A stretch of DNA of 50,668 bases, from positions 1 through 50,668 of the forward strand of contig JANWJR010000032.1 in the NCBI GenBank assembly GCA_025451835.1, in the 5' to 3' direction. The translations under genes and the position numbers were made by a program. The DNA is from Candidatus Acidiferrales bacterium. Lineage in GTDB: Bacteria; Acidobacteriota; Terriglobia; Acidiferrales; UBA7541. Shown one piece after another: positions 1 through 50,668 of the stretch (within the stretch, counting starts at the first letter, position 1; every line of letters starts with the position of its first letter). The notes beneath the pieces are model-generated. The model had not been told where the DNA came from. It did not search any database and worked only from the letters and a program-made list of their open reading frames with translations.

Positions 1-1503
1 CGATTCTTCGAACATTTCGTTGCGCGCGTTGGAAGCCTCGGAAACGCCGTCTGAATAAATCACCAGATAATCTCCTGGCTCGAGCTGTACGCGCGCGCTC
101 TCGTAGTCCGCCTCCGGAAACATGCCCACCGGAAAATTAGCCGAGGCCAGGCTTTCGAGCGCTCCTGAACGGCGCCGCAGCAGCGGCGGAACGTGGCCCG
201 CGTTCACATACTCGAAGCGGCCCGACTTGTCGAGAATCCCATAGAAGACGGTGGCGTAGCGATCGTCGCCGCTGCGCTCGCAGAGATACTGATTCACGCG
301 CGAAAAAATCGCGGTCAGCGCAATGTCCATAGCGGCTGTGGTGAAGAAAACGCCTTGCAGTAAAGTTGCAAGCAGCGCCGCCGAGATCCCCTTTCCTGAA
401 ACATCGCCCACGAAAAATCCGTGACGCCCGCCGCCAAGCTCGATTACGTCGAAGCAGTCGCCTCCCACGGAATGGCACGCGAGAGTCGCGCCTGCCACGG
501 CGACGTTCGGAAGGTTCGGCAATGATTTCGGCAGAAGCTGCCGCTGAATCTGGCTGGCAATTTCGATTTCGTGATCGAGCCGGGCTTTGGCGCGCGAGGC
601 CGCAAACAGTCGCGCGTTTTCAACCACCGTGGCCGCTTCCCTCGCCAGGCTGCGCAGCACTTCGCGATCGAGATCGGAGAACGCGCTGGATGGAATATGG
701 CTATCGAGATAGAGTACGCCGAGCAATTCTCCCTGGCGCGTCGAAATCGTCGCATCCAGGGTGTCGATCACCGGAAGCTTGGCCACGGGAATCGCCACCA
801 CCGTTCGCAACGCCAGACGCGCAATGCTTTCGTTCTGCCCCGCGCTGGATTCCTCGCCCATGTCGCTGACGATCAACTCACGGCGCGTGTCCCCCACTCG
901 CTTTACCACGCTCTGCGACACCTGCAATTGCTCGGGCTGCAGCGTGCCTCGTTGCGCATCCCGCGCGACGGCAGTTTGCATTTCGCCGGAGGGGTTCGCG
1001 AGCAGCAGCACGCCACGCTCGGTGCGCGTCAGTTGGATGGCCGCATCGACCACGGCCGTCAGCACATCTTCGAGCGACAATGCCGTGCCCATCGTTCGCG
1101 CCACTTCGAGCAGAACTCCCAGGTGATATAGCTCGCGCGATCCCGGCTGCGTGGGCGCTGGCGCCTCCACCCGCTCGACCAACTCCTCAATCGTCGCGCC
1201 TTCCCCGAGGTACAAAAGCTTGTAAGAATCCGCCATGCCGAAATCGATGCTGTCTTTCGGCTGGAGCTCGCGCCGGAGAACCTTTTCCCCGTTGATGAAC
1301 GTTCCGTGCCGGCTGCCCAAGTCTTCCAGGACCCAATGATCGTCTTCGGACAGTATCTGTGCTTGCTGGCGGCTGATGCGGCTGTCTCGCAGCATCAATT
1401 CGCTGCCAGCTTGCCGCCCGATTCGAAATGGCGACTCGGAGATCAGCGTCTCGCGGCGGACGCCGCTTGGTTCGATAACGACAAGTCTGGGAGGCCGTGC
1501 CAT
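1..1503 (-). CDS. FHA-GAF-SpoIIE (PP2C-type) serine phosphatase, partial
   Basis: Read by direct translation of the minus strand from ATG at 1503; the frame stays open to the window edge, so the C-terminus is missing. Domains in order: an FHA phosphothreonine-binding domain (residues about 5-100, with RIGR, SRISRQQ and LGSRHGTFING), a GAF domain (about 130-300), and a SpoIIE/RsbU-type phosphatase (about 320 onward). The phosphatase shows QIQRQLLP, the metal-binding GGDCFDV and GDVSGKG motifs, NAGHVPPLL and IYSDGVSEA. Such proteins usually dephosphorylate anti-sigma-factor antagonists, with FHA and GAF as sensory inputs. No transmembrane segment is visible, so it should be cytoplasmic. It lies 163 bp downstream of the pseudo-receiver gene on the same strand. 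Its target cannot be told from this window. Confidence 0.9.
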   Translation of the reverse strand, partial: MARPPRLVVIEPSGVRRETLISESPFRIGRQAGSELMLRDSRISRQQAQILSEDDHWVLEDLGSRHGTFINGEKVLRRELQPKDSIDFGMADSYKLLYLGEGATIEELVERVEAPAPTQPGSRELYHLGVLLEVARTMGTALSLEDVLTAVVDAAIQLTRTERGVLLLANPSGEMQTAVARDAQRGTLQPEQLQVSQSVVKRVGDTRRELIVSDMGEESSAGQNESIARLALRTVVAIPVAKLPVIDTLDATISTRQGELLGVLYLDSHIPSSAFSDLDREVLRSLAREAATVVENARLFAASRAKARLDHEIEIASQIQRQLLPKSLPNLPNVAVAGATLACHSVGGDCFDVIELGGGRHGFFVGDVSGKGISAALLATLLQGVFFTTAAMDIALTAIFSRVNQYLCERSGDDRYATVFYGILDKSGRFEYVNAGHVPPLLRRRSGALESLASANFPVGMFPEADYESARVQLEPGDYLVIYSDGVSEASNARNEMFEES

Positions 1504-1666
1504 GATCGGTGAAGGTCGCCGCGGTTCGAGTAACTATTCTCCGCGAGCGATGCTCATGGTAGGTAAACGGGCGAGGGAAGTAAATACCCAGGGTCCGAAT
1601 CATTCAATGTCCCGCCGAAAGTAGACTGCGGGAGGCTAGCCGTCTCTCTCCATCGGTAGTTTTCGC

Positions 1667-2329
1667 TTACGCGGATTTCACGCAATGTGCTTCCCACGAG
1701 TTGCCGAGGCGGCGAACCGTCTCGCGCAGGCGCACGGCGAGGTCCACGACGGTTTGAAGGCGCTGGGCGTCCACCGAATGCAGCCGTTCCCGGTGCGCGA
1801 GAACGAGTTCGGCATTGCCCAGAACTCCGGTGAGTGGGTTATTGATTTCGTGGCGAAAGATTTCGGCGACGTCGCCTGGAAGCTCCTTCCATGGCGGCCC
1901 AACGGCTCCCTCCGACCGCTCCGCCCATCGCAACCGGCGTTCGATCAACGCCGCCGCCAGCGGAATGTAATCTCCAGCGCGAGCCACGAAGTCGACGTCG
2001 CCTTCCGCCACCAGCCGGGCGACTTCCACCTGGCGCTCGGCGGGGCCAAGAACGACGACGGGCGCGGTTTCCGTCAGTTGCCGAAGCGGCACGGCGAGCG
2101 AGACGCCGTCGACCAATGAAGCATCGAACAAAATCACGCGGGGAAATGTGCGGCTCGCCAGTTCGCGGAGATCCGCGAACGTCTCAACGATCGCCACTCG
2201 CCGGAACCCGCCAAAGCGCTCCATCTCGCGCGCAAGGCGGGCCGCGGGTTCGACGCCGGCGATTCCGGCTAGCGCCGGCCAGTCCGCCAAGCTTTCGGTT
2301 CCCACGGCGGCCATGCTTGTCATTCTCAA
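1667..2329 (-). CDS. Pseudo-receiver plus DHp (HisKA-like) protein lacking an ATPase domain
   Basis: 220 aa. The first half reads like a degenerate receiver fold: VILFDASLVDG keeps an aspartate where the phosphoacceptor would be, but the acidic pair of strand 1 and the usual KP pair are not recognisable. The second half has a histidine-kinase H-box (FRHEINNPLTGVLGNAELVL), then a second helix and the stop; no N, G1 or G2 box of an HATPase follows. It therefore cannot phosphorylate itself in the usual way. Its ATG overlaps the TGA of the upstream hybrid kinase by 4 bp (ATGA), so the two are probably translationally coupled. Likely a phosphotransfer or dimerisation partner of that kinase; this role is inferred. 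Confidence 0.8.
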   Translation of the reverse strand: MRMTSMAAVGTESLADWPALAGIAGVEPAARLAREMERFGGFRRVAIVETFADLRELASRTFPRVILFDASLVDGVSLAVPLRQLTETAPVVVLGPAERQVEVARLVAEGDVDFVARAGDYIPLAAALIERRLRWAERSEGAVGPPWKELPGDVAEIFRHEINNPLTGVLGNAELVLAHRERLHSVDAQRLQTVVDLAVRLRETVRRLGNSWEAHCVKSA

Positions 2330-4365
2330 TTCCGTGAATCCGCAGTTTGTTCGGGCAGCGGGCTCGCTGCGATCGCTGCCGCATGCGAGGAACCGGAAAC
2401 CAGTAGGCGATGCACGGCCAGCTTTAATTCCTCGACAAGAAACGGCTTTGCAAGATATGGCGCCCGGTGCGACTCGAGAAATTTCTGCGTGCGCGGGGAC
2501 AGCGTATCGCCGGTGATAAAAAGGATGTGGTCCTGCAAGGGACTGGCTGTCCGCACCAGCGCGTCGTAAAACGCGGGGCCATCCAGGCGCGGCATGCGCA
2601 GATCGCAGATCACGATGTCGTAACGTCCGCGCGACAGGCGCGTCAACCCCTCCTGGCTGTCGAGAACGGCGTCGACGTTGTGGCCCTCCTCGCGGAGCAC
2701 GTCGGCGATCAATTGGGCGATCGCCGGCTCATCTTCCACCACCAGCACGCGGCCCCAGTGAACGGATACGGGCTCGCGGTCCGGCGCCGAAGATGGCCGC
2801 GAGCCGCTGTCATCTTGCGCCGCCGCGACAACCGGAAGTTCGACCGTGAATTTCGCGCCCGCGCCGCGCTGGCTTTCGAACAGCACTTCACCATCGTGCT
2901 GCTGCACGATCCCATAAACAATCGAAAGTCCGAGCCCGGTCCCCACGCCAGGCGGCTTTGTCGTGAAAAAGGGATCGAATATGCGCGACGCGATTTCCGG
3001 CGGAATCCCGGGGCCGTCGTCGGAAATTTCCAGGCAAATCCTCCGCCCGGCCGCCAGCCGCGTGCGCACCCATATGCGCCCTTGCCCGCGGCCTTCCAGC
3101 AACGCCTGCTCGGAGTTCGCAAGAAGATTCACGACAACCTGTTGAAGCTGATGAGCATCGGCCATGGTTGCCGGGAGGTCCGCACCCAGCTCGCATTCAA
3201 CCCGAATGTTCTCGACCTTTAATTCGTAACTCCTCAGCGCGAGAGTGCGTTCCACGATTTCGTTCAGATGCACTCGCGTCCGTTCGGGTTTGTTTTCCCG
3301 CGCAAAGTACAGCAGGTTTTTTACAATGTGCCGGGCCCGCTCGGCTTCCTGAAACACTTTGTTCGCCTCCGAAAGTTGCGGCTGCATCTGGCTGTGGCTC
3401 AACAGAAGCTGGGCGTACCCCATGATGGCGGTGAGCGGGTTGTTCAACTCGTGCGCGATGCCGGACACGAATTGTCCGAGCGCGGCTAATCTCTCGGTCT
3501 GCAGCATCTTGGTCTGGATTTGCCTCTGCGCCTGCCGCTCGCCGGTAACATCCTTGTAGACCTCGATCCAGCCGGCCACACGGCCTTCCGCGTCGAGCGC
3601 CGGCCGGGAAAAACGCTCCAGGACGCGTCGCGCTGGCCGCGTGATTTCCAGTTCATCGTGCGCTGGATCGCGTTCTCCCCGCGCAAAGGCTCTCCACGGC
3701 GCGGAAAAAGCTTTCGGATCGCGGAATTTTCCTGCCATTAACTGCTCGAGTTCGTCAAAATCATCAACTTTGGATGCGTTTCGCCGACCGAGGCCGAAAA
3801 GTTCTTCAAATCGCGCGTTCGCAAACCGCAAACGGCCCAGTGGATCGAGTATGATCACGCCGGTCGGCACGGAGTCGAGCACGCTGCGGAGTTCCGCCTC
3901 GAACTGCTGGCACTTTCCCTCGGAGCGGTAAGCCGCGGAGCCCTCCTCAAGGCACAGGACCAAATCGTGGCGAACGGGCAACACCGTCCGCAGCGTGATC
4001 CGTACCGGAAACCCCGTCGCAAGCAATCCGTCGACGCGTGTGTGGCTGGCCCGGGTGGAGCCTTGCGCGAACATTGCCCCAATCCCACTTCCAAGCGGCT
4101 GCGAGAAAAAATGATCGAACTCCATTTGTTGCGGGCTGGCGTCCTTGAATCTCAGCATTTCCGAAGCTCGGCGGTTCGCGCGACGTATGACGCCCTGAGA
4201 ATCTATTATCACCAGTGCCTCGGCGCTTGCGTCAAACAGTGCGCGGAACGACGGATCGTAGTCAAACTGGGACGGAACGAGCCTTCCAAGCTCGATCGTG
4301 CCGTCACGGGAGCCGCGCGGCGGTTCTTCTTTGTTCGACAAACGGGCGCGCTCCCATTCTTTCAT
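2326..4365 (-). CDS. Hybrid sensor histidine kinase (PAS-PAS-HisKA-HATPase-REC)
   Basis: 679 aa, no transmembrane segment, so a soluble sensor kinase. Two PAS domains (about 38-150 and 155-280; ALVIIDSQGVIRRANRRASE and GVIILDPLGRLRFANARFEE) precede the DHp helix with the H-box SGIAHELNNPLTAIMGY (His 305). The ATPase domain has NLLANSEQAL (N-box), DDGPGIPPE (G1), FFTTKPPGVGTGLGLS (F/G2). A C-terminal receiver starts near 541 with VVEDE, an acceptor aspartate in VICDLRMPRLDG, and LAKPF. It starts 4 bp after a possible small membrane ORF and overlaps the DHp-only gene at its 3' end. The receiver could pass phosphate on to that DHp protein. Signal unknown. Confidence 0.93.
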   Translation of the reverse strand: MKEWERARLSNKEEPPRGSRDGTIELGRLVPSQFDYDPSFRALFDASAEALVIIDSQGVIRRANRRASEMLRFKDASPQQMEFDHFFSQPLGSGIGAMFAQGSTRASHTRVDGLLATGFPVRITLRTVLPVRHDLVLCLEEGSAAYRSEGKCQQFEAELRSVLDSVPTGVIILDPLGRLRFANARFEELFGLGRRNASKVDDFDELEQLMAGKFRDPKAFSAPWRAFARGERDPAHDELEITRPARRVLERFSRPALDAEGRVAGWIEVYKDVTGERQAQRQIQTKMLQTERLAALGQFVSGIAHELNNPLTAIMGYAQLLLSHSQMQPQLSEANKVFQEAERARHIVKNLLYFARENKPERTRVHLNEIVERTLALRSYELKVENIRVECELGADLPATMADAHQLQQVVVNLLANSEQALLEGRGQGRIWVRTRLAAGRRICLEISDDGPGIPPEIASRIFDPFFTTKPPGVGTGLGLSIVYGIVQQHDGEVLFESQRGAGAKFTVELPVVAAAQDDSGSRPSSAPDREPVSVHWGRVLVVEDEPAIAQLIADVLREEGHNVDAVLDSQEGLTRLSRGRYDIVICDLRMPRLDGPAFYDALVRTASPLQDHILFITGDTLSPRTQKFLESHRAPYLAKPFLVEELKLAVHRLLVSGSSHAAAIAASPLPEQTADSRN

Positions 4366-4369
4366 CAGT

Positions 4370-4504
4370 TCATCTGCCCGAGCCCATGACGATCCAATAG
4401 CTGCACAGGAGGGCGAGAAAGATCGCGATTGCGTACGTGGTTATGCTGCGCGCAACCGCGAACAAACGCCGGTATCGGAAGAAATCAATGTACTGGACGG
4501 GCAC
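4370..4504 (-). CDS. Possible small single-helix membrane protein
   Basis: 44 aa if started at GTG 4504; the open frame extends to a TTG at 4588. The C-terminal half is strongly hydrophobic (ITTYAIAIFLALLCSYWIVM) after a basic stretch (FRYRRLFAVARS), which would orient it with the N-terminus inside. The stop lies 4 bp before the ATG of the hybrid kinase, a spacing typical of coupled genes. No good ribosome binding site was found, and no homolog is recognised. It could equally be chance hydrophobicity in the kinase leader. Confidence 0.3.
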   Translation of the reverse strand: MPVQYIDFFRYRRLFAVARSITTYAIAIFLALLCSYWIVMGSGR

Positions 4505-4713
4505 GCCCGGTCTCTTGCATACGCGAGGCCAAGCCGCGCAATCACGTAAGGTGCGTCCGTGCAACGGTTTGAGTCGGAGAGGAACCAATCTGGTAAATCG
4601 CGGATTCCCACTTCAGAACTGGTGATTCCCTGACTGGAAAGCGCCATGATGGAAAAAATGACGAGCGAATCCGTGACGGCTAATAAAAAGATGCGATGTC
4701 GGGACGAGGCGGT

Positions 4714-6111
4714 TCAATTCGACTGCGGACGAGATTCGTATTCTTTTAGCTTTCGATACAGAGTGGTTTTGCCGATGCCGAGCAAGCGCGCGGCCGCCAG
4801 CTTGTCTCCGCCAGCCTCTTGCAACGCGCGCCGAATCGCGCGCCGTTCGAGTTCGTCGAGCGGGAGAATTTCGTCGTCCTGGGAAATTCGTTCTCCGGCA
4901 GCGAGTTGCAAGTTCGACGGCAAGTCGCCCACGTGCAGGATCGGCCCCGAGCCGAGAGCGACGGCACGCTCGATGGCATTCTCGAGCTCTCGCACGTTGC
5001 CTGGCCAGTCGTAGGTCATGAATCTCGCCATGGCTTCGGCGGAAACGATTCGAGGGGAGTGGCTTTCGGAGCTGAATTTCTCAAGAAACGAATTTACCAG
5101 CACGGGAATATCGGACTTGCGCTCGCGAAGCGGCGGCACCTTGATCTGCACCACGTTCAACCGGAAATAAAGATCCTGGCGGAAGCCGCCTTGCCGGACC
5201 GCGGTTTCCAGATCGCGGTTGGTTGCCGCGATTACGCGCATTGTCACGGTAACTCGGTCAGTCGAGCCCACCGGCTTGATCTCTTTTTCCTGCAGCGCGC
5301 GCAGAAGCTTGGCTTGCAGATCGACGGGCAAGTCGCCGATTTCGTCGAGGAAGAGCGTTCCACCGTCAGCAGATTCCATCAATCCCTGCTTGTTGCTCGT
5401 TGCGCCGGTAAAAGCCCCTTTCACATAGCCAAAGAGTTCCGATTCGATCAGCGTCGGAACCAGCGCCGAGCAGTCCACCGGGACGAAGGGTTTGTGCTTC
5501 CGCGAACCCATAAAGTGAATCGAACGCGCCACCAGCTCTTTCCCGGTGCCGCTCTCGCCCAGAATCAGCACCGGATAGTTGTGCTGGCTCACTTTCTCGA
5601 TCAGCCGGTACACGCGCTGCATTCGCTGCGAAGTGCCAGTCAGCCCGCCGAATCCGGGACGGCTGCGAAGCTGCTCGCGAAGAACGCGGTTTTCCTGGTC
5701 GATTTCCAGAGAACGCACCACCCGCTTCAATTTGCTGCGGAGCTCGGAAATGTGGAAAGGCTTCGTGACGTAATCGGCGGCGCCCATGCGGGTTGCTTCG
5801 ACGGCGCTCTCAATCGTGCCGTACTGCGTCAGCACCACGACCGCCGTCTGCGGGTAACCCTCCCGGACCTTTTTCAGTAGCTCGATCCCGCCCATCTGCG
5901 GAACTCGCAAATCGGTGATGACAATGTCCACCGGAAAACGGTCTAGGATTTCGAGAGCCTGTTCGGTGGTCGAGGCAATGCTCGCGCGCAGCCCGGATTC
6001 CGTGACCACCTCGAGGCAGAGATTCCGGCTGGCGTCCTCATCATCCACAATGAGGACAACCATCGGTTGTTCGATCGCCCGTGCAGTCTCTGTGCCGGCT
6101 GCGGATGACAT
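4714..6111 (-). CDS. NtrC-family sigma-54-dependent response regulator
   Basis: 465 aa with the full three-part build. An N-terminal receiver (about 17-135) has IVDDED, the acceptor aspartate in VITDLRVPQMGG, and VTKPF. A central AAA+ domain (about 155-385) has Walker A GESGTGKE, the sigma-54 contact loop GAFTGA, Walker B GGTLFLDEIGDL, and the arginine-bearing FRQDLYFRLNV. A Fis-type helix-turn-helix closes it (about 425-460, AARLLGIGKTTLYRKLKEY). It activates promoters of sigma-54 RNA polymerase when phosphorylated. The ATG is preceded by AGGAG at a 4-nt spacing, which fixes the start. It is separated by 348 bp from the kinase operon downstream and is divergent from a second regulator of the same family. 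Confidence 0.95.
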   Translation of the reverse strand: MSSAAGTETARAIEQPMVVLIVDDEDASRNLCLEVVTESGLRASIASTTEQALEILDRFPVDIVITDLRVPQMGGIELLKKVREGYPQTAVVVLTQYGTIESAVEATRMGAADYVTKPFHISELRSKLKRVVRSLEIDQENRVLREQLRSRPGFGGLTGTSQRMQRVYRLIEKVSQHNYPVLILGESGTGKELVARSIHFMGSRKHKPFVPVDCSALVPTLIESELFGYVKGAFTGATSNKQGLMESADGGTLFLDEIGDLPVDLQAKLLRALQEKEIKPVGSTDRVTVTMRVIAATNRDLETAVRQGGFRQDLYFRLNVVQIKVPPLRERKSDIPVLVNSFLEKFSSESHSPRIVSAEAMARFMTYDWPGNVRELENAIERAVALGSGPILHVGDLPSNLQLAAGERISQDDEILPLDELERRAIRRALQEAGGDKLAAARLLGIGKTTLYRKLKEYESRPQSN

Positions 6112-6484
6112 TTCGCTCCTCGGTTTCCCTTTTTTGAACTCTCCTGCAAATTAATAGCCAAACACGTAAAGCCCACGATTGCCTCGAACGCGGCCTTTTT
6201 TGCAATCGACCGGTGTGTTCTCAATGAAACTCTATTTCCAAATTGGGAATAATAGCAAGACCGTAATAATACTCATCTCGATAAGCCTCTTACCTCCGCT
6301 GGCGTGCAGCTTCGGGAATTAGGACCAGTTCAAAATGGGAATCTATCTCCCGAATTCACGAAGCAATTCGGAAAGCCATCGCGTCTCACGCGCAAGTCGC
6401 ACCTCTCCCTTACGATCCAGTTTGGGTTCTTTCCAGCCCGTGTTCCCTTGGCATTCTCGACGACTGCTGGTAGATTCACTCCTG
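6112..6484. other. Divergent intergenic region between two NtrC-type regulator genes
   Basis: 373 bp between divergent starts at 6111 and 6485. It is more AT-rich than the genes around it, especially 6200-6300. I looked for a GG-N10-GC sigma-54 promoter on both strands and found none with correct spacing. It contains an imperfect inverted repeat (6235-6249, separate entry). No convincing ORF; the plus-strand frame upstream of 6485 is open from 6335 but has no receiver homology. Confidence 0.5.
6235..6249. promoter_or_regulatory. Imperfect inverted repeat, possible operator
   Basis: TTTCCAA-A-TTGGGAA, a 15-bp inverted repeat with one mismatch, about midway between the two divergent regulator genes. 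This is the position and size expected of a dimeric regulator site, but it is seen once only and is AT-rich, so chance is possible. Confidence 0.25.
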
Positions 6485-7891
6485 ATGGCCCCTGACAACT
6501 CATCCCTGCATCGTATACTCATCGTCGAGGACGAGGAAAATGCGCGGAAGGGCTACGAGGCTCTACTTCGTAAGTGGAATTGTGAGGTATTGGGAGTCGC
6601 AAGCGGCGAGGATGCACTCGCGAAATTTCAAGAGTTCGACCCGGGCGTGATCCTCGCCGACGTCGAACTGCCAGGAATGAACGGCCTCGAATTGCTGCGA
6701 CATCTCGGGGAGGAAACGCAGCGTATCCCAGTGATCATCATCACCGGCCGGGGCAGCGACGAACGCTCCGTGCAGGCCATCGAAGCCGGAGCGTTCTGGT
6801 ACATCGAAAAGCCGCTGAAGCCGCCGGTCTTGCGTGCCCTGCTGGATCGCGCGCTCGGCCGGGTTCGAGACCACAAAGCAGTTCAGGCGCTCACGCGCGA
6901 GCTTCGCGACGCCGGAAAACTCGGAACGCTGGTGGGTAGCTCGCCGCCGATGCAGGACGTGATGCGTCAAGTGGAAATGGCCGCGCCGTCCACGGCTTCG
7001 GTGCTGGTGACCGGCGAGACCGGTTCCGGAAAGGAAATGGTGGCGCGGTCGATTCATATGCTATCGCCGCGCGCCGGTCGGCCTTTTGTCGCCATCAATT
7101 GCTCCGCCATTCCAGAGTCGCTCATGGAGAGCGAAATCTTTGGCCACGAGAGGGGCGCTTTTACGGGCGCGGCCGAGCGGCGAATCGGATGTTTCGAACT
7201 GGCCGATGGCGGCACGCTCCTGCTGGACGAAATCGGCGAGATGCCCGCCGCGACGCAGACTAAGTTGCTGCGCGTCCTCGAAGATCGCAAGGTTCGCCGG
7301 CTGGGAAGCAAGGTCGAAACGCCCGTGGACGTGCGCGTGCTCGCCGCGACGAATAAAAACCCCGACCAAGCCGTAGCCGATCGTCTCTTGCGCCAGGACC
7401 TTTATTTCCGGCTGAACGTGTTTCACATCCACCTGCCTCCGCTCCGCGAGCACAAGGACGATTTGCCGTTTCTCGTCGAACATCTGCTTGCCGACATCTC
7501 CACAAAGCACAACAAGAAAGTGTCGGGCGTGGGCGCGGAAGTTATGGAGATGTTTAAGTCCTACCCGTGGCCCGGCAATGTGCGCGAGCTGCGCAACGTT
7601 CTCGAACGAGCGGCCATCGCATGCGATCGGGGAATCATTGCGCGCCAGCACCTTCCGTCGGATTTCGGACGCGTACCAACAATGGCAACCAATGCGCTGA
7701 CCGCAGTCCGCTTTCCCGTGGGAACCACCGTGGACGCCATGGAACGCGAGCTCATCCTGCAAACGCTCGCGGCCACCAGCCAGAATAAAACCCGCGCCGC
7801 GGAGTTGCTGGGCATCAGCCTCAAGACGCTGCACAACAAACTGAAGGAGTACGAGGCGGGGCGGACAGATGCGTCTCAGCCTGAAAACTAA
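6485..7891 (+). CDS. NtrC-family sigma-54-dependent response regulator
   Basis: 468 aa from ATG 6485, where the receiver fold begins at once (HRILIVEDEENARKGYEALL); the frame is open upstream to 6335 but that extension has no domain. Receiver (about 8-125) has the acceptor aspartate in VILADVELPGMNG and the IEKPL lysine. AAA+ domain (about 145-375): GETGSGKE, GAFTGA, GGTLLLDEIGEM, LRQDLYFRLNV. Fis-type HTH at the C-terminus (AAELLGISLKTLHNKLKEYE). It overlaps the following kinase gene by 23 bp and forms with it and the lipoprotein gene a tight plus-strand operon, so the kinase is very likely its partner. Confidence 0.94.
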   Translation: MAPDNSSLHRILIVEDEENARKGYEALLRKWNCEVLGVASGEDALAKFQEFDPGVILADVELPGMNGLELLRHLGEETQRIPVIIITGRGSDERSVQAIEAGAFWYIEKPLKPPVLRALLDRALGRVRDHKAVQALTRELRDAGKLGTLVGSSPPMQDVMRQVEMAAPSTASVLVTGETGSGKEMVARSIHMLSPRAGRPFVAINCSAIPESLMESEIFGHERGAFTGAAERRIGCFELADGGTLLLDEIGEMPAATQTKLLRVLEDRKVRRLGSKVETPVDVRVLAATNKNPDQAVADRLLRQDLYFRLNVFHIHLPPLREHKDDLPFLVEHLLADISTKHNKKVSGVGAEVMEMFKSYPWPGNVRELRNVLERAAIACDRGIIARQHLPSDFGRVPTMATNALTAVRFPVGTTVDAMERELILQTLAATSQNKTRAAELLGISLKTLHNKLKEYEAGRTDASQPEN

Positions 7892-9773
7892 GTTCACCCT
7901 GGGGACCTCGCTGCTGGTCCTGGCAGTCGTGACCCTTGTGTCGGGGCTCTACATCGGACGTCTCACCCGCCAGGTTCTTCGCCAGGCAGATGATCGCGCG
8001 CATTTCGTGGCCGACCAGGTCTTCCTTGCCTGCCAGAGCGCCCTGCGCGATGCGGCCGAGCGCGGCGACGCACCAGCCTCAAATAGTCCCGCGGATCTTC
8101 GGAAGTACGTGCACCAGGCTTTGGATGACAGCAATACGCTGAATTCCGTGATGGAATCCGCCGTCGGTTACTCGCCCACGATTTATGAAATTACCATCAG
8201 CGATAAGGACAACTTCGTCCTGGTTTCAAGCGATCCAGACCTTCGCGGACAAAAAATTGCCACGCGGCCGACCGTCACCTCCCTGGTGCGAGCGGGATTC
8301 TTCCAGGAACTGCGCACTCTATACGGGCCGCAGCAAACCTACGAGTTTTCGCTTCCCTTTAATCTCGGCGCCAGCCCTTTCGGTCAAATACGGATCGGCT
8401 TGTCGTCCGCGCTGATCCGCGACGAAATATCCCCCGGGCTCATCAGCGCGGCTTACTGGGCGCTCGGCTCCGTGCTCCTTTCGACGCTGCTGGCCTTCTT
8501 CGGCACCCGCTTTTCGCTCGCTCCCATTGACAGAATATCCGCCCAGCTCGATCGCATTTCGGCCGGCGAATTCGATCTCGAGCCGGTCCGCCGCGGCGAT
8601 GAATTGGGCGCCGTCAGCACCAAGATCATTGGCATCGGCAAGCAATTGCGCGACGTCCGCGAAATTTTCAGCAATCTTCGCGAGAACCTCGACCAGGTTA
8701 TGACCGGCCTTGCGGACGGCCTTCTGCTGTTTAACGCGGAAGGCCGCGCGGTCCTCGTCAGCCCTTCCATCGAGAAATTCCTCGGCGAAAGTCCCGACGT
8801 GCTTCGCGGCAAGCGCGTCAGCCAGGTTTTTCCGCCCGGGCATCCGGCGCATGCCGCTCTGCAGATCGACGCTGACAACATCGAGCCGGTCGACGGAGTC
8901 GAAATTACGCTGGACACGCCCGCCGGGCCGCAGCGCCTCGGTCTCAACGCGCTTGCCATCCGCGAACACGGCGCTCGCATGGGCACTCTCGTGACCGTCC
9001 GCGACGTCGAATCGCTCGAGCGTATCGGCTCGCAACTCATGGTATCCGAACGCCTCGCCGCGCTCGGCCGCGTCACCGCCGGAGTCGCTCATGAAGTGAA
9101 GAACCCCCTCAATTCGATGCGTTTGTGGCTCGAGGTTCTAAAGGCGAATATGCCTGTTGAGCCGGAGGCGCAGCAAGCCGTGAAAATGCTCGACAGCGAA
9201 ATCGACCGCCTGGACCGTGCGGTGAAGACTTTCCTTAATTTCACCAGGCCGGTCGAATTGCGGCTCGAGGATACCGATGTCCGCGCGTTTCTCGATGATG
9301 TGCTCGATGCGGCTCGCCCGTCCATCACGAAGGCGCGCGTCGAACTCCGCGTCGATATGCCGTCGGAGTTTCCGCCCATTCGGATGGATCGTCAGTTGAT
9401 GCACCAGGCGCTGCTGAATCTGCTGCTCAACGCCTGCGAGTTCACCAATGCCGGCGGACGGATTTCCGTGGGCCTCAGGCGAAGCGAGGATTTCGCCGTT
9501 ATATCGGTCGCCGACACGGGAGAGGGCATCACCGCGGAAAATCAGAAAAAGGTATTTCAGCTCTTTTTCACCACACGCCCTGGAGGTACCGGCATTGGAC
9601 TCGCCAACACGTTTAGGTTTGTACAGTTGCACAATGGTCGGATAGAATTCGAATCGGAGGCCGGGCGCGGCACGACGTTCCGCATGGAACTGCCGTTGTC
9701 CCGCTCGGGAGAAGCGCCGTCAGCGCGGAAAGTTCGCGACTATAGCCGGCCCTTCGCTGAAGAGAAACGGTAA
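7869..9773 (+). CDS. Membrane sensor histidine kinase (HAMP-PAS-HisKA-HATPase)
   Basis: 634 aa. TM1 about residues 10-30, an extracytoplasmic sensor of about 155 residues with a Cache-like look (TIYEITISDKDNFVLVSSDP), TM2 about 190-215, HAMP to about 268, a PAS domain (about 275-385), then the H-box TAGVAHEVKNPLNSMRLW (His 408). The ATPase domain has NLLLNACEF, DTGEGIT, FFTTRPGGTGIGLAN. The start is inside the preceding regulator gene (23-bp overlap), and the stop shares one base with the lipoprotein start (TAATG). The architecture fits an envelope sensor driving the sigma-54 regulator encoded just before it. Confidence 0.93.
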   Translation: MRLSLKTKFTLGTSLLVLAVVTLVSGLYIGRLTRQVLRQADDRAHFVADQVFLACQSALRDAAERGDAPASNSPADLRKYVHQALDDSNTLNSVMESAVGYSPTIYEITISDKDNFVLVSSDPDLRGQKIATRPTVTSLVRAGFFQELRTLYGPQQTYEFSLPFNLGASPFGQIRIGLSSALIRDEISPGLISAAYWALGSVLLSTLLAFFGTRFSLAPIDRISAQLDRISAGEFDLEPVRRGDELGAVSTKIIGIGKQLRDVREIFSNLRENLDQVMTGLADGLLLFNAEGRAVLVSPSIEKFLGESPDVLRGKRVSQVFPPGHPAHAALQIDADNIEPVDGVEITLDTPAGPQRLGLNALAIREHGARMGTLVTVRDVESLERIGSQLMVSERLAALGRVTAGVAHEVKNPLNSMRLWLEVLKANMPVEPEAQQAVKMLDSEIDRLDRAVKTFLNFTRPVELRLEDTDVRAFLDDVLDAARPSITKARVELRVDMPSEFPPIRMDRQLMHQALLNLLLNACEFTNAGGRISVGLRRSEDFAVISVADTGEGITAENQKKVFQLFFTTRPGGTGIGLANTFRFVQLHNGRIEFESEAGRGTTFRMELPLSRSGEAPSARKVRDYSRPFAEEKR

Positions 9774-10357
9774 TGCCCAGCCGCTACTCAGACGTTCGCA
9801 TATTGTTCGTGTTGCTCGCTTGTGGAGTTTCTGTGACCACTGCGGGATGCGTGAAGGACAAGGTGCATGCAGCGCCCCCGGTGGCGACTGTCCCGTCTCC
9901 CGCTCCCACCGAAACGAAGCCTGCGACTCCCGCACCAACTCCGCCACCAAAAATTGACGCTGAGCCAACGCCTGCCGCAATGCCGACCGATAAGAACGAC
10001 ACGACCCCTCCACAGCCGCCGCCCAGGGTTCACAAGGACCAGCCTGCGGAATCAGATTCATCTTCACCCTCGGACAAGCCGACTCATCCATCCGCGCCTC
10101 AGATTTCACCGGAACTCTCCCCGGGCGATCAGGCGACTTACGCGCACAAGACTACAGAGGATGTTTCCGCTGCCGAAAACAATCTTAAACAGACGCAGGG
10201 GAAACAATTAAGCGCAGCGCAGCAGGATCTGGCCGACAAGATTCGAAGCTTTCTCGCACAATCTCTCGGGGCCAGCCAGGGCGGCGATTGGGCTCGCGCT
10301 CAAAACCTTGCCCAAAAGGCCCGCCTCCTCTCCGTCGAACTCGTCAATTCCCTTTAG
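9773..10357 (+). CDS. Proline-rich putative lipoprotein
   Basis: 194 aa. An N-terminal signal with lipobox (VTTAGC, Cys 25) is followed by about 80 residues very rich in Pro, Thr and Ala (PSPAPTETKPATPAPTPPPK), likely a wall-spanning linker. The last 70 residues are charged and helical (SAAENNLKQTQGKQLSAAQQ and so on) and probably form a small coiled domain. It starts within the stop codon of the sensor kinase gene (TAATG), so it is translated with it. It may be an accessory of the kinase's periplasmic sensor, but this rests only on context; no family is recognised. Confidence 0.8.
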   Translation: MPSRYSDVRILFVLLACGVSVTTAGCVKDKVHAAPPVATVPSPAPTETKPATPAPTPPPKIDAEPTPAAMPTDKNDTTPPQPPPRVHKDQPAESDSSSPSDKPTHPSAPQISPELSPGDQATYAHKTTEDVSAAENNLKQTQGKQLSAAQQDLADKIRSFLAQSLGASQGGDWARAQNLAQKARLLSVELVNSL

Positions 10358-10693
10358 TCCCTTGAGGCACTGGACTACCTTATTCATGCCTCCCGGTAGC
10401 CTCTTCTCACTCGTCTCTCGCACTCGCTATTCCACATCTTTCCAACCTCCAGCTTCCAACTTTTAGCCTCCAGAACTCCACAGCTCCCGTCGCTTGCAAA
10501 GCGCCCACAGCTCGCTAAGATAGACGCGTGAGCGCGATGCATGAAACTCGAGCGGTGAACGGAAAGGAGCCACAAGACGTTGACTCCCCCGCGAAGAGTA
10601 GATCGAAACTGATTCCTGGTGGCGTTCGCAGATATGCGGAGGGTCGGTGATGCACGAGGTTCGCCATCTCTGCGGCCAAATTTTGCGTCCAAT
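10358..10693. other. Intergenic region and leader upstream of thiO
   Basis: 336 bp. The first 150 bp are pyrimidine-rich on the plus strand with repeated short motifs (CCTCCAGCTTCCAACTTTT) that look like a worn simple repeat. A sigma-70-like promoter is at 10494-10521. The remaining about 165 nt would be a long untranslated leader for thiO. I checked it for the conserved TPP riboswitch core (CTGAGA and the second conserved strand) and did not find it. Confidence 0.5.
10494..10521 (+). promoter_or_regulatory. Candidate sigma-70-type promoter for thiO
   Basis: TTGCAA, 16 nt, TAAGAT: four of six matches in each box with near-ideal spacing. It would start transcription near 10528, leaving a leader of about 165 nt before the ATG at 10694. 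Confidence 0.35.
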
Positions 10694-11851
10694 ATGAAAA
10701 ACACAGGTGCGTACGACGTGGCAATCGTCGGCGGCGGGCTGATCGGCAGCTCGATTGCCTTCGAACTCGCTGCCGCAAAGCTTCACGTGATCGTCCTCGA
10801 CCGGCAGGCTCCGGGTCGGGAAGCTTCTTGGGCCGCGGCAGGAATGCTTTCGCCCGCTCCCGATGGACCGCCGACCGTTCAACTCGTTCCTCTGGCGCTC
10901 GAAAGTCTGGCGCTCTATCCATCATTTGTTGCGCGCGTCGAAGAAGAATCCGGGCAATCGACGGACTTTGTCGGTGCCGCGGGGCTGGAGATTTTCTATT
11001 CCGCCCGCGGCGAGGCCGAACGAGACGCCGCAATCGCAGACCACCGGCAACTCGGAACCGCCATCGAACCCATCACGGTCGAAGCCGCCCGCAATATCGA
11101 AAAATCAATCAGTCCCAATGCCAGCGCTGCGGCGTGGTTTTCCGACGAAGCTCGGGTCGATCCGCGACTTCTCACCGATGCCGTGATCTCCGCTGCGCAG
11201 CGGCGCGGGGTCGAGATGCGATCCGGAGTTGAAGTCACATCTCTGCTGCGTGAAGGCGATCGCTGCACGGGAGTGATGGCTAATAATGAAAAAATCGCCG
11301 CACGGCACATCATCGTTGCGGCTGGCTGCTTTTCAGGCGGAATCGGGCTCGGCTCGGAAACCGTGGCGCGGTTCGCGCCAACGATTCCCATCCGAGGACA
11401 GATGATCGCGCTGCGTCCTTCGGGCTTCGCCATGCGCCATGTCGTACGCTCCGAACGTGGTTACCTGGTGCCGCGCAGGGATGGGCGAATCATCGCCGGC
11501 ACCACACTCGAAGATGCGGGATTCGAAAAGCGCGTGACGGCTGCAGGAATGCACAAGATTCTTGAGGCCGCCTTGGAGCTGATTCCGGCGCTTGCGGAAG
11601 CCGCAGTCGTCGAAACGTGGTCGGGTCTGCGTCCCGGGACTCCCGATCAACTCCCGATTTTGGGGCCGTCGAACATAGATGGGCTTCTGATCGCGACGGG
11701 TCATTATCGCAATGGAATTCTGCTGGCTCCGGTGACCGCGAAAATTCTCCACGATTGCGTACTGGCCGGAGAAACACCTGCAAACGCGGCGATATTTTCT
11801 CCGCTTCGATTTCAGCAAGGCAATCGTCACGCGACGTCGGCGCGCGACTAA
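10694..11851 (+). CDS. thiO: Glycine oxidase ThiO (FAD-dependent amine oxidase)
   Basis: 385 aa from ATG 10694; an in-frame upstream extension to 10619 has no homology and precedes the FAD fold. The N-terminus has the dinucleotide-binding motif VAIVGGGLIGSSIAFEL (residues 9-25), then LDRQAPGREASWAAAGML, typical of ThiO. The C-terminus has the family signature WSGLRPGTPDQLPILG and GHYRNGILLAP. The enzyme oxidises glycine to iminoglycine (dehydroglycine), which feeds the thiazole half of thiamin. No other thiamin gene is nearby, so its link to the pathway rests on family only; another D-amino acid oxidase role is possible. Confidence 0.88.
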   Translation: MKNTGAYDVAIVGGGLIGSSIAFELAAAKLHVIVLDRQAPGREASWAAAGMLSPAPDGPPTVQLVPLALESLALYPSFVARVEEESGQSTDFVGAAGLEIFYSARGEAERDAAIADHRQLGTAIEPITVEAARNIEKSISPNASAAAWFSDEARVDPRLLTDAVISAAQRRGVEMRSGVEVTSLLREGDRCTGVMANNEKIAARHIIVAAGCFSGGIGLGSETVARFAPTIPIRGQMIALRPSGFAMRHVVRSERGYLVPRRDGRIIAGTTLEDAGFEKRVTAAGMHKILEAALELIPALAEAAVVETWSGLRPGTPDQLPILGPSNIDGLLIATGHYRNGILLAPVTAKILHDCVLAGETPANAAIFSPLRFQQGNRHATSARD

Positions 11852-11886
11852 AGAATTGCTCCACTAGACTTGATTGTGTACCGGCA

Positions 11887-12759
11887 TCAAAACGGATATT
11901 TGCTGCGTTCGGGCTCGCGATTCGGAGGTCCTGGGAGCGTGGAAGCCTGACCGGGGCCGGTGAACTGGTCTTTGTCGGCATCGAGAAGAATCGGCCGGTT
12001 CAATACGACTTCGACGGTGGTGCCGCGAGGTAATTCCGCCTCGGGGCCGCGCGACAGCAGCACGGTGGCCAACCCTGCGACCGCGCCAATTCCCGCGCCG
12101 ATCCCCGCTCCCTGCGCGCCTCTGCCAGCAATCGCGCCGATGCCCGCTCCAGCGGCAGTATCCTTCACCACGGTCCCCGCGTCCGACGCTTTGTCCGAAT
12201 CGCCGATCACTTTTCCCTCGTTGTTCACGGTTTCGCCGCCACCCGTGCCCGCGTTGCTGGGCGCGGCATTCAAATTGATCATGTAGGCATTCGGAAGGAT
12301 CAACGTGTTCAATTTGATCATCAGTTCAGCACGGCCCTTCACGCGTCCGGGACGCTTCGCATCAGTCACTTCGCCGCTGACGTACGATCCGGCTGGAATG
12401 GCAACTTTGCCGTCAACCATTACCGGGAAAAGAGTCTCGAAATAAACGGGATCGCCGGGGCGCGCGCTGCGCGTCGAGACAGCGTTGTGTAGAACTAATG
12501 GGATATGCGTGCCGGTCGGAACTGTCACTCTCGGGCCTGGATGCTGCTCGCCCGAGCCGGTCGCTGGCGCTTGCGGGCGCTTCGTGAGTTGCGGTATTGC
12601 GGGCGGCGCTGGCGGCTTCTCAGCCGGTGTGGATTGCGGCGCGCTCTGCTGCTGTGGGCTCCCTGCCGCAGGCGTCATCGGGCCGGCTTGTTGCTGCCCC
12701 AAGGCGGGAACGGCCAAACTCACCGCACAAAAGAGCAAACCTGCCAGGCCGTAATACAT
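11887..12759 (-). CDS. Secreted glycine-zipper protein with TrbI/VirB10-like segment
   Basis: 290 aa. The ATG at 12759 is preceded by AGGAGAGG with a 4-nt gap; the GTG at 12774 lies inside that binding site, so the shorter start is preferred. Signal peptide (YYGLAGLLFCAVSLAVPALG), a Pro/Gln-rich linker, then a beta-rich part (VPTGTHIPLVLHNAVSTRSA, VAIPAGSYVSGEVTDAKRPG) resembling the conserved core of TrbI/VirB10-like proteins. A glycine zipper follows (GAGIGAIAGRGAQGAGIGAG), often membrane-inserting. It is a lone gene, convergent with thiO, with no conjugation genes around. Envelope location is likely, function unknown. Confidence 0.78.
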   Translation of the reverse strand: MYYGLAGLLFCAVSLAVPALGQQQAGPMTPAAGSPQQQSAPQSTPAEKPPAPPAIPQLTKRPQAPATGSGEQHPGPRVTVPTGTHIPLVLHNAVSTRSARPGDPVYFETLFPVMVDGKVAIPAGSYVSGEVTDAKRPGRVKGRAELMIKLNTLILPNAYMINLNAAPSNAGTGGGETVNNEGKVIGDSDKASDAGTVVKDTAAGAGIGAIAGRGAQGAGIGAGIGAVAGLATVLLSRGPEAELPRGTTVEVVLNRPILLDADKDQFTGPGQASTLPGPPNREPERSKYPF

Positions 12760-12787
12760 CGCGCCTCTCCTCACCAGGTGCCCCCTA

Positions 12788-12797
12788 CCCTATAGGG
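12788..12797. promoter_or_regulatory. Perfect 10-bp palindrome CCCTATAGGG
   Basis: CCCTATAGGG lies 29 bp upstream of the glycine-zipper gene start and in the divergent gap before the CHASE4 kinase. Possible operator; a ten-base palindrome can arise by chance. Confidence 0.2.
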
Positions 12798-12957
12798 CTA
12801 AAGGATGCACATTCTGGCCGCCCAGGATGCATCGAGAATACGCTCTCGGGGTGCGCATCTCCATGGGCCCAGGCCGAAACACCGGGTGTACGACTAAGGC
12901 ACGTCGACCCGGCCCGACTCTACCACCCAGATATACTGGGCAAAGCGAGGCGACCCT

Positions 12958-15594
12958 TTGGATCAAGCTCACCCCAAAGCGCTCCGGATGCCGTCTTCCC
13001 TCCGCGGAAAGACGCGATTCATCATTTTTGTAACCATGGTGTGTCTGGCAGGCGGGCTATACGCGCTGTCTCGCCTTGTCCTGCTCCGGGGATTTTCTCA
13101 CCTCGAGAACGATTTCACCCGGCAGAATCTTGATCGAGCATCGAGTGCGCTTTCAAATGAGCTAACTTCACTCGACCGCACAACTAACGAATACGCCACC
13201 TGGGACCAAACCTACGCATACTTTCACAACGCGAATCCCGGTTACCTCAAGTCGGAATATGCCACATCGACGTTTCAACAGCTGAACCTAAACTTTGTCA
13301 TCCTGTTCGACAATTCCGGCAAGAAGGTTTTCGTGAAGGGAGTCGATCCGCGGACCGGAATTATTGTTCCGGTCCCGGCCGATCTCGATGGACATCTGAA
13401 ACTTGACTCGCTTCTCTTCAGTCATCGCAATACCACAAGTGGCGTCTCCGGTATTCTCATGCTGCGAGCCGGCCCCGTCCTTATAGACGCGCGGCCTGTA
13501 TTAACCAGCGACAGTAAAGGCCCGATTGCAGGGACGCTGATGTTTGGGCGAATGCTGGATTCGGCAGCGGTACAAAGTCTTTCGCAGACAACCCATCTGC
13601 AGATCGAGTTGCAGCGACTTGACGAAGAATCCAGTCAAGACAACCTCGGCTGGGTCTCCCGCATACTGTCAAGAGACACTCCCATGGCGATCCGGCCCGC
13701 TGGCGAAGATTCCATCGCCGGCTACCAGGAGTTGACAGATATTTACGGGCAGCCTGCGATGCTTCTTCGGGTCGTGCTCCCGCGCAGTATCTATGAACAG
13801 GCTCATACGACTCTTCTTCAGTTTCTATTGTTGCTGTTGGCCGCGGTTCTCGTTTTCGGCTCGATGACGATGTACCTGCTCGAACGAATGGTGCTGTCGC
13901 GCGTCGCCAACTTGAGCGAAGAAGTCACGCAGGTGGGAGCGAGCGGCGATCTGTCGGCTCGCCTGTCCGTAAAGGGCGAGGACGAACTCGCGTTCCTGGG
14001 AGTCGCTATCAACGGAATGCTTGAAGATCTGGAGCGCGCGCAGGTGGAGCGGCACGAAGGCAAGACGCGCCTGGCGGTCATGATCGAGAAAATGCCGGCG
14101 GTCTTGTGGACCACCGACACCGGGTTGCGGTTCACTTCCGGCATGGGCGCTGGGCTTGAAACACTCGGCGTGCGCCCGACGGAAATGGTGGGCCGGTCGC
14201 TCTCCGAGTATTTCCAGACCAACGATCCAGAATTTCCCGCGATCGTGGCGCACAACAAGGCGCTTGGCGGCCAGTCCTTTACGTACGAGATCGATTGGGC
14301 GGGTCGAGTTTTCGAGTCTCATGTGCAGCCGCTGCGAAGCAGCGAAGGGGATTTACTTGGCGTCATTGGCGTCGCTCTCGATATCACCGATCGCAAGCGT
14401 CTCACCGACCAATTGCGCCAGTCGCAAAAAATGCAGGCGGTCGGAGAACTCGCCGGAGGCGTCGCTCACGATTTCAATAACCTGCTGATGGTTGTAAAGG
14501 GCCATGCGGAAATGCTGCTCGATCAGCTCGCCGAGTCTTCACCCCTGCGGCAGAACGTCGTTCAAGTGCAAAAAGCGGCCGAGCGTGCCGCTTCTCTCAC
14601 GCGCCAGTTGCTGGCCTTCAGCCGTTTGCAGGTGCTGCAACCGCGAGTGATCGACTTGAACGAAGTGGTGGGGGGAATGATCCAGATGTTCTCGCGCGTC
14701 ATCGGAGCCAATATCGAACTGGCGTTTTTGCCGGGATCGAGACTCGGACACGTGAAGGCGGATCCGAGCCAGATAGAGCAAGTGCTTCTGAACCTCGTGG
14801 TCAACGCCCGAGACGCCATGGCCGGCGGCGGACGATTGACCATCGAAACTTCAACGGTCGAGCTCGATCGAAGCCATGCTGCGAAACATACCGGCATGAT
14901 CCCTGGCCACTTCGTCATGCTGGTCGTCAGCGACACCGGATGTGGAATGGACGCGAAAACGCAGGCCCGTATCTTCGAGCCGTTTTTTACGACCAAGACC
15001 CAAGGGAAGGGCACCGGGCTCGGGCTTGCGACGGTGTATGGCGTCGTGAAACAATCCGGCGGCTTTATCTGGGTCTACAGCGAACCGGGCCACGGCACGA
15101 CGTTTAAGATCTACTTGCCGGAGGTCGCTGAAGAAGTTGATCGGTCGGTCGTGGAAAAAGTGGCGCCCCGCGCGCAGAAGGGCTCCGAGACAATTCTGAT
15201 TGTCGAGGACGAAGAAAGCGTTCGCGACCTGGTGAAGGACTACCTTGTCGCCGCGGGTTATCACGTGCTTGAGGCGTCTGACGGCGTTCAAGCGCTCGAA
15301 ATTGCCGCCGGGCACAAAGGCACGATCCACATGCTGGTGACTGATGTCGTGATGCCGCGATTGAGTGGCCGCGAAGTGGCCGCACGCATTTCCGCCACCA
15401 GGACCAATCTGAGAGTCCTGTACATTTCAGGTTATACAGACGATTCCGTGTTCCGCCACGGCGTGCTGGAAGGTGGAATGGCCTTCCTGCAAAAGCCGTT
15501 TAATCTGAAGACTCTTGCTCAGAAGATCCGCGAAGTATTGGACGACCAATCGACCGCTGAGAGCGTTCCGTCGCACGCCGAATACATTTCGTAA
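12958..15594 (+). CDS. CHASE4 hybrid sensor histidine kinase (HAMP-PAS-HisKA-HATPase-REC)
   Basis: 878 aa if started at TTG 12958, which has GCGAGG seven bases upstream; the alternative ATG at 12988 lacks a binding site. TM1 about 20-42; an extracytoplasmic CHASE4 domain follows, with its typical SLDRTTNEYATWDQTYAYF. TM2 about 285-307, HAMP, a PAS domain (about 375-480), H-box GGVAHDFNNLLMVVKGHAEM, then an ATPase with NLVVNARDAM, DTGCGMD and FFTTKTQGKGTGLGLAT. A C-terminal receiver has IVEDEES, acceptor aspartate in LVTDVVMPRLSG and LQKPF. No dedicated regulator adjoins it, so its output is unclear. Confidence 0.92.
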   Translation: MDQAHPKALRMPSSLRGKTRFIIFVTMVCLAGGLYALSRLVLLRGFSHLENDFTRQNLDRASSALSNELTSLDRTTNEYATWDQTYAYFHNANPGYLKSEYATSTFQQLNLNFVILFDNSGKKVFVKGVDPRTGIIVPVPADLDGHLKLDSLLFSHRNTTSGVSGILMLRAGPVLIDARPVLTSDSKGPIAGTLMFGRMLDSAAVQSLSQTTHLQIELQRLDEESSQDNLGWVSRILSRDTPMAIRPAGEDSIAGYQELTDIYGQPAMLLRVVLPRSIYEQAHTTLLQFLLLLLAAVLVFGSMTMYLLERMVLSRVANLSEEVTQVGASGDLSARLSVKGEDELAFLGVAINGMLEDLERAQVERHEGKTRLAVMIEKMPAVLWTTDTGLRFTSGMGAGLETLGVRPTEMVGRSLSEYFQTNDPEFPAIVAHNKALGGQSFTYEIDWAGRVFESHVQPLRSSEGDLLGVIGVALDITDRKRLTDQLRQSQKMQAVGELAGGVAHDFNNLLMVVKGHAEMLLDQLAESSPLRQNVVQVQKAAERAASLTRQLLAFSRLQVLQPRVIDLNEVVGGMIQMFSRVIGANIELAFLPGSRLGHVKADPSQIEQVLLNLVVNARDAMAGGGRLTIETSTVELDRSHAAKHTGMIPGHFVMLVVSDTGCGMDAKTQARIFEPFFTTKTQGKGTGLGLATVYGVVKQSGGFIWVYSEPGHGTTFKIYLPEVAEEVDRSVVEKVAPRAQKGSETILIVEDEESVRDLVKDYLVAAGYHVLEASDGVQALEIAAGHKGTIHMLVTDVVMPRLSGREVAARISATRTNLRVLYISGYTDDSVFRHGVLEGGMAFLQKPFNLKTLAQKIREVLDDQSTAESVPSHAEYIS

Positions 15595-15706
15595 TCGAAC
15601 CCGCCGCGAAAAGAACCCTCCGCGCCGCTGCAGGTCGGCAATTTTCCGAAGTGGCACGCCGGGAAGCCCGGCTCAAGGAGTTTTAGTCTAAGACTCCGGC
15701 AGGGAA

Positions 15707-15976
15707 CTAAAACAAGACGACCGTCTGTCCGGTGAGCTCGAAACGCTTGCGGCAGCGGATATTGCGGCAGCCCGCCATTTCGTCCACGCGGACCATGTAG
15801 GAGCGCGCCTTTCCGAACCGGGCGCGATCGTCGTCATTCGCACCGGCCGGAAGCTGATTTTTCTTGGTACGAACGATCCAGCGAATTGGATAAGTGCCTT
15901 CCTGGCGGCAGTGCGGGCAGACCAGCGGAATCTGCTTTGTCTCTTGCTTCTCATCGTAAAATCTCTTGTCGTCCAT
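15707..15976 (-). CDS. Small zinc-ribbon-like protein
   Basis: 89 aa. Two cysteine pairs, CPHC (about residues 20-23) and CRNIRC (about 70-75), framed by basic and aromatic residues, suggest one zinc-binding ribbon. ATG is preceded by GGAG at a short spacing. It lies 12 bp after the polysaccharide deacetylase gene and is likely co-transcribed. No specific family is recognised; nucleic-acid or protein binding are both possible. Confidence 0.7.
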   Translation of the reverse strand: MDDKRFYDEKQETKQIPLVCPHCRQEGTYPIRWIVRTKKNQLPAGANDDDRARFGKARSYMVRVDEMAGCRNIRCRKRFELTGQTVVLF

Positions 15977-15988
15977 GCGCTCCGCCGT

Positions 15989-16702
15989 TCAGCGTTCAGG
16001 AGATCCTTGGTCCAGGCTCAGCAACTTGAATCCTGCGCCCTGCCAACGCGGCAGCCAGTATTCGAGCGCCGCAACTACATGCATGCGATCGCCATCCAGC
16101 AGGCGGTGGTCTCCATCATGCAAGAGAACGATATCGCCTCCTCTCACCCGGCGCAAGCGCCGAATCACGGGTTCGGCCGGCTGAGGTTTCCAGTCACGCG
16201 CCATCGCGGACCACATCACAATTCCCGCACCGCCACGTTTTCGCACGATTCGATCGAGCCACGGGCTGCGAAAACCGTAGGGCGGCCGCATCCAGCGCGG
16301 CTTTCGGCCGATGGCGGAAACAATCGCTTCATCGCAGCGGTCCATCTGATCCGCGATCTCTTGCCTCGAACGAAAGATCAGCGAAGGATGCGTGTCCGTG
16401 TGATTCCCAATCGCGTGTCCCCGCGCTGCGATTTCCGTTGCAAGCGCCGCCGCGGCACGCACGTGTTTGCCGACTACAAAAAATGTCACCCTCGCGTCGT
16501 GCTTTTCCAGCAATCGCAGCAATTTCGGAGTGACGCTGGGGTTCGGGCCATCGTCGAACGTCAGCGCGATTGTCTTCGCGTCGCGCGCGTGGCGAATCGT
16601 CGGGCCAAAAAGTTGCGCCGACGGGACCATCGCCGACCACGCGAACGTTCCGCCCGCCGCGCATGCCGCGCCCGCTGCCAGCCATCCTGTGGGAACCTGC
16701 AT
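15989..16702 (-). CDS. Polysaccharide deacetylase (NodB-type, carbohydrate esterase 4)
   Basis: 237 aa from ATG 16702, where a hydrophobic signal-anchor begins (TGWLAAGAACAAGGTFAW); the frame runs up to 16762. NodB motifs are complete: TFDDGPN (catalytic and metal aspartates, residues 50-51), the metal histidines in GNHTDTHPSL (101 and 105), RWMRPPYGFRSP, and LLHDGD near the C-terminus. Such enzymes remove acetyl groups from N-acetylglucosamine-containing glycans such as peptidoglycan or exopolysaccharide. The substrate cannot be told. First gene of a two-gene minus-strand operon with the zinc-ribbon protein; divergent from the membrane protein gene at 16836. Confidence 0.9.
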   Translation of the reverse strand: MQVPTGWLAAGAACAAGGTFAWSAMVPSAQLFGPTIRHARDAKTIALTFDDGPNPSVTPKLLRLLEKHDARVTFFVVGKHVRAAAALATEIAARGHAIGNHTDTHPSLIFRSRQEIADQMDRCDEAIVSAIGRKPRWMRPPYGFRSPWLDRIVRKRGGAGIVMWSAMARDWKPQPAEPVIRRLRRVRGGDIVLLHDGDHRLLDGDRMHVVAALEYWLPRWQGAGFKLLSLDQGSPER

Positions 16703-16835
16703 GTCTTCCGAATTCTCGCACGCCTCGGTCGGCATTGCACGGCGCGCCCACTCCGATGGCACACTGGGGTTCCAGCGTGCCGTCTGCTAGCATGACGCGC
16801 GAACGAAGCAACGTAGAAGTGGTCTTCGAGCGAAA

Positions 16836-17459
16836 ATGAGCGTCGTTTCCTCTCGGCGTGTATTTCCACCCTGGATGCGCTGTGCCGCGGTGCTCTGGCT
16901 CGCGATCTGGATCCCTGCGTACTGGCATACGTGGGGAGTTACAAATTTTCTTCACCTTTGCGATATCGCGGTTTTGCTCGCGTGCGCGGGTGTCGCGATT
17001 CAGAGCCCGCTGCTGATTTCGAGCCAGGCGCTTGCTTCGCTTCTGATCGATCTGATTTGGACTCTCGACGTCGCGTGGCGAGCTGTTTCAGGGCGCCAAT
17101 TGATTGGTGGAACGGAGTATCTGTTCGACGCGCGCTTCCCTCTCTGGATTCGCCTTCTTACTCTCTTTCATGTGGCGCTGCCGTTCCTGCTCCTCTGGGC
17201 GCTCACTCACACGGGATACGACCGCCGCGCCTTACGACTGCAATCGGGGATTGCTTTCATCGCGCTGATTGCCGCCCGCTTCGCGGGCGCGCAACCGAAC
17301 ATAAATTTCGCGTTCGCGGATCCGTTCCATCGCACCTGGGGGTCCGCTCCCGTTCAAATCGCGATGATATTTCTTTTCCTCGTCGTCGTATTTTATTTTC
17401 CGACGCACCTGCTGCTCGCACGACTTTTTAGGCCGCAGGGTGAAAACGGAACAATATGA
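16836..17459 (+). CDS. Multi-pass membrane protein of unknown function
   Basis: 207 aa with about six hydrophobic segments (for example AAVLWLAIWIPAYWHTW, LHLCDIAVLLACAGVAI, VQIAMIFLFLVVVFYF). No catalytic motif is recognised. Its stop overlaps the start of the ICMT-like methyltransferase by 4 bp (ATGA), so the two are made together and possibly act on the same lipid or membrane substrate. Confidence 0.75.
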   Translation: MSVVSSRRVFPPWMRCAAVLWLAIWIPAYWHTWGVTNFLHLCDIAVLLACAGVAIQSPLLISSQALASLLIDLIWTLDVAWRAVSGRQLIGGTEYLFDARFPLWIRLLTLFHVALPFLLLWALTHTGYDRRALRLQSGIAFIALIAARFAGAQPNINFAFADPFHRTWGSAPVQIAMIFLFLVVVFYFPTHLLLARLFRPQGENGTI

Positions 17460-18160
17460 AGGCAACCGAATTCGAATTCCGTCACCGATCGCTGGTTAAT
17501 TTGATCCACGTCTGGATTTCGTTTCAAGCCTATTCCTTCGACCGCGTGAATGCCGTCTGGGCATTCGTCCCCTGGAATACGCCTCGCGGATATTTTCTCG
17601 CGCATATGATCTTCGGGTTCGCTGCGATTCTTATCGCACTTGCCGCATCGATTCGGACCTGGGCTGCGGCCTATCTGCGCTCTGACGTCGTTCACGATGC
17701 GGACTTGCACACGGATATAGTTGTTGCCGATGGTCCTTACCGGCACCTTCGCAATCCGCTCTATCTCGGAACTCTTCTGTTGTCGGTCGGATTGGCGTTT
17801 CTCGCGAGCCGCATCGGGGCTGTAATCCTGGTAGGAGGAGCGGCGCTGCGCATCCTGCGGCTGATTGGGCGCGAAGAAGCTGATCTTGAAAAACAACAGG
17901 GTGCCGTTTACACGGAATTTTGCCGTCGCGTGCCGCGCTTGCTGCCTTCCCTGCGGGCGCGTGTTCCGGGTTCCGGTCTTGCGCCGCAATGGACGCAGGC
18001 ATTTCGCGGCGAAGCGCCGATGTGGGGATTTTTCATCATGATGATTGCGTTCGCGGTCACGCCGAACGATGACGTCGCGTGGAGCCTGGCAGGTGCAACT
18101 CTTTCAGTCTGGCTTTTCCAGCGAATCACGGAGCGGCTGCGGAAAAGATCTCGTGCGTGA
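17456..18160 (+). CDS. Membrane methyltransferase of the ICMT/phospholipid methyltransferase type
   Basis: 234 aa, four or five hydrophobic segments. The C-terminal half has the SAM-binding signature of this family: DGPYRHLRNPLYLGTLL, then a helix, then REEADLEKQQGAVYTEFCRRVPRLLPS. Family members methylate isoprenylcysteine carboxyl groups, phosphatidylethanolamine or other small lipid-like substrates; bacterial ones are mostly of unknown substrate. Translationally coupled to the preceding membrane protein and convergent with the NtrX-like gene (15 bp gap). Confidence 0.8.
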   Translation: MKATEFEFRHRSLVNLIHVWISFQAYSFDRVNAVWAFVPWNTPRGYFLAHMIFGFAAILIALAASIRTWAAAYLRSDVVHDADLHTDIVVADGPYRHLRNPLYLGTLLLSVGLAFLASRIGAVILVGGAALRILRLIGREEADLEKQQGAVYTEFCRRVPRLLPSLRARVPGSGLAPQWTQAFRGEAPMWGFFIMMIAFAVTPNDDVAWSLAGATLSVWLFQRITERLRKRSRA

Positions 18161-18175
18161 GCGTGGACATGAAAT

Positions 18176-19570
18176 TCATTCCGATTGTCGGACGGCGCGG
18201 AGATCAATCCCAAGCTGCTGGCACTTCTTATAGAGGTGGCTGCGCTCGAGGCCGAGCGCTTTAGCCGTATTGGTCATGTGGCGACCGTGGCGCTTGAGTT
18301 CGGCGAGCAGCGTTTCACGCTCGAACGCTTCAACCCGCCCGGCGAGCGTGCCGCCCGCAGAGGTCGCTGACATCCGGGAATCGCCTTCGCCGGCCACCGC
18401 ATCGCGTTGCGGCAGCGCTCGTTCGACAATTGCCGCATCCACCGAATCGCCGCGCGCCAGCAACAAGGCACGCTCGACCACGTTTCGCAGCTCGCGGACG
18501 TTGCCGGGCCACGCGTATCGCGCAAGCGCTTCGATCGCTCCAGCCGAGAACTTCTGTGGCTTCCAATTGTTCTGCTCCGCCAATTGCTTTGCAAAATGCT
18601 CGACGAGCGCGGGGACGTCTTCGATGCGGTCGCGAAGCGGTGGAAGAATAATTGGAAAAACGACGACGCGGTGATAGAGGTCCTCGCGAAACGTTCTCTG
18701 CCGCACCTGCTCTTCGAGATTGCGATGCGTGGCTACCACGACGCGCACATCCACGTGCATGGGACGGTCGCCGCCAACGCGCTCGATTTCGCCTTCTTCG
18801 AGCACGCGCAGCAACTTCGCCTGCATGGCCACCGGCATGTCGCCAATTTCGTCCAGGAAAAGCGTTCCGCGATGCGCCTGCTCAAATTTTCCGGTGTGGC
18901 GCGTGGCCGCGCCGGTAAACGAGCCTTTTTCGTGCCCGAAAAGTTCGGATTCCATCAGCTCGGCAGGAATTGCCGCGCAATTCAACGAAATAAACGGAGC
19001 CGCATGACGGGAGCTTTTCTCATGCAGCGTCCGGGCAATTAGTTCCTTGCCGGTTCCCGTCTCGCCGCGAATGCACACGCGCGTTTCGCCTGCCGCAACG
19101 TGCTCCACTTGCGCCATCACTTCGCGCATCGCGGCGCTGGCCCAAACCAGATGATGCTTGCCGAGCCGGCGCTTGAGCTCGCGATTTTCCGCTTCCAGAT
19201 GCCTCAATCGGAGCGCGTTTTCAACGGTCAGGAGCAGTTTCTCGGTCGAAACCGGCTTCTCGAGAAAATCCATTGCGCCGAGGCGCGTTGCGCGCACCGC
19301 CATTTCAATCGTGGCTTGCCCGGAGATCATCACAACGGGCGCAGTCACGCCCGCGTTCTTAAAATCCTCGAGGAGCGCGATGCCGTCGCGTCCCGGCATC
19401 ACGACGTCGGACAAAATCAGATCGAAGCGTGAGGCCTTCGCGAGTTCGAGCGCGCGGGAAGCATTGTCGCAAACGGTCGCTTCGTGGTCCGCGAGGCGGA
19501 AGGCCCGCGCAAGCGAGGCGAGCGTGTTTGCGTCGTCGTCAATGATGAGGATGTGGGCTTTCGCGGCCAC
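18176..19570 (-). CDS. NtrX-like sigma-54-dependent response regulator
   Basis: 464 aa from GTG 19570, which has AAGAGG nine bases upstream inside the end of the kinase gene; the frame stays open to 19684 without added domain. Receiver (IIDDDANTLASLARAF; acceptor aspartate in LILSDVVMPGRDG; LEKPV), AAA+ domain (GETGTGKE, Walker B GTLFLDEIGDM, FREDLYHRVVV) and Fis-type HTH (TAKALGLERSHLYKKCQQLG). The sigma-54 contact loop reads GSFTGA, not the usual GAFTGA. Placed directly after an NtrY-like kinase, the usual NtrY-NtrX order, so it is very likely its output regulator. Confidence 0.92.
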   Translation of the reverse strand: MAAKAHILIIDDDANTLASLARAFRLADHEATVCDNASRALELAKASRFDLILSDVVMPGRDGIALLEDFKNAGVTAPVVMISGQATIEMAVRATRLGAMDFLEKPVSTEKLLLTVENALRLRHLEAENRELKRRLGKHHLVWASAAMREVMAQVEHVAAGETRVCIRGETGTGKELIARTLHEKSSRHAAPFISLNCAAIPAELMESELFGHEKGSFTGAATRHTGKFEQAHRGTLFLDEIGDMPVAMQAKLLRVLEEGEIERVGGDRPMHVDVRVVVATHRNLEEQVRQRTFREDLYHRVVVFPIILPPLRDRIEDVPALVEHFAKQLAEQNNWKPQKFSAGAIEALARYAWPGNVRELRNVVERALLLARGDSVDAAIVERALPQRDAVAGEGDSRMSATSAGGTLAGRVEAFERETLLAELKRHGRHMTNTAKALGLERSHLYKKCQQLGIDLRAVRQSE

Positions 19571-19574
19571 GCGG

Positions 19575-21407
19575 CTACGCCTCTTCTTTTTTCTCCAGCA
19601 GGATCGGGAATACCTGCGGACGTTTCGGCGGCTGGATCGGAAGTTCGATGCGGAATGAAGTGCCGATGCCCATCTCGCTTTCAACGGAAAGCCGCCCGTT
19701 GTGATCGGTCACCACGGATTGCACGATTGCCAGCCCGAGTCCCGTGCCGTGCTGCTTCGTCGTGTAATACGGAGTGAAAATGCGCTCGGATTCTTCGGGC
19801 GTCAGGCCGGTGCCGGTGTCGGAGATTTCGAGGTCCACAATGCCGTTCTTGTGCGACGTTCGCAGCATGAGAACGCCGCCGGCAGGCATGGCGTCCATCG
19901 CATTCAGCACCAGATTTTCGATGGCGCGATGCAGCAGCGTTGCATCAGCCTGAATCACGGGAAGGCTTTCATCGAGATGAAGTTCGGGTGTGATTGGCGG
20001 GCGTCCCACCGCGCTGAATTGGGCCTCGAACAATTTCAAAACGTTTCGCACCGTATCGTTCAGATTGACCGCCGCGATTTCCGGCTGCGGCATTTTCGCA
20101 AAGTCGCTGAATCGCGACACGATCGTTTTCAGGTTTTCGATTTCAACGAGAAGAATGCCTGTGGATTCGCGGAACACTTCCTCGAACTGTTCGGAACCTT
20201 GCTCCTTGGCGCGCTGGAGATTTTCGACGGTGGTTTGCAGTGGGAACAGCGGATTTTTCAGCTCGTGTGCCAGCCGCCGCGCCACCTCGCGCCAGGCTGC
20301 GACGCGCTCCGCCTGGATCAGGCGCTCGCGCTGCTCCACCAATTCCTGCGTCATTTGATTGAATGCGCGTGCGAGCTGGCCGATTTCGCCTCCGCCGCGA
20401 ACATCCACTCGAGTGTTCCAGTTGCCCGCGGCCACTTCGCCCGCACCGTCAACGAGTTTTCGCACCGGCCTGGTAACGCGCGCCGCAGCCCACCAACTGA
20501 GAAGGGCCCCGATAAGAATTCCAATCGCAGCCACAATCAACGCAAGCCACCGGATTCGTCTTCCCAACATCACGACACCGCGCTGCGAATTCCCGACCAG
20601 CAGCACGCCGAGCAATTCCTGCTGCCGACCGAGCAGGGGCAGGATGTGAAATTCTTCGGCACTCGCAGGGTCATAGGTCCAGGTGATGCGAGATCTTTGT
20701 TCCCCCGGCACCTGACGCTCTTTGTTGATTATTGGCGCGAAGCGGTCAGGATCGATCTCCGGGCCCGACGAGGAGATAAGGTTGACCGCCTGAAAGCTCG
20801 GATCGAGATTCAGATAAAGCAGCGCGCGCATTCCCTCCGGCAGCACCATCGACGCAAGAAACTCCTTCCCTAGCCTCTCGCCGCCGACCACGTAGATGGA
20901 CTTATCGGCCACTGGCACCCGCGCCACAGCCATCAACCCCAGCGCTGGCCCATTTTCCGTGTCCATCTTCATCAAGAAAGGTCCGAGCGCGGCCCAGTCC
21001 TGCGGTTGCGTCACCCAGGTCATTTTTTCCCCGAACCGTGCAGACCATTCCGCCGAGGAAATAATCGTGCCGTCGTTATTCACGAAATCAAGAAAATCGA
21101 GCTGGTGAGATTGGGAGACGCCGCGCGCATCGTTGACGTACACGGACGCGTCACCGTTCGGAAGGCTCAATTCCACCGCCATCTTGGTGGTTCCTTCTTC
21201 CTGGGCGACTCCACCGATGCGCTGGACAACATCTTGTCCGCGCCTCTGAAATTCCCGCTGGAATTGAGCGACGAGCGCCTTGGTGTGCTGCTGATTCAAG
21301 TTGTCGAAGGCCTGCTTGGTGGCCACGGTCACGCCCGCGGCCACCAGGCCTACCGACAGCAGCACCGCGATGGTAAAAACGAAGAAAAGCTTTGAGCGGA
21401 ACGTCAC
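19575..21407 (-). CDS. NtrY-like membrane sensor histidine kinase
   Basis: 610 aa. TM1 about 7-29, a large extracytoplasmic sensor (about 260 residues), TM2 about 288-312, HAMP, a coiled stretch, and the H-box RRLAHELKNPLFPLQTT. The ATPase domain shows NLVLNAMDAM, DTGTGLTPEE and YYTTKQHGTGLGLAIVQ. The HAMP plus HELKNPL layout and the adjacent regulator match NtrY/NtrX pairs. Its ATG overlaps the stop of the solute-binding protein gene (ATGA at 21404-21407), suggesting that the binding protein presents ligand to this sensor. That role is inferred. Confidence 0.92.
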   Translation of the reverse strand: MTFRSKLFFVFTIAVLLSVGLVAAGVTVATKQAFDNLNQQHTKALVAQFQREFQRRGQDVVQRIGGVAQEEGTTKMAVELSLPNGDASVYVNDARGVSQSHQLDFLDFVNNDGTIISSAEWSARFGEKMTWVTQPQDWAALGPFLMKMDTENGPALGLMAVARVPVADKSIYVVGGERLGKEFLASMVLPEGMRALLYLNLDPSFQAVNLISSSGPEIDPDRFAPIINKERQVPGEQRSRITWTYDPASAEEFHILPLLGRQQELLGVLLVGNSQRGVVMLGRRIRWLALIVAAIGILIGALLSWWAAARVTRPVRKLVDGAGEVAAGNWNTRVDVRGGGEIGQLARAFNQMTQELVEQRERLIQAERVAAWREVARRLAHELKNPLFPLQTTVENLQRAKEQGSEQFEEVFRESTGILLVEIENLKTIVSRFSDFAKMPQPEIAAVNLNDTVRNVLKLFEAQFSAVGRPPITPELHLDESLPVIQADATLLHRAIENLVLNAMDAMPAGGVLMLRTSHKNGIVDLEISDTGTGLTPEESERIFTPYYTTKQHGTGLGLAIVQSVVTDHNGRLSVESEMGIGTSFRIELPIQPPKRPQVFPILLEKKEEA

Positions 21408-22558
21408 TGAGGCTCTCCATCAAGCCAGACGTCGGCGAGTGGCCATCCGGCACCTGCGCCGGGAGGGGTCCAGTCGCGCACGCGCGCGCTCACGGCGTAG
21501 ACCTGTGGCAGCCATACCAGCGGAATTACGCGATCGGTGCTCACGATCGTTTGTTCGCGATGGTAGATATCCTCGGGCGTTGACGACTCCGGAAGAGGCG
21601 TCGCGTCAACCAATGCAATCGGACCGAGCACATTCACAAAATCCGAAAGCGCGATTCGAGGGTCCGGCGATTTCATGCGCAAACGAACCAGGCGCGCATC
21701 GATCCTGGAAGACGGGCCAGACGCAATGGCCTGCGTTGCCAGAGAAATTCCCGCCTCGCGCGCATTCACCACAATTCGCTCCGCAATCGATTGTTCAAGC
21801 GTGTCGCCGGAATCATATCCCAACACCAGCCGAGGGGCGTGCGCCATTTGAGACCATATTTCCTTCGCATGAGCTGGGTCCGCCGCGCCTGAAAACAAAA
21901 ATTCCGATCCGCTCGACCACTGCGGCAGCAATCCCCACGCTGGCTGGCCGGCCTTCTGCAAGATAAAATCCACAATCGATTGCCGATCGGTCGAGAGCGC
22001 CAGCGCTTCGCGCACCCGCGCGTCATCCGTGCCCGCGCGGCCCGGCAGAAACACAAGCGCGAGCAATTCATCCGGCTGCGAAAACGTTACGCGAACGCCG
22101 CGTTCCGCTGCTTGGCGAGCTTGCTCCGGCGAGATTTCGGCAAAGTCGGTCTTTCCGATTTCGAGATCGAGGAGCCGCTCCCGAGCTGTCCCGCCCATCT
22201 GAATTTGAATCGCGTCAACGAATGGTCTCCCGCCGGGAAAGTTCTCGTTCGCGGCAAGCTTCAAGCTTTTCCCGGGCTGCCACGAGGAAACCTGAAATGC
22301 ACCGGGAGGATTGGTGGCCCCGGAAGTTTGCAGTCGTGCGGGTGAGAAGTTGTCGAAGATCAGCGAATCGATTTCCGCCCTCGCTGCAGACTCAATCGGA
22401 TTCGCCGCGGCGACAGCGGGGTCGAGTGAACTTATCATCGCGTCGATTTCCATTCGCAGGGTGCCGCCATACCGGGGCCGACGCGCCGAATCCACCGTCG
22501 AGGCACGCGCAAGGACGATGCTAATTGCCGCAAGTAGCAGCCACAATCGAAGCTTCAT
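21404..22558 (-). CDS. Short family-5 (peptide-type) solute-binding protein, probably a sensor partner
   Basis: 384 aa with a signal peptide (LRLWLLLAAISIVLARAS). After it comes RPRYGGTLRMEIDAMISSLDP, the usual N-terminus of family-5 (oligopeptide/nickel) binding proteins, and later DARVREALALSTDRQSIVDF and PLVWLPQVYAVSARVRDW. Full members are about 500-550 aa; here the segment between the first strand and GAFQVSSWQPGKSLKLAANE is much shorter. No ABC permease or ATPase is nearby. It is sandwiched, with overlaps on both sides (38 bp and 4 bp), between a secreted protein and the NtrY-like kinase, which points to signalling rather than transport. Confidence 0.82.
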   Translation of the reverse strand: MKLRLWLLLAAISIVLARASTVDSARRPRYGGTLRMEIDAMISSLDPAVAAANPIESAARAEIDSLIFDNFSPARLQTSGATNPPGAFQVSSWQPGKSLKLAANENFPGGRPFVDAIQIQMGGTARERLLDLEIGKTDFAEISPEQARQAAERGVRVTFSQPDELLALVFLPGRAGTDDARVREALALSTDRQSIVDFILQKAGQPAWGLLPQWSSGSEFLFSGAADPAHAKEIWSQMAHAPRLVLGYDSGDTLEQSIAERIVVNAREAGISLATQAIASGPSSRIDARLVRLRMKSPDPRIALSDFVNVLGPIALVDATPLPESSTPEDIYHREQTIVSTDRVIPLVWLPQVYAVSARVRDWTPPGAGAGWPLADVWLDGEPQ

Positions 22559-23894
22559 ACATTCCTGTTTTCAGATTTCGGGATACAACGCGCGCGGACT
22601 TGCCGTCATCCGCCGGCCACAGTGCCAGAATCGGACCAGGAAATAGAAGTGGCTGGCCGACGGCAGTCGCCTGATTATCCACAATCTCGTAAATTTGTAC
22701 TTGGTCCGGCTGCCTCCAATCGCCCGTGCCGGTCACCAGAACGTGCCAGTTCGAATCGCAGCTAATTTCGATCGACGCAATATCGCTACCCCAATCGGCA
22801 AATGCTGCAGGCGGCGTCGCCACGTCGTTAAATAATTCGGCTGTCCCGTTCGGCTCCGCAAAAAGTCGCCGGGAATTGTTCCCATCTTCGAAGAAGGCCG
22901 CGGAAAAGAAAGACGGTGTCTTGAATGCGATACTCCCGGAATATGTTGTCGCCCCAAGAAACATATTCCGTGACGGCAAGTAAGGCCACATCATTCCGTC
23001 TACATTAGGCCATTCTTGTTTTGCATTCTCCTTGCACTCCGCGATCAAGCCGGGATCCCACGAACCCGTGCAGACAGTCCCTGCGACGTAAGCTTTGAAT
23101 TCATTCGCGGCTCCGGCGACCAACCGGCCTCGGAGGTCGCGCGAAACATACATTGGCGATATGGGCTGCGCGGATTCCTGTTGCCATGAATGGACGTTCA
23201 TCCGCTCCAGCCTTATCCGTGCCGGTTCAAGGAACACCATACGCTTCGAGCCATCACTCCCGGTCCTTTGGGCGAAATCGAGGATCGGTGCGGCTTGAAT
23301 CCACACGACCTTCCTTTGCAGGAGGGGAGCAAATGCCATCATCGACGACAAAATATCAGGCTTTCTGAACGGCACCATATCCACCGCTCGATCGTCACCA
23401 TGCTGGATCTCCGCAACCCAGAGATAACCGTTCACATTTTCGGAAAATGTGAGATGTACTCGCGAAGTGTCGTTTAAAACAGCAGTAGGCTCAGCGGCGA
23501 TAACGTGCAGGTTCTCTCGCTCCAATTCCTCAACGAGTGCTGCTCGAATCAAAGCAATATCGGCGGCGTTGAGCGTCGAGATGTTCTTCATTTCGACCGT
23601 CAGTGTGCGAAATGGGTGCGCCGCAACCGCAATTTTATCGGCTAGCGCATGCACCGCGTCATTCCATTGCCCTGAAAGCGAGGGCGGCGTTTGCGACTGC
23701 GGCTGGCCGGGCGATGGCTGATCCGGCTTCGCGATTAACGGTGCGTTTGCTTGAGCCTGAATCAATGGCGATTGCACCTGCTGGCGGGGCTGGGAATTCT
23801 TTGATTGCGGAAACGCCGGGCGCGGAACGATTGCGCCAACCAAAATCAGAACGATTGCGCGCCACGGGAGAGAGTCTCGAAGTGAAGGCCGCAT
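22521..23894 (-). CDS. Secreted protein of unknown function (first gene of the NtrYX-like operon)
   Basis: 457 aa. Signal peptide (WRAIVLILVGAIVPRPAFPQ), a Gln/Pro-rich linker, then a mixed alpha/beta domain (about 80-190; LTVEMKNISTLNAADIALIR, GYLWVAEIQHGDDRAVDMV). The C-terminal 250 residues are beta-rich with blade-like repeats (for example WHVLVTGTGDWRQPDQVQIY), suggesting a beta-propeller; the two halves may be separate domains. Cysteines near 275 and 285 could pair. It overlaps the solute-binding gene by 38 bp. I recognise no family. Likely an envelope component of the signalling system that follows. Confidence 0.72.
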   Translation of the reverse strand: MRPSLRDSLPWRAIVLILVGAIVPRPAFPQSKNSQPRQQVQSPLIQAQANAPLIAKPDQPSPGQPQSQTPPSLSGQWNDAVHALADKIAVAAHPFRTLTVEMKNISTLNAADIALIRAALVEELERENLHVIAAEPTAVLNDTSRVHLTFSENVNGYLWVAEIQHGDDRAVDMVPFRKPDILSSMMAFAPLLQRKVVWIQAAPILDFAQRTGSDGSKRMVFLEPARIRLERMNVHSWQQESAQPISPMYVSRDLRGRLVAGAANEFKAYVAGTVCTGSWDPGLIAECKENAKQEWPNVDGMMWPYLPSRNMFLGATTYSGSIAFKTPSFFSAAFFEDGNNSRRLFAEPNGTAELFNDVATPPAAFADWGSDIASIEISCDSNWHVLVTGTGDWRQPDQVQIYEIVDNQATAVGQPLLFPGPILALWPADDGKSARVVSRNLKTGMYEASIVAATCGN

Positions 23895-24081
23895 CGGTTT
23901 GTGCCGGATGCAACCGGCAGTTCGCCGGGGATATTAGCACACAGACTGGGTTGGTGCGCCGGCTGGGTGGCGGCGCGATGCAAACGCCACCACCCTGCAA
24001 GGGTTTTGCCAGCGTTACTCCCTGAACCGGTCTGTCATTCCACGCGGTACAGGCCGCGGGAAATTCCGGCTCGGAGAATTT

Positions 24082-25491
24082 CTAGGGCTTCCCCGATCTG
24101 CTCGCAGCCGAGGGCGGATCACTTGCAGACCCTGCTTCCGACGCTGCCGCGGAGCGCAGCACATCGTTCGCAAAGAAGTATTTGCCGTCGTTCGGCACCA
24201 TCATGATCTGCACCTTGTCCGAAAGCTTCTGAGCAACGGTGAGCTGAACGAGCAGCGGATTCGCTTTCAGCGCCGCGGCTTCCAGCTGCAGCCGCTCGGC
24301 CTCCGCTTGCGACGTGACGCGGATGCGATTTGCCTCGGCCACCGCGAGTAGGTTCTGCCGCTCCTGCTCCGCCTTGCTGTCGATCACTTTTGCCTCCGCA
24401 GCAGCCTGGGCGTTTTCGATCGTCGTTTCCTTGCCCGCCTGAGCTTCGAGCCGCGACTGCTCGATCTGTTTCTGTTTTAGCGGGAGCGTATACTGCATCG
24501 AATCGGATTCTGCTTTCGCCATGATCACGCGCGACTGTGCGAGGGCTTCGGTGCGCTTCACTTCACGAATCTTCGCGGCTTCGGCCTGGGAGGCCGCGAT
24601 TTTTATCCGCTTTACTTCGATATCAGCGTCGACCGACGTCTGCTCGTCCTGCTGCTCCTTCAGAAGAAGGCCTTCCAGGCCTTGCGCGTATTCTTCGGGA
24701 AGGTCTATTTTCCTGAGCAGCACCTCCTTCACGACGATGGCATCGCCGCTCAGGCGCTGCGTGATGACCTGCGAGGCGCGCTGGCGGAATTCTTCGCGCT
24801 TCACGGAAAAGATGTCGCGCACAACGTAATTCGGTGCGAGTTCGCGAAAGGCGCTGGTTACGACGGGCGCCACGATCTGATCTTCGAGCGGCTGAGGCAG
24901 GTTCGCCTGAATGTAATCGAGACGCCGCGGATCGATCCGGTATCGTACCGTGACGGCAAGTCCGATCGACAATCCTTCACGCGCCTCGACCGTGAGCACC
25001 TCATGTGTTTCGTGAATTCCAGCAGAGGCGACCGTCGAAAATACTTCGTCACGGATGTCGTAGAGGTCGATGCGATCGATCAGTGGCACGATGAAATGCG
25101 TGCCTGCGTAGAGAGTTCCGGGGAGAACGCCTGAGATCTGGCTGATGCAAACTCCGGCATTTCCGTCGGGAACCACGACGATGCTCTGGCCGCCCAGCGC
25201 CGCCAGTGCCGCAATCGCCGTGAGCTTCACGGCCGTCCACCAGCGAATTTCGTGGGAAAGCGTCGCTCTCGGGCGTATCGCTGGTTGTTCAACCGGCTCG
25301 TTGGACCTGGCGCCTGGATCGGCGTCGCCGCCGGAAGTTGGTTCCGCGCCCGATGTCTTGGCCCGCCAATTCCAGCGCCGAAAGAGCCGCTCGATCTCGA
25401 AGGCGACAGAGAGGTCGTATGCCACGAGAGCTACGGCGGCTACTACAAATCCGACTCCGACGAGCAACAGCAGGGACTTCAAAAAAAGCAT
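24082..25491 (-). CDS. SPFH/band-7 (prohibitin-like) membrane protein
   Basis: 469 aa; ATG preceded by GGGAGG at a 5-nt gap. TM1 about 5-27; a linker; TM2 about 87-105 (TAIAALAALGGQSIVVV); then the band-7 domain (about 105-290: FIVPLIDRIDLYDIRDEVFS, LTVEAREGLSIGLAVTVRYR, LLRKIDLPEEYAQGLEGLLL). A long Ala/Glu/Gln-rich coiled coil follows (about 290-425). Such proteins form large ring or cage assemblies on the inner membrane and modulate proteases or lipid domains. The extra first TM and linker before the band-7 domain are less usual. A hairpin repeat separates it from the small membrane protein upstream. Confidence 0.88.
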   Translation of the reverse strand: MLFLKSLLLLVGVGFVVAAVALVAYDLSVAFEIERLFRRWNWRAKTSGAEPTSGGDADPGARSNEPVEQPAIRPRATLSHEIRWWTAVKLTAIAALAALGGQSIVVVPDGNAGVCISQISGVLPGTLYAGTHFIVPLIDRIDLYDIRDEVFSTVASAGIHETHEVLTVEAREGLSIGLAVTVRYRIDPRRLDYIQANLPQPLEDQIVAPVVTSAFRELAPNYVVRDIFSVKREEFRQRASQVITQRLSGDAIVVKEVLLRKIDLPEEYAQGLEGLLLKEQQDEQTSVDADIEVKRIKIAASQAEAAKIREVKRTEALAQSRVIMAKAESDSMQYTLPLKQKQIEQSRLEAQAGKETTIENAQAAAEAKVIDSKAEQERQNLLAVAEANRIRVTSQAEAERLQLEAAALKANPLLVQLTVAQKLSDKVQIMMVPNDGKYFFANDVLRSAAASEAGSASDPPSAASRSGKP

Positions 25492-25540
25492 GGCATCCTC
25501 CCGACAATTAACCGGCTACCAGTTTGCCGAAAAAATATTT

Positions 25541-25627
25541 TCATTCCGAGCGCAGCGAGGAATCTGCTTTCGCCAAACTCCAAGAAAACAGCAGGTTCCT
25601 CGTCGCCACCGGCTCCTCAGAATGGCA
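25541..25627. repeat. REP-like hairpin element, copy 1
   Basis: Imperfect inverted repeat: left arm TCATTCCGAGCGCAGCGAGG then AATCTGCTTT; right arm AGCAGGTTCCTCG ... CTCCTCAGAATGG. It is a diverged copy of the element at 39191-39279 (shared core TCATTC-GAGCG-AGCGA-GAATCT). On the minus strand it is followed by AAAATATTTTTT, so it can end transcription coming from the small membrane protein gene at 25651-25812. Confidence 0.7.
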
Positions 25628-25650
25628 ACGGGACGAGTTTCAACAAGCTG

Positions 25651-25812
25651 CTAGAACTTTTGTCCCGTTTTCGAAACCGATAACCTTTGTGACGCCGGAG
25701 CCGGCATCAAATGCATCAACCCCCGCAAACTTAGCCACTCAATCCACAGCGCCAGTCCCACCGATCCGGCTATTGCGCTTGCTATTCCCGCTGCGCCGAT
25801 AATCGTTTGCAT
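25651..25812 (-). CDS. Small membrane protein (53 aa)
   Basis: 53 aa from ATG 25812. A perfect AGGAGG sits nine bases upstream (25822-25827), the best ribosome binding site seen in the window, which argues for a real gene; the frame is open to 25857 but that start has no site. One or two hydrophobic stretches rich in small residues (IIGAAGIASAIAGSVGLALW) and a short basic tail. No homolog recognised. A hairpin with a T-tract follows. Confidence 0.55.
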   Translation of the reverse strand: MQTIIGAAGIASAIAGSVGLALWIEWLSLRGLMHLMPAPASQRLSVSKTGQKF

Positions 25813-26010
25813 GGCGTTTTGCCTCCTGGAAACGGAGGAATGCACGGGTGGGACCATCCGACGGCGGTGGGAACGAAAGCAGTTACCGACTCGTTGTTGT
25901 CGCGTGTGCGTGGCTCAGGGGACACGACGTGGGCACACAACCACTTCGGGCGCGGGAAATCCAGCCTCTAAGCGCCCGCGTTCCTTCGATGCGAGATTCG
26001 CAAGCCCTCT

Positions 26011-26018
26011 GCTAGAAT
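26011..26018 (+). promoter_or_regulatory. Candidate extended -10 promoter of the site-2 protease gene
   Basis: TGCTAGAAT spans 26010/26011-26018 (TG-N-TAGAAT, five of six -10 matches). No clear -35 box, as expected for extended -10 promoters. It leaves a leader of about 14 nt that contains AGGA before the ATG at 26040. Confidence 0.35.
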
Positions 26019-26039
26019 CGCTTCGAGGACAGGACGTTC

Positions 26040-27182
26040 ATGCCGCCAAGTCCGCAGAAATCCGGTTCCGGTATTCACATTGGCCGTGTCTTCGGAATTC
26101 CGATCTATCTGCACACGAGTTGGTTCATCATTTTCGCGCTGATTACACTCTCGCTCAGCCAGCAATTCCGCTCGCAGCACCCTCAATGGACCAACGCACA
26201 GCACTGGTGGCTGGGCATCATCACCAGCCTGTTTTTTTTCGGTTCCGTGCTGTTTCATGAATTGAGTCACAGCGTTATCGCCAAGCACTATCACATTCCC
26301 GTGAAATCGATCACCCTGTTCGTCTTCGGCGGGCTCGCGCAGATCAGCCGGGATCCTGACAATGCGAAACAGGAAATCAACATCGCGATTGCCGGGCCGA
26401 TTTCGAGCCTGTTCCTGGCAGGGTGCTTCTGGCTGATCGAGCAGTACGCCCATGGCGGCGAAATGGTCATCGCGGCCGCGAAATGGCTGGCGTTGATCAA
26501 TCTTCTGCTAGCCCTTTTCAATCTTGTTCCGGGCTTTCCGCTCGACGGCGGCCGGATCCTCCGCGGAATTGTCTGGGGAATCACGAAGAATTTTGCCCGT
26601 TCGACATCGATTGCCGCCCGTGCCGGACAGGTTTTTGCTTTCTTCATGATCATTTTCGGAGCGTGGCAAGCGCTGACCGGAAGATGGATCGAGGGTCTGT
26701 GGACGGCCTTTATCGGCTGGTTCTTGCTGTCGGCAGCGCAGGAAAGTTTTATGCAGGTTGCTTTTCGCGACGGGCTCGTAGGCGTGAAGGCGGTGGACAT
26801 TATGTCCAAGGATATCCCGACGGTCGCACGCGACATATCGATCGAGGAATATTTTCAGGAAGTGCTGCGCACAGGGCGGCGATGCCACATTGTGACCGGA
26901 GCGGGCACTCCCGTGGGTCTGATCACATTGCAATCGACGCGGTCGATCCCGCGCGAGGAATGGAATTCCACCTCGATACAAGCCGCGATGATGCCGGTGA
27001 GCCGCATTCACTGGGCGTCGCCGGAGGAGCCCGCGCTTGGCGTCCTTCAGCGCATGCAAAGCGAAGACGTCAACCAAATGCCGGTCATTTCCGACGGCAA
27101 CATCGTCGGAATCATCGCGCGCGACACGATTCTTCGCGTTCTCCAAACGCGCTTGCAGCTCCATCATCTGTCGGGACAGTAA
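26040..27182 (+). CDS. Site-2 protease family (M50) membrane metalloprotease with CBS domains
   Basis: 380 aa. About six TM segments carry the zinc site: HELSH (His 73, Glu 74, His 77) in the third helix and the third ligand in GFPLDGGR (Asp 169). The C-terminal 130 residues hold two CBS motifs (VKAVDIMSKDIPTVARDISI; MPVISDGNIVGIIARDTIL), often adenosine-nucleotide sensors. This is the SpoIVFB-like class of intramembrane protease, cutting TM segments of regulators such as anti-sigma factors. Substrate unknown; no anti-sigma gene is adjacent. AGGA lies five bases before the ATG. Confidence 0.92.
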   Translation: MPPSPQKSGSGIHIGRVFGIPIYLHTSWFIIFALITLSLSQQFRSQHPQWTNAQHWWLGIITSLFFFGSVLFHELSHSVIAKHYHIPVKSITLFVFGGLAQISRDPDNAKQEINIAIAGPISSLFLAGCFWLIEQYAHGGEMVIAAAKWLALINLLLALFNLVPGFPLDGGRILRGIVWGITKNFARSTSIAARAGQVFAFFMIIFGAWQALTGRWIEGLWTAFIGWFLLSAAQESFMQVAFRDGLVGVKAVDIMSKDIPTVARDISIEEYFQEVLRTGRRCHIVTGAGTPVGLITLQSTRSIPREEWNSTSIQAAMMPVSRIHWASPEEPALGVLQRMQSEDVNQMPVISDGNIVGIIARDTILRVLQTRLQLHHLSGQ

Positions 27183-27308
27183 GGCCCGCCCCGGCGCTGA
27201 GTGCGACCCCATTCAGGGCTCCGGTATTGCTCGTTCGCGAATTCCTCGCGCTGCAGCGTGCGTCACCACCCTGTGCCTATGCACTGAAGGAAAACGTTCG
27301 GAGCTCAT

Positions 27309-27337
27309 TTGGCGTCCAACTGTCTGCCCAGTATAGA
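27309..27337 (+). promoter_or_regulatory. Candidate sigma-70-type promoter of the Rieske gene
   Basis: TTGGCG, 17 nt, TATAGA (a shifted -10 TAGAAT two bases later is also possible). It would start transcription near 27344, 35-40 nt before the ATG at 27381. Confidence 0.4.
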
Positions 27338-27380
27338 ATAGATATTTGCTGAGGCCGCTGCCCGGCCCTGGCTCTTGACG

Positions 27381-27851
27381 ATGACCGAGAATTTATCCAG
27401 CCCGGCACCGGATGTCCCCGAGATTTCCCGGCGCGCTTTTACGAAATACCTAACGTTCGGCGGCATCGCCGCGCTGATCGGCGGACTCTGGGCCCTTCGC
27501 CGCCACTTCCATCGCGGAGGATCCTCGGCGGCGCGCGTAATCGCGCAGACGGAAGATGTCGCGGTCGGCGGAAGTTTGATTTTTCAGTACCCCACGCCAA
27601 ACGATTCCTGCATCCTGGTTCGCACCGGCGAAAATGCCTACGTCGCCTACAGCCGAATTTGCACGCACAAGGGCTGCCCGGTGTTTTATGACTCTTCCCA
27701 GGACGCGCTCGAGTGCCCGTGCCATGGCGGCTTGTACTCCATCACGGACGGTTCCGTGCTTCAGGGGCCGCCGCCGCGTCCGCTGCCCCGGATATTGCTC
27801 GAAGTCCGAGGCCGCGATATTGTGGCGACCGGCGTCGTTAGGCCTGCTTGA
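27381..27851 (+). CDS. Tat-exported Rieske 2Fe-2S protein
   Basis: 156 aa from ATG 27381 (a TTG two codons earlier is possible). The N-terminus has SRRAFTKYLTFGGIAALIGG, a twin-arginine signal that probably stays as an anchor. The cluster motifs are complete: CTHKGC (Cys 94, His 96, and disulfide Cys 99) and CPCHGG (Cys 112, His 115, disulfide Cys 114). It is an electron-transfer protein on the outer face of the membrane. No cytochrome b is next to it, so its partner is unknown. The beta-propeller gene follows after 31 bp and is probably co-transcribed. Confidence 0.9.
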   Translation: MTENLSSPAPDVPEISRRAFTKYLTFGGIAALIGGLWALRRHFHRGGSSAARVIAQTEDVAVGGSLIFQYPTPNDSCILVRTGENAYVAYSRICTHKGCPVFYDSSQDALECPCHGGLYSITDGSVLQGPPPRPLPRILLEVRGRDIVATGVVRPA

Positions 27852-27882
27852 CAACTGTTCAGGAGTTTGACCCGGACTAAAA

Positions 27883-28905
27883 ATGAAACGCTCATCGCGC
27901 AAGACTTTCGGGATCGACTTCGCCACCATCGCCGCTTTGTGCCTGTTCGTCCTCGCCGCGCCGCTCGCCGCAAAAGCGCTCAAGCAAATCGCTTCGATTG
28001 AATTGCCCGGCCCGCCAGGAAAGCGCTTCGACTACCTCACGATCGACTACGACGATAACTATCTCCTCTCGGCCCATCTGGGCGCGGGAATCCTCTACGT
28101 GATCGACCTTGCGACGAACAAAGTCGTAAAAGCGATTCCCAATGTTCCCGGCATTGAAGGCGTCGAATATGTCCCCGAATTGAAAAAGGTTTACACCTCG
28201 GATTGGGGCGAAGACAAAATCGGCGTGATCGACATGCGGACCATGCAAGTCATCAAGAAAATTCCGACGGAATCGAAACCAGACGGCAGCGCGTATGCCG
28301 CGCCGTTCCACAAGGTGTATGTGTCCGACGAGCGCGCCCGCGCCGTGGCTGTAATCGACGTTACCAGTGATGCGACGGTGAAAATGCTGCGCTTCCAGAG
28401 CGAAACCGGAATGCCGCAGTACGATCCCGTTGCAAAAAAGGTTTACGTGAACCTGCAGGATCAGAACGTTTTCGCAATCATCAACCCCGCAACTGACACC
28501 ATCGCCGGACGCTATCCCGTTGGACGCTGCCGCGGCAATCACGGCATGGCGCTCGATCCCCCGCATCACCGGGCATTTTTATCGTGCGAAGACAACAACC
28601 TGATGACCGTCTTCGACCTTGATAAGCATCAGCCGATCGCTTTTCTCCCCATGGCCTCCGACCCCGACGTCATCAAATTCGATCCTGGCCTTGGCCGCAT
28701 ATACGTCGCGTGCTATAGCGGAGCGATTTCCGTCTTCGAGCAAAAGGATCCTGAACATTATCGCAAGCTCGGCGATGTTCCCGTCGCGCACGCCGTTCAC
28801 AGCCTCGCCGTTGATAAGCGAACGCATCGTGTTTACGCACCGGAGCAGGAAGAAGATGGAGTGCCGGTCGCGCGCATGCTGGTGTTCGAAGCCATCACTA
28901 ATTAG
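27883..28905 (+). CDS. Secreted YncE-like beta-propeller protein
   Basis: 340 aa. Signal peptide (FATIAALCLFVLAAPLAAKA), then about seven repeats of the YVTN/YncE type (for example GAGILYVIDLATNKVVKAIP, KVYVSDERARAVAVIDVTSD, GRIYVACYSGAISVFEQKDP). Such proteins are periplasmic or surface beta-propellers of mostly unknown ligand. Following the Rieske gene, it could be part of a redox complex, but no catalytic residues stand out. Confidence 0.87.
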   Translation: MKRSSRKTFGIDFATIAALCLFVLAAPLAAKALKQIASIELPGPPGKRFDYLTIDYDDNYLLSAHLGAGILYVIDLATNKVVKAIPNVPGIEGVEYVPELKKVYTSDWGEDKIGVIDMRTMQVIKKIPTESKPDGSAYAAPFHKVYVSDERARAVAVIDVTSDATVKMLRFQSETGMPQYDPVAKKVYVNLQDQNVFAIINPATDTIAGRYPVGRCRGNHGMALDPPHHRAFLSCEDNNLMTVFDLDKHQPIAFLPMASDPDVIKFDPGLGRIYVACYSGAISVFEQKDPEHYRKLGDVPVAHAVHSLAVDKRTHRVYAPEQEEDGVPVARMLVFEAITN

Positions 28906-28941
28906 AGAGGATTGCGCGCGCGCCCCGGTACAGCTGCGAGA

Positions 28942-28960
28942 ATTTTCACTCGTTGAAAAT
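28942..28960. promoter_or_regulatory. Hairpin or operator ATTTTCA-N5-TGAAAAT
   Basis: A perfect 7-bp inverted repeat with a 5-nt centre, in the gap between the beta-propeller and permease genes. No T-tract follows, so an operator is as likely as a terminator. It overlaps the -35 box of the candidate promoter at 28953-28982. Confidence 0.3.
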
Positions 28961-28982
28961 CGGCGCCTCCCGAAGACATTAT
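28953..28982 (+). promoter_or_regulatory. Candidate promoter of the MacB-type permease
   Basis: TTGAAA (28953-28958), 18 nt, CATTAT (28977-28982): five and four matches. The -35 lies in the right arm of the inverted repeat 28942-28960, which would suit repression. Confidence 0.28.
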
Positions 28983-29057
28983 TGCCTTCAGTGCTCCGCT
29001 TGATTACTCTGAAGAAGTTGTTGCTTCGAAAGTATACGGAACGGCAACCGAAATTTG

Positions 29058-30275
29058 ATGCTCTTCTCCGCTGCATTTGCGATGGCGCTCCGAGCGCTCG
29101 CGCGCAACAAGATGCGCACGGCGCTGACGATGCTTGGCATCACCATCGGCATCGGGGCCGTTATCTGTACGGTGGCAATCGGCCAGGGCGGCCAAAACAT
29201 GGTCCGCGAACAACTGGTGTCGCTGGGGACAAATCTCGTATGGATTGAATCTGGCGGACGAAATGTGAATGGCGTACGCACCGGCAACCAAGCCACCAAG
29301 ACGTTGACGGTAGGCGACGCGAAAGCCATCCAGCGCGAAGTTCCATTGATCTCGATGGTTTCTGCGAATGTGGACGGCTCCGTGCAAGTCGCCTACGGCA
29401 ATCAGAATTGGTACACGCGATTTCGCGGCGTCGCCCCGGAATATTTCACGATCCGCCGGTGGTATCTCGCTGAAGGCTCGGTCTTCACATCGCGGGATGT
29501 GGATCGCATGGCGGACGTCTGCATCCTGGGCCATACCATCGTCACAAATCTCTTTCCAGGCGAAGACCCCGTCGGCAAGACCATACGCGTTTCGAATGTG
29601 CCGTGCTTGGTAATCGGTACGGCGCAGCCGAAGGGGCTTTCCACCAGCGGGTGGGATCAGGATGATTTCGTCATGCTCCCCTACACGACGGCAATGAAGA
29701 AAATCAAAGGCACAAACTGGCTCGACGACATCTTCACCTCTGCAGTTTCGCCCGACGCCATCGCTCCCGCTGAGCAGCAGGTCACACTTCTCTTGCGCCA
29801 GCGGCACAAGCTCCGCCCCAGCGAGCCTGACGATTTTAACATCCGCCATCCGGAGGAAGCGCTCCAGGCGCAGGAGCAGGCCAGCAAAACCTTCACGCTG
29901 ATGCTGGCGAGCATCGCTTCGGTCTCGCTGCTCGTCGGAGGGATCGGAATCATGAACATAATGCTGGTTTCCGTGACCGAACGGACCCGCGAGATTGGCG
30001 TGCGCATGGCCGTCGGCGCAACCGAAGAAGATGTCCAGACGCAATTTCTGATCGAAGCGCTGGTGCTTAGCCTTCTGGGCGGAGCTCTGGGCGTATTTTT
30101 CGGCGTGATCGCTTCTGCCGGAGTATCGCACGTGCTGGATTGGCCGGCCATCGTGTCGCCGATTGCGATTGTGGCTGCCGCAATTGTCTCGGTCGCTATC
30201 GGAATATTCTTCGGCTACTATCCTGCGCAAAAAGCCTCCCAGCTTGACCCGATCGAGGCCCTTCGATACGAGTGA
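29058..30275 (+). CDS. MacB/FtsX-family ABC transporter permease
   Basis: 405 aa from ATG 29058 (preceded by an in-frame TTG). TM1 about 10-40 (RALARNKMRTALTMLGITIG), a large periplasmic domain, then three TMs at the C-terminus with the family hallmark GGIGIMNIMLVSVTERTREI and GVRMAVGA. The end reads YYPAQKASQLDPIEALRYE, as is standard. These permeases are mechanotransmitters coupled to a MacB-type ATPase and often an RND-like adaptor. Neither is present in the neighbourhood, so the partner must be encoded elsewhere. Confidence 0.92.
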   Translation: MLFSAAFAMALRALARNKMRTALTMLGITIGIGAVICTVAIGQGGQNMVREQLVSLGTNLVWIESGGRNVNGVRTGNQATKTLTVGDAKAIQREVPLISMVSANVDGSVQVAYGNQNWYTRFRGVAPEYFTIRRWYLAEGSVFTSRDVDRMADVCILGHTIVTNLFPGEDPVGKTIRVSNVPCLVIGTAQPKGLSTSGWDQDDFVMLPYTTAMKKIKGTNWLDDIFTSAVSPDAIAPAEQQVTLLLRQRHKLRPSEPDDFNIRHPEEALQAQEQASKTFTLMLASIASVSLLVGGIGIMNIMLVSVTERTREIGVRMAVGATEEDVQTQFLIEALVLSLLGGALGVFFGVIASAGVSHVLDWPAIVSPIAIVAAAIVSVAIGIFFGYYPAQKASQLDPIEALRYE

Positions 30276-30368
30276 GGCCCTCCGTGCCGCCTGCGAGCCG
30301 TCCGTGTGATTGCGATGAAGGCCTTGCGGCAGCCGTTAATTAACTCCAGTGCTATATCAAGGATGGGG

Positions 30369-30374
30369 TACAAT
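30369..30374 (+). promoter_or_regulatory. -10 box eight bases before a start codon (leaderless candidate)
   Basis: TACAAT (five of six matches) ends 8 nt before the ATG at 30383. Transcription would start at or next to the start codon. No -35 box is clear. Confidence 0.4.
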
Positions 30375-30382
30375 CGCGGCGC

Positions 30383-30751
30383 ATGCGAATTCTGATCGCC
30401 GATGATAACGAGGTTGTCCGCTGCGCCATGCGTGCGCTGTTGGAAACCCAATCTGGCTGGACGGTTTGCGGCGAAGCAGCGGACGGCCGCGATGCGATTG
30501 AAAAAGCCATCGAGTTACGGCCCGAGCTGGTTCTGGTGGATGTCTCAATGCCGGGTTCCAGTGGCGTGGAAGCTGCAAAGAGCATTCGCGAAAAGCTGCC
30601 TCAGTGCGAGATTTTGCTGGTGGCCGAACATGACGCCAGCGTGATGATACAAATGGTGGCGCTGGCCGGAGCCGGGGGATTCGTTTTGAAATCGCGAATG
30701 GCGCATGACTTGATTCCCGCCGTTAAAGCCGCCAAGCACGCTACCGCATAG
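30383..30751 (+). CDS. Stand-alone response regulator receiver
   Basis: 122 aa, a complete receiver of NarL/LuxR-like sequence: IADDNEVVRCAMRALLE, acceptor aspartate in LVLVDVSMPGSSGVEA, and the KS lysine in GFVLKSRMAHDLI. It stops at the point where a LuxR-type HTH would begin; I looked for such an HTH downstream in all plus frames and saw none. It may be a phosphate shuttle or decoy for one of the hybrid kinases nearby, or act by binding a partner. Confidence 0.88.
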   Translation: MRILIADDNEVVRCAMRALLETQSGWTVCGEAADGRDAIEKAIELRPELVLVDVSMPGSSGVEAAKSIREKLPQCEILLVAEHDASVMIQMVALAGAGGFVLKSRMAHDLIPAVKAAKHATA

Positions 30752-30940
30752 TGCTGCTCTCCAAAATCTCCGCCGAGATGCCTGCAGTAACCTTCTTCGC
30801 CTCCAAAATGACGATTTGTCGCTCTTGTGCTTGGCCTTTGCATACGCAAGAGGCCGGTTTCAGCGAGGGGAATGCAACTCGGCGACGGAAAAATACGTCT
30901 TTATTAGTGCCAGGTTTTCCCTTGGCGGGAGGATGATCGG

Positions 30941-31294
30941 ATGACGAAGAGAATCTTGCTGATCATGGCTGTATTGTTCTTGGCGGGACCGGGAATTCTG
31001 CACGCCCAGAAAAAGCCACTGCGACTCGTATTGTCCCCCGCGTCGACGGTTCCCAGCGCGGACATCGTGAAAAATCTTATTTCCAAGTGTCCCAACGTTT
31101 CGATAACGCTGAATTCGAAACAGTCCGACTTCATGCTGGAGGCGGGCGGCTGGTCCGGCAACTACAAGTTCACCGTGTTCCAGAAGGGAGGCCGAGCAGT
31201 GTTCAGCACCTCAACGGTACTGCTTTCCAACTCGGTGAAAGACGTCTGCCGGTTCGTCAATTCGGCCCAAGCAACTGAAGCAATGAGTCGATAG
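30941..31294 (+). CDS. Small secreted protein of unknown function
   Basis: 117 aa; GGGAGG lies eight bases before the ATG. Signal peptide (LLIMAVLFLAGPGILHA) then a compact domain with ISKCPNVSITLNSKQSDFML, GGWSGNYKFTVFQKGG and SVKDVCRFVN. Two cysteines could form a disulfide. The fold resembles small acidobacterial secreted proteins of unknown role. Convergent with the FG-GAP protein gene (29 bp gap). Confidence 0.75.
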   Translation: MTKRILLIMAVLFLAGPGILHAQKKPLRLVLSPASTVPSADIVKNLISKCPNVSITLNSKQSDFMLEAGGWSGNYKFTVFQKGGRAVFSTSTVLLSNSVKDVCRFVNSAQATEAMSR

Positions 31295-31323
31295 GAGTCA
31301 GTCGGCGGGGCTGATGGCAGGCG

Positions 31324-33129
31324 TCATTTCGGACCAGGGATACCGGCATAACGTCTCGCCTGAGCAACGCCTGTGCCTTCGACGATAGTAAGTATCGAAT
31401 CCACGGGGAGATTCGAAAGGGTTTCTTTGAGGCCGCTGGGCCACCACACCTGGAGAGAATCTACGCGCTCGTGCCCGCCTAGGCCGAAGTAGACGCGCGG
31501 GTCCTGCGCGGACATGTAGCTCATCCCTCCTTTGACTTGGTCGTAGCTGGTCAGGTCACCAGCCACGAGTTTCAAATGCGCGCCATTACCGTCGCGATTG
31601 CTTTTTGTTCCAATCAAGCGAACGCCCAGCCAGTGATTTCCCCGCGCCGCCGGTTCATTCCTGCCGTCGTTGCGAAAAAGCTGCGCATCCTGCCCGTTAT
31701 TATTGACGAGAAAATCGAGCCAGCCATCGTTGTCGTAATCTCCAACCGCGAGCCCGCGGCCTACGCGCGGCGCACGAAAGTCCGCTCCCTGGGTGCGCGT
31801 CGCATCCACGAATGTGCCATCTCCAACGTTGCGATAAAGTTTTTTCTCTTCCGCATAGGTGACCTCCGGGTGATATAGCGGAATATTGTCGAGGATGTGT
31901 CCGTTGATCACGAGCAGATCGCGCCAGCCATCATTGTCGAAATCGAAAAATCGCGCTCCGAATGAGCTGTTCAGAATGTTCGTCTGGCCCAGGCCCGACG
32001 CGATCGTATCGTCGGTGAACGTGCCGTCGCCGTTATTGCGATACAGCCTGTTGAGTTCGAAATCGAGGTGGCTGACGAAAAGATAGAGGAGGCCGTTGTT
32101 CATCACGTCCGCGGCGTCCGCGCTCATTCCGGCTTCCGGGCGGCCGTCCTCACTGAAGCCCGCGCCGGATGAGTAGGTTGCGTCGCGAAACGTCCCGTTG
32201 CCGTTGTTGTAGTAAAGGAAATTTCGCTGGGTGTCGTTTGCGATGAAAATGTCCGGCCAACCGTCGTTGTTCAGATCGGCCAGGACCAGCGCCAGACTTT
32301 TTCCGTCGTTGTTGACCAGCCCCGCCTTTTGCGTCACATCGGTAAATGTTCCGTCGCCATTGTTGTGATACAGACGCATTGATGTACCGTGAAAGCTGTC
32401 GGGGTGACAATACGCGCGATAGCCGGGTTTGTCCTCGCCGCACGATACCGGATGATCTTCGTCGTACTGCACGTAATTGGTGACCAGCAAGTCTAGCTTT
32501 CCATCGCGGTCATAATCGAACCAGCCCGCCGCCGTTCCCCAATTGCCATCGTTGCCGACGCCGGCCTTCGCCGTCACGTCGGTGAACGTGCCGTCGCCAT
32601 TGTTATGAAGAAGCACGGAATGCCGATAGCCGGTCATATATATGTCCGGGTAACCATCGTTATCGTAGTCGCCTACCGCGACGCCGAAGTAAAAAGTTCC
32701 GTCGGCGTGAATCTTGCTGCCTGCGGTCACGTCGGTAAACGTGCCGTCGCGATTGTTGCGATAGAGTGCCGGTTGCGGCGGTTGCGCGGGATGGAAGTAC
32801 GGCGTGTCGCCGCTATTGACGAAAAATGCGTCGAGGTAACCGTCCTGGTTGTAGTCGATCCACGCGACGCCGGCACCCATCGTTTCGAGATACAGCTTTT
32901 CGGGCGATGCGGCGCGCTCGTGACGGAAATGGATTCCAGCTTCGTGCGCCACATCTCGAAACTGCACGTGGTACGGGTTCGCATCCTTCGGGCGGTGCTG
33001 CAAATGAACCTGAGGCTGCTGCGGAACGAAGTGGCGAATCCTGCCCGCAAATAAATCGGAGGTCGCAAGAAGAATCACTACCGCCCCTGCGAGAATGGAG
33101 CCTCTGAGAAACCGTTTGCGCGAGTTCAT
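31324..33129 (-). CDS. Secreted FG-GAP/UnbV (CRTAC1-type) repeat protein
   Basis: 601 aa from ATG 33129, where a signal peptide begins (RGSILAGAVVILLATSDLFA); the frame stays open to 33276 but that extension is not signal-like. At least seven FG-GAP/VCBS-type repeats with calcium-binding loops such as DYNQDGYLDAF, DYDNDGYPDIY, DLNNDGWPDIF and DYDNDGWLDFL, each tied to a RNNGDGTFTDVT strand, then a C-terminal ASPIC/UnbV domain (GNHWLGVRLIGTKSNRDGNG ... YFGLGGHERVDSLQVWWPSG). It folds as a beta-propeller outside the cell or in the periplasm. In this phylum such genes commonly sit near TPR and TonB-receptor genes, as here; the ligand is unknown. Confidence 0.92.
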   Translation of the reverse strand: MNSRKRFLRGSILAGAVVILLATSDLFAGRIRHFVPQQPQVHLQHRPKDANPYHVQFRDVAHEAGIHFRHERAASPEKLYLETMGAGVAWIDYNQDGYLDAFFVNSGDTPYFHPAQPPQPALYRNNRDGTFTDVTAGSKIHADGTFYFGVAVGDYDNDGYPDIYMTGYRHSVLLHNNGDGTFTDVTAKAGVGNDGNWGTAAGWFDYDRDGKLDLLVTNYVQYDEDHPVSCGEDKPGYRAYCHPDSFHGTSMRLYHNNGDGTFTDVTQKAGLVNNDGKSLALVLADLNNDGWPDIFIANDTQRNFLYYNNGNGTFRDATYSSGAGFSEDGRPEAGMSADAADVMNNGLLYLFVSHLDFELNRLYRNNGDGTFTDDTIASGLGQTNILNSSFGARFFDFDNDGWRDLLVINGHILDNIPLYHPEVTYAEEKKLYRNVGDGTFVDATRTQGADFRAPRVGRGLAVGDYDNDGWLDFLVNNNGQDAQLFRNDGRNEPAARGNHWLGVRLIGTKSNRDGNGAHLKLVAGDLTSYDQVKGGMSYMSAQDPRVYFGLGGHERVDSLQVWWPSGLKETLSNLPVDSILTIVEGTGVAQARRYAGIPGPK

Positions 33130-33139
33130 TTCGGGGAAG

Positions 33140-33148
33140 ATATTAGCA
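33140..33148 (-). promoter_or_regulatory. Extended -10 promoter for the FG-GAP/UnbV gene (near-leaderless)
   Basis: On the minus strand TGCTAATAT (TG-N plus -10 TAATAT) ends 10 nt before the ATG at 33129. The mRNA would have a leader of only 2-4 nt. This supports the choice of 33129 as the start. Confidence 0.35.
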
Positions 33149-33371
33149 GGATTCAGAGATACCGCGTTCGCTCCCGCGGAGTGCGCATCAACCCGGCGTT
33201 CCGCGATGGGCCTGGCGGCATCCCGAACGATCCAGCCTGGGACTATAGCAGCTGCGCCGGAAGAACCATTTCGCACTGCCTTCGAGCATTTCTCGAAATC
33301 AGCCGCCCCTTCCGTCGTGAATATTGAATCACGCGCTGTGAAAAATGATTGCCCACAAGTGCAGTTTTTTC

Positions 33372-33400
33372 TTGACTGTACAAAGGGCGGGAGCTAGGCT
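33372..33400 (+). promoter_or_regulatory. Candidate promoter of the nucleoside hydrolase/TonB-receptor operon
   Basis: TTGACT (33372-33377), 17 nt, TAGGCT (33395-33400). The -35 is good, the -10 weak. A perfect TTGACA at 33441-33446 is an alternative -35, but the bases 17 nt further on (GGCTTT) do not make a -10. Confidence 0.3.
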
Positions 33401-33407
33401 ACGCGCG

Positions 33408-33424
33408 ACCTCTACACCAGAGGT
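33408..33424. promoter_or_regulatory. Inverted repeat ACCTCT-N5-AGAGGT, likely operator or leader hairpin
   Basis: Perfect 6-bp arms with a 5-nt centre, flanked on both sides by CGCG, which lengthens the symmetry with a 2-nt bulge. It begins 8 bp downstream of the candidate -10 box, a usual place for a repressor site. Confidence 0.4.
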
Positions 33425-33517
33425 GACGCGTAAATTTGAATTGACAGCCCGCTACAGACTTTTGGCTTTATGTTTGTGCCGTAAGCAGGCAGTTCGACCG
33501 ACGATGCAGGACAATAA

Positions 33518-34624
33518 GTGATTTTTGCGCGTTCAACACGATGTCGTCGCGGCCCATGCTCCGGCGTTGCCGGAATTCTTTCTCTTTCAGCTCTTCTCAT
33601 TCTCGCTGCCGTTCCCACATCCGCTGTTTCTCCCGTTCAGGCTTCCCAGCAACGCAAACAGGTAATCATCGATACCGATCCTGGCACCGACGACGCCCTC
33701 GCCATCATGCTCGCGCTCAATTCTCCGGAGCTGAACGTGCAGGCTATCACGGTGGTTCCCGGGAATGTGACCGCAAAACAGGGGCTCGAAAACGCACTGA
33801 AGCTTGTGTCTCTGGCGAACCGCTGCGACATTCCCGTAGCCGGTGGAGCGCAACATCCGCTTTTCCAGAAGCTGGTTACCGCGGAATTCTGGCACGGCAA
33901 AAATGGCCTGGGAAACGTGGAATTGCCCGCGAGCAAATGCAAACCCGACTCGCGATGGGCGCCCGATCTCATTATCCAGATGATCCACGCGGAACCGCAC
34001 CAAATCACGCTTGTGCCGATCGGCCCGCTCACGAATATCGCGCTTGCTGTTGAAAAGGATCCTTCCATCGTTCCGCTGGTTAAAGGCGTGGTTCTGATGG
34101 GCGGCTCGATTTCCGGCGGAAATGTGAACGCCTCCGCCGAGGCGAACATTTATGGCGACCCGGAAGCCGCGCAAATCGTTTTCCAGGCGGGCTGGCCGCT
34201 GACGATGGTGGGGCTCGATGTGGGCAACATGACCATTTTCACGCATGCCGATGTTGACGAGCTCGCCAAGACCCGCGGACCTGAAAATGATTTCTTGCTG
34301 CGCGTGACAAAGTTTATGGTCGATCTCTCCGAGAAATATGGCTATCCCGGTGCGGCGATGTACGATCCGCTCGCGGCAGGCGTCGCTATCGAACCCACAA
34401 TCGTAAAAACCGAGGCGATGCACGTGGACGTGGAAACGCGCGGCGAATTTACGCGCGGCGAAACGGTGGCAAATCGTCACAACACCGTCGAAAACAACGT
34501 TTTGCACGAAGACCATTACACGATCGATAGCATCCTGCACGTGACACCGAACGCCGAGGTTTGCACGGGCGTTGATTCTCGGCGTTTCATCAAGCTTTTT
34601 ATTTCACGGGTCCAAGGAAAGTGA
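33518..34624 (+). CDS. Secreted inosine-uridine-type nucleoside hydrolase 1
   Basis: 368 aa from GTG 33518, with AGGA six bases upstream; no in-frame ATG exists before the mature part. A signal peptide (about 15-42, GVAGILSLSALLILAAVPTS) marks export. The catalytic/calcium loop IIDTDPGTDDA (Asp 52, 54, 58, 59) is canonical, with VPIGPLTNIA, VVLMGG and the substrate-binding EANIYGDPEAA. The last calcium aspartate is in AAMYDPLAAG, where many relatives have His before Asp. It hydrolyses ribonucleosides to base and ribose. Family members are mostly cytosolic; here it should work in the periplasm. First gene of the operon with the TonB receptor 60 bp on. Confidence 0.92.
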   Translation: MIFARSTRCRRGPCSGVAGILSLSALLILAAVPTSAVSPVQASQQRKQVIIDTDPGTDDALAIMLALNSPELNVQAITVVPGNVTAKQGLENALKLVSLANRCDIPVAGGAQHPLFQKLVTAEFWHGKNGLGNVELPASKCKPDSRWAPDLIIQMIHAEPHQITLVPIGPLTNIALAVEKDPSIVPLVKGVVLMGGSISGGNVNASAEANIYGDPEAAQIVFQAGWPLTMVGLDVGNMTIFTHADVDELAKTRGPENDFLLRVTKFMVDLSEKYGYPGAAMYDPLAAGVAIEPTIVKTEAMHVDVETRGEFTRGETVANRHNTVENNVLHEDHYTIDSILHVTPNAEVCTGVDSRRFIKLFISRVQGK

Positions 34625-34684
34625 ATGCCGCAAGTATGGAATCGACAGCGGTACCGAGCGAAGAAAGATAAAGGGGGATTCACA

Positions 34685-37600
34685 ATGAGAAATTGCAAGG
34701 GCTTGTTCCTGGTCCTGGCAATCCTGAGTTTGCTGGCATTGGGCGGTGGCGTCCGCGCGCAGAGCCTGCAGAATGGCGCGTTGCGTGGCACCGTGCTCGA
34801 TAACTCGCACGCCGCGATCGCCACGGCGAAGCTGACATTGACCAATCCTGCCACCGGCATCAGCCGCGAGCAGCAGGTGAGCGCCGACGGGTTCTATTCC
34901 TTCGATAACGTGCCGCCCGGAGAGTACACGCTCACGGCAAACGCCGACGGTTTCGCGATCACCACGGTGAAAAATATCAATATCAGCGTGGGTGCGTCGA
35001 TCAACGTGGACGTCACCATGCCGCTGAAAAGCCAGTCAGCGACCGTTGAAGTCACGGCGAATACTGGCGCGGTCTTTGACACATCGACCGCCGGCATCAC
35101 GCAACTGCTGAACTCTACCAGCGTCGAAAACCTTCCCTTCCCCGGGCGCGATTATCGCGACCTTGCCACTCTTTCTCCCTCGGTCACGGTTGTTCCGGGA
35201 CTTCGCGGCGGCATCCGCATGGGCGGCCAGCAAAGCGATTACAGCGGGCTGGTCGTGGACGGCGGCGATCTCACGAACAACTTCTTCGGCGAGAACTTCG
35301 GTTCGCTGGAAACCAAGAACCTCACGATTCCGCTCGAAGCCATTCAGGAATTCCAGGTCGTCACCAATGGTTTCGCTCCTGAATTCGGCCGAGCGACCGG
35401 CGGGCTGCTCAACGTGGTTACGAAATCCGGCACGAATGAACTTCACGGTGAGGCCCACGAATACTATCGAGGCGGCCGCCTCACCGCTACCGACGCGCTC
35501 CACAACCCGTCGAACATTAATAATCAAAACCAGTTCGGCGGTTCGGCTGGTTTCCCGATTCACAAGGATCGTCAATTCCTCTTCTTATCGACGGACATTC
35601 AACGCGAAAGCGGGCCGCTAGACACGGTTTTCTGTCCTGCAGGCGCCAATCACGCTGCGTGCGAAGCGGCCCTCGCGGCAGCGGGAGGGGGCCCGGTGAT
35701 CGGATCGCCTACCGGGAATTCCGTTCTGCCGGTCAGTTGCACGAATGTGGTTCCCGGCGTTTCGCTGCTTTTGCCGACTTGCTATGGCGTGAACACTCTG
35801 GCGGGATTTGAAGGCTCACATAACCAGTATCAGAATTTCTTCACGATTCTTGGCCACTACGACTACCAGTTCAGCCCGGCGAACCACTTCAGCATCCGAG
35901 GCTTGGGTACGCGTAATCACACGAATGGGTTTACGGGCGGCTTTGGGCAGACCGAAACCTCGATCTCGATCGGAAACGCCGAGAATTTCATCAATCAGGG
36001 CATCAGTGGCGTCTTTGGATTGGATACCGTCCTCGGCAAGAAGGTGAACGAAATTCGCGTAACCATCCAGGGCGAAACGCGCAGGCGCCATCCAATCGGC
36101 GCCGGCCAGCCCGAGCTTTCAATTACCGGCGTCGGCAACGTCGGACAGCGGTTCTATCTGCCGGGTAACAACGACAACGGCAAGCTCGATGTCTCGGACA
36201 ACTTTTCGTATTCTTTCGGCAAGCACGACGTGAAATTCGGCGGCGGCGTGAATTCGTTCGTTGACCGCAAGGATATCTTTGCCGGATGGAGCGCCGGAGA
36301 ATTCGTGTTCTTCGGTCTATGCGATTTCAACCCGAATCCAATCACCTGCGCCGGTGTTCCCAGTCCGCCGACCGCCCCCCAGGTAGGCGGTTTCGAGCAA
36401 GGCTTTGGTCTGAAGGGCAAACCGTTCTTCCAAGCTTCTGAACTCTTCCCGGCATATCAAACAGGAATCGGTCTCTATTGGCAGGACAAATGGCAGATCA
36501 CTCCTCGCATCACGGTCACCTACGGCTTGCGGTGGGACGGGACTTTGAATCCGCAACCGCAAACGCCGGTTGCCGGGAATGAAGTCTTGGTAGGCGAGGG
36601 AGCGGGCAGCCATGCCGTTCCTACGCCTCAGCGCACTCCCCGAGACTTCAAGCAATGGGGGCCGCGCATCGGCGTGGCGTGGAACGTTGGCTCAACCGAA
36701 GCACCCACAGTGGTGCGTGCCGCGTGGGGCCTATACTATGCGCAAACGCCGACCATCTTCTTCCCTGCAGGAGGCAGCGAAAAAAGTGCAAACCTGTTCT
36801 GTTTCACCGGACCGGGCTGCCAACCGACGGCGAGCACTGCCTATAGCATTCCTTATCTCTTCCCTAATTCGCTGCCATTCGGCGTGGATGGGCTGTGCAG
36901 TTCCCCTGAAGGATGCCCCGGTCCAACCTATGTGGATCCAAACTTTCGGAACCCGAAGGTCTCGAACCTCACCGTCAGCTTGGAGCACACATTCTCGGGA
37001 AACTGGAACGTTTCAGTAACCGGCCTATCCTCCCATTCGTGGAATCTGCGAACGGGCGGCTTCAGCACAACGGTCTGGGCTCGCAATTTCAATATCCTTG
37101 GAACCGATCAGTTTGGCCGCTCGATCATCGCAGGAGCGCCCTTCGCTACAGTTCCCCTCGATCCCACTCTCTCGACCGGCGGTACCAATGAGCTCGGAAG
37201 CTTCGGTCACGCAAACTATAACTCCCTCGTCGCCAGCGTGAATAAGCCCTTCGCGCGCCGCTTCCAGCTATTTGCAAACTACACATTTTCAAAGAACGAC
37301 TCAAACGGCTCCAGTGAACGCGACACCGATTCGTTCTTTGGGCCGGAGGACCCGATCAACCTCAACCTGGATTACGGCCGTTCCCAATTGGACCTAACTC
37401 ACCAGTTCAATTCGGGCATCGTCACGAACCTGCCGTGGGGCTTTACCTGGAGCAACAATTTCCTCTACCACAGCGGCATCGCCTATCCCGTGTATATCAC
37501 GTCCGATCTGAACGGCGATGGAATCAGCAACCAGGGGGTCGGTTCGAATGACCGTCCAACAATTGCCGGCGCGAATGGCAAGCTGGCTCTGTTGACGGAT

Positions 37601-37945
37601 TATCCTAGCCGCCAGCCCAACTACTTCGCATGGGACATGCGAATCGCGAAGGACATCAGCTTTAAGGAGCGCTTTCAGGTTCGCCTGAGCGCGGATTTCT
37701 TCAATGTGACGAACCGCGGGAATCTTCAATCCAATCCGGACAACAGCGCGTTCGTTCCATTCGGAGCAGGCTGCGCTCTCTTCCCGGGCAGCGCTACAAC
37801 AAACCTCGCCACTTGTGCGCCTTTGACTCACGTGCCACAACCTGGCGATCCGACTGGGCTCGGCAACACCTTCCGAACTCTGGACGAACTCCCGACTGGC
37901 GCTACGCCGTTTGCGGCGCAGTTCGGGATTCGATTCCAGTTCTAA
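34685..37945 (+). CDS. Oar-like TonB-dependent outer-membrane receptor
   Basis: 1086 aa from ATG 34685 with GGGGGA six bases upstream; the frame runs up to 34625. Signal peptide (GLFLVLAILSLLALGGGVRA), carboxypeptidase-regulatory-like domain (about 25-110, LRGTVLDNSHAAIATAKLTL), plug (about 115-250; LPFPGRDYRDLATLSPSV, EFQVVTNGFAPEFGRATGG) and a large barrel ending in aromatic FGIRFQF. This subgroup is very abundant in Acidobacteriota and imports or binds large substrates. Here it lies between a secreted nucleoside hydrolase and an exported Qng1-like protein, and its stop overlaps the start of the latter (TAATG). The substrate may thus be a nucleoside-containing compound; this is inferred. 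Confidence 0.93.
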   Translation: MRNCKGLFLVLAILSLLALGGGVRAQSLQNGALRGTVLDNSHAAIATAKLTLTNPATGISREQQVSADGFYSFDNVPPGEYTLTANADGFAITTVKNINISVGASINVDVTMPLKSQSATVEVTANTGAVFDTSTAGITQLLNSTSVENLPFPGRDYRDLATLSPSVTVVPGLRGGIRMGGQQSDYSGLVVDGGDLTNNFFGENFGSLETKNLTIPLEAIQEFQVVTNGFAPEFGRATGGLLNVVTKSGTNELHGEAHEYYRGGRLTATDALHNPSNINNQNQFGGSAGFPIHKDRQFLFLSTDIQRESGPLDTVFCPAGANHAACEAALAAAGGGPVIGSPTGNSVLPVSCTNVVPGVSLLLPTCYGVNTLAGFEGSHNQYQNFFTILGHYDYQFSPANHFSIRGLGTRNHTNGFTGGFGQTETSISIGNAENFINQGISGVFGLDTVLGKKVNEIRVTIQGETRRRHPIGAGQPELSITGVGNVGQRFYLPGNNDNGKLDVSDNFSYSFGKHDVKFGGGVNSFVDRKDIFAGWSAGEFVFFGLCDFNPNPITCAGVPSPPTAPQVGGFEQGFGLKGKPFFQASELFPAYQTGIGLYWQDKWQITPRITVTYGLRWDGTLNPQPQTPVAGNEVLVGEGAGSHAVPTPQRTPRDFKQWGPRIGVAWNVGSTEAPTVVRAAWGLYYAQTPTIFFPAGGSEKSANLFCFTGPGCQPTASTAYSIPYLFPNSLPFGVDGLCSSPEGCPGPTYVDPNFRNPKVSNLTVSLEHTFSGNWNVSVTGLSSHSWNLRTGGFSTTVWARNFNILGTDQFGRSIIAGAPFATVPLDPTLSTGGTNELGSFGHANYNSLVASVNKPFARRFQLFANYTFSKNDSNGSSERDTDSFFGPEDPINLNLDYGRSQLDLTHQFNSGIVTNLPWGFTWSNNFLYHSGIAYPVYITSDLNGDGISNQGVGSNDRPTIAGANGKLALLTDYPSRQPNYFAWDMRIAKDISFKERFQVRLSADFFNVTNRGNLQSNPDNSAFVPFGAGCALFPGSATTNLATCAPLTHVPQPGDPTGLGNTFRTLDELPTGATPFAAQFGIRFQF

Positions 37946-39138
37946 TGCAACCGCCAGACGGAGGGCGAAGGCGCTTTCTGAAAGGCGCGACAGGTTCGAT
38001 GCTGGCGGGCGCTGTATCACCCCTGTTCATCGGAGCATGCTCCGATGCGCTGGGAGATTCCGGGCTGAACCGCGGCGCTACAGCCGCCGGCCCGGCTGCT
38101 GCATCCACAGTTCATTCCGCCTCGAAGGGTGACACGACTTTGCGCTGGCCTAAACCCATTGGCAGTCCTGTCCTCGAAAGTCTTCGTCCGGTGATCGAGC
38201 ATTCCCGCGACGTCCACACGCACGTGGATAAGATCGCGGACGTCGCAAGCTGGATGGCTTACGAAGACCTTCCGGTTCCCGAGTACGCGCTCCCCTTCGG
38301 CATTGGCGCGAATGATTCGAATGAAGCCGTTGATTTCATCATGGTCGCCGATTCGATCGACACTGCCTTCACGGATTTTGCAACGCACGTCAAATTCCAA
38401 ACGGATTTTGCCGGGCAGCATTGGTCGGACTCGGAGGCGGAATTCGCTTGCCTCAAGCGCGCCATGGATAGCGGCACGCCGATCCTCGACGGGAAATTCC
38501 TCGCCAAGGTCACGCGCGCGCAGTTGAACTCGATTTTCGCGGGCAACATCGAAATGCCCATGCTCGATGAAAAGCTCGAAGTGCTGCACCAGGTGGGCGC
38601 GGTGCTCGCGCAAAAATACAACGGGCGCTTCTCGAATTTCGTGCGCTCCTGCTCGCCGAAGCTTTACGACAACGGCAACGGATTGATCGACCGCCTGGTC
38701 ACGGAATTTCCGCGGTTCAACGATGTGAGCCAGTTCGAGGGCCACGAGATCAAATTCTACAAGCTCGCGCAGCTCGGCGTTTGGATGCTCTACGCCAATC
38801 TTCACAAGTCCGGAAAATTCCGGCTCGACGATCCGGAAAAGATGACGGCTTTCGCCGATTACATCGTACCGGTCGCCCTCCGGCTGCTGCGCATCACCAG
38901 CTATTCTCCGGCGCTCGAGCACGCCATCGACACCTATCAGTTGATTCCGAGGGATTCGACGCAGGAAATCGAGATACGCGCCCATTGTCTCTACGCCACC
39001 GCGCTGCTCCGCGAGGAGATCAACAAGATTCGCCCGTCCGACATGCAGGTGATCATCCCGCAGATTGACGCACGGCTCTGGGTTCCCTATCACAAGACCT
39101 TCTGGCCGCATCATCTGACGCGCACCATCATGTACTGA
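37945..39138 (+). CDS. Exported, divergent Qng1-like (DUF2419/queuosine salvage family) protein
   Basis: 397 aa from ATG 37945, overlapping the receptor stop by one base. N-terminus: RRRFLKGATGSMLAGAVSPL then FIGAC, a twin-arginine signal with a possible lipobox (Cys 32). The rest aligns, by my recall of the family, to queuosine 5'-phosphate N-glycosylase: KRAMDSGTPILD (171-182), LVTEFPRFNDVSQFEGHEIK (251-270), FYKLAQ (271-276, family FYKRAQ), FADYIVPV (303-310, family FADYR-PQ), TSYSPAL, EIEIRAHCLY (341-350), IDARLW and the C-terminal HHLTRTIMY. The family NFxFW base-binding motif is replaced near 139-146 (DTAFTDF). It likely cleaves an N-glycosidic bond, but substrate is open. Confidence 0.8.
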   Translation: MQPPDGGRRRFLKGATGSMLAGAVSPLFIGACSDALGDSGLNRGATAAGPAAASTVHSASKGDTTLRWPKPIGSPVLESLRPVIEHSRDVHTHVDKIADVASWMAYEDLPVPEYALPFGIGANDSNEAVDFIMVADSIDTAFTDFATHVKFQTDFAGQHWSDSEAEFACLKRAMDSGTPILDGKFLAKVTRAQLNSIFAGNIEMPMLDEKLEVLHQVGAVLAQKYNGRFSNFVRSCSPKLYDNGNGLIDRLVTEFPRFNDVSQFEGHEIKFYKLAQLGVWMLYANLHKSGKFRLDDPEKMTAFADYIVPVALRLLRITSYSPALEHAIDTYQLIPRDSTQEIEIRAHCLYATALLREEINKIRPSDMQVIIPQIDARLWVPYHKTFWPHHLTRTIMY

Positions 39139-39190
39139 ACCCGGTGTACGGCTGCCGCCCAGCAGCTTGCTGAAAAAACTCATTTTGATC

Positions 39191-39293
39191 GTCATTCTGA
39201 GCGAAGCGAAGAATCTCTCTTGGTGACAACGCCAAGGAAAAGAGAGATTCTTCGGGCCACCAACGGCCCTCAGAATGACGCGCGGCTTTTTTT
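39191..39293. repeat. REP-like hairpin element, copy 2, with T-tract (terminator-like)
   Basis: Left arm GTCATTCTGAG (39191-39201) pairs with CTCAGAATGAC (39269-39279); an inner stem GAAGAATCTCTCT (39208-39220) pairs with AGAGAGATTCTTC. Then GCGCGGC and seven Ts (39287-39293). An A-run also precedes it. It can end transcription from the Qng1-like gene, and perhaps from the other strand. Same family as 25541-25627. I recall this TCATTCTGAGCGAAGCGAAG motif as a common dispersed repeat in environmental genomes. Confidence 0.75.
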
Positions 39294-39393
39294 ACAAGCG
39301 GCCAGGCTGGGACGCTACAGTCGGGATTGATAATTACGAGGAGTGGCCGAATCCCGGATTCCGCGGTGCCGGATCAAACAGGAGTTCGAAACC

Positions 39394-40479
39394 ATGAAGA
39401 GACATTATCTGTGGGCCCCAATTTTCGTTCTAATTCTCGCAACGCTGTCGGCGCCTCTCGGCGCGCAGGAAAACCGCAGGGTCGTGATCGACCAGGATTG
39501 CGCCGGGCCGGGCGGAACGGACATGCAGGCAATTCTGGCGATCGTGCAATCGCCGGAAACGCGGGTGCTTGGAATTACCGTGGTCACCGGCGATGCCTGG
39601 CGCGACGAAGAAGTGCAGCATACGCTTCGGCTGATGGAAATCATCGGCCGCACCGATATTCCCGTGGTTCCCGGCGCCGCCTTCCCTCTTGTGAATAGCA
39701 AGGAATACATCGCGCGATGGGAAACGCTCCACGGAAAAGTGGTCTACCAGGGCGCATGGAATTTCGGCAAGCCCGTGCACGGTCCGTACGAGATTCCTCC
39801 CATGCCGGAAGGCAAGCCCGCCATAAAAGCTGCAAACGAAGACGCCGCTCATTTTCTAGTGCGCATGGTCCGCAAATATCCGCATCAGGTGACCATTTAT
39901 GAGGGCGGGCCGCTCACCAACCTTGCGCTCGCGCTGGCGCTCGATCCGGAATTCGCGTCGCTCGCGAAGGAACTGATCGTCATGGGCGGAAGCATCAATC
40001 CGCAGACCGACGACCCGGAATTCAGCATGACGCCCGGCCGGGAATTCAATTTCTGGATGGACCCGGAAGCCTCGCGTCGCGTGCTGCATGCGCCCTGGGC
40101 GCGGATCGTGGTAACCACGGTGGACATTTCGGTGAAGACGCGAATGGACGCGGACCTGATTGCGCGAATCGGCGCGGGAAAATACCCGGCGGCGCGGTAC
40201 GTCGCGAAATATGCGCGGCACAACTATTTGTGGGACGAACTCGCGGCTGTCGCGTGGCTGGATCCGGGCATCATCACGAAATCGCGAAAGCTGTACATGG
40301 ACGTATCCGTGGACCACGGCGACTCGTACGGTGATACGCTCGTCTGGACCGAGGCCACCCGGCCGCACATGGGTGAACGCGTCGTGGAGGTGCAGGACGA
40401 TCTCAATAAAACGAAGTTTTACGATGAATTCGTTGGCCTGCTGACGGCGCCAACTCCAACCGCGCGGCCCGCCCACTAG
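39394..40479 (+). CDS. Secreted nucleoside-hydrolase-family protein 2 (variant active-site loop)
   Basis: 361 aa from ATG 39394 with AGGAG nine bases upstream. Signal peptide (LWAPIFVLILATLSAPLGA). The nucleoside hydrolase fold is clear: TIYEGGPLTNLALALALDP, LIVMGGSINP, REFNFWMDPEASRRVL, WDELAAVAWLDP. The metal/ribose loop is altered: VIDQDCAGPGGTDMQA (Asp 33, 35, 43) instead of DTDPGTDDA, with a longer loop and one acidic residue fewer, and Trp before the last aspartate. It is a close paralog of hydrolase 3 (44409-45554) and distant from hydrolase 1. Cleavage of a non-standard nucleoside is possible. It is preceded by the hairpin repeat, so probably has its own promoter. Confidence 0.88.
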   Translation: MKRHYLWAPIFVLILATLSAPLGAQENRRVVIDQDCAGPGGTDMQAILAIVQSPETRVLGITVVTGDAWRDEEVQHTLRLMEIIGRTDIPVVPGAAFPLVNSKEYIARWETLHGKVVYQGAWNFGKPVHGPYEIPPMPEGKPAIKAANEDAAHFLVRMVRKYPHQVTIYEGGPLTNLALALALDPEFASLAKELIVMGGSINPQTDDPEFSMTPGREFNFWMDPEASRRVLHAPWARIVVTTVDISVKTRMDADLIARIGAGKYPAARYVAKYARHNYLWDELAAVAWLDPGIITKSRKLYMDVSVDHGDSYGDTLVWTEATRPHMGERVVEVQDDLNKTKFYDEFVGLLTAPTPTARPAH

Positions 40480-40562
40480 CACGTTTCGTGTTGCGAGCGC
40501 ATCGTGGCACCCGAGTCCCGCCGGCAGTGATTTTCGGGCGAGCAACCGGGAGGCGCTGGGAG

Positions 40563-42035
40563 TTACCGCTCGGGCGGCGCATTTCTCGAAAACGCGTCGA
40601 GCGCGCGCTGGTAATCGGGATCGTTAGGCGATAGATCGAGTGCCTTTTTGTAAGCGGCCAGCGCGCGCGCGCGTTCATTTCGCTGCTGGTAAATCGTTCC
40701 CATCTCGAAGTACGCATCCGATTCCTTGGGATCGATGAGCGTGGCGCGCTGGAAAGCCGCAAGCGCATCATCCGGTTTCCCCTGCTTCTCCAATATCTTT
40801 CCCTGCACGTACAGAAATTCCGGCTGGTAAGGGTTGCGCGAGAGCGCCTGTTCAATCGCACCGCTTGCCTTTTCGATATCGCCTGCCGAGTAGTAGAGCT
40901 TGGCAAGCTGTGAATAGGCAACCCCGTACGTGGGGTCCTTGGCCAGAGCCTGCTGCAGCAAATCGAGCGCGCCTTGAAAATCGTTTTTTATCGCCAGCGC
41001 GTCTGACTGTTCCACCAGGTGCTTCGCCTGCGTTTGATTCTCCTTCGTCGCGCGGTCGTTCTGGGAAGCGGCTTCGAATTCCTGCAACGTCTTTTGTGCT
41101 TGGTCGGTTTGGCCGGCGCAGCGGTAAGCTCGTGCGAGCAAGTACAGCGTCTTGGAATCGTTCGATTGCACGGAGAAAAGCGGTTCGAGCACCCCGACGG
41201 CGCGCGTGCATTGGCGCGTCACGTCGCTGGCTGAAGCGCCGGGCGGCATGCGCAAAAGAATTTCTCCCAGCAGCGCGCGGCCGCGGGGATTCTGCGGCTG
41301 TAACTCGACCACCTTTTCGGCGTCGCGCCTTGCCGGCTCATCCTGATTACTGTCGGAATAAATTTGTGCGCGCGTGTAATAGGCCAGCGCATTTGCCGGG
41401 TCGCGTGCAAGAACTTTGCGGATCTCGACGAGCGCGTTTGCGATATCGCCCTTCGAGCTGTATGCCACCGCCAGGCGATTGCGAGTCTCCACATTGGAAG
41501 GCGCCAGAGCAAGGGCGGCTCGCAGGTGGCCGATCGCTGCATCGTAGGTTTGCATCTCGATGTCGAAATCGCCGAACACGGCGAGCGGCCTTGGGTCTTT
41601 CGGATGTTCGCGGATGGCGCGATTGAGGATACTGCGCGCCTGATCGTAGTTGTGTGCGCGGCGGTACGCCTGCGCCAGTCCGACCTCCGCCGAAACGTTT
41701 CGCGGCGATAATTTCAATGCCGCCTGGTAGCTCGAGATTGCGGCCGCCAGTTGGCCCGTCTCCACCTCTGCAAACGCCAGACTTTCTTGCAGGTCGGAAT
41801 CGTGCGGTGAGAGTGCGGCGGCTCGCTCGAGCGTTGCGGCAGCTTCGTTCCAATGGCCACCGGCCGCTTGCGACTGCGCCTCTCGTTTTAGATTTTCCGA
41901 TTCCTGCGCGGACGAATGGGCCAGGAGCGCGCCGGCTACAATAACCACCACCAACAGCATGACTCGGGAAAGCGTAGCCCGCGGCCCCGGTCGGGACCGC
42001 AGCGAGGTCCAACCTGACCCGCAGTGCACGAACAT
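40563..42035 (-). CDS. Secreted or membrane-anchored TPR protein
   Basis: 490 aa from ATG 42035, chosen because a TGTTATAAT promoter box ends six bases upstream; ATG 41960 is the alternative. A hydrophobic segment at 25-43 (VMLLVVVIVAGALLAHSSAQ) is a signal or anchor. Then about ten tetratricopeptide repeats fill the protein (for example LAAAISSYQAALKLSPRNVS, PDDALAAFQRATLIDPKESD, RARALAAYKKALDLSPNDPD). TPR proteins are protein-binding scaffolds; the partner may be one of the surrounding periplasmic or outer-membrane proteins. It lies on the opposite strand inside the nucleoside locus. Confidence 0.9.
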   Translation of the reverse strand: MFVHCGSGWTSLRSRPGPRATLSRVMLLVVVIVAGALLAHSSAQESENLKREAQSQAAGGHWNEAAATLERAAALSPHDSDLQESLAFAEVETGQLAAAISSYQAALKLSPRNVSAEVGLAQAYRRAHNYDQARSILNRAIREHPKDPRPLAVFGDFDIEMQTYDAAIGHLRAALALAPSNVETRNRLAVAYSSKGDIANALVEIRKVLARDPANALAYYTRAQIYSDSNQDEPARRDAEKVVELQPQNPRGRALLGEILLRMPPGASASDVTRQCTRAVGVLEPLFSVQSNDSKTLYLLARAYRCAGQTDQAQKTLQEFEAASQNDRATKENQTQAKHLVEQSDALAIKNDFQGALDLLQQALAKDPTYGVAYSQLAKLYYSAGDIEKASGAIEQALSRNPYQPEFLYVQGKILEKQGKPDDALAAFQRATLIDPKESDAYFEMGTIYQQRNERARALAAYKKALDLSPNDPDYQRALDAFSRNAPPER

Positions 42036-42041
42036 TCGCCG

Positions 42042-42050
42042 ATTATAACA
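42042..42050 (-). promoter_or_regulatory. Perfect extended -10 promoter before the TPR gene (leaderless candidate)
   Basis: On the minus strand TGTTATAAT, a perfect TATAAT with TG-N, ends 6 nt before the ATG at 42035. The expected start of transcription falls on the ATG itself. No ribosome binding site is present or possible. Confidence 0.5.
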
Positions 42051-42152
42051 TCCCGTGTTGGCGCCACTCGAAGCGATGCTCGCTTCTCACGGGCAGGAAC
42101 GGCGACGCCGGGGCGAGCGGGTTGGCATTGGAATGGTGCAGCGCGGCGCTTT

Positions 42153-42653
42153 TTAGTGCAGTTTCTCAATCTGTTGCTGCACCTGGCTCCGAAATTCCAG
42201 CGGGTGCGCGACTTTGTGAAATGGCTCGGGAGTACCGCCCGTTCCGATCACCACGATGGTTCCATAACCCAGCATCCTGCCGAACGCCGTCTCGCTTACT
42301 TCAATGCTCTCTACTTTGTTCAGCAGCATTTCGATCGTCTTGCGGCTGGCCAGTCCCGTCTTGATCACCACGCGCCGATTCGTCACCGCCATTTCCGTTG
42401 CGTTCCGGCGCACCATGCCCATTAGAATTGTCACGATGCCGCAGACCAGCAGCGCAACGCCGCCGCCTTCCATGAGGTGAAGGTTTCTGGTTTCAATGTC
42501 GGTCTGCCTGAACGCGTAAATGAGGAGAAGTACGCCGGGCAGAACGAGCAGCAAGCATCCCACGATTATGTGCCCAAGCATCACGATCCAATGGAGCCGA
42601 GTCTCGTAAATTACTGTCTCGCCCGGAACCAGGTTTGATTCGACGTAGCTCAT
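42153..42653 (-). CDS. PH-domain (bPH2/YdbT-type) membrane protein
   Basis: 166 aa; GGGGGA eight bases before the ATG. It begins ESNLVPGETVIYETRLHWI, the usual start of bacterial PH-like proteins, then two TM segments (about 22-47 and 65-82: IIVGCLLLVLPGVLLLIYAF, GVALLVCGIVTILMG) and the PH-like core MAVTNRRVVIKTGLASRKTI, VESIEVSETAFGRMLGYGTI. Function of these proteins is poorly known; they sit in the inner membrane. Upstream of the TPR gene on the same strand, 117 bp away, perhaps not co-transcribed since the TPR gene has its own promoter. Confidence 0.88.
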   Translation of the reverse strand: MSYVESNLVPGETVIYETRLHWIVMLGHIIVGCLLLVLPGVLLLIYAFRQTDIETRNLHLMEGGGVALLVCGIVTILMGMVRRNATEMAVTNRRVVIKTGLASRKTIEMLLNKVESIEVSETAFGRMLGYGTIVVIGTGGTPEPFHKVAHPLEFRSQVQQQIEKLH

Positions 42654-43092
42654 CTGCGCATTCCCCCGAATCGCTCAGTCATGGGTAACACCAGCGCACC
42701 CGTTCGCAATTCAAAGAGGCTACCACAACGGTCGCAAAGCTCCGTTGCCATCCCAGGCTCAACCGATCATAAGTCGGTGGCTGCAACTGTGGGCACGTAT
42801 CTGATTTGCTGGTTTATCTGGAACTGAAACACGTCGGTGAGACGATAGCCTATCTCATAAACATGAAAATCTTATATGCGCTCGGGGCAGCCGAATACGA
42901 CCAGAGGCAAATACCCTCAAGAATATGGGGTTTTCTCTGGCCGACGGCGCTAAATCCTGTACCCCGAATGATCTGAAACTATTTATGAGATGGCGACTAG
43001 GGACCTGCTTACCGCAATCTTGAAACCCAAATGTCCCGTCTGCGCATTCACACCCGAAAGAAGGCGCTAATTCAGCCGTTCATGAGATGCCT
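42654..43092. other. Intergenic region without a supported gene
   Basis: 439 bp between the PH-domain gene start and the TonB-C gene end. More AT-rich than the surroundings in 42840-43000. A 37-codon ORF (42863-42976, plus) lacks a binding site and any recognisable feature. No tRNA-like fold or terminator T-tract was seen. Confidence 0.5.
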
Positions 43093-44028
43093 TCAGTTCA
43101 CCAAATAAAACGTCACTTCGATGGGCATAGTGACGGGAACAGGAATGCCGTTTGGGCCCATTGCTGGCTTGAAGCGCCAACGCCGCACTGCTTCCATAGC
43201 TTTTTCATCAAAAATTGCGCCGCCGCTTTTCACAATCTCAATATTCGCCGCATGGCCGTCTGCCCGAATAACTCCCTTCATCAGCACAGTCACTTTATCC
43301 TTTGACCCGCGCCCTTCTCTTGGAAATTCGGGCGGTGGACAGTAAACACAGCTTGGGTATCCCACTCCGTCCACACCAGGCTTCGCTGCAGGAAGTTCGC
43401 TGCCGGCATCATTACGAGAAGTTCCGGCGCCATCTTTAGATGTAACTTCTGGAGGTTCAGGTTCGGCAAAACTGTGCATGTCTCTTATGAAAGTGATCGT
43501 GCTGTCCCACCGAAACTTTCCATCAATAAAAAAGAAGTAGCCAATATGATCCGGTTTCTGGTTCTTGTTGGTCCCTGACGGATTCCAGTCGGCGAGAAAC
43601 ACATCGAGCGGGGCGGCGAGGGTACCGAACATCTTCGCTGAGTCCACTTTTTGGACCGACACTTGACCAGGTAGATGTGCCAGCTGGATCAGATATTCCT
43701 GGAAATGCGATTCGTTTTCTTCGAGCATTTTCCCGTAGGGGTCCGCCCAACTCTCGCCTTTCTCTTTTCCAAAAGTTGCCGTGAACCAAACCTCCGAATT
43801 TGGTATCTCGGTCTCTTTAATCAAAGCCTTAAGTTGCACAGTGTCATCGGTCTTTGCAGCTTCCAACATACCCCGGAGGAGCAGGCGCAGGCCGTCAGCA
43901 TCGTCTGAGTAGGCCTGCAATGGGAGTGACTCCTTCGATTCTCGCGAAAGGCCACTTGGAGGCAGAAGCAGTGAAACCGAGATCACAGAAATCGTGAATA
44001 GAACGAGAATGTATCTGTTCGATTGCAT
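43093..44028 (-). CDS. TonB C-terminal domain protein with an unusual N-terminal domain
   Basis: 311 aa. An N-terminal hydrophobic helix (ILVLFTISVISVSLLLPPSG) acts as signal or anchor. Residues about 40-185 form an unrecognised domain (LRLLLRGMLEAAKTDDTVQL, YFFFIDGKFRWDSTITFIRD) that looks like a SnoaL/NTF2-type small domain. After a polar linker comes SCVYCPPPEFP and a full TonB C-terminal domain (MKGVIRADGHAANIEIVKSG, AMEAVRRWRFKPA). TonB domains contact the TonB box of outer-membrane receptors; the receptor encoded 6 kb away is an obvious candidate. No ExbB/ExbD is present, so it may borrow a general motor. Confidence 0.87.
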   Translation of the reverse strand: MQSNRYILVLFTISVISVSLLLPPSGLSRESKESLPLQAYSDDADGLRLLLRGMLEAAKTDDTVQLKALIKETEIPNSEVWFTATFGKEKGESWADPYGKMLEENESHFQEYLIQLAHLPGQVSVQKVDSAKMFGTLAAPLDVFLADWNPSGTNKNQKPDHIGYFFFIDGKFRWDSTITFIRDMHSFAEPEPPEVTSKDGAGTSRNDAGSELPAAKPGVDGVGYPSCVYCPPPEFPREGRGSKDKVTVLMKGVIRADGHAANIEIVKSGGAIFDEKAMEAVRRWRFKPAMGPNGIPVPVTMPIEVTFYLVN

Positions 44029-44036
44029 GGCCTCTA

Positions 44037-44042
44037 ATTATA
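44037..44042 (-). promoter_or_regulatory. Perfect TATAAT eight bases before the TonB-C gene (leaderless candidate)
   Basis: Minus strand TATAAT ends 8 nt before the ATG at 44028; TTGCCA lies 15 nt upstream as a weak -35. AGAGG two bases before the ATG is too close to act as a normal ribosome binding site. Confidence 0.4.
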
Positions 44043-44200
44043 GTAATCAAGAAGCAATGGCAAGACGCATTTTGGTCCACTGGCCGACAGCTCGGAAGCC
44101 GGGCTTTTCGGACGCCGCGCCATGCTGTTTTGGGCTGATGTCTTACCCAAACCAACGTAATGCAGGCGATTTATCCCAACTATCGTTGCCGCCGATATGA

Positions 44201-44210
44201 CTCGTACGAG
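44201..44210. promoter_or_regulatory. Perfect palindrome CTCGTACGAG, possible operator
   Basis: Ten-base perfect palindrome, 74 bp upstream of the -35 box of the hydrolase 3 operon. The distance suits an activator. Seen once in the control regions read here. Confidence 0.25.
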
Positions 44211-44283
44211 CCGCAGCGCACACGATTGCGGCAAGGCCGCCGGCCAAGGAGTTCGCACGAATGACGCTGAAGCGGGTTTCCAC

Positions 44284-44312
44284 TTGACTTGCACCGCGTC
44301 GCGAATTATAAG
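44284..44312 (+). promoter_or_regulatory. Strong sigma-70-type promoter of the hydrolase 3/kinase/transporter operon
   Basis: TTGACT, exactly 17 nt, TATAAG: five of six matches in both boxes. It is the best standard promoter in the window. Transcription should start near 44319, about 90 nt before the ATG at 44409. Confidence 0.6.
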
Positions 44313-44408
44313 CACGCAGCCCGAAATGAATCCTTGCCTCCGAAATACATCGCTTGTCGCCAACAAACTGCCGCATCGCTTGACAGCGAAAACTGTCCGG
44401 GAGAAACC

Positions 44409-45554
44409 ATGAACGCCGTTCCAGGAGTCTGTCGCGCCATCAGCCCCAAAGCCCTTGCGTTCGCCGCGTGCATTTTGTTTCTGGCGATACCGTCCAGGGC
44501 ACAGTCGAAACGAAAAGTCATTATCGATCAGGACGCTCGCGGTCCGGCGACAACCGATCAGCAATCGATGCTCGTATTTCTGCAGTCGCCGGACGTCGAG
44601 CCTCTGGGCATCACCGTGGTCAGCGGAGACCAATGGCGCGATGAAGAAGTGGCGCATACCCTTCGTATGCTCGAAATCATTGGCCGAACAGACGTCCCGG
44701 TGCTCCCGGGCGCCGTCTTCCCCCTGATCAATCGCATGGAGCTGATCGATCGCTGGGAGAAGCTTTACGGCCTGGTGAGATATGAAGGCGCGTGGAACGG
44801 CCACAGACCGGGAATGAATCTGGGCGAAGGCGTGCGCGGAACGTACCATGCCCCTTACGTAGTGCCGCCGCTCGTCGAAGGAAATCCGACGACCAAGCCT
44901 TCGGAAGAAGACGCGGCACATTTCATCATCCGCATGGTCCACAAATATCCCCACGAGGTGACCGTCTATGCGGCTGGTCCGCTGACGAACATCGCGCAGG
45001 CGGTCAGCATCGATCCGCAAGTCCCCGACCTGGCTCAGGAACTCGTCATCATGGGCGGCTCGATCGCTCCGGTCCGCGATTCCCAAGAAACAACCACGCC
45101 GCGCCGCGAATTCAATTTCTGGTGGGACCCGGAAGCCGTGCACATCGTGCTGACCTCACCGTGGCATAAGATTACGATCACCACCGTGGATATCTCCATC
45201 AAGACGCGCATGACCAAAGCCATGATCGCGGAGATTGCCAAATCGCCCAGCCCCGCCTCTCGGTACATTGCGAAATACGCCGACGAAGAATATATGTGGG
45301 ACGAGCTTGCCGCCGCGGGCTGGCTTGACCCCAGCATCATCACCCGGGAAACCCAGCTCTACATGGACATCGACATTTCACACGGCGCGAATTATGGCAA
45401 CGTGCTGGTGTGGAATCCCGGTGAGCAACCGGGACTTGGCGAGCAACTCGTTCACTTGCCCGAGGAGCTAAACACTCAAAAGTTCTATAAGATGTTCATC
45501 GGCCTGATGAGCCGCCCTACGGCAGGGGCGCGCTCGCCGGTCCAAGCCAACTGA
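44409..45554 (+). CDS. Secreted nucleoside-hydrolase-family protein 3 (variant active-site loop)
   Basis: 381 aa from ATG 44409 with GGGAG five bases upstream. Signal peptide (ALAFAACILFLAIPSRAQ). Family landmarks: VYAAGPLTNIAQAV, LVIMGGSIAP, REFNFWWDPEAVHIVL, MWDELAAAGWLDP. Like hydrolase 2 it has the altered loop IIDQDARGPATTDQQS (Asp 40, 42, 50) and Trp before the last aspartate; long stretches such as WRDEEV-HTLR-LEIIGRTD are shared, so the two are clear paralogs. It starts an operon with the PfkB kinase (8 bp later) and transporter, which suggests that ribose freed here is taken in and phosphorylated. Confidence 0.9.
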   Translation: MNAVPGVCRAISPKALAFAACILFLAIPSRAQSKRKVIIDQDARGPATTDQQSMLVFLQSPDVEPLGITVVSGDQWRDEEVAHTLRMLEIIGRTDVPVLPGAVFPLINRMELIDRWEKLYGLVRYEGAWNGHRPGMNLGEGVRGTYHAPYVVPPLVEGNPTTKPSEEDAAHFIIRMVHKYPHEVTVYAAGPLTNIAQAVSIDPQVPDLAQELVIMGGSIAPVRDSQETTTPRREFNFWWDPEAVHIVLTSPWHKITITTVDISIKTRMTKAMIAEIAKSPSPASRYIAKYADEEYMWDELAAAGWLDPSIITRETQLYMDIDISHGANYGNVLVWNPGEQPGLGEQLVHLPEELNTQKFYKMFIGLMSRPTAGARSPVQAN

Positions 45555-45562
45555 GGGAATCG

Positions 45563-46537
45563 ATGCCAGTCAACCCAAACGTGGACGTCGTTGGAATTGG
45601 AAGCTGCACGGTGGATTATTTTGCAATCGTTCCGCGATTGCTCGGCCCTGAAGAGAAAATTAATGCTGAGCGAATGGAAGTTCATGCGGGCGGCGTGACG
45701 GCCAATAACCTGACGCAAGTGGCACGGCTCGGCGCGAGCACTGGCTGGCTGGGATTGATTGGCGACGACGAAAACGGCCGCATCATTCAGAAAGCCTTCG
45801 CGGACGATGGAATGGACCTTTCGGGAGTCGAAGTGGTGAAGGGCGAGCGCTCGTCGCTCACCTGGATTCCCGTGGACGCGGCCGGCGAGCGTTGCATCTA
45901 CATGTTCCCCAACGTCACCGGAAAGATTTCCATCTTTCAAGTGCGAAACCGGTTTGCAGCGCACATCCAAAAAGCGAAACATTTCCATACAGAGGCGTCT
46001 CAGCTTGCCATCGCCCCTGTGAAGGAAGCCATGCACGTGGCGAAAGATGCGGGAGTGCGGATCATTTTCGACCTCGATGTCTCGCCGAATTTCTTCGCCG
46101 CCGCCAATCTGGGCACGCAAGAGGACCTATGCGACGCCTTGACCTTGGTCGATGTTCTGAAACCCTGCAAGGCTGCCGCGCGTGAAATGACGGGTGAATC
46201 GGACTACGACAAAATTGCGGAACAGCTCCTCAAGCTCGGTCCAAAACTCGTTGCCGTTACGATGGGCGCGGAAGGCTGCCTGATCGCCACGCGCGAAAAA
46301 CGCGTTCATGTTCCCGCGTTCAAAGTCGATGTGGTGGACACAACGGGTGCGGGAGATGCTTTCATGGGAGGCTTGTCCTTTGGCCTCCTGCAGGGATGGG
46401 ATCTCGAGCGCGTGGGATTGTTTGCCAACGCTTGCGCGGGGCTTTGCTGCACGAAGGTCGGCGCGCGAGCAATGTCAAAATACGACGAGGTGGCGGCCTT
46501 CATGGCAAAGAATCCAACGAAAGCCTCCGCTTCTTGA
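45563..46537 (+). CDS. PfkB-family (ribokinase-like) carbohydrate kinase
   Basis: 324 aa; GAGGGA four bases before the ATG, only 8 bp after hydrolase 3. No signal peptide, so cytoplasmic. PfkB signatures: VHAGGVTANNLTQVARLG near the N-terminus and DTTGAGDAFMGGLSFGL (anion hole and catalytic Asp in GAGD) near residue 262. Substrates of this family include ribose, adenosine, inosine and 2-keto-3-deoxygluconate. Given the hydrolases before it, ribose or a nucleoside is the likely substrate; that choice is from context only. Confidence 0.9.
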   Translation: MPVNPNVDVVGIGSCTVDYFAIVPRLLGPEEKINAERMEVHAGGVTANNLTQVARLGASTGWLGLIGDDENGRIIQKAFADDGMDLSGVEVVKGERSSLTWIPVDAAGERCIYMFPNVTGKISIFQVRNRFAAHIQKAKHFHTEASQLAIAPVKEAMHVAKDAGVRIIFDLDVSPNFFAAANLGTQEDLCDALTLVDVLKPCKAAAREMTGESDYDKIAEQLLKLGPKLVAVTMGAEGCLIATREKRVHVPAFKVDVVDTTGAGDAFMGGLSFGLLQGWDLERVGLFANACAGLCCTKVGARAMSKYDEVAAFMAKNPTKASAS

Positions 46538-46620
46538 AGAGCCAGAGCCGCGGCCAATAAGGCCGGTTTCAAAAACGAGTCGGCCGGCAGCCGCCTCTGC
46601 GACGGACGAAAGGGTGGCAA

Positions 46621-47601
46621 ATGTTCACTCCGCAAACCTTGGGCATCGCTCTCGTGATGATGGTGACGAGCGCTATCTGTTGGGGATCCTGGGCCAACAC
46701 CTTCAAAGGCGTGAAGAATTACCGCTTCGAGCTTTTCTATTGGGATTATGCCATCGGCATTTTCGTGGCCTCGCTGGTCTTCGCCCTGACCATGGGCTCC
46801 TCCGGCCACGACGCTTCCAGTTTCCTCGCCAACGTCCGCTCGGCGGACGCCTCGAATATCGGCTGGGCGTTGCTCGCCGGAGTAATTTTCAATCTCGCAA
46901 ACCTTCTCCTCGTTGCGGCAATCGACATGGCCGGCCTGGCCACGGCATTCCCCGTTTCGATCGGTATCGCTCTCGTTGTCGGCGTGATTCTCAGCTATAT
47001 CCAGCAGCCCAAAGGAAATCTCGCGATGCTGTCGGGCGGCGTCGTTTGCGCGCTGATCGCCGTAATTCTCGATGGCAAGGCTTATGGCCAGCTCGGTACC
47101 GGGAAAGTGCCGTCGCGAAAAAGCATCATCACTTGCGTCGTCTCCGGAGTGCTAATGGGACTCTGGGCGCCATTCTCCGCGCGCGCACTCACGCGAGGAC
47201 ACACTCTCGGGCCATATAGCATCGCGGTTTTCCTCACGCTCGGCGCCCTGCTCTCCTGCTTCGTCTGGAACATTTATTTCATGAGGCGGCCGCTCGTCGG
47301 CGAGCCCGTCAACTTCAGCGGATACTTCCGCGGCTCCTCCGCCGGCCACCTGCTCGGCTTGTTCGGCGGCGCCATCTGGGCCGCGGGAACCGTATTTAAT
47401 CTTGTCGCGGCAAACTTCACCGGCGTTGCGATTTCCTACGCGATCGGCCAATCCGCGCCGATGGTAGCCGCGCTCTGGGGCATTTTCGCGTGGAAAGAGT
47501 TTGCCGGAGCGAACGCCAAAGCCAAATCGTATCTCGCCCTCATGTTCGTCTTTTACCTGGTGGCGATCTTGCTCGTCGCCCAAGCCAACACCGCCTCATA
47601 A
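46621..47601 (+). CDS. Ten-TM transporter of the GRP/ureide-permease type
   Basis: 326 aa; AAAGGGTG shortly before the ATG. About ten TM helices in two similar halves, as in DMT-superfamily carriers. Conserved stretches: ICWGSWANTFKGVKNYRFEL, FYWDYAIGIFVASLVFAL, FNLANLLLVAAIDMAGLATA and SGVLMGLWAPFSARAL. Relatives are annotated as glucose/ribose (GRP) transporters and are distantly like plant ureide permeases, which carry nucleobases and allantoin. Last gene of the hydrolase-kinase operon (83 bp after the kinase), so it likely brings ribose or base into the cytoplasm. Confidence 0.85.
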   Translation: MFTPQTLGIALVMMVTSAICWGSWANTFKGVKNYRFELFYWDYAIGIFVASLVFALTMGSSGHDASSFLANVRSADASNIGWALLAGVIFNLANLLLVAAIDMAGLATAFPVSIGIALVVGVILSYIQQPKGNLAMLSGGVVCALIAVILDGKAYGQLGTGKVPSRKSIITCVVSGVLMGLWAPFSARALTRGHTLGPYSIAVFLTLGALLSCFVWNIYFMRRPLVGEPVNFSGYFRGSSAGHLLGLFGGAIWAAGTVFNLVAANFTGVAISYAIGQSAPMVAALWGIFAWKEFAGANAKAKSYLALMFVFYLVAILLVAQANTAS

Positions 47602-47652
47602 CTTGTCGCTGCCGCCCAGCGCTTTCATCACCGCCGCGCGAGAATGCCGGCT

Positions 47653-49089
47653 CTACCCTGGCGGACGCCGGAAGCCTCCGCAAGCTTCCTCGATTTTTGC
47701 GGCGACTCCGAGCACTGCTTCGTCTTCCCACGGACGGCCAACCACCTGCACCCCGATCGGCAGCCCACCGAGTGATTGCCTCACCGGAACGACCGCCGCC
47801 GGATTCCCCAGCACATTGAACCACTGCGAATAGCTCATCGCCTTCAGATACTCAACCCGCTTGCCGTTTATCGTCCATTCGCGCTCGCCGTGACGAAACG
47901 CAGGCGCTGCGCTCACCGGACAGATCACAATCGGATGCGACTCCATCTTCGCGAGAAACGCGCCGCGAATCATATCGCGCTCAAGCAGCGTGTCGAGTAA
48001 TTCCCGGGCGCCGAGCGGCGGCTCGGCCGACACTCTCGCACGAAAATCGCGCAAAACCGGGCTCAGATCCTCTTCGTGGCCGGCGATTGTCGGCTCGAAC
48101 GCCATCTGTCCCGCCCGGCCAAATAAATTCCACCAGAGCTTCCAGACTCGCTCCAGTCCGGCTGGCTGCCACGTCTCCACCTCAAATCCTTGCTGGCGCA
48201 GCGCCTCGGCGGCCGAACGCACCGCAGCGGCAGTTTCCGGCGTCACACGCGTGACGCCGTCATCCTCGAAATAAGCGATGCGCAGCTTCTTCACTTCATC
48301 GCTGCTCCATCGCCGCAGCGGAACCGGCGCCGCACACGGATCGCCTGAGTCTGGTCCGGCCATTACTTCGAAGAGGCGCTCGACGTCGCGCACGGTTCGC
48401 GCCATCGGGCCAACCACGCCGAGTTGGGCGAATGGTCCTGCGGACCCAGGGTAGTGTCCTGTCGATGGAACTCGCCCGGGTGTTGGCTTCAATCCGCAGA
48501 TTCCGCTGAAATGCGCGGGCACTCGAATCGAGCCGCCGCCGTCGCTTCCCACTCCTCCCGCCACGCATCCAGACGCGATCGCCGCCGCTTCGCCGCCGCT
48601 CGATCCGCCGGGCGTGCGCTCCAAATCCCAAGGATTATTCGTGCGGCCGTGCAGCAGGTTGTCCGTCTCGTAAGCCATCAGGAATTCGGGAACATTTGTA
48701 TTCCCTAGAATGATTGCTCCGGCGGCGCGTAACCGCGCGACAAGAGGAGCGTCCGCCGCGGGTGTATTCCCTTTTCGCAACCGGCTGCCGCACTCGCTGG
48801 GCAAACCCGCAACGTCTATCGAGCTCTTGATAGATAGCGGCACACCGTGGAGCGGCCCGAGCGAATCCGGTCCGGAGCGCAAGCCCAGAGCTGCTTCGGC
48901 AATTCTTGCCTCCGCAAGAGCGCGTTCGGAATCCACGGTCACAAACGCATTTAGCTTTTGATTCACCTGCCCGATGCGTGCAAGGTGCGACTCCGTCAGT
49001 TCGACCGGCGAAATTTTCCTGGCTCGCACGGCTTGTGCCAAATCAATCAGGGACTTGTGGAACATCTCGCTCAAAGTAAATCCCCCCAT
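47653..49089 (-). CDS. Amidase (amidase-signature family)
   Basis: 478 aa from ATG 49089; the frame is open to 49200 without homology. The Ser-cisSer-Lys triad is intact: Lys 88 in PLSIKSSIDVAG, the cis-serine in TPGGSSGGEAAA (163/164) and the nucleophile Ser 187 in GSDGGGSIRVPAHFSG. Members hydrolyse diverse amides or act in GatA; without gatB or gatC nearby and with this C-terminus, a stand-alone amidase is more likely. No signal peptide, thus cytoplasmic. It is convergent with the transporter gene (51 bp gap). Substrate unknown; a link with nucleoside or ureide breakdown is only a thought from position. Confidence 0.9.
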   Translation of the reverse strand: MGGFTLSEMFHKSLIDLAQAVRARKISPVELTESHLARIGQVNQKLNAFVTVDSERALAEARIAEAALGLRSGPDSLGPLHGVPLSIKSSIDVAGLPSECGSRLRKGNTPAADAPLVARLRAAGAIILGNTNVPEFLMAYETDNLLHGRTNNPWDLERTPGGSSGGEAAAIASGCVAGGVGSDGGGSIRVPAHFSGICGLKPTPGRVPSTGHYPGSAGPFAQLGVVGPMARTVRDVERLFEVMAGPDSGDPCAAPVPLRRWSSDEVKKLRIAYFEDDGVTRVTPETAAAVRSAAEALRQQGFEVETWQPAGLERVWKLWWNLFGRAGQMAFEPTIAGHEEDLSPVLRDFRARVSAEPPLGARELLDTLLERDMIRGAFLAKMESHPIVICPVSAAPAFRHGEREWTINGKRVEYLKAMSYSQWFNVLGNPAAVVPVRQSLGGLPIGVQVVGRPWEDEAVLGVAAKIEEACGGFRRPPG

Positions 49090-49278
49090 TGCCGCGCTCT
49101 CATGCGCGCGAGAGTCCAAGAGTCTATCACTCGGTGTGGCTTCAGCCAGAAACGCCCGGGTTGTGGCGCCACCTGAGAATATGATTGACACCGTCGTCAC
49201 TGGGCGGCAAAATTCGCGGTCCGATAGATCCTAACGTTGCGTTTAGCGCAGCCCCGTTTTTCTTGTCGCGTGCATTGA

Positions 49279-50668
49279 ATGAGACGGTTTTCTTCCACGC
49301 TTCTAGCCATTCTCTTCGTCACGGCCGCGTACGTCTTCGCCTGGCCCTCCGCGAATGTTCCCTACTTCGGCGCAGTGGTTCTGCATGTCGTAAGCGGCGT
49401 TGCGCTCCTGTTCCTATTCGCCGTCGGAGCCCGCCGAATTTTGCGCGGCGTGTCGCTCGTCTCGCAAATCGCCTGGGTTTTCCTCTCGGTCGGCGGCGTT
49501 CTCGGAGTCATTTTGATCTACACCGGCACCCGCCGAAGCGAGTGGCCGCTGCTCTACACGCACATCGGCCTGTGCGTGGCTGGAGGAGCGTTTCTGGCTT
49601 CAGGCTGGGCGGCGCGTCGCGATTTCCTGGCAGGTTCAGCAGCCTCCCGCTTCGCGCGCAGCGTGCTCTTCCTCGCAGCCGCCGGACTGATCACGGCTGG
49701 CGCGTGGTGGCTGCGTACAGTGCCCTGGCAGCAAGCGCATCGCATCATAAATCCTGCGATGGCGCCATCCTCAATGGATGGCGAGGGAGACGGGCCGAGC
49801 GGCCCCTTTTTCCCGAGTTCCGCGCAGACCGTCGACGGCAGGCACATTCCCGCGAACTACTTTCTCGAATCGCAATCCTGCCAGCGCTGCCATGCGGACA
49901 TTTACAACGAGTGGCAAGGCTCCGCGCACCATTTTTCTTCCTTCAACAATGCCTGGTACCGCAAAAGCATCGAGTACATGCAGGACACAGTCGGAGTTAA
50001 CTCCTCCAAATGGTGCGCTGGTTGCCACGATCCGGCGCTGCTCTTCAGCGGAATGTTCGACCGGCCAATTCGCGAAGTGGAAGACACGCCAGCCGGGCAG
50101 GCTGGCCTTGGCTGCATGATGTGCCATTCCATCGCGCGCGTGAAAAGCACCATGGGCAATGGAGATTTCGATCTCGAATATCCCGCGCTTCATAAGCTCG
50201 CGGCCAGCGCCAATCCGTTTCTCCGGTGGACCCATGATTACTTGACGGAGCTGAATCCCGAGCCGCACCGGCGCGTTTTTCTAAAGCCATTTATGCGCGC
50301 GCAAACGGCCCAGTTCTGTTCGGTGTGCCATAAAGTCCATCTCGATGTGCCGGTCAACCACTATCGCTGGTCGCGTGGCTTCAACGAGTACGATAACTGG
50401 CAGGCGAGCGGCGTATCGGGAGAGGGCGCGCGCTCCTTCTACTATCCGGCGAACCCGCAGATGTGCGCGGATTGCCACATGCCCGCAACGCGCTCCACCG
50501 ACCTCGGTAATATCGATGGATTCATTCACTCTCACCGCTTCCCTGCGGCGAATACCGCGCTGCCATTTGTGAACGATGACCCCAACCAACTGAATACCGT
50601 CGAGCAATTTATGAAAGACAATCAGTTGCGCGTTGATGTGTTCGCAATCTCGCCGGAGGCGCCCAATC
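49279..50668 (+). CDS. Membrane-anchored multiheme cytochrome c, partial
   Basis: Read by direct translation from ATG 49279; open to the window edge (463 codons seen). The first about 155 residues hold four TM helices (for example TLLAILFVTAAYVFAWP, VVLHVVSGVALLFLFAV, IAWVFLSVGGVLGVILIY, VLFLAAAGLITAGAWWL). The rest is periplasmic with five heme-c motifs: CQRCH (201), CAGCH (246), CMMCH (279), CSVCH (347) and CADCH (396), with further His as possible distal ligands. This suggests an electron-transfer or reductase module. More hemes may follow beyond the edge. Divergent from the amidase gene. Confidence 0.9.
   Translation, partial: MRRFSSTLLAILFVTAAYVFAWPSANVPYFGAVVLHVVSGVALLFLFAVGARRILRGVSLVSQIAWVFLSVGGVLGVILIYTGTRRSEWPLLYTHIGLCVAGGAFLASGWAARRDFLAGSAASRFARSVLFLAAAGLITAGAWWLRTVPWQQAHRIINPAMAPSSMDGEGDGPSGPFFPSSAQTVDGRHIPANYFLESQSCQRCHADIYNEWQGSAHHFSSFNNAWYRKSIEYMQDTVGVNSSKWCAGCHDPALLFSGMFDRPIREVEDTPAGQAGLGCMMCHSIARVKSTMGNGDFDLEYPALHKLAASANPFLRWTHDYLTELNPEPHRRVFLKPFMRAQTAQFCSVCHKVHLDVPVNHYRWSRGFNEYDNWQASGVSGEGARSFYYPANPQMCADCHMPATRSTDLGNIDGFIHSHRFPAANTALPFVNDDPNQLNTVEQFMKDNQLRVDVFAISPEAPN

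Follow-up and report, generated by a model that had tools for sequence, protein, structure and literature searches.

The locus and its conserved neighbourhood

The window analyzed here is a 50,668-nucleotide stretch of DNA from Candidatus Acidiferrales bacterium, a member of the Acidobacteriota. It contains a group of genes with predicted functions in the import and breakdown of nucleosides, arranged as follows.

33518–34624 (+): nucleoside hydrolase IUNH1, RihA/RihC-like (PF01156, 8e-95), with a GTG start and a hydrophobic N-terminal signal
34625–37945 (+): outer-membrane TonB-receptor-like barrel (OMP_b-brl_4 PF25183, 6e-77; CarboxypepD_reg PF13620, 4e-18)
37945–39138 (+): Qng1-like protein P0001, putatively exported; ORF of 397 amino acids with a Q_salvage domain
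39394–40479 (+): second nucleoside hydrolase IUNH2, divergent DQDCAGP type (PF01156, 3e-56), with a signal peptide; the ORF runs from a GTG at 39343 and the likely start is the ATG at 39394
44409–45554 (+): third nucleoside hydrolase IUNH3, DQDARGP type (PF01156, 2e-55), with a signal peptide; the ORF runs from a TTG at 44289 and the likely start is the ATG at 44409
45563–46537 (+): PfkB kinase, ribokinase-like, cytoplasmic (PF00294, 7e-59; TIGR02152, 5e-47, below that model's cut-off)
46621–47601 (+): ureide permease-family transporter UPS, inner membrane (PF07168, 2.5e-16, 59.9 bits against a cut-off of 27; also a weak match to the sugar-transporter family PF06800)

The TGA of IUNH1 abuts the ATG of the barrel gene, and the barrel stop overlaps the start of the Qng1-like gene as TAATG. 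The reading frame at 37945–39138 and this overlap had both been described in a first-pass annotation of the same DNA, and both are present. That annotation paired the Qng1-like protein with a TonB receptor, and proposed a survey for such receptors beside its homologs. A barrel does adjoin the gene, with weak matches to TonB-receptor profiles, and a barrel is found in 12 of the 22 related loci whose Qng1-like protein has a twin-arginine (RR) leader, but the TAATG coupling is not general among related loci and the barrel belongs to a larger conserved module. The remainder of this module, consisting of nucleoside hydrolases, kinase and UPS, was overlooked at that stage and is, as a pattern of gene content, well supported. 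Of the 22 RR-leader loci, several of which are interrupted by contig ends, 17 have a nucleoside hydrolase no more than 9 kb from the Qng1-like gene, compared with none of the seven scorable loci for cytosolic or distant Qng1 proteins. PfkB is found in 12 of the same 22 loci and UPS in 10. A hydrophobic leader precedes 43 of the 44 scorable nucleoside hydrolases and the remaining one has an RR leader, while UPS occurs in 13 of 14 genomes with the exported form of the Qng1-like protein against one of five with leaderless forms. One locus (L075) contains a DeoC aldolase, a pyrimidine nucleoside phosphorylase and a CNT transporter.

Also within the module, on the opposite strand, a gene at 43093–44028 (−) encodes a TonB C-terminal-domain protein. 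Between the Qng1-like gene and IUNH2, at 39168–39290, is an inverted repeat, CATTCTGAGCGAAGCGAAGAATCTCTC ... GAGAGATTCTTCGGG ... CAGAATGACG, which looks like a dispersed intergenic repeat. Control of the module by a preQ1 riboswitch was considered and rejected, as the window gave no match at E-values up to 1, and in seven related loci none reached the gathering score.

Family, leader and active site of P0001

In a profile search PF10343 (Q_salvage/DUF2419) matches residues 124–397 of P0001, reaching the end of the profile, with an E-value of 1.1e-55 and a score of 189.6 bits against a cut-off of 25. It is the sole Pfam match, and PF01156, the nucleoside hydrolase family, is not matched by P0001. 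The sequences of the StQng1 (Qng1 of S. thermophilus) structures match at ~1e-44, and StQng1 and human QNG1 are the nearest solved structures. An AlphaFold2 model built from 38 relatives, with a mean pLDDT of 94.5 and a pTM of 0.92, aligns over 315 residues with StQng1 (PDB 7uk3) at a Z score of 39.3 and 2.0 Å; DNA glycosylases, which come next among the folds, reach no more than Z 13. The first-pass assignment to the Qng1/DUF2419 family is therefore borne out far above the profile cut-off, and the structural overlay it proposed places the predicted protein in the Qng1 fold. A mobile origin was rejected as no relatives were found in plasmid, phage or viral collections.

P0001 falls in a divergent clade of Acidobacteriota, of which 30 members were examined. 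A fully supported branch of 1.49 changes per column sets the clade apart from StQng1 and human QNG1, in a tree whose deep joins are uncertain because of long branches; the long-branched L076 sits inside the clade, its placement unresolved. A partial PF10343 match (1.8e-7) was also observed inside a 622 amino acid open frame at L084 (G406:C2:355379-355756), possibly a fusion or a very distant relative. In two deeper-branching loci, L058 and L066, the Qng1-like gene is accompanied by a PfkB gene and an adjoining BtpA-family gene, the latter identified by Pfam in L058 and by a common sequence cluster in L066.

The N-terminal residues of P0001 are MQPPDGGRRRFLKGATGSMLAGAVSPLFIGACS. Within these, RRRFLK-GATGSMLAGAVSPLFIGA consists of a Tat-type motif (residues 8–13) followed by a modestly hydrophobic stretch, as expected of a Tat substrate. 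Leaders in the clade were assigned by eye, and signal peptides were scored by motif and hydropathy rather than by a dedicated predictor; on this basis an RR-x-F/L-type leader is present at the same place in 22 of the 30 members, with variants that include RRRFLQ, RRKFLG, RRQFVQ, RREFVK and RRSFLS. Five members clearly start without a leader (L057, L058, L059, L060 and L078) and three are ambiguous. As the leader is conserved despite differing linkers, a wrong start was rejected as its origin. The Tat-type signal seen in the first pass is in this way shared by the homologs surveyed at a frequency that argues against an intracellular location of P0001, and we infer export. The FIGAC string reported in the same region is lipobox-like in P0001 but is not conserved, the lipobox cysteine being clear otherwise only in L064, and a lipoprotein anchor was therefore rejected as a family trait. 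Overall, family, fold, leader and conservation support, at the level of sequence and predicted structure, the original description of P0001 as an exported, divergent relative of Qng1. A search of the available literature for an exported Qng1 found none, and to our knowledge the characterized Qng1 members that salvage queuosine are intracellular.

The catalytic residues K199 and D231 of StQng1 are kept in P0001 as K273 and D305, and D298 and W302, named as active-site residues (PMC11592518), are kept as D375 and W379. According to their PDB titles, 7u5a is StQng1 K199C with queuosine and 7ulc is D231N with queuosine 5'-monophosphate (Q-5'-MP). In the alignment no clade member, even at 53% identity, differs at these four positions or at H316. 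Three basic residues are replaced in P0001, with L274 for R200, I307 for K233 and L391 for R317, and these replacements are general: the clade has Leu at the R200 position in 28 of 30 members, Ile at K233 in all 30 and Leu at R317 in 29. The seven cytosolic Acidobacteriota Qng1 proteins all keep R200 and R317, as does StQng1, but have Leu at 233, so loss of the two arginines is diagnostic of the clade while loss at position 233 is not. The first-pass annotation had noted lost arginines in FYKR and FADYR. The first is R200, and it has indeed gone; the basic residue of FADYK/R is not diagnostic, being K in StQng1, R in the human protein and L in other bacterial Qng1 proteins; and the loss of R317 was overlooked. 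The reported loss of the NFCFW motif holds for P0001, which has IDTAFT, but the N is kept in about half of the clade, and the cytosolic Acidobacteriota proteins have NFGSGYF at this position, so the W is not universal. R200 adjoins the catalytic K199 and R317 adjoins H316, and both arginines may bind the 5'-phosphate. Their replacement by Leu makes it plausible that the exported protein has changed to a substrate that lacks this phosphate.

Queuosine-precursor genes in genomes of the clade

The survey of QueC covered a sample of 399 genomes of the class, 18 of which carry the clade gene. QueC is absent in nine of these 18 compared with 42 of the 381 others (p 9e-5; 0.001 when the ambiguous genomes G037 and G040 are left out; 0.005 when only genomes of 90% completeness or more are counted), p-values that overstate the significance as the genomes are related. 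Within the genus of the window, whose own genome is about 80% complete, QueC is absent in three of three genomes with the gene against two of 17 without, and QueF is missing in three of three against none of the six tested. QueF as well as QueC is missing in G000, G002, G011 and G590. TGT was found in 17 of 20 clade genomes and QueA in 18 of 20.

Comparison of G011 (L097) with G009 of the same genus (L102) revealed a clean deletion of queE-queC behind a retained queD, with syntenic neighbors. In G057 (L101) and G064 (L103) queC is reduced to internally deleted remnants, and there is no QueE match in these two stretches. Assembly gaps were therefore rejected as the cause of queC loss in these three genomes, while in G037, where queD is at a contig edge, and G040, a fragmented genome, the absence of queC may be such a gap. 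Half of the clade genomes retain queC. Three of the queC-negative genomes, G057, G064 and G035, encode a leaderless form and lack UPS. Their salvage is therefore not accounted for by the module, and loss of queC is a correlate of the clade rather than of the exported module alone. The known queuosine-precursor transporter QPTR (PF02592) was considered and rejected, being absent from G000 and from all but two clade genomes.

A candidate periplasmic salvage route

Taken as a whole, these features make it most likely that P0001 works in the periplasm as an active nucleosidase of the Qng1 fold. We propose, with a probability of roughly 0.45, that it cleaves a nucleoside lacking phosphate to yield a 7-deazaguanine base, which UPS would import. 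The enzyme would be sent to the periplasm via the Tat pathway, where it would meet a 7-deazaguanine-type nucleoside (preQ1, preQ0 or related, without 5'-phosphate) that enters through the neighboring barrel. Splitting of the N-glycosidic bond of this modified guanosine would release the base, which would be taken up by UPS and used for queuosine-tRNA synthesis via TGT and QueA, while the neighboring nucleoside hydrolases would treat other nucleosides and the kinase would handle ribose.

A queuosine-precursor nucleoside is favored as substrate over queuosine or a common nucleoside because of transport data for UPS and the gene losses described above. A UPS from Acidobacteriota whose gene neighbors qng1 is reported to import preQ0 and preQ1, to take queuine at very high concentration only and not to import queuosine, which the authors found unexpected (PMC11130926). 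The P0001 clade is the only one in our survey in which UPS and Qng1 genes are neighbors, so the qng1 of that report probably belongs to the P0001 kind of locus. Periplasmic cleavage followed by import of the base would remove the puzzle of a transporter beside qng1 that carries bases but not queuosine.

The serious rival to this reading, strong because of the three nucleoside hydrolases and the kinase, is general nucleoside or ribose scavenging, which we consider possible if somewhat doubtful. The enzyme would have shifted to a common nucleoside, one that is a poor substrate of the hydrolases, the kinase would use the ribose, and UPS would import ribose or common bases. The signal peptides of the hydrolases, the weak PF06800 match of UPS, the catabolic genes of L075, the altered NFCFW and lost R200/R317, and the retention of queC by half of the clade genomes can all be read in this way; the hydrolases, the ribokinase-like kinase and, in some loci, the DeoC-type aldolase fit ordinary nucleoside catabolism, and preQ1/preQ0 nucleosides are not obvious as an abundant soil nutrient. 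Scavenging leaves unexplained, however, both the excess loss of queC/queE/queF and the transport of preQ0/preQ1 by a UPS next to qng1 (PMC11130926), and a Qng1 fold acting on common nucleosides beside three nucleoside hydrolases looks redundant. We consider it unlikely that P0001 is an ordinary Qng1 moved outside the cell, releasing queuine from queuosine or Q-5'-MP for use via a QueL-type lyase to preQ1 or a queuine-accepting TGT. Q nucleosides are an abundant product of tRNA decay and K199, D231, D298 and W302 are kept, the last two named as active-site residues (PMC11592518), but this would sit poorly with Leu at R200 and R317, the altered NFCFW, the retention of QueA in 18 of 20 genomes and the reported need of the tested UPS for very high queuine concentrations (PMC11130926). 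An exported protein that is catalytically dead or serves in binding, suggested by the differences in the pocket from characterized Qng1, is very improbable given that the catalytic positions (Lys, Asp, His and Trp) do not vary in the clade.

If release of a precursor base in the periplasm is correct, an exported Qng1 with its own outer- and inner-membrane partners would place queuosine salvage in that compartment. The exported relative may be the way in which soil Acidobacteria obtain queuosine precursors from their surroundings, a proposal made because many carriers have lost genes for precursor synthesis. Tentatively, the clade could have turned to preQ1/preQ0-nucleosidase activity, the exported form providing the first, periplasmic step of salvage before import by UPS, and this could have permitted soil Acidobacteriota to lose queE, queC and queF repeatedly. 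These losses make the salvage idea directly testable.

Among known systems, the Acidobacteriota UPS-qng1 cluster (A0A2V9U0M9) resembles the P0001 module in having UPS beside qng1 and is very probably a locus of the same type; the UPS of the window, assigned by its PF07168 match, may belong to the preQ0/preQ1 transporter subgroup of A0A2V9U0M9 (PMC11130926). The text of PMC11130926 does not contain "periplasm," "signal peptide" or "TonB," and in it export, a barrel and signal-bearing hydrolases go unmentioned, as does, in the sections consulted, loss of queC/queE. The nucleoside hydrolases of the RihA/B/C kind, three of which are encoded in the window, share nucleoside hydrolysis with the proposed activity but have a fold unrelated to that of the Qng1-like protein. 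This broad group includes QueK. The rus-type ribose/nucleoside loci of Bacteroides combine outer-membrane import, exported nucleoside hydrolases and ribokinases, as the P0001 module appears to, but are of the SusCD type and aimed at ribose; we know of no Qng1 relative in them. With the Qng1 proteins of S. thermophilus and human P0001 shares the full-length PF10343 match, the fold (Z 39) and K199, D231, D298, W302 and H316, and it differs from them in its Tat-type leader, the replacement of R200, K233, R317 and NFCFW, the nucleosidase neighborhood and the separate long-branch clade. Judged from these sequence features, the putatively exported clade is a variant within the known Qng1 family.
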